Shown one piece after another: positions 1-64,000 of a stretch of 64,000 nucleotides of DNA. Position numbers and translations under genes: made by a program. This stretch comes from Rhyzopertha dominica (taxonomy: Eukaryota > Arthropoda > Insecta > Coleoptera > Bostrichidae): positions 52,845,325 to 52,909,324 of the forward strand of contig QCXZ01000064.1 in the NCBI GenBank assembly GCA_025024175.1, written 5' to 3'. Under the pieces are notes generated by a model that saw only the letters and a list, made by a program, of their open reading frames with translations, searched no databases and was not told the origin of the DNA. How positions within the stretch are numbered: position 1 is the stretch's first letter; each line of letters starts with the position of its first letter.

Positions 1-227
1 AACGCTGCGAACTTTGAGTAAAGTTCTAGAGGTTAAAACAGTGCTTTTTTATAGATTCACACCTACTATTTTACTTATCGATCCTCGGTTATGATTTTAT
101 ATACAGAATTTACGCAATCTTTTATAACTTACTTTTCTCTAATACTCTTCACATACAGTCCCATAGGCATGTTAGTCATGCTAGAAGTTTTTTTTTAATT
201 GCTCTAGCTCCAGGGTTGGCAAAAAAC

Positions 228-360
228 ATTTTTTTAAATTTAAATTAAACAAAACAAACAGTTTTTTTTATTTAATCATGTTTAAATTGTTTTAAACATG
301 TTTTTTCTTACTTAGTTAAAAACATGTTTAAAACGTTTTAAACACTGTTTTAAACATGCA
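228..360. repeat. Left subterminal TTTAAAC array of the hAT element
   Basis: Repeated variants of TGTTTAAAAC and GTTTTAAACATG occur on both strands, many of them self-complementary. They mirror the right array at about 1208-1350. Such clustered short motifs just inside hAT ends are known transposase-binding sites in other hAT elements; the function here is inferred. Confidence 0.8.
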
Positions 361-682
361 CTTTCATGCAAATTACTATGTGTATTAGTGAAAATAAATA
401 CGAGTAGATGACGCAAAGCGTAGCACTTGTCTAAAAATCCCTAGGTGACTACGATTGCCTGTTGTCATTTGTCATTTGCATTCGATGTGTACGGCGTTTG
501 CGCGACAATTTTAATTATTATGAGCCAGTTTTTCTTTTCTATTTTAAGCGAAAATCAAGTCTGTTCTTAAAATCCAGACCAATCACATACTGGTTACTGG
601 ATAGATTTTAGCTAATATCAACTTTAACAAAGAGAATAGGAACCGACCTTGTATGTTTAAAGTTTAAAGTTCAACAATTACA

Positions 683-835
683 ATGACCAGTAGGAGAAAT
701 AATGCAGGGTGGAATTACTTCGACAAAATTAAGGTGCAAAATAGTACAATGTGACCTCGATGCAAGAAGTGCAAAAGAAGATATGTTTGCACTAGTAAAA
801 ATGTTTTATTTCTTGTTTATTGTTTTTTATATTCC
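683..835 (+). pseudogene. BED zinc-finger remnant of a hAT transposase
   Basis: From the ATG at 683 the frame reads MTSRRNNAGWNYFDKIKV, meets a TGA at 752-754, and continues as PRCKKCKRRYVC. The W-x-Y-F-D-K block followed by C-x2-C matches the first half of a BED zinc finger, the DNA-binding domain at the N-terminus of many hAT transposases. The His part of the finger is not recognisable downstream, where the frame becomes Phe/Leu-rich. Its location inside an element with hAT ends and an 8-bp target duplication supports the reading. The in-frame stop and missing catalytic region make it non-functional. The domain is short, so an accidental match is possible, but position and order both fit. 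Confidence 0.6.
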
Positions 836-1207
836 CAAGTTTTGATAACTATTTGTTCTATTATGTTAAATATATAATTATCTAGTAAGCGTTGAATGAA
901 CATCTTACTTATTGTTTTGTTGTATTAGACCAGAAATACAAATTTTTATGTTATGATAAGGTTGAGATTTTTATTTGTTGTTTTAAAATGTTTGTAATTT
1001 ACAGCTACAGAAAAAATGTTAAGTTTATTATTAATTTCTATAACTGTTGTATCGATAAAAAACTCGGCCTGGTTTTAAATTCAATTCATTTTTATGCAAA
1101 TGTAAGGTGACATTATGTAGATATGTAATTAATTATAATCCTGTTTATCTATTTGTGGAGGGTAAACGAGCCTAATAGTAATAATTAATGAATCACATAC
1201 AATAGTA

Positions 1208-1350
1208 GTTAAAAAACACTGTTTAAAACATTAGTAAAAAGAACACTGTTTAAAACAAATGATTTAAACATTTGTTTAAAACAAAGTTTTAAACAGAAGC
1301 GTTGTTTTAAACAAGTTTAAAACATTATGTTTTAAACATTTTGTTTTAAT
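1208..1350. repeat. Right subterminal TTTAAAC array of the hAT element
   Basis: This is the inverted counterpart of the left array: about ten variants of TGTTTAAAAC and GTTTTAAAC in mixed orientation, ending just before the terminal TGCCAACCCTG. Confidence 0.8.
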
Positions 1351-1371
1351 CATGCCAACCCTGTCTAGCTC

Positions 1372-4300
1372 TACTATTCTACCATTTTAAATACATGTAC
1401 ACGTTCAGAATTAGTTAACTTTGAGCTAAAATGAATGTGACAAAGATTCAAAGTAATTTTACCAGTAGGTCTCATTTTCGTTGGTCTTTATCTTTATATA
1501 CTTACAGACCGAACCAATCTATGTCGTAGTTCGTAAAGTCACCGCTGGATGACTCTTTACCGAATTTTACAAATTAACCACTAGTCAAAAAGATTATCCA
1601 CAAACAAAATGATATTAAATAAAATTTATACAGAAATCAAGCTACCTAAATTGACACGAATGATACACGCATTCAAAAGTTAAAAGATACTATGATTCGG
1701 ATTATAATTACTTTGCCTAAGCGGCATAATACATATTAGAACGAAAATATCGCGCTGGAATTACTTCGTAGCGGAACTTTCCCTTAATTACTGCCTCAGC
1801 TACTAAATATTTTATCGAAATGGGTTATGAAGAGAACGACTCGATGGCCTATTATAACAAAGCAACGTTATGGGCCTTAATTCCGGTTATTAAGGGAAGC
1901 GATAATATTAAGAACCTCATCGTCTTACAAGAGTCTACTTGGAAATGCTTTGCTACTTCTGATGTTGCTCATTCAGAGGATTTGAGGGGTCAAGCCGGGA
2001 GTTTATTCTTTTAAATGAATAATAATAAAATACTATATAGGGTGAAATGAATTCAAAGTACTAACTACAGAGTATAAGCAATACAATTGCAGGCAATGTG
2101 TATTTAAACCACGGCATAGGAGGGTTTGGTTCCGTATAAACAGCTTGTTTTGTTTAATTGTCAAAAAAGCGTTTGTAGAACGAAAGTGAGATAGGAACAT
2201 TTATTTTGTTAAACTCGTGTTACATACTCCTCTAATAAAAGAAAACGTTACAATGACATTTAGGGAATCTATTATGCACGCATACCAAATTGGAAACTTA
2301 GTTCATAAGTTTGAATGATGTATTCTTATTTGTAAGATGATGTCGTATTAAAATAAGTATCTGCAACTAAAATAAGTTTCCTCTCAAATGGAATAATATC
2401 TGTTATGAATGAATTACATTTCACTTAGTAACGGTTGCATCATCTTCCTAATAGACAAGAAGCTAGTTAAATAAGGTTTTTAAGATGGGTGCCATAATAA
2501 TTGAATAAGGTTTTAGAAAACACCTATTTTATTGAAACCGGTGGTAAGGTGGGGTACCTGATTGCTGCAAAGAAAAATGGCGTTCTTAAAGGTACTTCAA
2601 ACGTTTAAGAGATTTCAAGACACACAATAAATAGATCTCCTTTTCCCTTGTGTTTGGAGATTTTAGAACGAACTAGTGCAGTTTCTACAACGATAGAAAA
2701 TAAATATTGCGCGTGGGAGCGTCCTGCATAAAGCCCATGTCATTTTACTTAGTCCTAAAGAATAGCACCTGACACCCTTTAATACCGAAAAATAGTCTGC
2801 TGCCAACAAAAAATAATGTAAAAGTTTTTGTCAGACACAAAGTTTTGCTGAGAACATTAAGATGTGATAAGAGAACGGATAAAATTCGGCATTCATCACA
2901 TCGCTTGTTTAGAGTTGATAAAATCCGAATTACTATCACGTTACACTAGTAAAACTAGACACCTAGTGAGGACGTTGTAGCACACTGGGTACAAAATAAG
3001 GGTTCTTTACTTTAGAAAGCATCTAGTGTGTTGCAAATCTGGGTGGATTCAGCAAGTTTGTATAACACTTCGTAAGTTTCAAAGAGGCAACTGCAGAAGA
3101 TCCGGTGTTGACTACTCTCACACCATTAATTTGAGCGCAATAGAACGCGTTAGCCTCAGTAATTTATTTACTTATATAAATGCCATCATTAAGTAAGTCC
3201 TTCATATCTATTTGAAACCTGCCTACGCTGATGAAACTGAAAAGCCAGCGTTGTCGAGCAAAACAGGAACTGCTAAATGGGTAATTTGGAGGTATCATTT
3301 TATGGGTTTTGTTCATATTCTGGATCAATAGCTACTATAACTTCTTGATCATATAAAATCTACGTAATTGAATACCAAATAGCTGTCCAAACTAGTGAAG
3401 GACAATCATAGCCTAAGAGAGAAATCTCAAAGAAACTAAAAACTAGGAGGGCGGATTTGATCACTCTAATGCTCATTAGACAACACATAAATTCAAAGTG
3501 ATAAAAACGCATGATGCCACGTGTTGTCTTTGTTATTAGCAATATTCTGAGGAACAATAATGCCAATGTAGTTGCTTCAAATGTTCCCTTGAAGTAAGTG
3601 AAAATCGCGTGTAAGCAATTTTCTTAAACAAAAAATTACTGGGTACAAACACAAAAACATGTGTCACAACAAGACCATATTTATAAATCAAGAATTGACA
3701 CCACCTCCACTTGTTTTTTTCGACAAGAATATCACCTTTCTTGAGTGTAATTTTGTAATCTAATAAAATGTTTGCGATTTCGGAATAGTGGTAGTAAAAT
3801 AAAGAAAATAAGAAACTCCATAAAAATTAAAAAGCCAAACACAGCAACCATAGCGAGACAAATATAGATGCATATCAAATATTCCAGCTAAACTAGACGT
3901 TCGGTAGTTATACCGTAGTTGCTCTAAACGGTGCTACTAGGGGTTATTCGGATCGGGTCATATTTTGTACTATATGCAATTCGGCCAGCTATCCCTTTGT
4001 TTAGCATTCGCGTATAGCAAACTTGCTTTGTCCGAAATTTCGATTCACTAATTACGCTACCTACATGTTTGCACTGGGTACAGATTTTATACGGGCTACA
4101 CGAAATTGGTAACTAATGTTTGCTTTTACTGCAGCTCACTTTTTCAATATGCGGGCATTTTGCGNGAGCGTATGTGCACAGTATAATGTTTTATAGGGCA
4201 TTGCAGCTGAAACAAAAACTAAAAAATTGTGGCTACCTGGTTGTTCACATCAAGTTGCGAATGCGCTCTATTTACCTACCGCGCTGTAATTATTTGAAAT

Positions 4301-5440
4301 GGGAAAACTAGGCCAGCGTAAAGCAGGGTGCAATTAAATTTAATATNCCATGCAAGTTACCGATAGGGAAAACTAAAACACCGATTTATCTGGTTCCAAA
4401 TAGCATCTCTCCAAGCGTTTTGAGCCGTTATGGATNTCTATTTACAGTAGTGTGCAATTAACGGGTTTGCAGCGTAAANTACGGTATTATGTCAATAAAA
4501 ATTAATTTTATTCAAAGCAGTTTCGCTGTATGGATTTTGTCGCCTGCTTTTTAGCTGATACTTTGATCATAGCCAATAAGTCCATTAATATAAAATCTGT
4601 TTTCGAGTTTCTAATGTACTTTTCCAACATTCCTGCATAATTCGGAGGGCCAATCCAGTTTTTTGTTAATTATTGACTTCATTTGACCCCTGTTAAAGGA
4701 ACTGAGTGATAAATCTACTGAATTGGACTGCTTTATGCAGGACTTCTGCTATCAANCTACTAGTTTGGGTGATAGTCATCGAGCCTATGCCTAATAGATC
4801 CTCACTTATGTAATCCATGCTCACCATTGTGATCAATCTGATTGTATAATCTCATTCAGCATTTCGACGTAACGCGCACCCATCAAATTGATATCAGCGA
4901 ATAGTGGTTCATTTATGACATCTTCCACAATACCAGCCCAGACATTCAACTTTCAAAGTAAATTTATTATCCACAATTGTGTCTATTAACACTGTCATTA
5001 AGGAAAAAAATATGTTCGTCAGAAAAAAGAATTTTTTAGCAATTGAAGTTCAGCTGCTGTTCTATTGGACATCGTTTCGCAGAGTTCTCTATTTTGATCT
5101 GGATCATAATTATTCAATTCTTGATTATACTGCTGCTATTGATCAATTTTATGACGCTTTAGAAAGCTTCGCAATGATCACGTACTGAACCAGTTTTTTC
5201 ATACCTTTATTAAATTAACAACAAGAAAAACAAAGTGACAGGAAATAAACAAAAGATCATTTCCCGAGTTGATCGTGTCAAATAGCTTNTTAAGTCAACA
5301 CACTTCATCGCAAACAGGAATGGAATTATATCAAATATCAGCAGGACACATTGTAGGTGGCCATTGGACGTAGGAAATGCAAACCGTCGAATAAGCAACA
5401 TGTGAATTGATTTTATTGGCATGTGTTGCGTTGTACTGCT
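1372..5440. other. Unassigned AT-rich sequence
   Basis: No recognisable gene, structural RNA or complete transposon was found. Short open frames (for example 1820-2014, 3360-3566 and 4979-5188) resemble no family I know. Single N positions begin at about 4165. The string CAGTAGTGTGCAA near 4447 resembles the end of the Tc1-like element at 11933 but has no partner nearby. Confidence 0.5.
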
Positions 5441-5752
5441 AATAATGAATAAAGTAAAGGTTCCTATTATGGAACACGTGTCTAATATGGAACACGCATT
5501 TTATAACCACCTATTGCCATATGTGGGTTAAAATGTATACTGCTGTAGTGACCTACTTATCAGAAGATAAACAGGAACGAAACATTAGAGAATTGAGTCA
5601 ACAGGAAAATACAATTAAGTGGCATAAGTCAGCTCTGTGATAATATTTTATCATGTAGTGTGTAGTAAATAGTTTGTACAACCCTCCGGCGTCTTCATCA
5701 AGTCTTCCCGCCTGATGAACCAACACGCTCCACAAACTCCGATCACCATAAC

Positions 5753-5764
5753 TGGTGACCCCGA
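5753..5764 (+). other. tRNA-Trp-type primer-binding site
   Basis: TGGTGACCCCGA is complementary to the 3' end of tRNA-Trp (ending ...TCACCA). It would prime minus-strand synthesis of the LTR element. A degraded second copy, TGGTGACTCCAA, sits 63 bp downstream. Confidence 0.55.
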
Positions 5765-5899
5765 GAAGAACACAAAACCTTACTGGTAACCCGGCGTAAA
5801 CGGGATCACCACAACTGGTGACTCCAAGAAGAATACGCAACTCTGCTGTTAACCTAACACAACTGAATGCTCATGTCCATTCATCACTGCAATCAAGCT

Positions 5900-6083
5900 A
5901 TGGGGAGCGCAACCAGCCAGGAAGAGATGGTGATAGCACAGTCCGTCAACGGAAATGCGAAACAGCGGAGCAACGACTACAACCCTTAGTCTAACCGAGG
6001 TCTTCATAGTCGCATTGGTCATATTAGGAGCTGTGAGTACCGCATTTTTTGGCTACCACCAATGCGCCAATATCAATAATTAA
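5900..6083 (+). pseudogene. Small N-myristoyl-like, single-membrane-span ORF, frameshifted
   Basis: The ATG at 5900 opens 29 codons starting MGSATSQEEMVIAQS, then stops at TAG 5987-5989. One base on, the overlapping frame (5988-6083) reads SLTEVFIVALVILGAV, then STAFFGYHQCANINN and a stop. Together they look like one short protein broken by a single-base shift: an N-terminal MG-x3-S that fits a myristoylation signal, a polar stretch, then a hydrophobic span of about 19 residues. It starts about 135 bp downstream of the primer-binding site, where gag would normally begin. My unverified recollection is that short proteins with an MG...SQEE start and one membrane span recur in insect LTR elements. 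The function is unknown. Confidence 0.45.
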
Positions 6084-6149
6084 TTAAAGTTGCCACTGCT
6101 GCCACCACCAGTCTCCCGTCCCAGAAAAATGAATCCTTATGGTCTTATC

Positions 6150-6342
6150 CTTATGGTCTTATGGTCTAAAAATTTTGGTGACAACTGGATTCAGTGTCAA
6201 AGTTACATAAAGTGGGCACATTGCAAATGTGTCAAAAATCCCAAGAAAAACTTTATTTGTAAGTTTTGCAAAAAAACTAATACCTTTTTTATTACTTTCA
6301 CTCGTTTAAAAACTACTTTACATTACTTATTTCAATTTTAAA
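6150..6342 (+). pseudogene. PHD-finger tail, probably from a pogo/Tigger-type transposase
   Basis: The frame ending at TAA 6340-6342 contains DNWIQCQSYIKWAHCKC followed ten residues later by FICKFCKK. This is the C-terminal half of a C4HC3 PHD finger (W-x-Q-C-x2-C-x2-W-x-H-x2/3-C ... F-x-C-x2-C), with the second Cys of the first visible pair replaced by Tyr. Such fingers close many insect pogo/Tigger-like transposases and some retroelement proteins. The frame terminates 15-20 residues after the finger and is followed by an AT-rich stretch with AATAAA at about 6366, consistent with the 3' end of an element. Upstream, the sequence degenerates into short repeats of CTTATGGTCTTA (about 6135-6165), and no DDE core is visible. 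The host element type is inferred. Confidence 0.5.
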
Positions 6343-6344
6343 TT

Positions 6345-9290
6345 AGTTTATTTGCATTTTTATATAAATAAAGCTGACAAATATAATTTTTTTTCATATC
6401 GTCGGAAAACATTATGAGTGGTGAAATAACGTAATGTATTCTGTCACCTATTGAATGCGTAAGCAAAACCAAAATTACACTACCTATCTTCCATACTACA
6501 GAGGAAAAAAAGAAAAGTATTCAATGATCGGTAACTTTACTCTATTAAAATAGTTATCACTTAGAATTTGTCAATATTTTTATTTAACAGTTTATTCAAG
6601 ATAATAAGAAACAATTATTGTGAATGAGTGATTAATTTCAAACCAAATACAATAATATTAATCTTTTGAACTAGTAGTACTAAAACTTATGTTGGTTGAG
6701 TTGATTTCTAACAATCATGAACTTAAAGTAAAAAATTTAGGAAAGGAAATAAAATGCCAGATAGTAACTTTGCAAGTAAGGTAGAGTACGATAAATCCAT
6801 AACGGTTTTTATGAAGTCAACTGTTACATTACATACATCTACTCTAGAAGGTTCTTGCTACAAAATTCATCTTTACATTCTTAGATAAAAAATTATGTAT
6901 CTTATTACTAGTAGGCACTTTATCGACAAGAGAAGGCAAAAATGTACCAAGTTAAAAGGGATCTACAATTACTGGCTACAAAATGGTGGGTAGTAAATCA
7001 AGCAATACAACAATTTTTAGTATATCTGCATCGAAATGCTTTCTATTTTGTAGCTTTGGCTGGTTTATTTATAGAACAATGGCTTGTAAAAGGGTTAAGG
7101 GTATCCTGAATAGTGTTTATAAATAATAAAAGATTTCCTATGAACAAAAAATATGTCCAGTAATAGAAAAAAGGCGGTGTTGCCTAGTTGTTGTAATTGG
7201 TTGCGATAAAATGCTACAATTAATAACCGCGTGCATTGTTTGGCACTGGATTTGTCAAAATTTGTGTATCTTGGTTAGAGAAAGACGCACCGGGGTGCTT
7301 CGAGGGCTCTAGCTTCATTTGGGAACATTCTTCCGACACTAGTGGTAAAAATGAAGTGGCAAATGTAGTGTTCAAATCACACTTAAAAGAAATACGTAAC
7401 AGTAGTTGGTTCACTGCCTATTATGTTCTTGGTGTAAATCTAACGACTCTCTAACAGAGATATTTATGAAACAGCAAACAAACAAACAGAACTGCGCCGT
7501 ATTTTCAGTACTACAGTGTATTCAATAAGGCTATAATATAATACAAAATTCTATAAGGCTATAATAACTTATCTACCAAAAAATTAACTAGTAAAAAGGG
7601 TTGTTGTTAACTTCCAAACCTCTATCACTTCAGTGATATTTAAGGATATTCAGATTATCGAAGTATTTAATAATTTGTCAAAAATATAAGCCGCAGTTCG
7701 ATGTTTAAACGACACCCGTGAAGCTGATTTGAATCAGTAAACCTTATGATTTTCGTCGGTTCCACACTAGATCAGGTTTGTTAACCGTTTTAGACCTGTT
7801 ACAATACGGATCAGATAGGTTTCAAGCCAGTTTTTTTTTTTTATAAAGAGCATCCGGTTTGGATCGATTTTAGATTGGTTCAGTCCGGTTCTAAATAAGA
7901 AACGAACTGGAGGTGGGGCCAAAAACTTTAGTTAACAGGTTGGATATTTTGCTGTAAACAGATCATTTGATTCGAAACCGGCTAACCAATTTGTGAAACA
8001 GCCCTATTGTCATTATCACAGTTTAAGACAAATTGATAGCATGCTGGCGAAAATTTTAGAGCATACATTTGAAATGGCAAGGGCATCTAACTGTCAGCAC
8101 TTAATTTTGGAGCGGACAGCATAACAGTGTAATAACTTAATGATACATATTAGTAGTGAATGACTGCAGAATTCAGAAAAAAATTTATTGGTGTGGCACA
8201 ATCTTAAACACAAATTAAGGTGTGGCGAGCTATGCGATTTCAGGCAATATGCTTAATTAGTTGTTCATTTCACCTGCACAATTACTCGACACCGCTTCTT
8301 GTAAAGTAAGACTAATTATACTTGTTTTCATACAACCTTCTTACATAAAGTTTAATAAAACCAAATGGAAATAGCTGTGTGCTTCCAAAGTCATTCGTCT
8401 GATTGCAGTTCTAGACATGCCCATTAATTGCGCACACAAGATTAATGCGAACTTTATCGTCTACAAGCTGAAACTTCATCACGAAATGGTTGCTATAGTC
8501 AAGCTTGAGTTGTAATATTTACACTTCGTGTATGTGTAGACGCTTTACGTTATAATCCTCGCCGGATGAAATCTCGGTGTATAATTCTATGCAGTTTGCT
8601 TCAGTACTTCGGCCAATCCTAAATTAAAAGAAATTTATTTGCCTGCACTTATCTTGTGACTTGTTGACTCCAGTTAAAACATACACAATCCGATATATTA
8701 GGTAAGCAAAAGGTGTTTACAAAAAGAACAACAGAGCAACATTTGCGTTACGGGGCCGTTTAGAGAGGAGATTCTCTTTAGTCAGAAAAGGGATCCGGAC
8801 CACGATCTCGAATTGGAAATGTAGACGTTATGTTTAGTCAAACGTTTATGAAAGCAAGACAAACAGTACGGAGGCTAAACAAACATTAAGAACGCCTCAA
8901 AGATGCAGGAGGTGTATTGGATATAATCGACGTCCGTTTTCGGCACAAAAGCCTAGTTAGTTATACCAGTACAATTTTACTCTGTAGCGTGATTGAATCA
9001 GGAAATACAGAATACGTTAATAGTTAAAACTAGTGTACTTTAGCGCTGAACAGAAATAAAGCCAATCCAACTTAAGCATGGAAACAACACAACATGCAGG
9101 TGCTCGTTTAGGACATACATGCTTGCAGAATGCACTTGCACTTAACCAATAATTTATTTAGAAATAAAACCATTAGGAACAATATTCTGCAAGTGTGTGT
9201 TTGGTATAGACGATGATGTTAAAAAAATTATTAGCTAACTGATAAATAGTTCACGTCAAAAAAACCACGGGTACGCAAACAACAATTAAT
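6345..9290. other. Unassigned AT-rich sequence with a GGTT-rich patch
   Basis: No recognisable gene. The overlapping open frames at 7220-7454 on both strands are not assigned. Between about 7740 and 7990 there are repeated degenerate motifs of the AACCGGTT/AGACCGGTT type, resembling the clearer array at 10385-10600 and possibly a second decayed copy of that element. Confidence 0.45.
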
Positions 9291-9293
9291 TAA

Positions 9294-10215
9294 ATGAATA
9301 CCACAATGAATAATTACGGAAATTATGATGGAAGGAAGCTGAGGTATTACCTCCGCCTAAAACTGATTCTCCTACCGAATAACAAGCATTTGCGTCCTAT
9401 TTCGATATTGCCCGTTTTGTCTAAACTTTTTGTAACGTTTCTTTGCAAACAAATTGGCTTACTAAAGTACGAAATTTTGCCTGAATGCCGATCGTGCTTT
9501 CGTTAAGGATATAGTTGCACAACCGCATCACTCCACGTTACAAATGATCTAATAAGGGCTAAAGATAAGGATTTTCTTTCAGTACTGGTGCTATTGGACT
9601 TGTCCAAGGCATTCGACTCTATTGTGCATACGTTTTTAAGTTCTATACTAAAATTTGTTGGTTTTGGGCCTTCTGCTGTTCACTTAATATCGAATTACCT
9701 TACCGGTAGATCTCTACGAGTTGAAGTAAATAATCAAATTTCTGAATCAATTAGTATTTATGTTGGAGTACCTCAGGGCTCTATTTTAGGTCCAATATTG
9801 TTTTCTACCTACACTTGCCACCTATATATGAATGTCAGACATTCCCGTGTTCATTTATATGCTAATGATGCCCAGCCTTATTATAGTTTTTNGCCTTCCT
9901 ACATTAGAGATGCTGTTAATAAAATTAATGAGGTTCTATCGTGTTGCTATTTGGAAACCAATCGGAATTTGAACGGGTCAGAGCTGGTATTAAGCTAACT
10001 ATAAATAATTATCAATTTATTCAGTTATGTCAGTAATATTCAGAACTGTATTAAGAAAGCTTATTTCAGTTAAAATTCGAGGGCTTTGTGTGTGTCGACC
10101 TAAGAGGAAAGGCATGGACGTACATGCTGAAGTAATCGGTTGAAAGTATCACCTGAGCATATCCAGCGGAAGACCTTGGAAAACGACAAATAAAGCTTAA
10201 TAATTATAATAATAT
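9294..10215 (+). mobile_element. 5'- and internally truncated non-LTR retrotransposon (CR1/jockey-like)
   Basis: The reverse transcriptase frame opens near 9294 and runs in one frame through a single stop (TAA 9504-9506) to 9998. It holds LRPISILPVLSKLF (fingers), LLDLSKAFDSIVH (motif A), VGVPQGSILGPILF (motif B) and a damaged motif C reading YANDAQ, where the first catalytic Asp of the YADD box is Asn. Thumb and connection regions are missing. The 3' end is recognisable at about 10188-10215 by AATAAAGCTTAATAATTATAA, nearly the same terminal string as the LINE ending at 46515. That implies an internal deletion between about 10000 and 10180. The copy is inactive. Confidence 0.8.
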
Positions 10216-10384
10216 AACGTTTATATCCATAATCCACTGTTTTATCCAGTTTTTCCTAACCGCTTAAATTCTTAGTAATCGTTGAACAGCGTACAGCGAT
10301 CATCATCCCATCATCGATATCATCGATCATCCTGTGTCTGAAACACATGATTTTGGAAGCTTTTAAGCACAATATTGTATAAAC

Positions 10385-10600
10385 TGGAAGGTACCAAAAC
10401 CTTGTTAACCAGTTATGAAACCGGTCAAAAACTAACTGGTTTTGATACAGATTAAAAACTAACCGGTTATGGAACTGATTAAAAACTAGCTGGTTATGGA
10501 ACCTGTTGACCGGTTAACTGACGGTTTGGCCGTTTTAAAAAAAAAACGGTTGTTTTTTGTAACCGGTTAAATTTATCGTAACCGCCAAACCGGACTTGGC
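10385..10600. repeat. AACCGGTT-rich imperfect tandem array
   Basis: At least four imperfect units of about 27-30 bp of the form AACCGGTTATGGAACTGATTAAAAACTA run from about 10405 to 10515, followed by further AACCGGTT motifs and a poly-A/T palindrome. The right edge, CCGCCAAACCGGACTTGGCTATCTC, looks like the end of a DNA transposon, but I found no matching left end. Confidence 0.55.
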
Positions 10601-10615
10601 TATCTCTATGGGCAG

Positions 10616-11930
10616 TATCGCAGCAAAAGTATCGACGTCAAAAGTACTCAGTAGCGCTCTTGTCTCTAAGTTGCAGTTGTTTACAGGTGCCTTCATAATG
10701 AATGTGTGATTGAGTTAAATACCATTTACTTATCTTTACCTCGGCAAAAAAAAAATACCTGAAATTTTGACCATAGAAAAGAAAACTACAGACTAAGTAG
10801 CAATATCTACGCGCCCATCACTGACCATAATAAGCTACTAAACTAACACTTAAAAAATTGTGAACGGCCCTATAACAGAACATGGCGGCGACTAGTTTTT
10901 CTTGTTTTTCACTAAGAATGAGTAAAAATTACGCATATATGGTAATGACACAAATTGAAGAATACAAAAAGCAATATTTTATTATACGGGGTAAGGTAAA
11001 AAAATATTTACAAAAATTAACGTTAGTTGCAAAATATCACAATCTGCACTATGCTCTTATTAGAGAATTCAAAAAGACCTACAATTTGACATATAAACAA
11101 AGAAAATACGAGGGCGGGGAGTTTTAGGTGGTGGACCCTGTATATAGTTTTTTTTTGTAATAAAAAGGAAATGCCTTTTGAAAATGCAGGTATATCGTAA
11201 TATTTTTTATGTGCTGCAGCAAGATAATAATGCTAAAAGGAACACAGTTATTGTAGTTAAATAGCTAAAAAGCTGTTTAAATTAGCAATAACAAACACCA
11301 CTCAAAAAGCACGCTTCAGCAGATATTCGCCTCGCCCAAACAGTTTAGCGTAGCCAAAAGCGTAGATATGCAAATGTTAAAAATTAACAGGCGACACTGA
11401 AAAACATCCCTCACTAAATGCAAATGCTCGTATAAGTCCCCCGAATTCAGATAAAAATGTGAATTAATTTTAATTTACCAACTTCGGATTACACGTTTTC
11501 ATTTTAATTTCAAATGAGACGCAGATTCGTTCCTGAGCACATCAGATTAACCCACGTCATGTAGGTAGCGCCGCCGGGACCAGGGAACTAACAAATGGCT
11601 GTGCATTTTATAGCTCCTATTGTCAAATGAGAGTGAAGAGAAATGACATCCATATATCCTGCATCGAACCTTTAACTCTGCAAACATTTGTTCGTGTTAT
11701 GTCGAGGATCGCGCTTTATAAATTACCGGGCGGTTTTCTCTTTTTTCCCGGCATTTTCACTAGTCCGTTTCGGGAACGGCATTAAAAATTTAAAAGGCCT
11801 GGGAGATGTTTCGGTTTTGCAGAATTTACCCGCGTATTCGCGTTTGTTTGGATTAGGGTGATAGTTCATGCACAAAAAGTAAGTAATTTTTGTAATTTGG
11901 TAATTTTATTGTGAAATCTAGGTCTGGATA
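10616..11930. other. Unassigned sequence with a GC-richer stretch
   Basis: An 81-codon frame at 10882-11127 (starting MAATSFSCF, Lys/Tyr-rich) resembles nothing I know. It ends 10 bp before GGACCCTGTATA, a string of the kind often found at transposon ends. From about 11530 to 11860 the sequence becomes GC-richer and lacks repeats; I see no coding signal there. Confidence 0.4.
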
Positions 11931-12251
11931 TACAGTAGCGTGCAAAAAAAAATCGGACACTGAGTGAAATTTTTTTTAACATCGGATAACTCGTGAATGA
12001 AGTTACCAATTGACACGGGGTTTTTTGCTGTTTAATTTTAATTAATTTTTAATTTTAATTAATTTTCTTGTTAACATTTCCAATAAATATCGTTGAGATT
12101 GTTTCACTGTATAAAAAGTTATGGTATCACGTTTCAATGCATATCAAAATCTAACCGTGCAAAAAAAAACCGGACACTTCCACAAATTTAGTATAACACA
12201 AAATTTATTTAAGGAACCACAAAATTAACATTTATCTGACACAACTATGGA

Positions 12252-12787
12252 TCAATATTTAGTCGCATAACCCTTTACAGCAATCACAGCAGCACAGCGA
12301 AGTCGAGCAAACATAATTTTCTTGAGAGGAATTTTCTTCTATTCCGCCTCCAGCGCTGCCATCAAGTCGTCCGCTTTCTTAAATTTTCGGACGCGGACGC
12401 GCCTTCCTAGCTCTTCCCACCAGTGCTCGATTGGATTGAGGTCCGGCGACTGTGCTGGGCACTGAACATTTTCTCGGTGGCGTGCGGAAGCATAACCTTT
12501 TCCAATATCAAACGATATTGGTTGGCGTTCATCTTGCTGTCCACACATCTCAGCAGACCGACCAAGTTGAAGCGGCCTAAAAAATATACTATAGCATAGT
12601 GCACATTTTCAGAAATTTCTAGAGAAGATTACCCCAAATCATTACGTTTCTACCACCGTGCTTGATAAGGCTGGTCGAAGCATTTTACGTCCGGCCGGCG
12701 CACGAATCGAATGCCGCCCGAAGATACCAAATTAAATTTACTCTCATGCGACCACAAGAATTCGACCATCCGAACCGGTTCGAAAAT
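12252..12787 (-). pseudogene. Tc1-like transposase C-terminal half, left arm
   Basis: Reading leftward from the central spacer: FLWSHESKFNLVSSGGIRF, where the first catalytic Asp of the usual WSDESKF is His; a short intron-like gap (12632 down to 12577, GTAATC...TTTTAG, 56 nt) splits the W-G codons of the HGGGNVM-WGxFS block; then MNANQYRLILEKVMLPHATEK. It then jumps directly to AQSPDLNPIEHWWEELGRR, so the segment that carries the second Asp (QQDN-type motif) is missing. The third residue, Glu of NPIEH, is kept. A TAG follows LEAE and the frame ends near 12252. It is inactive by three independent lesions, two of which are shared with the right arm. Confidence 0.85.
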
Positions 12788-13321
12788 CTTGTGGTCGGAT
12801 GTAAGTAAATTTAATTTGGTATCTTCGGACGGCATTCGGTACATGCGCCAGCCGGTCGGAAAACGCTTCGAACACCGTTATAAAGTCTCCACTATCAAGC
12901 ACGGTGGTGGAAACGTAATGATTCGATGGTAATCTTTCCTAAAAATTTTTGTAGAGTGTGAACTATGCTATAGTGTATCTTTCAGGCTGCTTCAGCCTTG
13001 GTCGGTCCGCTGTGACGTGTGGACGGCAAGATGAACGCCAACCAATATCGGAAGATATTGGAAAAGTTTATGCTTCCGCACGCCACCAAAAAATGTCAGT
13101 GTCCAGCACAGTCGCCGGACCTCAATCCGATCGAGCACTTGTGGGAAGAGCTTGAAAAGCGCGTCCGCGTCTGAAAATTTAAGAAAGCGGACGACTTGAT
13201 GGCACCGCTGGAGGCGGAATAGAAGGAAATTCTCCTCAAGAAAATCATCAGTTTGGTCGACTCCGTGCCGTCCCGTTGTGCTGCAGTGATTGCCGTAAAG
13301 AGTTTTGCGACTAAATATTAA
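12772..13321 (+). pseudogene. Tc1-like transposase C-terminal half, right arm
   Basis: Rightward mirror of the left-arm frame: KILWSDVSKFNLVSSDGIRY (first Asp present), KHGGGNVMI, an intron-like segment 12929-12985 (GTAATC...TTTCAG, 57 nt) whose donor side has shifted by one base relative to the left arm, then GCFSL, MLPHATKK, and AQSPDLNPIEHLWEELEKR. The block with the second catalytic Asp is deleted at the same place as in the left arm. In-frame stops follow RVRV (TGA) and LEAE (TAG); the LEAE stop is shared with the left arm. The frame closes at TAA 13319-13321. Confidence 0.85.
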
Positions 13322-13617
13322 TCCATAGTTGTGTCAGTTAAATGTTAATTTTGTGGTTCTCTAAATAAATTTTGTTTTACTATAAATTTGTGAAAGTGTC
13401 CGTTTTTTTGCACCGTTAGATTTTGATATGCATTGAAACGTGATACCATAACTTTTCATGTACTTAAAAAATCTCAACGATATTTATTGGAAATGTCAAC
13501 AAGAAAATGAGAATCAAACAGTAAAAAAACCCCGTGTCAATTGGTAACTTCATTCACGAGTTATCGACGTTCAAAGAAAAATCACTCGGTGTCCGGTTTT
13601 TTTTGCACGCTACTGTA

Positions 13618-16495
13618 GATTGGCAAGGCCGCGGTTAAATNTTAGTCAACATGTATGGANACTGTATNTAAGTTGTGCCTACTAATAGATCAGTAAAGTA
13701 TACTTCTATTTGAAAAATAAAGTTGTGTACCCACCTAAATGTGGAACAACCTGTATATTTTGTTAATACAATAAATTNACTGTAAAATGGATAAATTGTA
13801 NTCTGTAGTTTTATTTTCTTGTTTGTGNTGTGTGGAGCAGGGAGATTTTTTTATCATATTTTCTTTTCCCCTAACTTAGAAGGTAGTGTTTAGAGACAAG
13901 AAAGTGATTTTAAATAGAAAAGGATAATAAAAAAGTTAAGCTAATCAATAATTTTAATACAATCTTGTCTAACTCAGCCCCTCTGTATTTAGTTCAACGC
14001 ATAAACATATCAAAAAATTGGAGCAGTGGCTTTAAAATTAGCATCTCTGGGCGTAAAATCGTTTTACATGTAATAGCATGGGCAGGAACGGGTTACCCTA
14101 CACCCTTAAGGAAGTAGTTTTGAATAAACGCAATTGAAACAGAACGGAATAATCGTGACATTATCTTGGTACCGTGATACAGAACATACGTTTAGTGTTC
14201 TTCCCGTCGCTTAATATTCCATTCAACCGAGACTCCATACACTATGCCAGATAATAGAAAAGTCCTCACTTTTTCAAGTAAGGTAGAGGTATTTAAAAAA
14301 TCTAGTATAGCGAGTCGGACTGTCTTTGAAACCGCTTGCTTGAATAAAATGAAAGCACCACGTTTGCGGATAAACACCGCAGAAGTCTGCTTCAACCAAA
14401 GTTTACCGTTGCTATCTAAGCCCATAAAGAACGCAGAGCTTAATACGTTTAAAAATTATCTCCCACAGTTGGTGCAAGAAAAATCCCACTTAATTTAAAA
14501 TGAAATATCTCTACAGCATCTCGGACGGGACGACAATGGTTACATTTATTAACCTGTTCGTCGTTCACCTACTTGCTTTATTTCCCAAAATGCCCCTCAG
14601 AAGTGTATTAAGGCCTCTTTGTACCTTTTGTGCTGTGATGTTTAGCGGGCCGCAGAGAGCCAGTATAGAGTGAGCGCTTATCGCTCCTTGATGAATGCAC
14701 CTCAGGTGCACTGGACCGGCGACCGTTGCTTCGACAAAACGCCTTCGCTGGCTCGCAATTTTGATTCATGTCGCTGGGAATTTTCTCACTTATTTGAGCA
14801 GATTACAGATAATGCTGAATGCAAAGTTATGAGAGCGGAATTGCAATAGTTCACGGACCCCTCTTCTCGCTGAATACTTCGGATTCTAGGTCGTTTCAAT
14901 TTGCTCCGGGATGATAGCAAAGCGGTCATAAGGGTTCTCTTACCGAAAAATGGGAACGGCCTTAATCTAGGGATTTATATACAGTATGCTGATAATTCAT
15001 AACTGCGTTATGTAATGTTTCAAAGAATACTCGAGCACGTCAATTTTATTTTCAAATAGCCAACCTGTGATGTAAGATTTGATGTATGACGTCATCTGCT
15101 GTTGAACGGTGATGTTATCATGTGTTTTTTCAAATGACAACTCCAATATTTTCTTATTGATTTGCCATAGAACTGCTTATTACTTATATGATGATGTAAA
15201 AACACTGTATAGCATTCACAAAAGCTCCTAGAGCTTGACTTTAAATGCGCACTATACCGAATTTTGTCTTTGTTGAATGTATAATTACATAGGCAGACCT
15301 AAAAACATCCTTATTTAGAATAGTTCGCAAAATTGCCACGCCTAACGCAGTGTGTCATTTTTACTGTTTTACTATTTAGTTTCGGCCAAATTATTTTTGC
15401 AACAAGCATAATTTATGGCCATTCTGTCCTTTTTGATCATGTTTGCGTATTATTGATTCTATTTAAAATGTTTCGGTCGTTATTGCAGAATATGAACCTA
15501 CATAAAAAGTAATAGACTAGTTTTTATTGCATTTTTTTCCAAATCGTTTAAACAAACGTAAAAAATGGTATAGTTTAAATATTTTAAAGTGTGACGTAGG
15601 TTGACCATGCCGCTTGTGATTGGCAGCAGCTGTGTGTTGTTGCCACGTTGCCAGCACAGGATAATGGGCCTATTGCCCACTTTTTCTTATTGCAGAATAT
15701 ATTAAATTATAATATTAACTTGTAGCGGATATATCGCAAACAGAATTCATTTTATGACAGCCGCTGGATAAGTCCATATTTCAAGTGATATTAAAGCTGG
15801 AAGTATTAACTTATTAAGTAGGTAAACTCGTTTAAACTTGAGTTATTGCGTGTATAGCTGCCATTACATCATTTTATTCAAGTCGCAAGCTTTAAATAGC
15901 AAATTCGCCTAATTTGCGTAAAATCGAATGATCTGGCCACACGAGTTTCCATTCATGTAAAATTCCTCAATAATGTGTAAGTCAATTTTTGGTAAAATTG
16001 TCCGAAGGTCCCTTTACATAATCTTGATCCATCATTGCACAGTCTATGTTTGAACAACAACGTACCAAGTAAATAAAAACAAAACTTTAGCGCGTCCTCC
16101 GTTCTCAAACCAAAACGTAAACAAAGGCACAGAACATACGCGTGTTCAACAGCGACAAAGGTGTCAAGTATGCAACAGGGCATCCGGCGCATCGGCGCAA
16201 TAGCGGAGTGCGTCTCCAGGAACGGTGACGTATCACGAAATATTTGAATTTGGCGGAAAACCTTTAAAGGTAAAAATAAGACACTAAAACATTACAAATA
16301 TTTTTTATATTGCCAGCTTCTAACTCCATTAGGTCCAGGCAAAGTCGCACATGTGTTATAATAACGATCTACTGAACTATCTACTGTAAACGGCAACAAT
16401 CCCATTGAGTGCACGTCCAAAACATCCTTGAGTGTATAAAACCAGTGACCTCTTGTTTTCTTGCAGTGGCAGAAATAATGTTGTAAGTGGTAGCA
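13618..16495. other. Unassigned sequence, partly GC-richer
   Basis: N positions cluster at 13640-13830. Open frames on both strands at 14192-14498 resemble no known family. About 14600-14900 is GC-richer and non-repetitive, with no coding pattern I can defend. The rest is AT-rich without recognisable elements. Confidence 0.45.
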
Positions 16496-16499
16496 GAGA

Positions 16500-17213
16500 C
16501 ACGTAAGGATTCCTCTTCGTAACTGGAACAAGAACCATGAAGCGGTGTCCTGTGCCCTGCAGACAGCTAGGCACGAAACAACTGGCTACATCCTGTACTG
16601 TGATAATTTTGGTAGAGAAGATACAATTCCCAGCATCGATTTGACGAATTTGCACAAGGTTCTAGCGTTGATGATTTTCCGAACGAGATCGAGGAACGAC
16701 AAAAGGGCTTTGAGAAGATGTTTGCAGACATAGAGCGAAAGGTCAGGCTTGCTTCCGAGCGAAGCCGTGAAGCTTACAACTTGTGACGCCGTCAGCTACA
16801 TTACGCCATTGGTGACCGGGTCAGGAGAAGAAGCAAGTATCCTTCTGATGCTGTTCGTCCGTTTAGTGTTTCTTGAGCTCCTAAGTTTGTTGGAACTTTT
16901 CGATTTCGTAGGAAAAAAGGAGCTTAAACGTATGAATTAGAATGAAAATGGTATCTCTAAGGTAAACTGGCATTTTCAAGGCTTTAAGCCTTGTGGTCAA
17001 GCGAATGAAAGCTTGGGATAATATTTGTTGAACCTGGACAATTATGACGACGTTAGCATTCTTATGGTTTTTTCTTCTTTCTATTTTGGTACTCGAATTC
17101 TCGTGCTGTTGATATTTCTACAAATTTATGTGTAGTGTTTATTGTGTGCGTTGTAGAAATGTTATTTAGTCGCCGAACTCTTTTAGATCTCTTCGACTTT
17201 GGAAGAAAGGGGG
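16500..17213 (+). pseudogene. Ty3/gypsy pol 3' end (integrase C-terminal region) with polypurine tract
   Basis: Frame one (about 16500-16659) reads IPLRNWNKNHEAVSCALQTA then RHETTGYILYCDNFGRE, the end of a gypsy integrase core (canonical form: ...A-L-x-T-A-x-H-E-T-T-G-x-x-P-x-x-x-x-F-G-R-E). After a one-base shift, frame two (16661-16920) reads ADIERKVRLASERSREAYNL, a TGA, RRQLHYAIGDRVRRRSKYP, a further TGA, and APKFVGTFRF. These match the basic linker and GPY/F-like C-terminal module, with the usual GDxVW Trp changed to Arg. A purine run, GGAAGAAAGGGGG, at 17201-17213 is a good polypurine tract candidate, placing the 3' LTR just downstream. The 5' part of pol, protease and gag are absent. 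Confidence 0.75.
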
Positions 17214-18363
17214 ATTATAACAATTAAAATTTTCGTTGTATTTAACGTTAGAAAGGGATGCAGTGGTTCATCAGTTAACATCGTTGCCTCTAGTTATACT
17301 TGGTTACCTCCTTGTAGGCGCGTTTTCTGTCCGTCAGCCGTTTAACATTTCTTGTGAAGCGTTTTTTTCTCGAATTGCACTTTTATCGAGCGGAAAGTAC
17401 TTCACTTTTTCATCTCACACGCAGAGGTTTCGTCTAATTTGGCATATCGATCAATCGGTCGTTCACTGTATTTACGATATACTACCTAGAGTAAAAAGAC
17501 AATGTTCATTTTGTGCTAATGTTGTAAATAATTAAATTGCATTAGTAAAACGCAAGTTATTGACAGAAATGCGTAGGGTACTGCAAATAACAAAAATGAT
17601 TATCTAAAAAGGCAAAATAATTACAACCGACTTTAAGTATTGATGATTTTGAAATTACTTTCAATAAAGAAAGTAGTAAAAGACCATTTGAATTGTTACA
17701 AGCGCATAAATTCGCACTGCTTTATATCCTTGGGCGATGTTAAATTTTCAACAATAGTAAAAGAGCAACTTGTGTTAGAATAAGCGGATATTCTGTGTAT
17801 GTTATAAGACATGGAGTGCTGCAAAGCTGACGATCCATAATATATATAGTGACTGTACGTTCATTAGTCTTCCTACACCGCCAAGGCCTATAACAATTTG
17901 CTCTGTGTATTATAAGAGAAGCTCCAGGGTAAGCATCAGTAGTGGCTTATACAAGTGAAATTATTTGCGCGTGAGCGTTTACAAATGAGCGATAAAACTC
18001 GGCACCGCAGCAAAACCGCCTCGTGTTATTACACATAATGTAGCTTAGCATAATCTCCTCGGTACAGGCGAGACGTCAAAACATCCCCGCAGCTGTTTAG
18101 CGTCTGGGTAATTTGAGGACAATTTCCTCATGGAATCTTATATGTCACTATGGAAAGGGAAGGTATATTTTTTATTATGTTGGATGCCTTCATTCTACTC
18201 GCTTTGGCTGCATTATCAAGCTATGATGCAGTACTCGCGGTTAAAATTAAGAGGGGCGTTTACCTAGAGCGAATCGGGTCATTTTAAGCACCTACCGTTT
18301 TATATTTTACCGAGTTATTCGAAACTTTTTCGAAGTAAAATTTCGGCATGGCAATGACAAAAG

Positions 18364-18523
18364 ATGTAGCTGCAACGTAGAGTTCGAGTTTTTTCTGAAT
18401 TTGGTACGGTAATGTAAATATTTGTTGTTATATTTTTGCTTAAAAATGCATATTTTTGGCGAGCTATTTCTCGAAAACTAAGGCACATAAACGAAAAATT
18501 CGAACTCCACGTTGTAGCTACAT
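18364..18523. repeat. Imperfect inverted repeat, foldback/MITE-like
   Basis: ATGTAGCTGCAACGTAGAGT at 18364 is mirrored by the reverse complement of ACTCCACGTTGTAGCTACAT ending at 18523, with similarity extending outward into CAAAAG/CTTTTG-type sequence. The spacer of about 100 bp holds text typical of degraded insect MITEs (strings such as CTCGAAAACTAAGGC). No target duplication was resolved. Confidence 0.5.
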
Positions 18524-18937
18524 ATTCCTTTGTACACTACCAAAAACATGAGCACGACAAATGAGTAAAAACATTTAAAAAATCTAAAACCGCAAACCCT
18601 TTCGCACGAGTCCGTCACGAGAGCAGAATGCGAATGCCCATCCCCACCAGGTCCGTCGCATGATATCCAGTGAACAGTGAGGCTAAGATACAATCCTGTC
18701 GGGAATGATCGAGCGGTATACGATCTATTCCGATATGACTGGATTTCTAAGATTGTATGTCTAATTAGTAATTACACGGGACAAGTTTAATATTAAAAGC
18801 TCTTTCACATTAATTTGCTGTCTGCCGAAGCAATGGGGAGGCGGAAGGAAAATTATTATAAAAGTTCCTCCAGAAATCATAGTCGACCTGCAAATACAAT
18901 GAAATGTTTATATAGTTCATATTTACAGAAATAAATG

Positions 18938-18961
18938 GGTTATTCAATATTTTGAATAACC
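18938..18961. repeat. Perfect 10-bp palindromic hairpin
   Basis: GGTTATTCAA, a 4-base TATT loop, and TTGAATAACC form a perfect stem. It stands alone; it could be a transposon end or chance in AT-rich DNA. Confidence 0.5.
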
Positions 18962-21900
18962 TGGTATAATATCATGGTTACTTTTTTATGCACACCCTAC
19001 AGTCAGCACTTTTACGAATATTAGTTTAGTCCGTCTGTTGCTCGTACGATCTTTGCGTGATGTCAACCTATCGGCTACCCTCTTACGTCCCATGTCCCGC
19101 TGGTAATATGGGTTGCATAGTTTACATTTCTGCCCGATCGCTCAAGTAAATGCCCCTCTTAAGTTTCCCGCGCCCGAACAGTTGATCGTTAGTGAGTCGC
19201 TGTTATATCGCGTTGACGGTGAGGTACCTAGAGCGTATTTCGTTGAGATGTGATGTACATGAAGAGGCTTTGCGATGCGGTAAAATACAGTGGTTTAGAA
19301 ATAAAACAACACAATTTTCATATAGAAACAAAGAACAAAACAGCCAAACAACGCCGGTACACACTATGCCATTGTCGGGACAAAATGTGTGCTAGCGAAC
19401 CATAAATGAACAAAAACAGATCTCTGTGCAACCTTATGGCTATGTACATCTCGATGAAATACGCAAAGTGGAGTTCCTCGCTAGATTTTAAAGTATTTGA
19501 ATATGAGCGACGTGTGCGATTATTTGAAAGCTTTACCGAGGTTTAGAAGTTTTACAGAAGGTATTTAGTGTTTACATACGTTTAACAATATTTACGCTTG
19601 CGTCGATTGTTCTTTAAGTGATGCGATCATTTGATTAGAGGCATATAGAAAAAATGATAATCTAGTGACACTCTTTGTGTTATTATGATTGTCAGCAGAT
19701 CCTCAGGAGTTCTCAATCACACACAATTCACAATCTAAAGACAACACAACATGGCAATTTTTTCACATGCACTTGCAACGCAGGACTTGGAGGAATATCC
19801 ATGTACATTACGCCTGCATTGCTGTCTTGTAATGGGTTATTTTAAAAAGTTCTTATTACAATATAGTATTACTCCTGCAATATCAAGAGCAAAACCCTTT
19901 TGAATTGCTCTTTTTTACTATATTTTGTACGGTAATTATATTAATACGATTCACGAAACTAACTACAATTCCACAAAAAGAAGGTGATATTATACATTAC
20001 AAACATTTAAGAAACCTGTAAAACACGACCAAAGACGTGCGTGCCATCAAGCTACGTACGCTCATTTAGAGCAGTTGTCAAAAACAACGCTAGGGTACGT
20101 GCTGTTTAACCAGGATCCCGAATAGTCAATTACAATATTGATGACGTCTATATTTTATATCCATTCTAAACTAATACATATTAAAGTGTTAAACAATGCT
20201 CTGTTTTCATTAAAAGAACAATTTTTACATAGAAATATTTCACAAACAAACAACTAATTAATTATTATGAATTATTATTATTGAAAGCATTAATGAACAT
20301 TATGGAGTTAACAAAAATATTTTTCTCCTCCTGCTATCGTAGAAGCAATTGTTGGTAAGCACTGTTAACGAGAAATAGGTAGCTTATTTACTTCCCTAGG
20401 AAAGTAAGTAAATATATTTTCTAATTCAACTCAAAAACAGCTTTCTTTTATATGTATAACACAGTTTTGAAAGGTGTATTGTAGGAACTCGATTTCTAGT
20501 GATCTTTCAAAGCTTTTTTTGAAAGCATTGTTGATATTTTCGTTATCAGAAGTCTGCATGATTCATTAATAGCAGTTGCGGCACTTGAAATTTCTGATGC
20601 TGTGCTAGTATTTTGTCTTTTAAAATGAATTATACATTACCCTAACGGACTGCACGGTGTCTTCTCTAAAAGTACCGGCATTTTTGCAACGCTAGCTAGA
20701 TAGGTGGTACTGATGGCTGTCAGTCGTAACAGTATTCTGAATTATTAATCTGTTAAGTCTTTTAAGGTTTCTAATAATGATCCCACTTAATATAATATAA
20801 GAACACTGCTTTCAAGAATTAGTACTACCGTACTAGATAACTGAATGTAAAAGAAGGGAATCTTTACAAAAGCCTAACGATATTTATGTTACTTTTGTTT
20901 ACAACCTTTTTTGTTCATAAAAATTGTAGTTTTCAAATGCGCATTGCCGATTACCAGCAAAATGCGGTATAACACATGTCCAAAGATAGTGTTTATACCC
21001 CAGTAAACATTGTAAGTCGCGGGACAGATACATACAAGAAATATTACGTGGTTTCACTGGATTAAGCTCGGCTTAAAAGGGCTTACGTTAATAAGAAAGA
21101 AAGATTACTCAAAACAAATGAACACATAGGTACACGGAACAATATGCATATAAGAATCCATAAAAAGGCGCGCTACTTTTATGGGGTTCATTGGAACCAT
21201 AACAGTGAATCGTGCTGAAATACAGCACTCCGCTTTTTAAAAGTTCGTTTTGTCATAGCGATAGCGCTAGTATCGGGGTGCTGNTTTTATTTGATGTTAG
21301 TTTAGGATGAGCAAACAAGTAAGCATCGCGGAGGAAAACAAGAGTTAAAAACCTATACATTTTCCGAACGCTTTCATTGTGATACACGTGAATAGAGACG
21401 CTGCTCCCATTCGCCGCGACATAGAACAACATCAACAAAGGTTTCGGCTGACTGAGAAAGCAAAGGTTGTGTGCACATATCGTTTTATTAAAAATGGAAT
21501 TCGCGTCTGCCATTCGATCAGTTGGAAAAAGGAAATAAAGCTCTTTCAATTTGTCTCGTCTCCCCCGCCATATACGAAATTCATGGGATTGCGGGCCACC
21601 GAGGAGGCGGTGGTGTTCAATTTTAAAATATGAATTTCTCATGAGTGGCTNTCAAGTTTCGGCTATAACCGGCTGGATTATACAAGAAATTTAAGTTAGC
21701 ACAACGACGGTTCCATTGTGTATCCGGAAGTTTGGAGCCATACGGGGAGTTCCAATTTTGTTCTGCATTCTCGGGGATTTGCTTTGTAACAGGATATTTA
21801 TGGAAAGCCAATAGGAAACGCCCACGATTTACAATGGATTGGCTGAAGTATCGTGCTTAAAGATTGGCATAAATCAAAATTATTCAGTAATTTATTACTA

Positions 21901-22439
21901 TATACATATGATGCCTAATAGTTTTACTATCATTTTGGTATTCTTTATTGGAATCGGAATCGACAATAACTAATAGAAGTGAAAGCTCCATGCAACACAA
22001 CTAGCGCTTGCAGTGGCTGCGAGGAAAACTATATGGTGCGAAACTAGAACCTTAGTGCTATTGTATTTTATGCAAAGTTAATTTTAGTGAACATTCTTAA
22101 CTTGCACTTGTTAGTGATTGTAACAGCAGCTACCATCAACAACAGTTTAGCTCATTTGGTAAATGGTGTTATAATGACAAACAGTTATTGAAAATTACAA
22201 ATGTTCGGTAAAATAAACTTTCATGAAAAGTTTTAAATTCTACTGAACTGAACCTCCAAATATAAAAAAAAAACAATGACACACAAATACCGCATTTTAT
22301 TGCTCTCAACAGTAGCAAAATGTACAAATACAAAGACTACAAAAAGTAATAACTGAACAAAAGTTTTATCAAATGTATCAATCTGGCTGCTTCGGTTTGC
22401 TTCCCCTTAGATCCGGGGCTGGCAGGGCACGCAATACGC

Positions 22440-23060
22440 TAGCGCAAGAAATGAATTTCGGATTCATATCTATTGTAAAGGTCATTTCCTAGGGTTCTAC
22501 AAAATTTCAGCTTCTTTGGTGGCGGAACGTTCTACTGTACGTTTACCAAAAAGAGAAACTATTTTCACTATCTATAATAATTACTTCAAATAACAAATAT
22601 CCAGCTATAAACTTCAGTTCTTCATTTTCCTCTCTTCTAATTTTTTCAAAAGACATTTCTGATTTTCGGATACGAATTCAACAGTATCGGGTTCTGCCTC
22701 TTGAATTGTAGATTCAGAAAAAATATTATCAATTTCAAAATNTCGAGTTTCGCCCAAATCATTGTTCGAAAGACGGTTCTTAAAAACGTTTTAAGGTTTT
22801 GCAACAAACATGGTTCGAAATGCGGCTCTTGTAATGTCTCTAGCAGAAATTTTTCAGTGCCGTTTTCAGTATTTTTATTCATAAAGANAATGGAATTTGA
22901 ATGTTTTCCTAAAACATAACAGTGCGGTCTATATTTTACATCCAGAGTCTTTNGATGTTCATTTNTTGCACCCATACCACGGATGTACGATACAAAATTC
23001 TCTAACATGTCTTGATTTCATCTGTCAGTCAGAATATACTCCAAGTTATAATGATTTTGG
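22440..23060 (-). pseudogene. P-element/THAP9-like transposase C-terminal relic
   Basis: Reading leftward from about 23060: LTDEIKT, LENFVSYIRGMGA, then LDVKYRPHCYVLGKHSNSI and NKNTENGTE, with N positions inside. This matches the C-terminal part of P-element transposases (canonical order: ...ENFFSxIRxxGG...HP.A..FKYRxRWYxLGKHS...NTE). A frameshift near 22790 leads to FEIDNIFSESTIQEAEPDTV, and a second shift to ENEELKFIAGYLLFE, which resembles the usual hydrophobic AGYxA motif that follows. The THAP domain, the GTP-binding insertion and the catalytic RNase H-like core are not present. It is a truncated relic carrying two frameshifts. The family assignment rests on several collinear motifs recalled from memory. 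Confidence 0.72.
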
Positions 23061-23158
23061 ACGTATTGATACATTTAAGTTTGAGCAAGAATGCTAGGTA
23101 AAATTCCTTTCTTGAAAGGTATCTTGTCTTGTGATTTGCNACAGTCATATTTGCAGCA

Positions 23159-23160
<2 letters not shown>

Positions 23161-23196
<36 letters not shown>
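23161..23196. repeat. (AAT)12 microsatellite
   Basis: Twelve uninterrupted AAT units, 36 bp. Confidence 0.98.
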
Positions 23197-23197
<1 letters not shown>

Positions 23198-23199
23198 TA

Positions 23200-24835
23200 T
23201 CTCTATTCCATCCAAAAAATTAAAGTTAATACATTATAATCACAAATAAAAAGCTACAATATTTTTTTGGTGGAACCCCAGGGCGAAGTTCAGAAGTTGT
23301 TTTATACTTCTGTTCTTCCACTTAAGCCCTCAAAAAAAACAACATTTTTACAAGTATGAGAAGAAAGCAACGACAAAAGAGAAAATATACCATATACACC
23401 AATCGTGTAAGTTATACGTAAGTTATGGTACTATTTGACTGATTGGTTTAAATAAAACAGAATTTGTAAACTTTGAGGCCACAGAATGTGGCTGTTTAGA
23501 TACGCGCAGGTAGATTGACCAGTTGCCAAATCTATCGTGGCCGTCTGGTTCACTTAAAACCGTTGTCGCCGGTCTGACCGGATTCTTACAGTTGGGAACA
23601 TAATAACCTGGCACCAGGCTGCTGTACCGGCAGCCAAAATAGGCTTTTTAGAGTTACGTCATCCAACATGGCTTCCAAGGGGCACCCAGCGCGCGCTTAT
23701 TGATTCCATTGACAAAATTGTAGCCTATCCTGCCCATTCGAGTTAAATTTAAGGCTGCGTAATAATATAAGATAACAATAAATAAAGAGGCATACTCACC
23801 ACAGGTTGAAAACGTAATAGATTTCTTGGAAGACTTACCTGAAAAAGAAAATAATTCTATTAAATTACGTGGTACAATATAGAAGTTAGATTAATCGTAC
23901 GATATAATGTAATAAAGATACAACCGTAACCTGCATTTTTTGCTGTCTTAAAATTTTGTGGAAGCAATTGATACCCGAAAACCTAGACTCTATAGGAAAA
24001 GAAAGTTTATAGTTGACACAGCTAATACTTGCAGAAAAAAGTTAAATGAAGTTAAGAAAAAATAATTAGATTCGGGAGAAATTATATTTTCTTTACGAGT
24101 ATAATAGGAGACAACCGTAGACTGGCATAAATTTTTTAGATTTTTTTAATACTCATAATACTTTTTGGAATGCATGGATTAAATTAATATGCGCAACTAT
24201 CACGGTTTATGTGATTCACTTTTCAATTTACTAATCATAAAATTATTATATATTTAAGCCAGTTTAGACTAGTATTTGCTATTTCAACACTGAATTTCAT
24301 GGCTGTCGAATTAATGCTGCGTCAGCACCATGGCTGCAATGAAAAGAGGCCTTAATGCATATTTATATCTCTCAAGTTCTATCCGTACGATATGAAATCC
24401 GTATAGCTGCAAATTTTGCAATTCCAAATTTGCTTACAGCAAGCTCTGGGCTTTGTAAAGCAGACTACAAAGTAAATACAATTATGCATTCGACTTAAAC
24501 ACTAGCTTTCAATATTTATGAGCTTTCCGCCATTAACGAATGAAACAATATATTATTCAGAAAGATACAATATAAACTGCAGTTTGTTAAATTAACTGCT
24601 ATACAGTTAAACACTCTGCTGTAGGTAACACTAGATACTCTTAATAATAAAGGTTATTTTGAGGAAATTAGTTAGACCTGATGATGATGATGATGACATT
24701 ATAATTTATTTGGTCGCACTAAGGAAATTCATTAAGGTCTGGCAGTTAGGGATAATAGGAGGCAACAAAATCGACATACCCTCGGGGAAAAAGCCATTTT
24801 TATCCTGGATAAGCTAGGATTTGGTCACCCATTAA
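23200..24835. other. Unassigned sequence
   Basis: About 23460-23760 is GC-richer (CCGGTCTGACCGG palindrome at about 23570) without coding signal. The rest is AT-rich. A short GATGATGATGATGATG run sits near 24680. No gene or complete element was recognised. Confidence 0.45.
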
Positions 24836-24839
24836 GAAT

Positions 24840-25889
24840 TAATCAACGTCCCTGAAGATGGAAGAAATGGAAATCGAAGTTAAAGAAAATAACGAACTTA
24901 CTGAAACATTGTCTCATCTGACCACCACCGCTGTTCAATGAATATGATTTCGTCAAAACAGGATATGTGGCAAAAGGGTTCAGAACAAGTAGATTCTTCT
25001 TGCAAAAAATTACTGAAGATTTTGGATTAAAAAGTCTGGTATTTACGCAAAAATGTGTCAGTCAGCTGCATTGGCCATACGTCATAGAAAAGTCTACCAC
25101 ACAGATTGTCACTGTTAACGATATGAGGTGGGACAGATACATCATCTTCGCCGAGTTCTTGTAATAAGTGAATTTTGTATGGATGAAACTTCTCTTTTTT
25201 CAAAATTTTGTGAACAGATCTTCTGCTAATATGGCGAGTGAAAAAACCTGTTGTACGGAATACTTGGGATTCTCTTGCACATCTAAAAGGACATTCAAGC
25301 TACTTTCCTCACTCGTAGCAACCGTTGGACGTCCTGGTTTTTGACGATTTCTAACACCGCCGGTTTCGTCAAAACGTGGCAATGTTTAATAGGCAATTGG
25401 TTCACGATCTTCATGAACTGCATTGTAGAGTGCAACTACTTCCTAATAACTTCGCCTTCTATCTCCACAACTAATCATCATCAAAATTTCGATGCGATCA
25501 TGTTCAGTTAACTGAGGCATTGCGATTGCAAATAACAAAGTTAATGAAAATTGTCATAGTGGAGACACCTGGAGTTTTTGTTCTTACTTTGCGATAACGA
25601 ATATGGTTTTTATCCCGAAGTTTTTTTGCAAGGCTCAAGTTTGTTATAACACTTTTCTCAACCTAGAAGCAATAAATTGTACAAGTGTGATATATTTTTG
25701 AAATCAGGATAAATATTTTTTCCAATGATGTGCCTCATGTAAANTGCAACCTTCGCCCATATCTCGGAGTTGCAAAAATTCCAGAAAATGCATTTTAATT
25801 ACCCACAGGCCCATGCATAATTTCAGAAAAATTGGTCGAACAGATCATGAAATATCCTGCTGGTTTCATACTTTGTAGCGACCCTGTAT
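24840..25889 (-). mobile_element. Tc1/mariner-superfamily (IS630-type) transposon relic, 5' part
   Basis: On the minus strand the frame starts at ATG 25520-25518: MPQLTEHDRIEILMMISCGD, then a stop, a further stop, and TLPRFDETGGVRNRQKPGRP, TVATSEESSLNVLLDVQENP. After a frameshift near 25230 it continues HISRRSVHKILKKEKFHPYK. This is the N-terminal double helix-turn-helix of a transposase family widespread in insects (canonical: R-x-x-E-T-G-S-V-x..G-R-P...ENP...S...V-x-R-I-L-K-x...HPYK). A stretch near 24905 reads WWSDETMF, which fits the first catalytic Asp (W/F-S-D-E). Upstream of the ATG lies about 370 bp of untranslated sequence ending at about 25889 in CGACCCTGTATA, a plausible outer terminus (TACAGGGTCG inward). 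The other end and the rest of the core are missing. Confidence 0.75.
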
Positions 25890-27299
25890 ATTTAGAAAAT
25901 ACAACCGCCAATATGGGTTATTACTATTTCGATATAGTCACCGTTAAAAAGCCATTTCTTTTTACGGTATTAAGAATTTTCTTTTGCTATGGTCCTATTA
26001 ATGTTTGTAACATTTGTAACCATTCATATGTCACACAGTTAATAATTTCATACAAGGACCTGCATACCTTACCTCGTACTTAATAGTTAAATGCTAAAAA
26101 TGCGTACAGCCTTACATACTAGCACCGTCAATAAGCTCGAATATGGTGGATGAGTCAGCTGTTATAATCAAATTCTGTAGTTCCGAAAACAGATTAGGCT
26201 ATATACAGATATAATAAAATATATAGCTTAAGCGGAAAACTTATAGCTATAATTGCGGAGTGCAGAAATATTTTTTATTATTTAATAAATTAGTTTCAGT
26301 AAAGATTATTATTTTTAGTAGGATATATAAAAAACCGTATCGATTCATAACAACCGGTTCACACTGTGTATATTTTGACCATCAAATTCGAGATTGTCAA
26401 TTCGAGATCGAGAATGGCGGAACAGTAGATAGCTTTTCACGGTGGCGATGGTGTATTCAACCGGTACTTTCGCAGGGACGATGACTTATTTCCATTTTTT
26501 CCAACTAATCCGAAATCAACTGCGACTGCGGCCTGAAAACCTTCAGTCGCCACAAGTCAAGAGAATTTAAATACTGTACACATTATTCGTATCACAAGAG
26601 GCTACATTATCCCTAAGTGAGAAGTTGCCTGACACTCATCCGTGCTTACATTAATTTCATTAAGTGTCCCGGAATTATCCGTGGAATAAAAGGCCCTACA
26701 TCATCTGGATGAAAATGGACCTGCGAAATATCCATCGCGCGTAAATGATCGCTTTAATTTAGAAAATTTAATAGGGGTTGGCACGATATACAAATGAACC
26801 GGCCGTTATTTCGTTCAGATTCCAGCGTCGAAATTAATATTATTATTTCGCGGAGATAATGTTTTTCGCCAACTGGGATTTTCGGCGACCGTAGAGCGCC
26901 TCGTTCTCAATTTATACGCATTTCCTCAGCTGTTGAAACAGTGTTAAAAGGGGAGATCTCCAGATATATATCATATTAATTAAGATTACGCTTGGCCGTT
27001 TATTAGGTGTGAAATTTCCATAAAGACCCCTCTCATTATGTCTGTTAAATTAACTGCACAAAGAAGTTGGAAGTATAATCTAATCGTTTATTGAGGTAAT
27101 TGCATATAACTACATTTTGCAATTCCTTCTTGTAATCGCAATTACATACCTGTGAAGTGATGAGGCCATGAATGCTTAAATTTAACAGCTGGTTACCTAA
27201 AATAATACTACCTGAGATATTTTAAATTGCTATTCCCTTAATATTATCTGTTCCTAATGCAGTCAGTCATAAAGTAACGCACAAAATAGAATCCTGAAA
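25890..27299. other. Unassigned sequence with a GC-richer stretch
   Basis: About 26490-26960 is less AT-rich, non-repetitive, and contains CpG-bearing strings (for example TTTTCGCCAACTGGGATTTTCGG). The remainder is AT-rich. No gene was recognised. Confidence 0.4.
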
Positions 27300-27309
27300 C
27301 ATTATTCAG
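27300..27309 (+). repeat. Left copy of 10-bp target-site duplication of the retrozyme
   Basis: CATTATTCAG occurs here and again at 27902-27911, exactly bracketing the hammerhead-bearing inverted repeat. It is a direct repeat, as expected for an insertion by target-primed retrotransposition. Confidence 0.75.
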
Positions 27310-27331
27310 TTTGAAATAGACCATCTGTCAT

Positions 27332-27408
27332 GGTCAATCCACTCTCACTCTATGACTAGTTTCGCCCTGTTGGGGCTCATCAGGTAGGGGTAGATAGTAA
27401 ACTGACTA
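27332..27408 (-). ncRNA. Hammerhead ribozyme, type I, minus-strand copy
   Basis: On the minus strand the core CTGATGA lies at 27383-27377, followed by a 4-bp stem II (GCCC/GGGC, loop CAACA), GAAA at 27363-27360, a very short stem III (AC-TA-GT) and cleavage triplet GTC, so cleavage would fall between 27354 and 27353. Stem I pairs the TAG after the cleavage site with CTA before the core, and GAGAGT with ACTATC further out, with one mismatch; the first base pair of stem I is lost (A opposite C, where the other copy has G-C). All invariant core bases (CTGANGA, GAAA, NUH) are present. The minimal stem III is typical of Penelope and retrozyme hammerheads, which act as dimers or with an extended stem I. 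Activity of this copy may be reduced. Confidence 0.85.
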
Positions 27409-27693
27409 AAGCAAACCGTCACCTTTAACCGCGGCGTGGGGACTGGTGTATATGAGAATATAAGTGCCGATGCCCTCAGTGACATCTGAGCGGAACTCTG
27501 CGAGCTAGGCGGTCTATAACTGCGATAGACATCGACCTAGTGCAGGTTCCTGTCGATGGCATCCAAGAAGTTACTTCATCAGCAGAATGAAATAAATCAA
27601 ATGTCCTGGTTAATCCAAGTAGATGGCACTGAGGACTTCGGCCCGTATATAACCAGTCCGCCAGCCGCGGCCAAAAAGGCGACGGTCTGCTTT

Positions 27694-27768
27694 GGTCACT
27701 TTACTCTCTACCCCTACCTGATGAGCCCCATCAGGCGAAACGAATCGTAGAGTGAGAGTGGATTGACC
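27694..27768 (+). ncRNA. Hammerhead ribozyme, type I, plus-strand copy
   Basis: Core CTGATGA 27718-27724; stem II GCC (27725-27727) with GGC (27734-27736), loop CCATCA; GAAA 27737-27740; short stem III; cleavage after ATC, between 27746 and 27747. Stem I is intact: GTAG 27747-27750 pairs with CTAC 27714-27717, then an internal loop, then GAGAGT 27754-27759 pairs with ACTCTC 27703-27708, then GGTCA 27694-27698 pairs with TGACC 27764-27768. The internal loop in stem I is where loop-loop contacts with stem II occur in natural type I ribozymes. One lesion is visible: C27741 faces A27744 in stem III, changing the triplet from GTC to ATC, which still obeys the NUH rule. Compensated long-range pairing makes chance very unlikely. 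Confidence 0.9.
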
Positions 27769-27911
27769 AGGGCAGATTATTTATTTCATCCTGCTTACGG
27801 AGTAAGGAACCTGCACTTGGTCGATGTCCATCACAGTTATAGGCCGCCTAGCTCGCAGAGTTCCGCTCAGATGTCACTAAGGGCATCAACCCCCGTATTC
27901 TCATTATTCAG

Positions 27912-30720
27912 CTTTCCTTTAAATGTTAAAGGATCAGTATAATGCTATGTTACATGGCACCATCGTAGTATTGGAGAGTATTGACACTTAGAGTAGCAGT
28001 AAGTAGTAAGCAGTAAGTTAGTAGTTAGTAATAATAAGTATTCGAGTACCTAAATATTTATAATTTTTTCAAACTTTCCACCGGCAGCACAGCGTAACGA
28101 AAAGTTGTACTACTATCAAATATTAAGGATGCAATGCTACCTAGCTGTTAGTCGTTAACCGATATTAGATATTACTGTCTTACGTTATTTGGTACACTTA
28201 ACGCTTATAGAAAACGCGTTAAATGCCGCACTATATCCTAAGGGTCTGGAAAGGATAAAACAGCGGTAGAACATATATTTAGTTTTTCTTAGATAATGCA
28301 CTGGGGCTCGTCTTATTCATGAAATATCACAAATTTTATCGAGAACGACAGAATTCGATTAGTATACGAAATGCAATTTACATAACATGAATTTTGATAC
28401 CTGTCCGCTTACCATTTTATACAAAAACCCACTAGCGAAGCAGTTAATTTTCATAGGTAAATAAGAACACATAGTTTATTACTTTCTCCCTCCGGTTTCC
28501 TAAAAATATAGATAGTGCGCCTAAAGGAGATTTTCAACTTGCGATAATGTTATAATAGGCACAATATTGATGCTAGCATTTAAAACAAAACATAGTTGTC
28601 GATAGTGCTACGACGAAAATGTGCAAACACTTGATGGTTACTTTTAGTATATAATTCTTCGAATTTAATTAAAGTGCTGCCATACCTTCTAGATGTCCCA
28701 GCTTTGGCATTTTATCGCTACAATTTAGTATTTTTCTAAAGACGAAGAGTGTCCGTCCGACCCAATCCTTTTGAAAATACCTAAAACAGTTATTTTTTGC
28801 AACAGAGGAGCAGGCCTGTATCCTGATATTATTATTATTTTTAAGGGTTTAAAGCATTTTTCGGCTAAAATCTAATACTTTCGTGAGGTAATTGAAATTT
28901 TTATAAGATTAAATTTTAAATCTAATTTTTGTCATTGTGTTCTATTTTACTTCAAAGTTTGGAATAATTTTTTCTATGTTTCAGTTGTTTTTTTTTTGAC
29001 AAAAATAATTGAATATTGAGAGCAAAGGTTGATCAAATTTACTATAATTGTATCGATTATAGTCTGTACATATTTCGGTCAAAGATATATAGGATGAGTA
29101 CCTATAAACAATAACGGTGTGCCCATATCAGGGACAACAAATTTGGCGCCAGCTATTACGTTAACATTTTTAAATAAGCTATTTAGCGAAATGACGAATT
29201 TCCTGCATTACTCACATTATCTTCATCGTGTACTTAAGGAAAATACTTTACTTAATGAATTGAATAAGAAAGAACGTAAAATGCGAAGCAGATGGAAATA
29301 GAAAAAAAATAATGTTCTGTCAATCCCAACAATGATGAACAAAAACTGCACCATTGCTGCAAAATAAACAATTCTTGGTGCACCGGCATTGTCTCAGTGA
29401 TAGGTCTATAAATTTTATTTTATGTTTGTATATATTGTCAACTGTTTAGTTTTCTTGCTCCTAGAAAAACGTTTGAAACTTAACATTTCATTTGTGTCTA
29501 TTGTTCCTTAAAGTAAAACTATGAAAATCCTATAATCAAAGTTAGAATAACCAAGACGGCTATGCGTTCAACAATTTTTAAATTCAGGTAGTAAACGCTT
29601 TATTTCCGAGCATAATTTGCGCGCCTCTGCCCGACGGCAATGCTGCAGCTCAGCAGGGCCATTATAATTTACTTTTTATATAATATCCGGTGCCTTTGGA
29701 AGCCTTGTGCATTTCAGGCCGTTAATAATGCAGTCGTGAGTTGCGGAGAATATTCAACGGGAGGGCTCTTCAAGGGTGTAAAACTCTCAACGACTTCCAG
29801 CTTATTCTTTTCATTTCAGTGTAACGGTTAGTTTGTTTATTGTTTTCCTCCATATGCTAAATGTCGGCTTGAAAGAGGAAAAAGTGTTTTTCTTTGCAGG
29901 TGAATGGCTTGTGAAATCAGTTTTGTAGATGTCGTTGTCAGTAGTTATTAATAACACAATTTAACTCCATTTAAAAAGTAACTTGTTTGGGTGGTACCGA
30001 ATTATCAACAATCTTTTACTCCGAAGGTTTAGCAACTACTGAATTATTCTGCAAGGACGAAGACGAAGTATATTTGAATGTCCTTGCATATATGCCTTGT
30101 AACGTCGCCAAACTGGCAAATTCTGGAAGTAAAACCGCTCGTCGTTCTATGCAGGAATGCCTGACCTTCGAAGGAGAAAGTTGAAGGCTCTTATATGGAA
30201 ATCAGACACGTGCGCCATGCTTATAGGGCGGGTGGGTAATCAAATAAATAGCGTAACGTTTGGGAATGTTGGCTGGGATATTGACATTTATACAAGTTTT
30301 ACATTCTAACCTACCAACGTCACGTTTCTTGTGCATAAATAAGGGGTGAATATACATTGTATCGCCAATTGAAAGAGAAACGCCTCAATAAAACATTTAT
30401 GAATGAAGCAGGTGCTAACCAGAGCTTAGTTCTCTTAAAAAAAGAACCATACAGAAATTACCATTCTGAACTCAAATTATTTAGGTTGTCTGTAAAAAAT
30501 AAAAATTACCATGTCCTTTAAGTAATGCACTGGCTTTCCAAACGTTTCAAAATCCTTACTCATATTTCATTCACTTGCACCTTTTGTTGACCCGTGCAAG
30601 ATTCCCATTTGTAAAGCCAGCGTAATTATTACTGGCATGTTTTTGACGCTTACGTTATTGGATCATTTATACTTGCTGTCCCTTAACAGAAATAGAATTT
30701 AGAACTCAACTTCACTCAAC
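27912..30720. other. Unassigned AT-rich sequence
   Basis: No recognisable gene or transposon. A short TAGTAGTAAG-type simple repeat occurs at about 27995-28040. Open frames at 29119-29301, 29640-29831 and 29987-30184 have no family resemblance. I see nothing else. Confidence 0.5.
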
Positions 30721-30727
30721 AAACGTG

Positions 30728-30895
30728 CTTTCAGCAGGAGGGTGCTCCACTATGTAATACGCAGATTGTAACAGAATATCTGATAGAATCCTTCAAGTGT
30801 TCGTGAATTGGTACAACTGTCACTGTGTGATATCCCACTGCTTTGCTCCTTCTGAATGGAGTTTTTTATCTCTCCGAAGCTCCTCTAAACGCTTC
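30728..30895 (+). pseudogene. Tc1/mariner-superfamily transposase C-terminal relic
   Basis: The frame reads FQQEGAPLCNTQIVTEYL, IESFKCS, a TGA, IGTTVTV, a TGA, and YPTALLLL-x-GVFYLSEAP. This is collinear with the canonical FQQDGAPxH...VxxYL...FPGRWIGR...WPxRSPDLTPLDFFLWG block of the insect transposase family also represented by the relic at 24840-25520. The catalytic Asp of QQDGAP is Glu here, and the region that should carry the third acidic residue is scrambled. The fragment is short, has two stops, and no termini were found. It may come from a different copy of the same family, since it lies on the opposite strand and holds a non-overlapping part. Confidence 0.65.
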
Positions 30896-30899
30896 AATC

Positions 30900-31645
30900 T
30901 TGTTTCTATACATTTTTATTTTAATATATTAAATTATTTAATTAGTTGTGATGATTTTCTAGTTTAATTTGACAAATAATGTAATCCAGTTTAATGGTAA
31001 CTTTATTCCGACAATGTCAGTGATGTACATCAACAAACCTAAATACTCTCATTCAGGAAGACCATGGCCTGCGATTATCTGAACCGTCAAGAAACGATCA
31101 CCTATGATGAGGAAATCCACCAGAATACCAGGAACGTATATACAGCGTTATCGAACGTCTCAAATATATGGCTCGAAGAGAAGATTGCAACAGCGATGCT
31201 TTATTGGGCAATTTACACATTCATTGCATCACAGTCTCAGAGGTATCTACTATTCATTGGAAACTGTGAAATGTTTAGCAAACGCAAAGGAATTACAGTA
31301 ATATGTAGTGGATGCTTTAGCGATGGTTGTATGAACCAATGCATCAAACTGTACCTACTATTGAATGCAGACCGATTGCTTATTCGCATTTCACTGTAAT
31401 ACACTGAAATTCGATGTAATTCAGTACAAATCCACGTTGAATCCTACACGACGCTGGAGTTCAATTAATCATTTCCACAAATCCATGCCTAAACCGTACT
31501 TACAAGGTCCACGCACATGTTGGACGCACCTAACCGCGTTGATGTGCACAGTTTGTTCTTGCTTTAAAATCTTCTCTATGAAATAAGATTTAAGTTTGTT
31601 TAATTAAAATAATTAAGCGTTTATTAGTATAGATTAAACTATGAA
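30900..31645. other. Unassigned sequence
   Basis: It includes an open 111-codon frame at 31064-31399 with an overlapping second frame (31104-31301). Neither resembles a family I can name, though the position just downstream of a transposase relic leaves open that it is element DNA. Confidence 0.4.
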
Positions 31646-31649
31646 ATTT

Positions 31650-32395
31650 TGGGGGCCATATATCACTATATCGGTTTAGATGACTTTTTTATCTCGCAGA
31701 AATCAAATTGTGTCCGTTGATGGCACATTATCAACGCCAGGGTGTCCTGTTTGTGGAGTTCCAAAAGGGTGTGTTCTTGGACCTCTTCTGTTCTCAATCT
31801 GTAGTAGCGTTGTAATGTCTACACTAAAGCTTCGAAAATACCATTTATATGCGGGCGATACGCAAACGTACTACTCTTACAATGTTACAGAACTGATGAG
31901 TCACAGTCAGCTGATAGCATCTAAACTGCAATAATTTCTGGATGTTTGTTCAAAATACTCGCAATTGATTAATCCCAGCAAATCCAAAATACTGCTTTTC
32001 GGCAAACAAAAAAATGTATCGGAACGGGTGCAACTAATGAAAGCAATTAATATTAATATACATTGAGAAAAATTAACTTTTGATGACTTTTGGGGTAATA
32101 ATTGACACTAATCATCGGTACCAAGAGCTTATAAAAGTAGTGCTTAAAAAATTGTACATGAGGTTGAAGAGTATTTATCGGATAAGGCATTTTCCAAAGA
32201 GAAATATGCAAACTGTACTCTGCGAAAGTTCAGTGTTGTCAAATTCTAATTTTCAATTGCCATATATGGTCCATGTTGACAAGCATGCAAATCAGGCAAG
32301 TGCAAATAGTCCAAAATAGTTGTTTAAGACTGATATATGGAATTAAAGGGAGATAACGCATCTTGCACACTTTAAAGGCAGTAAATTGGTTGGAA
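31650..32395 (+). pseudogene. Non-LTR retrotransposon reverse transcriptase relic
   Basis: The first open piece (31680-31934) reads FLSRRNQIVSVDGTLSTPG, then VCGVPKGCVLGPLLFSICSS (motif B) and YHLYAGDTQTYYSYN, where the YADD box is YAGD, so one catalytic Asp is lost. The frame then breaks, continuing through LINPSKSKILLFGKQKN to a second open piece (32080-32319) with TFGVIIDTNHRYQELI and LYMRLKSIYRIRHF, the conserved post-palm region (canonical LGVxxDxxLxFxxHI...L). Remnants continue to about 32395. The upstream palm motif A and the endonuclease are missing. It is a CR1/jockey-like copy and is inactive. Confidence 0.8.
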
Positions 32396-32399
32396 TTAT

Positions 32400-34310
32400 T
32401 ATTATTACTATTAATATTATTAATATATATACCACCAGCTTCAATATTTATTCACCGATTGATATATTTTTGAGAAAAGCATGAATGTAATTATCCAGTG
32501 AGTTTATAAGTTGTTCCAGTAGGATGAAGATTCGTTTGTCATATGGACAGTAAAAAAAGAGATTATTTGAAGAACTACACCTACTGATTTAACTTTTAAC
32601 ATCATTCTTATCATTATTTCGACAACAAATATTGTCGAATTTTTGGTACGCATATTGTTGAACGAGCACAATATAAAAACAGCAAAAAAGCCATTGGATG
32701 TAGCAATACCTATGCTACAATGTTTATAAGAGTGAAATTCGTAAGGGATGTGCTATTAGTTCGGTAAAAAATATCAGAAAGGCACTGAAAGTTGAGCTAG
32801 AAATATGAAGATGATCCGTAGAAAAAGTATCTAATAATCTAATAAACCGCGTAAATCTTATAAGCCTTCTAATTTTGTTGCCTTCTTTGAAAAGTTGTTT
32901 GCAGGAAAAAAACTTTTAATTGCGGTTATCCAAATCAGCCAAAATAGGCAACCTTGATTGCAGCCATTTACGAGTAGGTAAATTGTGCAAACCAAGAAAA
33001 CAAGACAAATCGGTAAGAAGCGTAGCCTTCTAATTCGTTTTGGTTTTGTAGCTAGCATTAAATATCGTAGGTACCGAATATGTTGTAATATCATAAATCA
33101 ATATCATAAAGTAATTATATCTATATGGCCTGGTATATAGCTGCTGGAATGTGGCCAAAATTAAACAAAGATACGAAATTTTGAAAAGGGGTAATGCCAT
33201 ATAAAATAACGATTTTAACTTATCGAAAAAGTACGGCGTGATAGGACAACTTATATAGATAATCAGTTTACTTTTGTAGCACAGCAGTTCAAAAACAGAA
33301 ACTAACGGAAGGCCATACTGCAGTTTTCCGCCGCAATGAAGAAAAACTCCCCTTCGAGAGGAAGCTCTTCTCAGGCAGTAAACAACACCGCGACACTCTC
33401 CGGATAGAAAACCGTTGTCGGGGGCAGCCACAAAAGCGCTCTGTACAACAAAGCTCGTCGTCTGCCGAACGGCTCTTAAGCCTGTTTCGAAACTTTACCC
33501 TGTCTGTCGCTGCTCGGAATATTTATTCCATTTTTCGCTTCCATTGGACAGCGGCGGAAAAGTTCTGAGACCGTGTGCGAGCTGTGAATGACGTGTTTTG
33601 TCATTTGTAATACAGGGTAGATGATTGCTCAGTGAAAACGTCACGAAAAGTAATTGGAATATCGATTTCAGGGAAAAAAAGGACGTTTAGATATATCTCG
33701 CTCAGGAAGGTACATTTGAGGATTCGCAGTCAGTTGAAAATATGCGCGCAGGTGCTTGTGTTTCTGTACTTAAAATTAAAAGAAGCCTGTGTTGAACACA
33801 TGTTGGTAATTGATAATAATCTCAAGATTATGCTTGCCGAGAAGCGAAAGCCACGATGCCAGTGGGCAGTGAGATTAAAGGATTTTGGAAGCGCAACCTA
33901 TCGTAAAACCAACTAAGTCGTCTATATGACAATCATGTTGTAGAGCTATTTTAGACGAAAGCTGATTCTACGGGTGCTCTCAAATAACACATCACTGCTT
34001 AAATGCAGTGCCAAGGTGAATAATGAATGTATTAATAAATTAATGCATTTTAGTTGGCCAAAGCGCCCTTGTAAGTCAGTGATTTCATTATAAAAAAGCG
34101 TTGTCGTACACTGACAGACTATACAGGAAACCTTGTTTTGTTTTCTGAAGATCTACATTACTCTTCTGTATATTATTGATATTGTAATACAACAAATGTT
34201 AGAGCCCAATATGATTCCGTTTACTTATTCTTATTAAATAACAAATTTAACATAGATACAAATAAGCGTGTGGGGTAAATATTACTACTGTCTATTTGCA
34301 ACTAATATAT
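32400..34310. other. Unassigned sequence with simple repeats and a GC-richer patch
   Basis: It begins with an (ATT/AAT)-rich stretch at 32396-32432. About 33290-33600 is GC-richer and non-repetitive. Open frames at 33030-33431 (minus) and 33632-33916 (plus) are unrecognised. Confidence 0.4.
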
Positions 34311-34319
34311 TCGTTTTTC

Positions 34320-34500
34320 GAATAAGGTAGAGCGAATATTCCTTCAAAATTGCCCCGAATAATGTTTCATACGAATAAACGAATATTCGTATTCGTTTGA
34401 TTCGGAAACGAATATTCGCTTTATTCGGAAACGAATAAACAAATATTGGTACTTGATTTATTCAGAAACGAGTAAACTAGCGAAAACGAAGTTCATTTTA
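34320..34500. repeat. Degenerate CGAATATTCG/ATTCGGAAACGAATA repeat
   Basis: About five imperfect copies of ATTCGGAAACGAATA with interspersed GAATATTCG palindromes make a locally self-complementary array with a spacing of about 25-35 bp. No transposon ends were found. Confidence 0.65.
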
Positions 34501-34509
34501 TTCTGAATG

Positions 34510-35725
34510 CATTGCCTAAAATTCTATTTTAAATGTTATTTTTGTCGAATTTTATTAGTTTTTAAACATGTGTTTTTTGAATAATATCAGTCCTCGAAAA
34601 ATTTTGATAGCAAAAAACGAAATAGTTAGTACATTTATTTATTAGTAATGTTTAACACATTACTAAACAGTCATCATCGTCTGCTAAGCACAGCTTTTAT
34701 AAATGAAATAGTATTAATTTAGACCGGCTTAACTGGTGCATTAGCAGAACTAATTTCTGTATTTCTCGAGTATTAAAATTAACGAGGAAATCCATGAATA
34801 TCAATAAATGTTGTTTCAGCCGAAACAGCTGTAGTATGTGGCGCAGTTACCGCTTCCGATATTTCAAAATTGGCGGATTGACTGTTCTGTTTAAGAAGGA
34901 TTTTATGTTCTGGCTGATAATGTCTGGTCCTTTCAAATAACTTACTAACGATTATGATGTTAACAATAGGAGTGCATGCCACCATCAGAAAAAGAAAGCG
35001 ATTCTCAGGCCAGCGTTCGCTCTTCTCAAATAACACTTCAGCGAAGAGGACGATCCCCCGGTCGATGTTGCACGTCATTGCATCCCGGTGCGCATTTCTA
35101 AGGAGTGGCAACTGCTGCTGATACAGATAAGTGCAGATTCCATTCTCGAGTAAATGCTAGAAATCTGAATTGGAATGCTCTCCGGGAATACCACCAGTGG
35201 ATATCGTAAAATCCCGGATTTTATTTAGAATCAGAGCTGCCCGTTCTACTTACAGTTGTCTGGCGTACCAGAGGGATAATAATGAAACTGCTTTGGATAA
35301 CACCCTGCAAGCATCAAGATATTACTCTAGTGGTTCCGTATACTTATGCACTATCGACAATTTGTGATGCGTACTAAAAAAATCAGTTTTTGGGATGTGA
35401 TCGTGATTGCTGCTTAATACTCTGTGGCGGTATATGAAGTATAGACGAGTAGGTAGTTTGGCATTAAATATTGCCTAGTACAATGCCGAACTGGACTGTA
35501 ATTATAAGCAATAAAGAGGCCAAACTTAAGGAAAAGCAACAGGAGGCGGAAACTAACAGCAATCTTATGGTCAAATCAAAGTGGACGTATTTAGTTCCTA
35601 CCACCGCTGTTTGTACTTATTATGGTATATACACTTCTCTGTTAACAGTGATTGCAAAGACTATAGCGTAAACAAAAATTAAAAATTGCAAACATTTCTA
35701 GTGAAATCTGAGATTTTCAGCTAAT
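34510..35725. other. Unassigned sequence
   Basis: It contains an open 110-codon minus-strand frame (34779-35111) in a less AT-rich segment. I do not recognise it, and no splice or promoter context supports a gene. Confidence 0.4.
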
Positions 35726-35744
35726 GGTGCATGTAGTGAAAATA

Positions 35745-36065
35745 AATGAGAAAGGGGGGTTCGTAACCCAAAAAAAAAACACCTTTAATAGGCAGAAATC
35801 GAAAAACGCATTTAGAAGTTCCGGAAAAGATTATGAAACTGTGAAGGGCATGGAAACAGTTTGTTCTAGAAGAGTGAAACCAAGATGCAATGCTGACATG
35901 TGTGAAAAGCAAGTGCAGTTTTGTTAAATTATTAAAGAATCTCAAAGATACCACCTTTTAATGGCCACTACAAACTTGCAGATACAAATCACCAAGGAGA
36001 GCCTATAGGGCGTCATGGTAAAGTTACAGTTAAACAGACGAGCTGATTCGTCTTGACATATAAGT
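35745..36065 (+). pseudogene. Cys-rich N-terminal fragment of an insect transposon-associated protein family
   Basis: The plus frame contains NRQKSKNAFRSSGKDYETVK and then VKPRCNADMCEKQV. After a stop and a shift, YKLADTNHQGEPIGRHGKV follows. The order R-x-x-G-K-x-Y-x-S/T...R-x-V-K-P-x-C...C-x3-C, then W/Y-x-L-x-D/N-x-x-x-Q, matches, from memory, the N-terminal part of an uncharacterised family found in many copies in insect genomes and probably carried by DNA transposons. No catalytic region follows. The assignment is weak because the family has no well-known name and I cannot align it here. The overlapping minus-strand open frame (35721-35954) is taken to be a shadow. Confidence 0.4.
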
Positions 36066-36069
36066 AGAG

Positions 36070-37930
36070 AAACATACTTCCAAAGATGGAACCACAACAT
36101 CCAGTTGTTTCGCTTTCCAAAATGTATTTATAGTCGCTGCCAGCGGAAGGTCCTAAATGAAAGAATCTATTTATCAGCTCCCATATTTTATGTGTATCTA
36201 TTGACCACTACCAAATTATTTCCTTGCATGTTATAAATGAGAATGGGGTATTTTATAAAAGATGTTTAACGGTCTTCAATTTTACGTTATGAAGGTGACG
36301 GTAAAACAGGTGCGGCAGAAATTGCAACTGTGCTAATAAGGCTTAACACTATATGTCTAAAGGGGTTTCTTTTTCACAAACGGCTACGGCGGTTAAAATA
36401 AAAATAGTATTGTGGCAACCACCTTGTTGTTTACAGTGCTTTATAGTACCAACATCGAAGAAATTTAGCATAGAGTGCTGTTTTCCAAATTATCGAAACT
36501 CTTCCCACGACAAATTTTTATAGATCACGTTGAATAACAATACTAAAATCACAGTTTTTAAGGCTCGATTTGGATCTTAGGAAAGTACATTTAAACCGGC
36601 GTACTTTGAGCCGATTATATAATTATACAAGATTTATAGTCTCTGTGTTCCGAATACATTAATGTTGTCAGGATTGATAATCATACAAATTTTCATAGTT
36701 TGTTCCCAAACTAAAATATTGTTTTTAATAAGAGAATGTAATATTAACTGTGCTTAATAAAACTTTGTTTCGAAATAACTAAAAAACAAAATTTGCTTCA
36801 CCCAGTCATTACAAAGTTTATTTCTCTCAATGATCTCAAATGCTGTTCAAAGATAACCATCCTTTCGACCAACAGAGGCAATACAACTATAGTCTGTAAT
36901 ACTTCTAAAATGTTAACTAAGTTGTTAAATTAATTCGACGCTAGAGAATTTAGAAATCTCTCATCTGTACGGTCTTCAAAAAATTCATAAAAATATATTT
37001 CACTTAGGCCCATGTCTGTACTATTCACCCACCCACATATAGGATCGCCAAGTTCTTTGAGAATTTTCTAAAGGAGTATTAAATATCCCTTTCTACGGTG
37101 TAGAGATCTGTAAATACCCAAATAATCTTAACCGCGTGGATGTACCACCCGGTTTCTGTAATAGCAAAGTAAATGAACCGATGACCCACATTTTCTGTTT
37201 GCAGTAGTTTGTTAACTTACAGATATTGCTGACTAATAATTGCACTGTGTAATAACTTATAACGGTAGAAATGTAAGTAGTACGAAGCGCAGAATGTAGA
37301 AAGAGCGATCCTGCAGATGAGTAAAGATCAGATGGCATTAGGAACAAGGTCTTGTTTCATTTGCAAGTGTACCCCCCTGGATCNTATCACGAAATACCTA
37401 NGCCCTCCTTCACAGCCCCCCCCCCCAGTTCCGCAACACCACCTCTACTAGGCGCAGTTCCACTCCGTCTTTCTTTCTTTCTGTCTGCCTTTTATGTCCT
37501 GAAGATGCCCCTTATAAGGGCAGGCGAAGCGTCGACTCTATTTCTTAAACCGATGCGGTCTATCCCAAAAAGACTAAGATTTCAGTTTGACTGCGGGCGC
37601 TAGAGCGTGTGATCCTACATCTAGCAATAAATTTTAATCCGCTCCTATAGAACCAAGAAAAATTATTTACGACAATTTGTAAAATTAACGACGATATTTA
37701 ACCAATTCTAACATATTCCGTCGACTGCCTACTCGTGGAGTTTTAAAGTTAAGTGGTGGGTTCCAAAGAAACGAGTAGCGACCCTTCACCGTTTTCGTAG
37801 AATGGTGCCTATGCAACTATGTATAAACTTGCAGTTCGTCAGAAAAGACGCATTGTTTCTCGAATGAGAAACGTATCTTGTTAGTCCAAATACTATCATC
37901 CTACGTAGGTATGTTGCATGTTTCAGATCC
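36070..37930. other. Unassigned sequence
   Basis: AT-rich to about 37370. From 37370 to 37610 there is a C-rich run (CCCCCCCCCC at about 37417), CTTTCTTTCTTTCTG, and a hairpin GCCCCTTATAAGGGC at 37507-37521 within CTGAAGATG...GCGAAGCGTCGA, discussed under findings. No gene was recognised. Confidence 0.4.
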
Positions 37931-37939
37931 ACCCGGATA

Positions 37940-38440
37940 ATCCTGAAATTATTGCACTATCGCCGGTTAATTTTCGAGACAAAGTTATCCAGCGCTGTGT
38001 GTGTCGTAAAACCCATTTAATTTACATGCAAATAGACGGCTGCACAGTCTATACATCCACTAAAGAGAATCGTCGCCGAAAAGTTAACACCGAACGCGGC
38101 CACCGCCGCCTTGGGCAATCAAGTCGAATTTTTATCGGTCGGACGGCGATCGAAGCCGCGTTAGTTAATGAGATGTGCTGGGAGATAGCGCTGCCGATGT
38201 ATAAATTAAAGCCACCATAAATCCTTTTCTCGGATCTGCTCGTTTTCCAATAACGTAGGTCCGGGAAGATAAATATTGTCCAATAACAGAATAACGGGCG
38301 GCCGCTTCGACGTATTAGCGATCTAATTTTTACGGTTTTGCTCGCGTATGCGAACAGTTCGCGGTATATATCAAGGGCTAATTGGGGATGTTTTGATAAA
38401 TCGCTCTTACAGTAGATGGAAGCCGGAAATAAATGCGTTC
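37940..38440. other. GC-richer unique island
   Basis: The sequence is clearly richer in G+C and CpG than its flanks (for example CGGCCACCGCCGCC, GGTCGGACGGCGATCG, ACGGGCGGCCGC). It lacks repeats and lies between AT-rich blocks. Opposed open frames of 100 and 134 codons cover it, but neither has recognisable domains, and overlapping frames on both strands are expected in GC-richer DNA. Candidate cis-regulatory DNA or an unrecognised exon; inference only. Confidence 0.3.
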
Positions 38441-38454
38441 CACTTAAGCACATG

Positions 38455-40245
38455 ATGGAAATACATGTACTACAATGCTGTTCAATCAGGTCTCACAATA
38501 GAAAGAACTCTTTCACGCTCTTATGCAGATATGTTGTATAATAGAACACTTGAAATATAGCTAAAATTCGCAAATGCAAAAATTGTAAAATACACTAACC
38601 AGTTGCATATCATTCGTGTTAAGTTTACTCTAGTAAACCCTTCGAAAATATTATATATTATGAAAGCGGTGCAATCAGTTTTAAAAATGAAAATTCAATA
38701 GAGCCTGTGTGTTTTTATGTATTTTATAAAAAGATTATCTGAAGAAAACCAATAAGTTTAGATTAAACCAGCAATAAATTCTTCCTGACAACCCCCTATT
38801 TCCTGTCTGACATGTACCCTCAGCTTCTTCATGATTCCACAATAAAAGTTATAGAAATGGAAGATGTCAAAACGGAGGTATTATGACTCGCCGTTTAAGG
38901 TTCCTTTAGCAAAAAATTGCATTTGTAAAAAATAATGACTCACTGAGCAGTGACCTTTCGGTATTCTGTAAATCAAATGTGTCATCTTCAAGAAAACTGC
39001 CGAAAAGCCATGGCATTATACAATTAGTGCCTCAAAACTGAAGTCATGTAAGCGCTGTGATTTGTATGGCCACATTTATCAAACTGTCTAATATTCTTGA
39101 ACCTACAGATGGTCTATTTGGACCAACTGAATTAATAACAGAGCAACAGCTTCTGAAGTTGAACTTCGCCTGTCACCACATCCAACTATGATCCATATTT
39201 ATATAGGTTTGGGGAGAGATACGAGTATGAACTTATCTACTATCATTACGTTTAAGCAGATATATACTAACAAAATTCAGGCCTAATTTTTCAACTGAAT
39301 GCCAGCTGTGAGCTTATTATAAACAAGCAAAATGGTGCAAAACTTTCTGGATATTTAGAAAGCTCCAGAAAGGGCTTTTTACCTTAATCGGAATCATGGT
39401 ATATTTTTTAGGTCAAGAATCAAAACGACACTGCTTAAGTACAATTTTCACACCACAAGCGGTGCGTGGTAACGCCTTACAACAAAACCCAGAAACTACG
39501 AGTAAAGTAAAAAGAAGGCAGTAGCGTAATAATACATAGAATGAATTGTTGAAAACTTATCCTTAATGGAGCACACACTCCATAGGTAATGATTTAGTGT
39601 TATTAGTGGCTTCACTGTAAAAAACCGCTGCAAATTGAATCATTACTTCCACATTCAATTGTCAAAATGACATTTACGTTTTTATTTTTTATACTAAACG
39701 ATTAGTAATCCGTTTTTGAGCATTTTTTCTCTCTACACATTTTTTTCTAAGGCAAAGCGTCCTCGTGATATTAGCAAAAATATACAAATTTTAAAATCGT
39801 TTTTTTTCCAAATAACTCGATAATTATTAACTTAACAAAAAAATTACAAGAGCGCTTTCTGATCAGAAATGTGATTTTCTATATAATACCAAAATTTAAA
39901 AATAAATCGTACGAGCAGGGTCCAAAATAGGTTTTTTTGGAAATATTTCGAAAATGTCAAAATTTTAGATAAATTTTTAAGACACTTTTTGTGAGAAATT
40001 TTATTTCCTATCTGATGGCATTTTCATTTTTTGAATATATTAAATTCGGAGATATTTATGAAAAACCGTTTTCTTTAAGTGACGCTTTTTTGCTAATATC
40101 TTCTAAACCGTCTGCTGTACCGAAAATTTATAAGAACTAATAATACTCGCAGTTATACTACTAATCACATACTAAAACGAAAAAAATATAAAAAATAAAA
40201 ATTTGCAAAAAGGGTAGTTACCCCCCAATTTTGCCCCCTTCCCGA
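38455..40245. other. AT-rich sequence, in part a decayed dispersed repeat
   Basis: From about 39680 to 40245 the text (ATTTTTAAGACACTTTTTG, GGGTAGTTACCCCCCAATTT and similar) looks like old transposon sequence of a kind common in insects, and it seems to resume at 41485 after the insertion at 40253-41479. No coding potential was found. Confidence 0.4.
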
Positions 40246-40252
40246 TACCCTA

Positions 40253-41479
40253 CCCAACTAGCAACTAACAGCTTTATAATGATCAGGCAAACGTTTATAA
40301 AACAATTTTTATAAAACAGTTGTACTCTTGTAAACATTGTCATAATGTTTATAGAATACTTAAAGATGCAAAAAGGCGCATCTTTATAAAACATTTTAGT
40401 TATATACAGTATCCCATAATGGTTCTAGTAGGTGTTACAGAACAGTTTTGTAGATAGTTATAGAGGTGGTATAAAAATTGCTATAAATCAGTTACAAAAC
40501 GGTTTTATAGCAATTTATTATAAAACAGTTTTATAAATGTTACGGCATTTTCTATTATGCTACAATTCTGTTGCATTCAGCATCTTCAAAGGAATATTTC
40601 GGTGTTTTAACCGATTTGGCGGAGAATGTTTTATTTCTTAACGATTGGGTAAAGTTGCAACCCATATTCCTCTGTAAAATAAAACATGTCCTCACACCAA
40701 GATATATACCGTACCACATGACACAAAATATGCGTAGTATTGAATTGTAGTCACAAGAAACTACTACCAAACAAAATTTTCTGTGAAACATATGCATATA
40801 TGTATACAAAATTTTTAAGCGCTTCAAAAATAATAAGTATTTCATCAATTTAAAAGAAATATTGACAAAATACAAAAAATGTTTTTAATCGTGTGGCATC
40901 TTAAATCTATCTGCATTGATTATAAACCGCATTTTATAATCATTTTTGTTAGAAACATAACTTTTGTATATTACTCTTTTGTAAAAAAAATNATTTTTAG
41001 TGGGCTTTACGCAATGGCGGCCATATATGTTTTTACAATCATGATAATAATATGGCTTCCTCTTTATAAAGCATGATTATCACAGAAGAAATTGCTGTAT
41101 AACAAATTGTTTTTTTACATGTGTCAAATCAAGACTTAATATAATAGTTTTATAGGTGTTCACAAGATGACGATTCAGTGTTGAATAACACATATTTAAA
41201 CTCTTTATAAAATAATTTGTCTCCACTGGAAAAATGTTCTATAAAAAGTTGTGCAAACCTTTATACAATGACTATAAAATGGTACTTAACACTGTTTTAT
41301 AATTTTGCTGTGAAAACGTTTCTAACACTAAACTATATAACAGTTTAGTGTACTGAAGCTGAATACTCGTAGGGGAATACCTTATAAAATATAATGGACG
41401 TCGAGGAAGAATAATAAAACAACAATATAACAAATATGCCTTGCTATTTGGAAATTATAAAATAATTTTGCTTGTTGGG
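40253..41479. mobile_element. Candidate nonautonomous DNA transposon with TTTATAAAAC arrays
   Basis: The left end CCCAACTAGCA (40253-40263) mirrors the right end TGCTTGTTGGG (41469-41479) with one mismatch, and both are flanked by TA. The terminal few hundred bases on each side carry many copies of TTTATAAAAC(A/T) in both orientations, while the middle lacks them, as in other nonautonomous DNA elements with subterminal repeats. Flanking text on both sides (left about 40200-40250, right from 41480) reads like one older repeat interrupted by this insertion. The inverted repeat is only 11 bp and the TA duplication is short, so the superfamily is unresolved. Confidence 0.5.
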
Positions 41480-41587
41480 TACTTACCCCACAAACAATAC
41501 GTCGCTTTGGGGAGTTGAGATTTATACATTTGCCAAATTTCAAGTTCATATATTAAGTCTTTTGAAAGTTATCGTGTCCACAAACAA

Positions 41588-41632
41588 TACCACAGACACA
41601 CATACTTACAGACACACAGACACACAGACAAG
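41588..41632. repeat. Imperfect (ACACAG)n simple repeat
   Basis: ACCACAGACACACATACTTA followed by CAGACACACAGACACACAGA: CA-rich hexamer-like repetition. Confidence 0.85.
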
Positions 41633-42304
41633 AATTTATTTTTGCTCAAATTTTGTTTTTTTTGCGTTTTCGACCATTTTAAAGCGAATGAGCAAATAAA
41701 AATTTTTGAAAATTGTTTTCGCGATACAATACTTCCCATCCGTTGGATGTGGAAGTAAAATAGCCTTCTATACAACATGTAGAAGGCAATTCAAAGTAAT
41801 TTTATAATTCTTGTAGTACGTGCTTGATTTATGTAACAATATTGCCAGATTTGTATTACTACAACATATAGAATCGGACCCCAATTTAATGGACTGCGGT
41901 TCAGTAGTAACGTACGTACGTACTCAGCGCGTAGGAACGATAGCATTTTCCTTGATTGCAGGTAGGCTGTGAGCACTAAAAAGAAAAATTATTTAGGATA
42001 GGACAGACCTATAGTTATAAATGTCAGGCTAATTTATATTTTTAAAAACGGGACGGACTCTTGCTTTTTTTCCGGATTGAGGGAAATGCCGATATGATTA
42101 TATTAGATTAAACAGATTCATCAGCAACTCGGCTACAACAGGAGCACAGNTTCTTAGNATGCAAGATAACCGTCAAAAGCGTTAACGACGGAATCAGATA
42201 TATTTAGTTCTTTATCACCACGTTGCACAGTGGTCGAAATTCACGTAAAAGTTGGTCAAAAGTAGAAGTATTTTTGTGCAAANTTGAAATGTACCATAGG
42301 AGCG

Positions 42305-42775
42305 TTTTTTGGGTCGCTGATTACAATTTTGAAACTGAACTAGAAAATTCAAAATGGCCTATCCAATATGGTGGATAGATTATCTGAAAACTAAATCGAT
42401 TCCAAGAAGAATTAGTATAGAAGGTCTTTTTTGGTCGCCAATTATGACTTTAAAGTTTGAAGTAAAAAATTTAAAATGGTGTATCCTATATGGCTGACAG
42501 GTTTTCTGAAAACTAACTTGATTTAAATGAAAATCAGTACACAGGATTTTTTGGGTTGCCAATAACGAACTTCATGCTTGAAATTGAAAAATTCAAGACT
42601 TATCCAACATGGCAGACAAGGTGTATAGAAACTAACTTGATTTAGACGAAAATTAGTATACAAGTTATACAAGTTATTATATACAAGTATTTTCGGGTTA
42701 CTGATTTCGACCTTCCAGTTTAAAAATTCAAAATGACAGATCTAAGATACCGGAAAAGGTTTTTGATAACTCGAC
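42305..42775. repeat. Four-unit minisatellite, period about 120 bp
   Basis: Units start at the T-run preceding GGGTCGCTGATTAC (42305), GGTCGCCAATTATG (42427), GGGTTGCCAATAACG (42547) and CGGGTTACTGATTTCG (42690), giving spacings of 122, 120 and about 143 bp. Each unit continues with a poorly conserved stretch, AAAATTCAAAATGG-x5-ATCCAATATGG-like text, TTTTCTGAAAACTAACTTGATT and a GAAAATTAGTATA-like end. The longer third spacing is due to local duplication of ATACAAGTTAT. Copies are about 70-80% alike by eye. Tandem arrays with this wording are scattered through insect genomes and may be internal parts of a mobile element; the host element is not identified. Confidence 0.75.
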
Positions 42776-42779
42776 CAAA

Positions 42780-43340
42780 ACGCAAATCATTATGAAAGGG
42801 TATATCTCATGTAATGTAGTAAAATTTCAACAGATTTTTATTCAAATGACAACAGTAAGTAGGTACAATATACAACATGTTTCGTAAACATTTGACAAAA
42901 ATTCAAGGTATGGTTTCTGAGGAATTTTTATGAGAAATCCTTTCAAAGAGAGATAAGCTCTTTCAGAAGGAGCACCCTAAAGACGTTTTTTCTTAATTAT
43001 TTTTGAAGCAGTCCACGTTAAAACAAAATTTGGCATACCGCAAAAACTTTTGAATTCAGAATTTCAAATTCAAACGTAAAAATATTTTTTTTCAGATTTA
43101 ATATAAGCTTATTGCATAATTTTGCCGTCCAGTGTCTATCAGTTATTTTAAGAACTATAGTTATATTTAAAAAAAATCATTTTGCTTCCGCTATTTTGTA
43201 TTCTGATAATTATCCAAGATCCGAAAAACCTGCTGATACAAATGTCTGTAGATTTTTTGAATAAAATCAACGCATTTTAATACTGATTTACTAATATGGC
43301 CTTTGCAACTAATATTTTTTAATTTGATATTTAAAACTAA
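42780..43340. other. Unassigned AT-rich sequence
   Basis: Old-repeat-like AT-rich text between the minisatellite and the LINE relic. No coding signal or inverted repeats were noticed. Confidence 0.45.
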
Positions 43341-43344
43341 CACA

Positions 43345-44037
43345 TACCCTTCAAAATGGAAATTGTAAAAATATTTCCAATTCATAGAAGTCATGACATA
43401 AACAATATTCAAAACTATAGGTCTATTGCACTTTTGTCTGTTCCTAGTAAAATATTTGAAATTATTATTATAGTCGCCTTATTATATGTGTTACATTGAC
43501 GAAATTGAAAAAGTGCAAAAGAAGTTTTTAAGACTTCTGTATTATAAATAGCATCGAGAGTACCGTTTTCATATTTCTTATGCTTCACTAGTAAGTGCAT
43601 TTACAACTTTCAATTTTCGTATTTAAAATCATAAATAATTTATGTGATTGTGTTAATGTGCTGGGTGCAGTTTCTTTTGCGGTTCCGGCTTATAATAGTC
43701 GTTCGCAAAATACATTCTACATTCAGCAGCGGAGGACGAACCTGGCAGTGAACTCTCCCGTCAGAAGAATGTGTGTTTTTGTAAACAAACTTAATTTTTT
43801 GACATCTTTTATGTTTCGCTTGCGATTTTCAAGAACTGTGTTAAAAGGTATTTAGGTTTAAATCAATTTATTTAGTTAAATATTTCTGCATTTCTATTTT
43901 GTTCTTGGTGATTTGTGAAAATGTATAATGCGGGTGCGCTTTAATGTAATTTTATTTTGTTTTTGAATTGTAATCTGTAATTGGGCAAGAATGCCTGTTG
44001 GTTACATAAACAAATAAATAAATAAATAAATAAAAGT
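43345..44037 (+). mobile_element. Non-LTR retrotransposon with the catalytic core deleted
   Basis: The frame at 43352 reads KMEIVKIFPIHRSHDINNIQ and NYRSIALLSVPSKIFEIII, the start of a LINE reverse transcriptase (canonical W-K-x-A-x-V-x-P-I-x-K-S-G-D...NYRPIxxLSxxSKIFE). It then passes directly, at about 43470-43490, into YIDEIEKVQKKFLRLLYYK, the thumb-connection region, followed by FKIINNLCDCVNVLGAVSF and NTFYIQQRRTNLAVNSPVRR in the frame 43595-43855. Motifs A, B and C, which should lie between, are absent. After a 3' untranslated stretch the copy ends in (AAAT)n at 44012-44034, the kind of tail used by jockey- and CR1-like LINEs. The join could be genomic deletion or a recombinant cDNA. Confidence 0.82.
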
Positions 44038-44329
44038 TAGGCGAACAATTTTTTGTGACAATTTGACGTTGTGTGTGTAGCTTGGATACCGTTCACATTA
44101 GAGGGCTAGATGGCCGCTGATATTGAACATTCTACACTCTATTTCCGGGTCTAAATACAGAAAAGCAACCTCTACCGGGTTTCATACAGTTTTGTGTCAA
44201 AACAAAAAAGTTTTTTTGACTTTTGGCCACCTTTTTGATGGTTTCCGACCACTGTGCGTTGCATAATACCTGCAATCATATAATTTTATTATTTGTTACC
44301 GGAGGTAACTTATGTCTCTTGAAAGTTCG

Positions 44330-44700
44330 ACTTCAAATAAACCATATGAATCAAGGCGCTGCTCTTCTGCCATAACTCTTCCGACTTGCTACGCCACTGC
44401 AGGCTGCCGGCGGGCGGGACCGGCACACACGGAACCTGCGAGATCAATACTCCGTGGACCGAAATTCAGGACAGGACTGTTGCTTGTTTATTGTTTCGGC
44501 GGCGTGGGGCCGAGCACGCCGCCGGTCGGCCAGATGGCACATATTTCGCCGGATGCCGAAGATTGGATAATTAACTGACCCTTTTTATTAACCCAAGGAA
44601 AGTGTTGCAGAGATTTCGATATTGCAGTTCCTAGGTCGTGCGATCGGGCCGCTGCTGGGATGTTCGAGGGGAAGGAAAACACTCGCGTAGGAGATACGAG
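44330..44700. other. GC-rich unique island
   Basis: Strongly GC-rich compared with flanks (GCCGGCGGGCGGGACCGGC, GGCGGCGTGGGGCCGAGC). Open frames run on both strands (44312-44578, 44386-44574, 44488-44715 minus) but none is recognisable. It may be a CpG-rich regulatory or exon-like segment, or part of an unknown element. Confidence 0.3.
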
Positions 44701-44854
44701 AAATCGCGGTAGCAAGAGATTCGTGTTCTTGTTTTGTTTCGATGATTAAAACATGGAATAATGTAACAATGGTGTGTCATACAGATGCGTATGGTAACCA
44801 TTAAGTGGTTTATGTTTTGAGAGCCGGAAAAAGGATGTACTATTTTTAATCTTA

Positions 44855-46438
44855 CATAGATAAAACTGTTTGTTTGGATTTATAAAATCAATTTGTTTGA
44901 CTTACATTTCTTTAGGTCCAACAAATTTATTTTCAAACAAACAAATTTTATTTGTAAGAAGAATATCATTTTGTTTGTAACTATTATACCATTTATTTGA
45001 GATCGAACAGAACTTGCGAGTTCAAGTAACCTAATAATTATTTGAGTGAATAAAATATTATTTTTCACGGTCAAACAATTTCAATCCAAAGAGTTAAAAT
45101 TTCAAACATTTAAATTAAATGCTTTGAAGAATTATATCAACAAAAGTAAATGCTTGTTTCTAATAAACATATCTTTCGTTAAATCAGTGTTCCTTTTTGT
45201 TATTCAACTATTTAAATGTTCAACTCAAACACACCTGTTGTTACAGCAAACAACATGTATTTAAACAGAATAAATAATGCTTTATTGCAACAATCTGTTT
45301 TTGGATACAAGAAATAACTGTTTGAATTTGCGTGAGCCACTAGCAAAGTGGAAGTTTAGGCTTCCGCTTCTTTAGCCATGGTTGGACACTGGACAGAATG
45401 TATCAAGGTAAATCGGGAAAAGCCGCCGTTATTTGTTTCTTATTATTGTCAGTTTATTTCATTAAATTGTGAAACAAAAGAGGATGGTCACAGATTTTAA
45501 AAATAAGTATGAAGCCTAAATAAAGTATTTGCTTAATATGATGTGAAAAATAAGGCATTCAAACAAGCACATGATCGGTAACGTAAGCTCTGTTACAAAA
45601 TGACCATCTATGATTCGTAAGGATGTTAATTACGGCGTTGTTTTTCTACATCTTGAAGTAGGTATATGTTAGTAAAGTCTGCTCAATGAAGTGCCCTATT
45701 TGTACCAAACTACTATTACAAGTAATGCGTTATTTATTCAGTATATTTGTAATACTATCACATATTGCATTTTTAATTACAAGAAACAACATTTATACGC
45801 TCTATAAAAAACAGAAAGCCACAGGAATACACTTGCGTAAAATACATAGACATATCGAAGTGGGTTAATCAGAATTTATTTCTTTAACTTAAAAACAATT
45901 TATTTATATGCTTAAAGGGTTTGTTTCAATTCAATATTCAATCTAATTGAAAAATATATATATTTCATTAAAATTCACATGCAATTTGCTGCAATAACAG
46001 AGATAATGAATTGAGCATATGAATTCTTTCAGTCAAACAATTGTTTAATTCCAGGAATTAGCTGTTTCATTGGACTAAATCAGTGATATCTTTAATGCAA
46101 AGAAATATTTATTTGGTATGCAGAGAATCACTTACCTCCTCTCTGATTCCAAACAAATATTTGTTTCAGTCAAATTTAGTCATATGTTTATTCCAAACAT
46201 CTTCATGGTCTAGTGAAACAAATACTTTGTTCTACAAAGGAAATGATTATTCTTGATTCAATAGTTTCAAAATTTAATATAAAGCTTTGTATATATTATG
46301 TTAAATAAATGTTATTTTAGCCGCTTCAAGATTTTTGAGGGTTTGAAACAAACAAATCATTTACTTCGCCATATACAAACAAATAATTTGTTTGCTGTAA
46401 ATATTTTTTTTTCTTACAAACAAATTGTTCTCTCTGTG
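44855..46438. mobile_element. Candidate nonautonomous element with CAAACAAAT arrays
   Basis: Clusters of CAAACAAAT/ATTTGTTTG in both orientations occupy 44870-45000 and 45900-46430, with fewer copies between. The outer ends CATAGATAAAACTGTTTGTTT (44855) and the reverse complement of AAACAAATTGTTCTCTCTGTG (ending 46438) match at about 15 of 21 positions. The flanks do not show a clean target duplication, so the limits are approximate. The architecture is the same as in the hAT element at 211-1363. Confidence 0.35.
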
Positions 46439-46514
46439 TACCTTCCACGATCTGGTCAGTATAGTGGTAAATGGCGATAGGTAAAATTGGAAAGAAGCAA
46501 TTCTCTTTCTATAT

Positions 46515-47757
46515 GTAATTATAATAATAAGCTTTATTGTTATAAACAAAGGGAAAACGGATAGTGTAACCTATCTTCCTCCGCTGCCCCACAATTCAAA
46601 TTACTTATACCTAAACTAAAATTAATGTAGTAACCTTATTCTAAAATACATCTAATTATTCTTGACCAGATTACGGCTTATTGACCTAAATGTAACAGGC
46701 GGTTTGTCTATAAAGATATGTACTTATTAAGTAACTTACGAGCTATAAAGGAAAAAGAGCCTTCATATTTGCAAGTGTAATGCTGAGGTGTGTTAAACAT
46801 ATTAAAATTGCGTATGTTGACGTTATGATGCTGTGATCTCCGAGAAAAAACAAACGCTTAAGTAATTCGGTTTTCCTGAACTTACAATATTATAAGACAA
46901 TATAGTCATCAGCTGACATATGCGAGCCTCGACTTTCAACTCATCCAACTGGTTGATGTAGGGAGTGACGTGTTCGCCAAATGGGATTCTGCAATCGAAC
47001 CTCATGCATGCATTCTGCACACGTTGAAGACGATTTTTATCGCACTGATTTGAGAAAAAAGAGTACGCCCCACAGCAATAGTCCGTATGTGGATAAATTA
47101 ACGTTTTAAGCAGTTGTAATTTCGTTTTTATATCTAGAAAGGTCCAGTAGTTGTATAGGTGTTTCAGTTTCACCATTGAGAGACGAAAAACGTGATCCAC
47201 ATGTAGACTAAACGTTAAAGAGTTGTCCATAATGATACCAAGGTGTTTGACTTGATCCACCCATTCAATTTGGAAATTTGTATTTACAAAATTTCTTTTC
47301 TTTAAAGAACCAATGCATAATGCTTTTGTTTTAGCGGCATTATTCAAGGTGTAAGTGAATATTCTATAGAGTTCGTCATTTACTGTTTCAATGGCAAGAG
47401 CAGTGTCGCCCACATCAAAACCGTAATAAAGTTGTATGTCGTCTGCACATAAATGTATGGAACATTTTTTAGCGCATTGAGGTAAATCAAAAATATAAAG
47501 AGCGAACAGAATGGGTCCGATAATACTCCCCTGAGGGACGCCGGAGAGGTTATGTCTGGAAGGCGATGAGCCTACACCTCTATCGTGGATAACCCGTTGC
47601 GATCGACCCATAGTATAGTTTTGAAACCACTTTACTTCCGTAGCACCGAAGCCCTGATATTGTAATTTGGCTAGAAGCATTTCAAAATTTACCAAATCGA
47701 AAGCTTTGGATTGATCCAATAATATTAATATAGATAGATTAGAGTGATCCAGAGAGG
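46515..47757 (-). mobile_element. 5'-truncated non-LTR retrotransposon with long open reverse transcriptase frame
   Basis: The minus-strand frame from 47757 to 46823 is open for over 300 codons. In the full open frame (start at 47812) LLDQSKAFDLVN (residues 31-42, motif A with D33), SGVPQGSIIGPILFALYI (90-107, motif B) and CADDIQLYY (122-130, motif C, Tyr replaced by Cys but both Asp kept) are present, followed by VKHLGIIMDNSLTFSLHVDH and the RLQRVQNACMRF connection. The ATG at 47812 lies in AT-rich flanking DNA; element sequence begins at about 47757, just before motif A, so the start is accidental. Downstream, frameshifted C-terminal text (SFSFIARKLLNK) continues to the 3' end near 46515, AATAAAGCTTATTATTATAA. 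This is the best-preserved retroelement in the window but it is truncated and probably inactive. Confidence 0.88.
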
Positions 47758-47825
47758 AAATATTTAAATATTTAATAATATTTTTATTTAATTTAATAAT
47801 ATAAATATTCAATAAAATTTAAGCT

Positions 47826-48340
47826 TTCTTTTAACACCATTTATGTTGAAGAAGGCATAATTTGGTATCACTTAGGTTTGTTGGAACAGTCTCACTTAGT
47901 TTATCTAAATTGTTTTCCTCTCGTGGAATAAGTGTTGGTTTTTCTACGGTAGGCAGTGTGTTTTCCCGTTTTGTTCGCATTAAAGACAAAATTCCAGTTT
48001 TGAATCATTCGGGAGTTTATAGTTTTTCTTGTAACGATTGTAATTCTGCTTATATTGGTCAAACGGGAAGATATTTTTCAATTAGAGGCAATTAACACTT
48101 GAAACAATATGAAAAATATAAAAATACTGATGTAGTTAATAAAAATTCTTCGTCTTCGTCATTTAAACACACCGCCTCTTTAAATAATTAAATTCTTTAC
48201 ATGTTTGTAATAAATCCTCAAAATTAAATTTTCTAGAAATTCTTTAAATATACAAAATTATAGATAACGGTAATTTTACAATTTTGAATGATTTTTGTAA
48301 TTTTAGTTGTCCTATTCTAAATTCTTTATTTGATCATTGA
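47826..48340 (+). pseudogene. Penelope-like element 3' part with GIY-YIG endonuclease
   Basis: The open frame from 47862 reads LRFVGTVSLSLSKLFSSRGI, then IKDKIPVLNHSGVYSFSCND and CNSAYIGQTGRYFSIRGN before a stop at 48093-48095. GVY (residues 51-53), C-x2-C (57, 60) and YIG (64-66) are the defining motifs of the GIY-YIG nuclease fused to Penelope reverse transcriptases, and the segment before it is the usual linker. Downstream, in shifted frames, KLNFLEIL and NGNFTILNDFCNFSCPILNS bring the ORF to its natural end at TGA 48338-48340. The reverse transcriptase part is missing. It directly abuts the truncated end of the LINE at 47757, separated by about 70 bp of AT-rich sequence. Confidence 0.82.
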
Positions 48341-48344
48341 TTTC

Positions 48345-50000
48345 ATGTTTGTGCTTTTGGCATGCAGACTACTTTTTTGTTTGAAGTGAAGATTACTTAT
48401 TTTGATTTTGACAATGTCAGTTTTATAAATTCTTTTGTATTCCTTTTTTACATTATGAGGCTTTGATGATTTATTGTAGAAGTAAACGCTACATAACTTA
48501 GGTGACATTAGTAAAATGAATTGTCTAGCCTTATCTGTTCCATTCACCACGGATCGCTATCATTATTTAGGTAAATACAAGTGCATGCGTATGCATTCTG
48601 AGCTTTATACACTAAAGACGATTTAGCGAATCTTATCCCCATATTGAATTATTGATAGACGCGATATATGGCAGTACATACGTCTGCTAAGCAGGTTTTT
48701 ATTAAACAAATGACTTGTATCGCAAGCAATAATTGCTGTATCGATTTCTATGCAACAAAATACGGCAAGCACTAGTCAAACTTTTAAATTGGCAGTTTAG
48801 TTCTAGTTCAGCTTATACATCTATTCAATCGGAAACAGTGCAAACATTCTGAGAAACTTCCCCTTCCTGTCGCACCAGTCCAAGTACAAAGTTCTGTTTC
48901 ATTAAACAAATGCACCCAGCGAATGCTCGTATTGTCGCTGCCCAGTCAGAACTACAATTCAACACTAACAAATGGACCGAACGGCGTGTGAAGTTTCGAA
49001 CGAGCCCTCAAAGCTCGGCTGCAAATGATAAACAACTCCGGCGATCCGGTAACTGAGAAATGTGCTCGGGCGAACACGGCAAAATCTTTGACGTAAACTA
49101 ATTATCATCTCGAAACACAGGGACTGCACCCACCTACGACCGCTACAAAACCGTGAACCATGAGTATTTGCAGTCCGACCCCGCAAGTTTCGGAACGAGG
49201 GATGGGTGGCCCTGGCCGCGTTGTCGGCGGCCACGAACAAAGACATGCCAAAATTAGTTTTCTGCGTCCTGCTTTGTGAAATGCCGAACGGACAAACTGC
49301 GGACCGCCGGGCCAGACGAAACATGATTCCCTGGAAGGAAACGTAATCCAGGGGTGCTCCGGATCCGTTTAAACCGGGAAGTCGCGCACAAGGGGGTCGA
49401 TTAGCGAAAGCTACTTTTAAGGAAAGCGTCTAGGATTACACTTATCTTTGTCTAAGTAGAGGATGTATTTTATTTCCATTAAAACTATTACCTAAGTGAG
49501 TCAGACATTTAAATTATTTATTTTAAACAAGGACTTGCCCTCAACGTCTTACTGCCGAAAGTTTTAAGATAAAATTTTCCATTTATGTAATATTATATAC
49601 ATTACAAATGTATATAAATAACCCTTTTTGTTCTCCACATCCAGGAGCGTCAACTCCAGGGGTGCTCGGGTGCTCTAACACCCACGAGAGGTAAACTGTG
49701 GGTGCGGAGCAACCACGACCAAATAGACATTAACACTTGTACCATAAATTCAGACTGACTTATCTCAGATGTAAAAACGAACTCGTTCGTGAAATTTATC
49801 AAGTTGGAGCGTCTACAGTGCTGCCAGATTACTGAGACCCACCCAACCTTATTTTAGATTTTCTTGTGAAAGCAAGTACCTACGTGTAAGTGCTGCTGAG
49901 TTTCTGAGTATCTGATTTTTTATTTATTATATTGGAATTTTGATTTATGTGAACCATTTCAAGCATTAATCTCTTGTTTGTATTACTTCCTTCATCCAAA
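48345..50000. other. Unassigned sequence including a GC-richer island at about 48880-49430
   Basis: The first part is AT-rich and may include the 3' untranslated tail of the Penelope relic. About 48880-49430 is GC-richer with no convincing coding frame (open minus frame 48965-49324 unrecognised). Around 49640-49710, CCAGGGGTGCTCGGGTGCTC and its near-complement ACACCCACGAG resemble hAT-type ends but no pair could be established. Confidence 0.4.
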
Positions 50001-50006
50001 ATTTTC

Positions 50007-50640
50007 TCAGTTAATATGATGTCCATTGTTGATTACTATGTGTTCTGTAAGTGAGCATCTGTTCTGTTCGGTTCTTAATTGCAAATTTATGTTCTCATTT
50101 TTAAACGTTCTGATTAATTTTGTTGTCAATCCAGTAATGTTTGGTAGGGATCCATATCTTCTATGTTCTACTGTGTGTAGGTTATTGTCAACCATAGGAT
50201 CATGATTTACCGTTTGCCCCACGTCACCCTGCATACCACCGTTACTCACCCTTAGCTGTGTTTGTATTACATGAAGCTAGTGTTGATAAATCAGTAGTAC
50301 ATTGCAAGATTTTATTTATCAACGTTTTCAGTTATGAATGTGTAATAGTATTTTTTTTTTAATTTTTAAATTTTTCTCAATAAATTGCGAAGATGATATT
50401 TTAATAATTCTATGTTTTATCTGTTTTACAAAGTTTATTTGAATTTGTGCCGAATGATATGACAAGTACTTTATATACCTTCCCGATGAGGTGAGTTTCC
50501 GGTACTAATCCAGTATTATTTCATCATTTTTCGTATGACTTTGGTGTCTAAAAAGGGTACTCCACATTCTACCTCTCGTTCTGTAGTGAATTTTATATAT
50601 TGATCACAGGCGTTGAACACAGTTTCTATTCCTAAACAAG
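50007..50640 (-). pseudogene. Penelope-like element relic: reverse transcriptase C-terminal part and linker
   Basis: Leftward from about 50640 the frames give VFNACDQYIKFTTEREVECG and VPF, then YRKLTSSGRYIKYLSYHSAQ, INFVKQIKHRIIKISSSQFI and EKNLKI, and finally an open piece (50249-50007) with RRYGSLPNITGLTTKLIRTF and KNENINLQLRTEQNR. This is the order seen in Penelope elements: the palm end (..F...E...IPFLD), the W-Y-R-K-P-T-S-G-R-Y block, the HR...S motif, the linker, then the region before GIY-YIG. The Trp of WYRKPT is a stop (TAG), and there are at least two frameshifts. No GIY-YIG motif follows. It is a separate copy from the one at 47826, on the opposite strand. Confidence 0.78.
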
Positions 50641-50872
50641 TTTGTTGATGACTTAATAATGCTGGTACGAACAAAGGCACTAGAACAAATCTAGAATTTT
50701 TATACTTATTTCTTTTTTCCCTCTTATGTATCTTTCTATATTTATATCATACATATTTACGTCCTACTGCATGTACTTCTAGTGAGTTCTATTAGACGGA
50801 TTCATAGATACGGTTTTTACGTTAGCATGAGTACCCACGGGGTTTTCTAAAAGCCGGCGCGCCTGTCCACAT

Positions 50873-51030
50873 CCTATTATGTGTTTGACCGAAACAGAAA
50901 CCGTAGATATATCCAGATCCAAAATGTTCCATCTACATACAGTGTTGTGTTCGAACAGAAGTGGAAGTCGTTTCCGAAATGGAGGTGTTCTTATTGCTGT
51001 TCACCCATATTTTTTGGTGGTACCGTGGGA
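50873..51030 (+). pseudogene. Non-LTR retrotransposon APE endonuclease fragment
   Basis: The frame reads PIMCLTETETVDISRSKMFH, then SGSRFRNGGVLIAVHPYF. The pair I-x-C-L-T-E-T and R-x-G-G-V-L-I-A-V, about 30 residues apart, is the typical start of LINE endonucleases (ICLTETWL...YxxxRxDR...RGGGVLIAV). The Glu of LTET is the metal-binding residue. No more of the domain is recognisable. It is short, but both blocks and the spacing fit. Confidence 0.55.
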
Positions 51031-51092
51031 CATTGGCCACTGTAGACTTTATTAGCAATCCCCAAGTAATTCCTCTAGGTTATTTTATGTAA

Positions 51093-51460
51093 AGGGTGAT
51101 CCAGTTATCGTGCTCACCCAATTGACGGCTTTATTTGTGATCTTAGAGGAAAATGTTTCAAATGAAAGTTGTAACAGCCAAGGAGTACTCGATAACGCAA
51201 TATAACACATTTATGCAGCGTTGCCAGATTTCGAGTACCTAACCAAACTTGCATTTTTAAAAATAGAACCACCTACTTTTTATGCCGGATTTGGATTACA
51301 CATCAAATTTTGAACAAAAAAATTTATTAAGATACATGTGCTCTAAAATTAACGGTTTCGGAGATACGCATGGGTGGTCCAGTTATCGTGCTCACCCAAT
51401 TGACGGCTTTATTTAAAGTTTTAGGAAAAAAGCTTTAAATAAAAGTTGTAGCTGCCAATA
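51093..51460. repeat. Direct repeat, period 278 bp
   Basis: TCCAGTTATCGTGCTCACCC followed by AATTGACGGCTTTATTT occurs at 51100 and again, without change, at 51378. The following 45 bases of the two copies are also alike (AAAGTTGTA-x2-(A)GCCAA). The second copy ends near 51460, so the array is about 1.3 units. The perfect core suggests a fairly recent or converted duplication, or a MITE-like tandem unit. No inverted ends were found. Confidence 0.8.
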
Positions 51461-52955
51461 TATTATTTAATATTTTTTTAACCGCAAAAATCAATTATTA
51501 TTAGACATATTGATATAACTGACTAGATATTAAAAAGCCTTTCAAATGATGATAGGAACACATTTTGAAAATTTTATTGACGCCGTCATGACTCTCACAT
51601 AGATGATGCCAAAAATATAAACGACTCCCGATGAAGGGCCCGTTTAAAAACAAAAGTCGACGGGTTTAACATTGCCGATATACGAAATAACCAATTATTC
51701 CTTTCATTTCATTCAAGTTAAAAAAATTCTTCATGTTTGTCGATGAATGCAGCAGAAGCTATGTGTGAACGGTACTAGCATCTTTGTTTCCACAATTACC
51801 TAATTTGGGACCACTTCTGTATGACCTGTTCTGGAATGATGCAACAAAAACGTTTAACACCGAAACATCGTTACTAATATTAATTAACTGAAGGAAACTT
51901 TGTATTTATGGGGTTGCATTTTTTACTATACGCTCCAGAATCTCTTAATTTGTACCACAGATATAACTAACCTAATCTGACCTGCATTGTTATGGGCGAC
52001 TGATTCTATTCGTTCCCGCAAGAATTGACACAAATCTCTTGTGAACAAATTTCCACGCTTGTCACGAGGTGTGAATAAACATTTCAGAGAGTTATAGTTT
52101 TGACAATCTCTTTAAGCCGATTTAACCGCCACTAGCCATTTCTATAATTAGACATTTTTGGCAATTTAGGGCTGGGATTTACAAACTTATGAATATTTTT
52201 GTCTATTTTCGCTAGTATATATCGGCTAAATCGGTTTATTCTTCCTTTCCTAACGCCATTTTTATAGCTTCTTTCACAATTAGGAAAACAAAAGTACAAC
52301 AACAGTGAGTCACACATCCAAGTTAATCAGTTAATTTTGTGGATTTATTTTTGAGTACCTGTGCAAAACGTAAATAGTTCTTTGAAACATGTGTTTACTA
52401 ATAAAGAACACATTGATGTGCATGATACGTGCGAACATATGCATGATACGTCGTTTGTAGCCCTTCAACAAAGACTGACAGTTCTTAGAAAAAGATAAAA
52501 TAAGAAAAATTCTGCATCGCTGCAAGGTATCCGAAAATTCGCTCAATTTTGTTGGGTTGCCACACATAAGGAAAGTCCAACTAAACATCAGCAAAAGTTA
52601 AGTTAAGGTTAAATCCTGCACAATTTAATATAAATATTAGTCTCTTTCTTGATACCGCTTATGAGGACCACTAGATTGTAAGAGGAAAACCATACGGCTA
52701 CCGTGCACGGTCCTCCGAGTTGAATCCTTGTGATATTTCTATATGGGGCATACTCGAACTATTTACTCGAAATCGGTGTATATCAACTACACAAGAAAAG
52801 AATACATTTTCCTATAAAAGACTCCAAAGATTCTGAATCCGAATTAAAGAAGGCAAAGATATGTTTATAACCGTAATTTAAAAAGCGTATTTACGGGAAG
52901 AGGTGGTAATTTTGATGTTACTAGAGTTTGAACTCTGTAGGTGAGAACATTTTGA
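51461..52955. other. Unassigned sequence with a weak inverted repeat
   Basis: AAGCCGATTTAACCGCC at about 52113 is partly mirrored by ATCGGCTAAATCGGTTTA at about 52217. Otherwise the stretch is AT-rich and featureless. Confidence 0.4.
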
Positions 52956-52959
52956 AGGT

Positions 52960-53460
52960 TGCTATTCTAATTATTCGTCATCTGATGTACCACAAGGATT
53001 CAATCTAGGTTCTCTATTGTTTACCAATAAAATTACTAGTGTTATGCATTACTTTACGCTGATGAAAGATAAATGAGAAAAAATTCAGAAGATGATTGCC
53101 GTATGCTTTAGATTAGAAGGACCAACCAAGTTTAGATCAATGGCGTTTTGTCAAATGTGCTGTTATATATTCTTCTCCATGCAATTGGCACAGAGATTCA
53201 CCTACTATCTTAACAGCGTTGAACTTGCTTGGCATAAGAGCAGAAGTTTAGATCAAAGACCCTTGTTTAATGAACATATAATAAATATTGTGCGTTGAGA
53301 CATCCGCAGAATTGAAACAATGAAATCAATTTATGCTTTACTAATCCTATTTAGGCGCACTCATTGGGTTTATTAAATTTGTTCAGCGTAAGAACATGGA
53401 GATGATGAAGATCGAATATGTCATTCCATTAGAAAATCCTCCTACGCAAATTTAACCTCA
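52960..53460 (+). pseudogene. Heavily decayed non-LTR reverse transcriptase relic
   Basis: SSDVPQGFNLGSLLFTNKIT at about 52978-53040 is a motif B region (canonical SGVPQGSxLGPLLF). Motif C is degraded (YFTLMKD where FADD is expected). Then, after the stop at 53074-53076, the open piece 53092-53298 holds YYLNSVELAWHKSRSLDQRP and LFNEHIINIVR (canonical ...LGVxFDxxLxFxxHI...). Downstream, shifted, FVQRKNMEMMKIEY fits the QRKFL thumb region. At least three lesions are visible. It is more diverged than the other LINE relics here. Confidence 0.7.
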
Positions 53461-53759
53461 ATTTACTCTATACAAGAAGAGTAATCTTCTTCGAAAAATC
53501 GCATATACAGTTAATATCTACACTATTTAATATTAATCTAATCTAAATAATTAATGTGACATAAATGATGGCATTTTTTGCTGAAATATCATCTGTTTTA
53601 ATGGAGTCACTGGGACTATAGAAGGATGTTCATAGACTTTACGCGATTAAAATTAAAGGAGATTCGGTATTATATTCCACTGTGCTATTAAAAAAAAACT
53701 CATTTCCCAAACTTAATGAAAAAGCCTGATAAAAGAAATACAAATTAAAGAACGGAACA

Positions 53760-54190
53760 TCCCAACGCAAGTCTCCCTCGGCTTATTACATCTGTAAGTA
53801 ATTACCCTTGAGAAATGCAGCCGCACATTTCAAAACGAATTTACGAGGAAAGCAGGTGCGCCACTGACTTTGTTGCAGCCGAGCGAAGTGGGACGTGTGT
53901 CCCATTGTTGCAGAGTTATTTCTACGTGGCTCTCCTGGTAATTATTTAAGGTCTTACACCCTCCCCACTCTGGGTAATTGTTTAAATGGCGGGACGTTTG
54001 TTGTTTTTATGGCGAGGACGTTATGCGCGAGTCGGGGACAATATCCCCGCTTCTAATTTGCGGAAACAATTAAGAGGAGCTTAAGAAATTTCATCGCAAC
54101 CGAAATTTAATGAGGCTACTACGAAGTTTGGCTGCTTCGTAGCTCAAGAGGTGTTCGTTATTCAACTCGCGCGTTCCTCGGTGCCGAAGT
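53760..54190. other. GC-richer unique island, candidate regulatory DNA
   Basis: Less AT-rich than the flanks and non-repetitive, with clustered homeodomain-type strings: TGGTAATTATTTAAGG at about 53936, GGGTAATTGTTTAAATGGCG at about 53971, TTTTTATGGCG at about 54004 (a caudal/Abd-B-like core) and AACAATTAAG at about 54066. No recognisable reading frame. Such composition fits an insect enhancer, but motif density alone is weak evidence in AT-rich DNA. Confidence 0.3.
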
Positions 54191-55060
54191 TTACGAGTTC
54201 CAACCACTATAGTGCAGTTCTTTATGCAGATGGACAGAACTGACTATTGTAAGAAATAGAGTTGTAGAGTTGTTCACAATGGTACGAAATAAACTTTCGT
54301 TCATATGAAAAACTGGCTCTGAATCGTAAGGGTATGGAAATAATCCGATTATAATGATTAAAACATAAGTTGTGTTTATCACGTAGAGGGGCTATTAGGG
54401 GAATTATGTGCAGTAATAAAAAAAATGTAAAAGAAATTGCAACTTTCTGAAGGTGCACTAATTGTGTAACATTTTGAATTAATTAGGTAGCTTGGAAACA
54501 GTTGATTGAATGTGTTTCGTCTCAGTAGCTTTATCAGATGGTTCTGACGATCAGTTGGACCTTAAGGGTTACTTTCACAGAGCGTCAAAACTATAATGAG
54601 GTTAGAAATGTATAATTTTGTCCGCGTTCCTTGTGTTTAGGGATTGTAAAGTTTTGTTGTAAAAATCCTTGACCTGCATTTGATAATCGGCTTTATAATT
54701 CTGGTAATATCAAAGGGGTATTGTACTTAGAAATGTCTTTTTTCGTAGTTGCCAAATGTTTTTTCATTCTTTTGCAATGTAAGAATAATTTATTGTGCCT
54801 TATTTGAATTTATACTTGCCATGCGCTCTTTAGTCATTTTTTTAATATCTCTGCATGCATCCATTATCATTCTGCACTATTTTTAGTAAATAAATACCGC
54901 TTTTGTTTAAGGTACTGTATCGTTTTTTGGCTTATTGTCAACTAGAAAACGTCCAAAATTATACTTACTTATTTACCTCCTACTGTTTTTATTCCGAATT
55001 TGACGCAAACTTGATTATTTGTGTAACTTGCTGCGGTAAAAGTACGTTATATATCATTAA
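54191..55060. other. AT-rich sequence, possibly the decayed 3' part of the Penelope relic
   Basis: Minus-strand translation shows scattered fragments but no GIY-YIG motif that I can defend. The opposed open frames at 54191-54458 are unrecognised. Confidence 0.35.
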
Positions 55061-55062
55061 AG

Positions 55063-55600
55063 TCAGCGCAATGCAGCATTATTTGTACGTCGTTTTTTAA
55101 GTATTCGGTTCACAATCTTTGTGTCATATCCGTTGTTAAACGCCAACTGTTTAACGGTTGTCAGTTCTTTTTCCAAATTTTCTTTCTCAAATGGTATATT
55201 TAGCGAAATGATTGATTTGAGCATGCTGGGACATTTCAAAGACAATTTTATTGTTCTTTACCGTCAGAAAAGTCCAGAAATTAAGAAACCTATTCTCTTT
55301 TTAGCGTAATTTCGAACTTTTGTTTGCTGCATATGACAATTTTAAGAATATACCCATCTGCCTATCAATTCTTGCCTAACTAAGTATAAAAATATCATCA
55401 ATACTATATGTGGTCTAACATAATGAATTATTAAATAATTCAGTTTTTCGTCATAACAAGGTTGTCTTCAAGACTCGACATGAAAAATACAGCTAAGTTT
55501 GGTGACAATTGAGAACCCGCTGGCAGTCCACCGTTTTGCTTGTAAAATATGTTTGTGATTAAACGTAGATTAACTTTGATTCATGCATACTTTCACAATA
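55063..55600 (-). pseudogene. Penelope-like reverse transcriptase relic
   Basis: Leftward from about 55600: ITNIFYKQNGGLPAGSQLSP, NLAVFFMSSLEDNLVMTKN, a stop, then TYSIDDIFIL in another frame, then the open piece 55245-55063 with NLEKELTTVKQLAFNNGYDT and KIVNRILKKRR. The YKQ-x-x-GLPMGSPLSP block, the Y-x-DD catalytic box (here YSIDD), and the E-x-x-x-I-K-x-x-A-x-N-N-G-Y...I-x-x-x-L-K-K-x-R tail are in the Penelope order; the segment between the YxDD box and the tail is mostly missing. At least one stop and two frameshifts are visible. This is a third, distinct Penelope fragment. Confidence 0.8.
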
Positions 55601-56201
55601 TAGTTTACTTTTTGTTTTGAATAAAAAAAGCATATTTAGGGGGAAAGAAGTAAAAAGACGCATCGAACGGTGTTATTTGATAGTAATAATTCTTTTAAAT
55701 GGTTCTCGAAATATACGCTGTGTTTGGATTTGTGCAGTATGTTGTTGATGATTTTATATGGATATGGTAATAACGTGAGAAACTCCCACGCTCAAATGTA
55801 ATCACGTCTTTCCGAAGCTGGCCTATGGGAGCTCAATTAATTTAGAATTAGTGTTTGTATTTGAGAAATTATTTAGTTCAGTCTGATACTCGACAGTTTT
55901 TAAAATGACAATTTTTTTGTATTTATATGTTACAAGCAGTTAGTGTATTAACTTCTTATTTCCGTTCTATGCTTTATATTAATCATTACCAAAGTTGTTA
56001 TCCCACATGTTAACATGAACAAACAGACGGGAAATATGATGGTTCCTATTTATAAGCAAAAACTACAACAGGTTTAGGATGTGTTAGTTTATTAGCTTCT
56101 ATGAGTCGTCAGAAATTTACACACCACACCGGTGACATTCCGAAGAAGGTTTTGTAGCTTATTGGCAATGCTCAGTGGCAGTTCGTCGGCGAAGCAAAGA
56201 T
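55601..56201. other. Unassigned AT-rich sequence
   Basis: Nothing recognisable between the Penelope relic and the hAT element. Confidence 0.5.
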
Positions 56202-56209
56202 GTAATTAC

Positions 56210-57401
56210 CAGTGGCGGCTGGTGACAAATTCTATTGGGTCGGCAGTAAAAACTTTGGTCCTCTCTAGTTAGTCAATATTATTTATTTATAAATTAGTAA
56301 ATAATTTGTATATACTCGTAGTTGTTGTTGTTTATTACTTGCCACTTCTGTAAATTTTCATATCTCCACAAGTTAAAAAGATAGTTCATTTGGTAACAAA
56401 TAGCCTAATCTGGCAACTAGCTACATAATTTCAACGTTAAGCGTGCACCTGTACTGCACCGGAGAGGAGAAGTCGATATATGTCGAGCCCAATCCGAAGA
56501 TGTATTCGGAAGTCCGGCAGAGAGCATTAAGCGATTATATGGGTACTGGCGCTTACTTATTTTGGTATTTTCTTTTTGTGTGAAATTCTTCAATGATTTC
56601 AGATTGACTAAATTTATAACATGTATTTAATTAATTCTGTTAAATGTTTGAAGGTATCTGCTTAAAATTGTTTATTTAAGAGGATAGCTCTTACAATAAT
56701 CTTGGGAAAATGAAAAAATTCGTAGAACATTCGGGTAATTTTTCGTGATTTCAGTATTGAACTATATATATAATTGTTGTTCAATGTACATGTCAAAATT
56801 CATTTTCGGAATCCGACGATTCTTTATTAACTTCAATAAAAACATATATACGTAAAACTAAATTATGATTATAAAAAAACTGTAAGCATGTAAAGGGTGT
56901 CAATCAGATAATTTGTAATACTCAGTAGAAAACAGAACTATAATTGGTTGATTAAAAAAAACTTGAAATAATTGAAGTAAATGATGAAGTCCGTTTTAAT
57001 GTTTTATGCTGTCTGCCGGCCCCAGGCATTGCAGAGTCTCGATTTTCGCCTCAGGATTCAATATGCGCGCAGGGTTGCGTCTTTGTTCAGCTCATAGGAA
57101 AACGATGCTATTGCTTCCTTATACGATGCGGTCTGCCGACCCAGCGCTTGGATCACGGGCTTGGATGACAAACACATACACGGCCCAGTTACGGTTGCCG
57201 AGTAGCGTAAGTTTTTCGGAGTAACCCGTAAAAATGTGATTTTTGCTAATTAATAATTTGATGGTAATGTAAACAAATGCGCTCCAACTGTTTCAAGATA
57301 TCTGAACATAATAAAACCAAATATACATAAAAATACGAAAAAAATAATTTCTTCGATCAAAATTCTGGGTCGGCAGTGCCGACCCGGACGAGCCGCCACT
57401 G
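56210..57401. mobile_element. Nonautonomous hAT transposon with 8-bp target duplication
   Basis: The left end CAGTGGCGGCTGGTGA at 56210 mirrors the right end GACGAGCCGCCACTG at 57387-57401. The flanks GTAATTAC (56202-56209) and GTAACTAC (57402-57409) are an 8-bp target duplication with one mismatch. Just inside the ends, GGGTCGGCAGT (left) and GGTCGGCAGTGCCGACCC (right, itself palindromic) are shared subterminal motifs. The interior has GC-richer text (GCCGGCCCCAGGCATTGC, GTCTGCCGACCCAGCGC) of the kind found in untranslated ends of hAT elements, but no transposase domain is visible. Unlike the copy at 211-1363 it has a different end sequence, so it belongs to another hAT family. Confidence 0.85.
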
Positions 57402-57807
57402 GTAACTACATAGGTTTGTGTGATTCTAAACGCTAGTTTTTCATTTCCGTCACCGTTTATCCCAACTAACGGTTATTTGGTGCCTTTGTCAAAGTATACA
57501 ATTATGGATGCACTAGTTTGTAGTGTATTTGATAAGTTTTCTTTGATTGTTTTTCTTAAATGCTAAGTGGTTTTAAGACATTTTGTTTCTGTAACTTTTC
57601 TTATATTTTGACTTATAGAAGACAGATAAATTGGATAATAATCAGATTTTTATATGATATTGGGAACTAAAAGACAAAAAAAATAACAAACCACTATATA
57701 AGTTCATTTGCTTCTTAAGAAAAATAAATACACGATACTAAAATCACGTTCCCCTATTTTTGAGCAGTATATTTACACTGTAATAACATCTCATAATCTA
57801 ATGCTAT

Positions 57808-58310
57808 TATGGGTTCAGTGCAAAGCGACTTTCAAAATTCTATTGCTAAGCTACACGAGGAACTAACAGCTCAAATTCTGGCTGTCAATAATAGAAATCG
57901 ATCATCGTTTTCTTCTGAAAATATTTGATATGGGCGTAAAGATACATGAACGTAAGTTAAAAAGGACTTAGTTGTTTTTGGTTTGGAAGAACAAATTCTA
58001 ACTTAATCTGACTCACGAATTGTTAAAGACAATGAAGCTGTCACGAATATTTTAGCCATAGTTTTACCTAGTACTGATGAGTCCGATATGTGCCCTTGTC
58101 TTGTCAAGGTCACTTTTAAACATGAGAGCGATGTTATTCTTTGCTTACATCTCGCTACAAGTCGTACCTTCGTACGACAATGATGGAATACAAGTTGAAA
58201 AGTTTTACTGATATGTACATTAGCCGAGATATTATGTCTAGTAGCCTACAACCTACCAAAGTTATTGATGAATATGCAAAAGGCTATCCGAGAAGGCTTG
58301 CTACGCGTTT
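57808..58310 (+). pseudogene. Non-LTR retrotransposon ORF1 fragment
   Basis: From the ATG at 57808: MGSVQSDFQNSIAKLHEELT then a stop. Further on, in broken frames, DLVVFGLEEQ, VKDNEAVTNILAIVLPSTD, LVKVTFKHESDVILCL and SRDIMSSSLQPTKVIDEY. The order coiled-coil-like start, (N/D)-(L/V)-V-x-(F/Y)-G-(L/V)-x-E, an acidic D-x...V-x-x-I-L helix, R-P-x-x-(V/I)-K-V-x-F-x-x-x-x-x-V is typical of the RRM-like ORF1 proteins of CR1/L2/jockey elements. Several stops are present and an apparent deletion sits before LVKVTF. The assignment is by motif order; ORF1 is poorly conserved. Confidence 0.5.
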
Positions 58311-58329
58311 AATAAGCGAAACAAAATTT

Positions 58330-58402
58330 TGTGTTTTTTTAGTAGTTTGGGGTTTACAGTTCGGTCAAGCCCCTCCCAAACAGAAATCCTGGATCCGCCA
58401 CT
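58330..58402. mobile_element. Right end of a hAT-type element (second family)
   Basis: The sequence ends CCTGGATCCGCCACTA at 58402, the inverse of TAGTGGCGGATCCAGG, a terminus widespread in hAT elements. The preceding text CCCCAAACTACTAAAAAA (read on the minus strand) fits an element end. No matching left end occurs upstream, so the copy is truncated, or its left end is buried in the ORF1 relic. Confidence 0.5.
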
Positions 58403-58404
58403 AA

Positions 58405-61400
58405 ATGTAGTGTTATGTCTAATAGTCGTAAAATTATTCATAAAATTGTCGGCAATAGAAATTAGCTTTTATTTACGGAAATTGCACGGACTTCCATAAT
58501 GTTAACGCTTTGAATGCACTGTATTTTGTTTAGTAAGATCCTAGCTGAAGTATGTCGCACTTATTCGGCATCCTTTGTATAACATGTATCTACTCGAGTA
58601 GTCGAGCACGTACAAACGTGATTTTTTAAATTTATGCGCTTAATTTTTGATGGCGTTTCTCCTTCTACACGCCAGATTTAGTAGATAGATGTAAAATCTT
58701 AATTGATAAATTCTTACGTAGTTTACTAAATAATCTATCTGTTGTTGCTCACCTTGCAAAATTAATTTTGAGATCCCTCGTTTAAATTCTCGTCAACAAC
58801 TTACTTTTTTATACTAGTAAATCCAGGTCCAATATAGGAGTACGATCGCCGATGTCCGTGATTACACTTTTATAACTCAGTATGCAGGACGTGATATTCA
58901 CAACGACGAATGGTAGTATTTTGTTTAGCAGCTTTTTATTCTTATATTACTGCAAAATTCAATTTTGCCAATATTCTGATAACTACTACATCGTGTATTA
59001 ATCTGTTAAAACGAATGTCGATGCATCAAATATCCAGTGGCCGCCGGGTATTACTAATAACCGTCGTATAAGGCAAACAAACCATAAACAGTCTTTCGCA
59101 TTACTCAAGGGATACAAACCGCGTCCGTTCTGTTGTCGCTATATTAATTACCGAATCCGGTGACATCCATATATCAGTTAAACCCTTCTGTGTGTTTTAT
59201 GTAAAGCCACATCCGGCCGGACTGGCCCGAATCTCCCGGACGGGTAAACAAACAGCCGGGATCGCGTTATAGTTCATTTTGAAATATTGACCGCGGTATC
59301 GGCCGCGGCTCCTCTCCGATATTGGATGCACTCGCTGGAAGAACAAAAATGTATCGCGCGCGGGATATTACGGATGCCGTGGAATTACTTCCGCTGTATG
59401 GATGCGCTCTAATTTGCGACCGGCGCTCGGTCCTGTGCGAAAATCCGATCTGGTTTTTCCACGTCCTTCCGGGGCTACGGACGTGTTAAACGCCCCTGCA
59501 GCGGGTTTCAACTTTTTAGGGGCGGACTATGTACAACGCGTGGAGAATGTGTTCCCGTTGTAATTTTGGCCGGAAAGGGGTTTCCGGGCGGAAGGTGTCT
59601 ATTATGTTAACCTAATGAATGCTGCACGTCGCCGATAAATATCCCTGTCTTTTTTCGCATTGGGAAATATTTTTGCCGGTGTACAACTAATAGTATGACA
59701 TGTTTGTTGATTATGTCCGAATTCGGGTAGCTGAAGCTGAATATTTTTAAATTTGCAGTACGGCTACTGGGATGTCATAAACTTTAAGCGAATTGCGGTG
59801 CTAANTTGATTATAATTTGTACAATTTTAAAAGTTTTTATCGGAATTTTGCAGGATTTATAGGGATTCGTTAGATTGTTTAGGTTTGGAATTATTACTTT
59901 TAGGGCGTACTTTCTCATACTAACTTCAAACGCATATGCATTTTGCATACATTTTTTAGAAGACCACGGACGTGGACACAAACATTAATAATTGTAAGAA
60001 AATTAATAAGTGCGGGGCTTAATTTAGTTATTGCCAAATAACGTATAAACTTTCCATACTAGCATAATAATGGTATATTAAAAAACTAGTGTCATAAGCG
60101 CCATTTTGTAATGGAAGAGTACGACAAGGAGCGTGAAACGGTTTTTTTATATTGTTTTCCATTGCGTGATTTCCGTCTTGTGCACAAGAAAATGTGACAT
60201 TAAAAAAAATGTGAAAATTAACAAAAAATTAAAAACTTTGGGAAATTCAACCTGCCATGCTTAAGTTGGCTAAGTGTAGATTTTGTGAAATTATAAAACA
60301 CTATTATTTAAAAATGCGAGTTCTACTAACACTATTATTTGTTAGTAATATAGATTCCATGTAAAATATAATGCTGCAAGCCGGGTCATTACAAAAATGC
60401 TAAATATCACCAAAATAATAAATCTAAGAACCCAAATATTGTTGATAAAATGATTATCAAGCNTGATGAGGATAAAAGGTAGCGTAATATAAGGAGCGTT
60501 CCATTTAAATATAACCGGAAGTGCATCAGTTTCACATGTTTTAAATGAAATGAACCCAGCCTGAAACTACAATCTTCTACAAATGTAAAAAAATACACGT
60601 GTTAGTTTACAATAATTATTATAATAAGGACCATATGTACCNTTTCTAGTGTAACCGGATGTGGTTTAAGTTGTCATCATCAAATTTACCGGCGCTAATA
60701 GCGCTGTTTTCGGTCCGTGTACACAAATATTTAAGCGTAAGGTCAAGCTAAGATTAATGTTTTTAATAATCGACCAAAAACCGCCACTTCTGTAAACTGA
60801 TCAGCTTAAATCGAGTCCAAATATTCTACTCCGACAGAAAATATGCGAAGCTTCGGAGTTTCAGAACGTATAACTGGTTACTCAATATGTCAATATGTCT
60901 GTAGTGGCAGGTACCTGGTTGTACAAAGACCGTCATCAGAAAACTGAACAGCCAGATTCAAAGCCTTACCAAACACGGCATTAATCTCATTCTTAAAACG
61001 GAAAAGAGCTGTGAGAGCTATATGTGCCACTTGAAATTGAGGGATACTTGCAGGACAACCTATTGATATGGTATTTGTAAGTTAAGCGTGTTTACTAGCA
61101 TTTTCAATTAATTTAATTTTAGTCGTCAGCAGGAATTTGTATGATTACATCATTAGGTACAACATAGAAGTATTCGACTGTGAAAACTTTAAGTGGTTAA
61201 GAGGAAAAAAAACTGGTTTGGATTTCTAATTAACAACGACAGCATAGCGTTTTGAAGGTACTTTGTGCGACTTTAATTCAATGTCAGAAGGTTTCCTTCC
61301 TAGTGAGACAAAAGTATATCGATACCCGTATTTCAAAGCCCAGATTCTCTAAAAAATTTTTGTGCGCACCATGTAAAATGCCCTCCTGTATAAACCAAAG

Positions 61401-64000
61401 TAGTTTCAGTTTTTTTTAACTTTTGTCAATCATTCTTCAGGGTAAAACAAATTTTTGTATTAATGACGTTATTTGATTAGTACTAGTTACCAGATCTCTG
61501 CGTTAAAACGGGGCAGGGGGGAGGGTAAACTCGCACTGGATAATGACATGTCCGAATTTTAAAAAGGTAGTTCTTATTGTTTTCTGTACCATTAGTTCCT
61601 TATCCATTATTCGAGCTTGTTGTTTTTATAGTGTTTTAGTGTTTACGCCCTTTTCGGATTGTTTTTTGGTAAACTTTTAACAAGATATTATTTTTTATTT
61701 GTAGTTTTTTTTTATCAAGAACTGATAAATTTTTATTTCTAGTTGTCTCTCATGGTTCGGACAGACACCGAGAAACGAATACATAGTTGGCAGTTCTGAA
61801 TGTGTCTCTTTATTAATTATACAGGAAACAGAGAAGAACAGTTGCACTTTCTGTTGCAGTGATGTTATGAACAAACTTAGCTTTTGGTGCTGTTACTATC
61901 TGTAGTGTAATTATCTTGTTCTCTGTATTTATTTTAACTAGACAATGACAGAAGTTTTGCTAGTTGATTTGGTAAATCATATTGCAAAAAATGTAGGTTC
62001 TAAGACATTGAAAATTCATTATGTTGTGAAATGGCACTTATGTAATACCAATAACAGTTGTTACTTCCACTTTCGCCTACCCTTAATTTTTATTTATATG
62101 TAAATTTGCTACAGATTGCAAGAAAGTGGTGATAGCGTTACAAAATTCCATGTATAATGCTCGAAAGTAATCCTTCGAAAAATTAAATCGTTAGTAGGTA
62201 GCTATAAAGGGTACGCCGAATAATATTTACTCCGACCCAGCATCTTTGCCCCCTCAGTTTTCGTATTTCGCCGGCTGCAGCTAAGTTCCCCGTCCATCCT
62301 GAACGAAAACGCGATTAGTGGTAATGAAATTCATAGCTATGAATGGTGAGCGGTCGACCCCTTTTTCCACACATCCATGCATCAGAAATAAGCCAGCGAC
62401 ACCTGAAACTGAGTTGGTGGTTTTATTATTGGTGTTCACAGTGGCATACATCACGAATGGTCTCTAGAAGATTAGTTCTCGCGGTTGATGTCATGCACGT
62501 GTAAGGTGAAAAGACAGAAACACCACACTATGTTTATCTAATGCTTTAGAGAAACGAACGGGTACATATTTTTGAAAATTTGCTTTTTGCAGATTCAGGC
62601 TCCGTTAATTTCGATCTCATATTATGTCTTCCTTCGAACACTACAATAGGTAGATGTGGAAGTTTTTAGTTTATGTGAAATTCATTATAATACCAATTTT
62701 GAAATTAAAATAGCCATTTTTAACATTGCATGTACTCTTATATTTAACACTTGACAACTGAAATATTGAATGTTTTTAAAACAAGAAGCAAACAGCAGAA
62801 ATATGTGGTTTGCAGCAAAAGCGATTCTGTATAGAATTTTCTACAGCGTTAGCTGATACTACTAATTTAACGAAAATCTTTCATTTTTTCTTTGTAAAAT
62901 TTGCCTCAAGAACCTACGAAGTATGTAGAATTGAATTAGCAAATATAATTTAACGCCGTGCACTATTAAAGCCGTAGGTACTACGTCTCGACATTTATCT
63001 TGCGTTACCTGCGATAAGGAAAGCATCTACGCTTTAGCATGAGCATTTCCTTATTTGATCTTTATTATTTAACAATAGCAGTAAGGGTACCCTAATGTTT
63101 GAAAATCAGAAAAATCAAAATACTCTCGCAATTGTTACAAGGATCGCGCTACTTAAATACTTTTCCTCGTATTGCCTTGTTGCTGCCTCCTAGGAGAATA
63201 CAGTCACTAAGCAAAATGAAAAAAAAACATATAATTACTTACTTTAAGAGTCTATACTTTGTTGCCAAAGTGACACGCAACTTTTAAGTGGTTTTAACTG
63301 CAAGTTCATGGCTACCACAAGCAAGATTCTTCTTAGTATGTCCTTGATTTCTGTCTCTGTCTGCACGTTTCCGAAAGCGTTGGTTGTCGTTTAGCATCAA
63401 TATGCGGGATGGTTCTAGGACTCTGGTTATTAGTTATAGTATTCCTGACATGAATTCGTCGTATAGTTCACGATAAATGGCCCATTCCGGCAACATTTTG
63501 ACGTCACAAGCTGTTTGAAGAGCTGAGTTTGGTGCTCAAACAACTTTATCGTGTGGTAATTAAAAAACGGTTGTTACTAACAGAAACAAATAAGAGTTAT
63601 CATTTCTTGAGCTTTACAACAGATTTATGCAGTAAACAAAATCATAAAAATTCTTCATTAGACAAAATGTATGTGGGGGTCCTAGAATAAAATATTTGGT
63701 GATTATTGGGTTGCAAATAATGGTCCGTATAAATCTTTCAACATAACAAGTCAACAGAAGAACTGCAAGGGAAGGCAAGTTTTCAATGTTTGGGTATCTC
63801 ACTAACTAACTAAACCTTATTGTGGAAACATCCTATTCCATTTTTGCCAAGGCGCCACAAATGTCTAAATTAAAATAGACATAAGACACAAAAGTGCGAT
63901 ATTAACGATGTGATATAAAAATTATATGAAATATTGCTAAATCAGAATCAAACCACACTCACTATTTACTGATATGATAAAGAAAATTAATGAAATTAGC
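58405..64000. other. Mostly unassigned sequence with a GC-richer island at about 59030-59660
   Basis: 59030-59660 is markedly GC- and CpG-richer than the surroundings (GCCACATCCGGCCGGACTGG, ACCGCGGTATCGGCCGCGG) and free of repeats, with no open frame worth calling. 62210-62420 is a smaller such patch. N positions occur at 59805, 60463 and 60642. Everything else to the end is AT-rich with only short, unrecognised open frames and no transposon ends that I could pair. Confidence 0.45.

What the first reader, a model, noticed from the sequence alone, without database searches (positions are those of the whole stretch)
27300..27911. Hammerhead-ribozyme retrozyme present as an inverted pair with a 10-bp target duplication
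Seen: two complete type I hammerhead cores (CTGATGA...GAAA...NUH) on opposite strands, each in a repeat unit of about 255-275 bp, with long-range stem I pairing kept in the plus copy (GTAG/CTAC, GAGAGT/ACTCTC, GGTCA/TGACC), and CATTATTCAG exactly flanking the whole block. Known: short ORF-less hammerhead repeats occur in animals as retrozymes and in Penelope-like elements, usually as head-to-tail tandems. Inferred: this is a retrotransposed circular or multimeric RNA inserted with inversion. The divergent 1.1-mer plus 1.1-mer structure with a clean 10-bp duplication is an unusual insertion form that speaks to mechanism.
Basis: partly seen in the sequence, partly recalled or inferred. Interest (0 to 1): 0.92.

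Follow-up and report, generated by a model that had tools for sequence, protein, structure and literature searches.

The report
Ribozyme retroelement inserted in divergent form
A small gene-free mobile element that carries a self-cutting RNA sits here as two back-to-back copies, and its relatives in the same genome suggest that this is its usual form, made when a Penelope-type enzyme copies its RNA from both ends of one DNA break.

Summary
In detail: window 27310-27901 carries two retrozyme copies with type I hammerhead cores on opposite strands, flanked by an exact 10-bp duplication. It is not an odd insertion. Two searches of the same genome gave 59 distinct loci: 39 divergent (5' ends in the middle), 0 convergent, 20 of one orientation. 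The unit is 276-277 nt. Outer ends fall at two RNA positions, site I (~42 nt after the cleavage site) and site II (~180). Of 30 divergent loci with both ends at a named site, 29 have one of each, 1 has I/I, 0 II/II. Target duplications of 8-15 bp were found in 23 of 40 loci. A Penelope-like element (PLE) of this genome shows the same signature: neighbouring copies 20 divergent, 0 convergent; 14 of 14 fetched insertions have its 'tail' on exactly one side; duplications of 11-16 bp in 13 of 14. Best explanation: a PLE complex cuts both strands, each 3' end primes at its own site on retrozyme RNA, and the cDNAs are end-joined. PLE mobilisation was proposed before; I found this two-site, two-strand signature in no held paper. 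An empty-site search did not complete.

The parts
27300..27309 (.). left copy of the target duplication CATTATTCAG
27310..27617 (-). minus arm, about 1.1 units; outer (3') end at site I (phase 42), inner (5') end at phase about 20 by the alignment program (27610) or 27617 by eye
27348..27389 (-). type I hammerhead core of the minus arm; predicted cleavage between 27354 and 27353
   Evidence: 30.3 bits, E 2.4e-5; cleavage position by rule, read
27611..27620 (.). inner junction where the 5' ends of both arms meet; 3 unassigned nt, no microhomology in this locus
27618..27901 (+). plus arm, about 1.05 units with about 24 nt missing (phases 56-78); the alignment runs from 27614 to 27905, so its outer end at site II (phase 179) overlaps the target duplication by 4 nt
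27712..27752 (+). type I hammerhead core of the plus arm; predicted cleavage between 27746 and 27747
   Evidence: 23.0 bits, E 0.0057
27902..27911 (.). right copy of the target duplication CATTATTCAG

Best explanation
The block is one insertion of a non-autonomous hammerhead retrozyme, moved in trans by Penelope-type (PLE) machinery. A PLE complex cuts both strands of the target with a stagger of about 13 bp. Each of the two freed 3' ends primes reverse transcription on retrozyme RNA: one at site I (about 42 nt after the hammerhead cleavage site), the other at site II (about 180 nt). Both enzymes copy towards the RNA 5' direction, often past a full unit, so the template is a circle or an uncleaved multimer. 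The two antisense cDNAs meet with their 3' ends and are joined by end joining. The result is a divergent pair of arms with a target duplication. Shown from sequence: divergent form, two end sites, one of each per insertion, duplications, scattered inner junctions, and the same signature in a PLE of the same genome. Inferred: that this PLE, or a relative of it, is the enzyme; that both ends use one RNA molecule; that the RNA is circular.
For: (1) Orientation: 39 of 59 distinct loci divergent, 0 convergent, 20 one orientation. (2) Ends: 63 of 69 outer ends lie at phases 35-57 or 159-190, windows set after seeing the data; 29 of 30 divergent loci with both ends at a named site have one of each; for the second sample, chosen with a single unit as query, the chance of at least 19 of 20 under independent choice is 1.9e-5. 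(3) Target duplications of 12 bp or more in 15 of 40 loci against 0 of 1560 mismatched flank pairs. (4) Between-arm distance within a locus (mean 0.020, 18 younger loci) is below that between loci (0.043), 0 of 10000 permutations. (5) 27 inner junctions: phases scattered; 14 with 1-5 nt microhomology, 13 with 1-14 unassigned nt, which speaks for end joining. (6) PLE of the same genome: GIY-YIG matches closer than 6 kb are 20 divergent, 1 tandem, 0 convergent of 144 listed; in 14 of 14 fetched insertions the about 40-nt tail is on exactly one side, and 13 of 14 have an exact duplication of 11-16 bp (null maximum 10 of 90 mismatched pairs). (7) A PLE protein from the green anole cuts and extends both strands in vitro and starts at two internal RNA sites (PMC11167929, parts 1-2 of 4 read).
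Against: No sequence is shared between retrozyme and PLE beyond the hammerhead 3' half; a local alignment scores no better than shuffles (236 of 300 at least as high). Only 6 of 18 younger loci have their own + arm as the closest + arm, and few rare variants are shared by both arms, so one template molecule is not proved. 17 of 40 loci show no duplication above chance. One locus (L035) has I/I ends and no duplication; five of the 40 fetched loci and four further clusters have an end that is elsewhere or unresolved. 20 of 59 loci show one orientation only. Linear multimers explain arms longer than one unit as well as circles do. A stricter mechanical rule gives lower counts: 25 of 40 divergent, 18 one-of-each, 2 I/I (one of the two, L009, is due to a stray 30-nt piece beyond the duplication).
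Confidence: 0.8

Rival explanations
1. LINE-type twin priming: an apurinic-type LINE enzyme starts at the RNA 3' end from one nick and internally from the other, giving 5' inversions.
For: It also gives divergent arms with target duplications; Jockey-like LINE reverse transcriptases are present.
Against: No poly(A) or fixed 3' end at one side; both ends start at internal, defined RNA sites, one of each per insertion; arms overlap and exceed one unit; the PLE of the same genome shows the same rule.
Confidence: 0.08
2. Self-priming: one cDNA or an antisense RNA folds back on itself and is extended, giving a palindrome, as was suggested for PLEs in a bdelloid rotifer (PMC3846280, Discussion read).
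For: Divergent inverted repeats; the RNA is highly self-paired.
Against: Arms differ in length and in phase at the junction, the junctions are scattered with short microhomology or filler, and both outer ends are start sites with a target duplication. Snap-back predicts arms ending at matching phases.
Confidence: 0.07
3. DNA-level rearrangement: two independent insertions or an inversion within a tandem array.
For: Head-to-tail arrays exist (L041, L040, L043).
Against: Duplications flank the whole two-arm block, arms of one locus are closer to each other than to other loci, and the order is divergent in 39 loci and convergent in none.
Confidence: 0.05

Closest known systems
Animal non-LTR retrozymes with type I hammerheads (Cervera and de la Pena 2020, PMC7229834; abstract, passages and Discussion read)
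   Same: Type I hammerhead in each unit, unit of about 300 nt, no long frame, head-to-tail multimers, target duplications longer than 4 bp; the paper names PLEs as a strong candidate for mobilisation.
   Different: The word 'inverted' does not occur in that main text. Here the usual form is divergent, with two fixed start sites used once each. GC of the younger units is 52-57%, above the under 50% given in the paper.
Penelope-like elements, in vitro PLE from the green anole (PMC11167929) and rotifer PLEs (PMC3846280)
   Same: Both strands cut and extended, internal start sites, head-to-head inverted terminal parts, tail on one of the inverted ends, duplications of 8-10 bp reported in the rotifer and 11-16 bp in the PLE measured here.
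   Different: The retrozyme has no protein, its two sites are about 138 nt apart rather than about 40, and it shares no detectable sequence with the PLE examined.
LINE-1 twin priming (search listing only)
   Same: Two primers at one break, divergent segments, target duplication.
   Different: There one start is at the RNA 3' end; here both starts are internal and fixed.

Membership tests
animal non-LTR retrozyme | type I hammerhead in the unit | tested here: met
   all scores below Rfam gathering thresholds, significant by E-value
animal non-LTR retrozyme | unit of 150-450 nt without protein-coding capacity | tested here: met
   276-277 nt; longest stop-free stretch in the repeated unit 51 aa
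animal non-LTR retrozyme | occurs as head-to-tail tandem units | tested here: met
   arms up to 7.45 units
animal non-LTR retrozyme | GC below 50% (descriptive feature in the paper) | tested here: not met
   younger units 0.52-0.57, window insert 0.495, window 0.353; a description of the known cases, not of the mechanism
animal non-LTR retrozyme | expressed as circular RNA after self-cleavage | not testable with these tools
   no RNA data
Penelope-like element (autonomous) | one frame with reverse transcriptase and GIY-YIG endonuclease | tested here: not met
   the insert has no such frame; it works like a PLE insertion but is not a PLE
Penelope-like element (the partner candidate L051) | reverse transcriptase plus GIY-YIG endonuclease | tested here: met
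   GIY-YIG 32.2 bits in the last 197 aa (the whole 864-aa frame gave no match); 95 homologues, the closest of full length, many with PF00078, five or more with PF01541
PLE-type integration | divergent arms, two start sites, one per end, 11-16 bp duplication | tested here: met
   for the retrozyme; for the PLE; retrozyme duplications run from 8 to 15 bp

The most novel reading that the evidence does not exclude
A single retrozyme RNA circle bridges both ends of the break: it carries two start sites on opposite sides of the circle (about 138 of 276 nt apart), one for each subunit of a dimeric PLE complex, and is copied twice at once in rolling-circle fashion. Two sites used once each would then be the ticket by which a gene-free circular RNA borrows a telomerase-related reverse transcriptase.
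Probability: 0.45. Interest if true: 0.88.

Novelty: new variant of a known kind. Interest (0 to 1): 0.78.

Why it matters
How animal retrozymes move is open; PLEs have been the favoured guess without a shared integration signature. The present loci give one: divergent form, two start sites used once each, and a duplication of about 13 bp, shared with a PLE of the same genome. It also makes a PLE mechanism that was seen in vitro readable from genomes, and it can be tested with purified PLE protein and a 276-nt RNA.

Tried and rejected
Rfam at gathering threshold finds nothing in the window or in 10 related loci; the hits are below threshold but significant. An exact HHR pattern in viral contigs: 0 matches. 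Sequence similarity of retrozyme and PLE near the start sites: none above shuffles. RNAalifold on the unit alignment found 3 pairs with changes on both sides and missed stem I, since 10 of 28 rows are partial; the named structure was then counted. Paralogous empty sites among the fetched loci: no hit spans a junction. Host: nearest named relatives of a LINE frame and of the PLE are from beetles (Callosobruchus chinensis; Coccinella septempunctata), so an insect, perhaps a beetle, is inferred; nothing more is claimed. Pattern search for all units did not complete. Three papers that may describe PLE or hammerhead arrangements (PMC8557442, PMC4209133, PMC5785218) are not held, so a prior description there cannot be excluded.

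Full report
What is there. The insert at 27310-27901 has a minus-strand arm of about 1.1 units and a plus-strand arm of about 1.05 units. Their 5' ends meet near 27611-27620 and their 3' ends face outwards. An exact 10-bp duplication flanks the block. The hammerhead cores are supported by Rfam E-values but lie below the gathering scores. The arms are old: distances between their compared pieces have a median of 14.7%, whereas the 10-bp duplication is unchanged.

Relatives. A DNA search of the window's own genome (479 Mb, 138 contigs) with the insert gave 248 matches from 40 scored of 1247 candidate places. I fetched 39 further loci and treated the window's own as the fortieth. A second search with a single unit, which cannot favour two-arm loci by design of the query, gave 160 matches from 40 scored of 1119 candidates; 150 rows were listed and form 40 clusters. 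Twenty clusters coincide with fetched loci, and C47:29332 and C47:55548 are mirror copies counted once, so 59 distinct loci were seen. Both samples hold the best-scoring places only, so they lean towards younger copies.

Form. By the BLAST segmentation, with L045 mended by the second segmentation, 28 of 40 fetched loci have both orientations, and in each the minus arm precedes the plus arm. In one search, 28 of 40 clusters are divergent, 0 convergent, 12 of one orientation. Together: 39 of 59 divergent, 0 convergent, 20 of one orientation. A stricter mechanical rule on the 40 loci gives 25 divergent and 15 of one orientation.

Two end sites. Numbering from the cleavage site, 63 of 69 outer ends lie at phases 35-57 (38 ends) or 159-190 (25 ends) in the second segmentation; the windows were set after seeing the data, and a few stray pieces are included. 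By, 22 of the 28 divergent fetched loci have one end of each kind, 1 has I/I (L035), 0 II/II, and 5 have an end elsewhere (L013, L017, L018, L025, L031). One search adds 7 loci with one of each and 4 that are unresolved or differ. In sum 29 of 30. The rule gives 18 one-of-each, 2 I/I and 5 others of 25. In circular folds of 7 units, site I is unpaired in 4 and partly in a small hairpin in 3; site II is mostly unpaired in 6 and partly paired in 1. The sites are about 138 nt apart, half of the 276-nt circle; whether that matters is unknown.

Target duplications. 23 of 40 loci have a match of 8 bp or more at the edges: 8 (1), 9 (2), 10 (3), 11 (2), 12 (3), 13 (7), 14 (4), 15 (1). The other 17 have 4-7 bp, which is what chance gives. 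Mismatched flank pairs reach 12 bp or more in 0 of 1560 and 9 bp or more in 16 of 1560; real pairs reach 12 bp in 15 of 40.

Template. Units within one arm (median distance 0.028, 79 pairs) and units of the two arms of one locus (0.021, 57 pairs) differ less than units of different loci (0.083, 6437 pairs). Among 18 younger two-arm loci the arms are closer than in any of 10000 permutations (0.020 against 0.043), yet only 6 of 18 have their own plus arm as the closest one, and rare variants are mostly found in one arm only. So both arms come from the same or closely alike RNA; one molecule is not proved. Arms that pass the cleavage site uncut need a circle or an uncleaved multimer.

Inner junctions. 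27 junctions were read: 14 have 1-5 nt of microhomology, 13 have 1-14 unassigned nt, and the phases are scattered. This is what end joining of two independent cDNA ends would leave; fold-back priming would not.

The PLE. A GIY-YIG search of the genome gave 144 listed matches (150 of 2080 candidates scored). Neighbours closer than 6 kb are 20 times minus-plus, once minus-minus, never plus-minus. I fetched 14 insertions. Thirteen were chosen because they were minus-plus pairs, so their orientation is no further evidence; L051 was chosen as a tandem and proved to carry a 149-bp inverted end piece. In 14 of 14 one end carries the tail (about position 1391 of the reference) and the other stops at about 1353. 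Exact duplications of 11-16 bp occur in 13 of 14; L048 has 12 bp with one mismatch by eye. In 90 mismatched pairs the longest match is 10 bp. L051 has an 864-aa frame with an unread base; its last 197 aa match GIY-YIG (32.2 bits), the whole frame gave no Pfam match at E 0.001, and a protein search found 95 relatives, many carrying PF00078. PLE copies keep the 3' half of a hammerhead (stem II, GAAAC, GTC) without a canonical CUGAUGA box. Target edges of both elements lean to A at the second base outside (19 of 26 PLE edges, 24 of 36 retrozyme edges; the genome is AT-rich and the edges are uncertain by a base or more).

Known work. PMC11167929 (parts 1-2 of 4 read) shows that a PLE protein cuts and extends both strands and starts at two internal sites that bound the tail. 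PMC3846280 (passages and Discussion read) reports head-to-head inverted ends, a tail on one of them and 8-10 bp duplications in rotifer PLEs. PMC7229834 (abstract, passages, Discussion) proposes PLEs as movers of animal retrozymes. PMC7761336, PMC8490949, PMC8969392 and PMC6431247 were seen as passages. In the searches I saw no description of divergent retrozyme insertions with two start sites; three relevant papers are not held.

Verdict. The retrozyme is a new member of a known family. Its regular insertion form is new as far as I could search, and it ties the family to PLE integration with a testable signature.

Noticed in passing
window 46826-47818 (-) and 9507-9995 (+): Two non-LTR (Jockey-like by eye) reverse transcriptase fragments (RVT_1).
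   Followed up: partly
L045:3391-3957: A retrozyme insertion lies beside a LINE reverse transcriptase frame (RVT_1, 81.3 bits); a good place for an empty-site test, which did not complete.
   Followed up: partly
G000:C47:29332-30540 and C47:55548-56756: The same retrozyme insertion appears twice as mirror images on one contig: an inverted duplication or an assembly fold-back.
   Followed up: no
G000:C14:25529-26308: Listed arms both stop at about phase 1, the hammerhead cleavage site; could be a cleaved linear template or simply the capped list.
   Followed up: no
L028:2377-2793: A one-orientation insertion with a 13-bp duplication whose inner end lies at phase 179, that is at site II.
   Followed up: no
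L048-L051: The PLE keeps the 3' half of a hammerhead but not a canonical CUGAUGA box.
   Followed up: partly
L029:917-1039: A near-perfect inverted repeat that weakly matches microRNA families on both strands, more likely a small DNA transposon; not checked.
   Followed up: no
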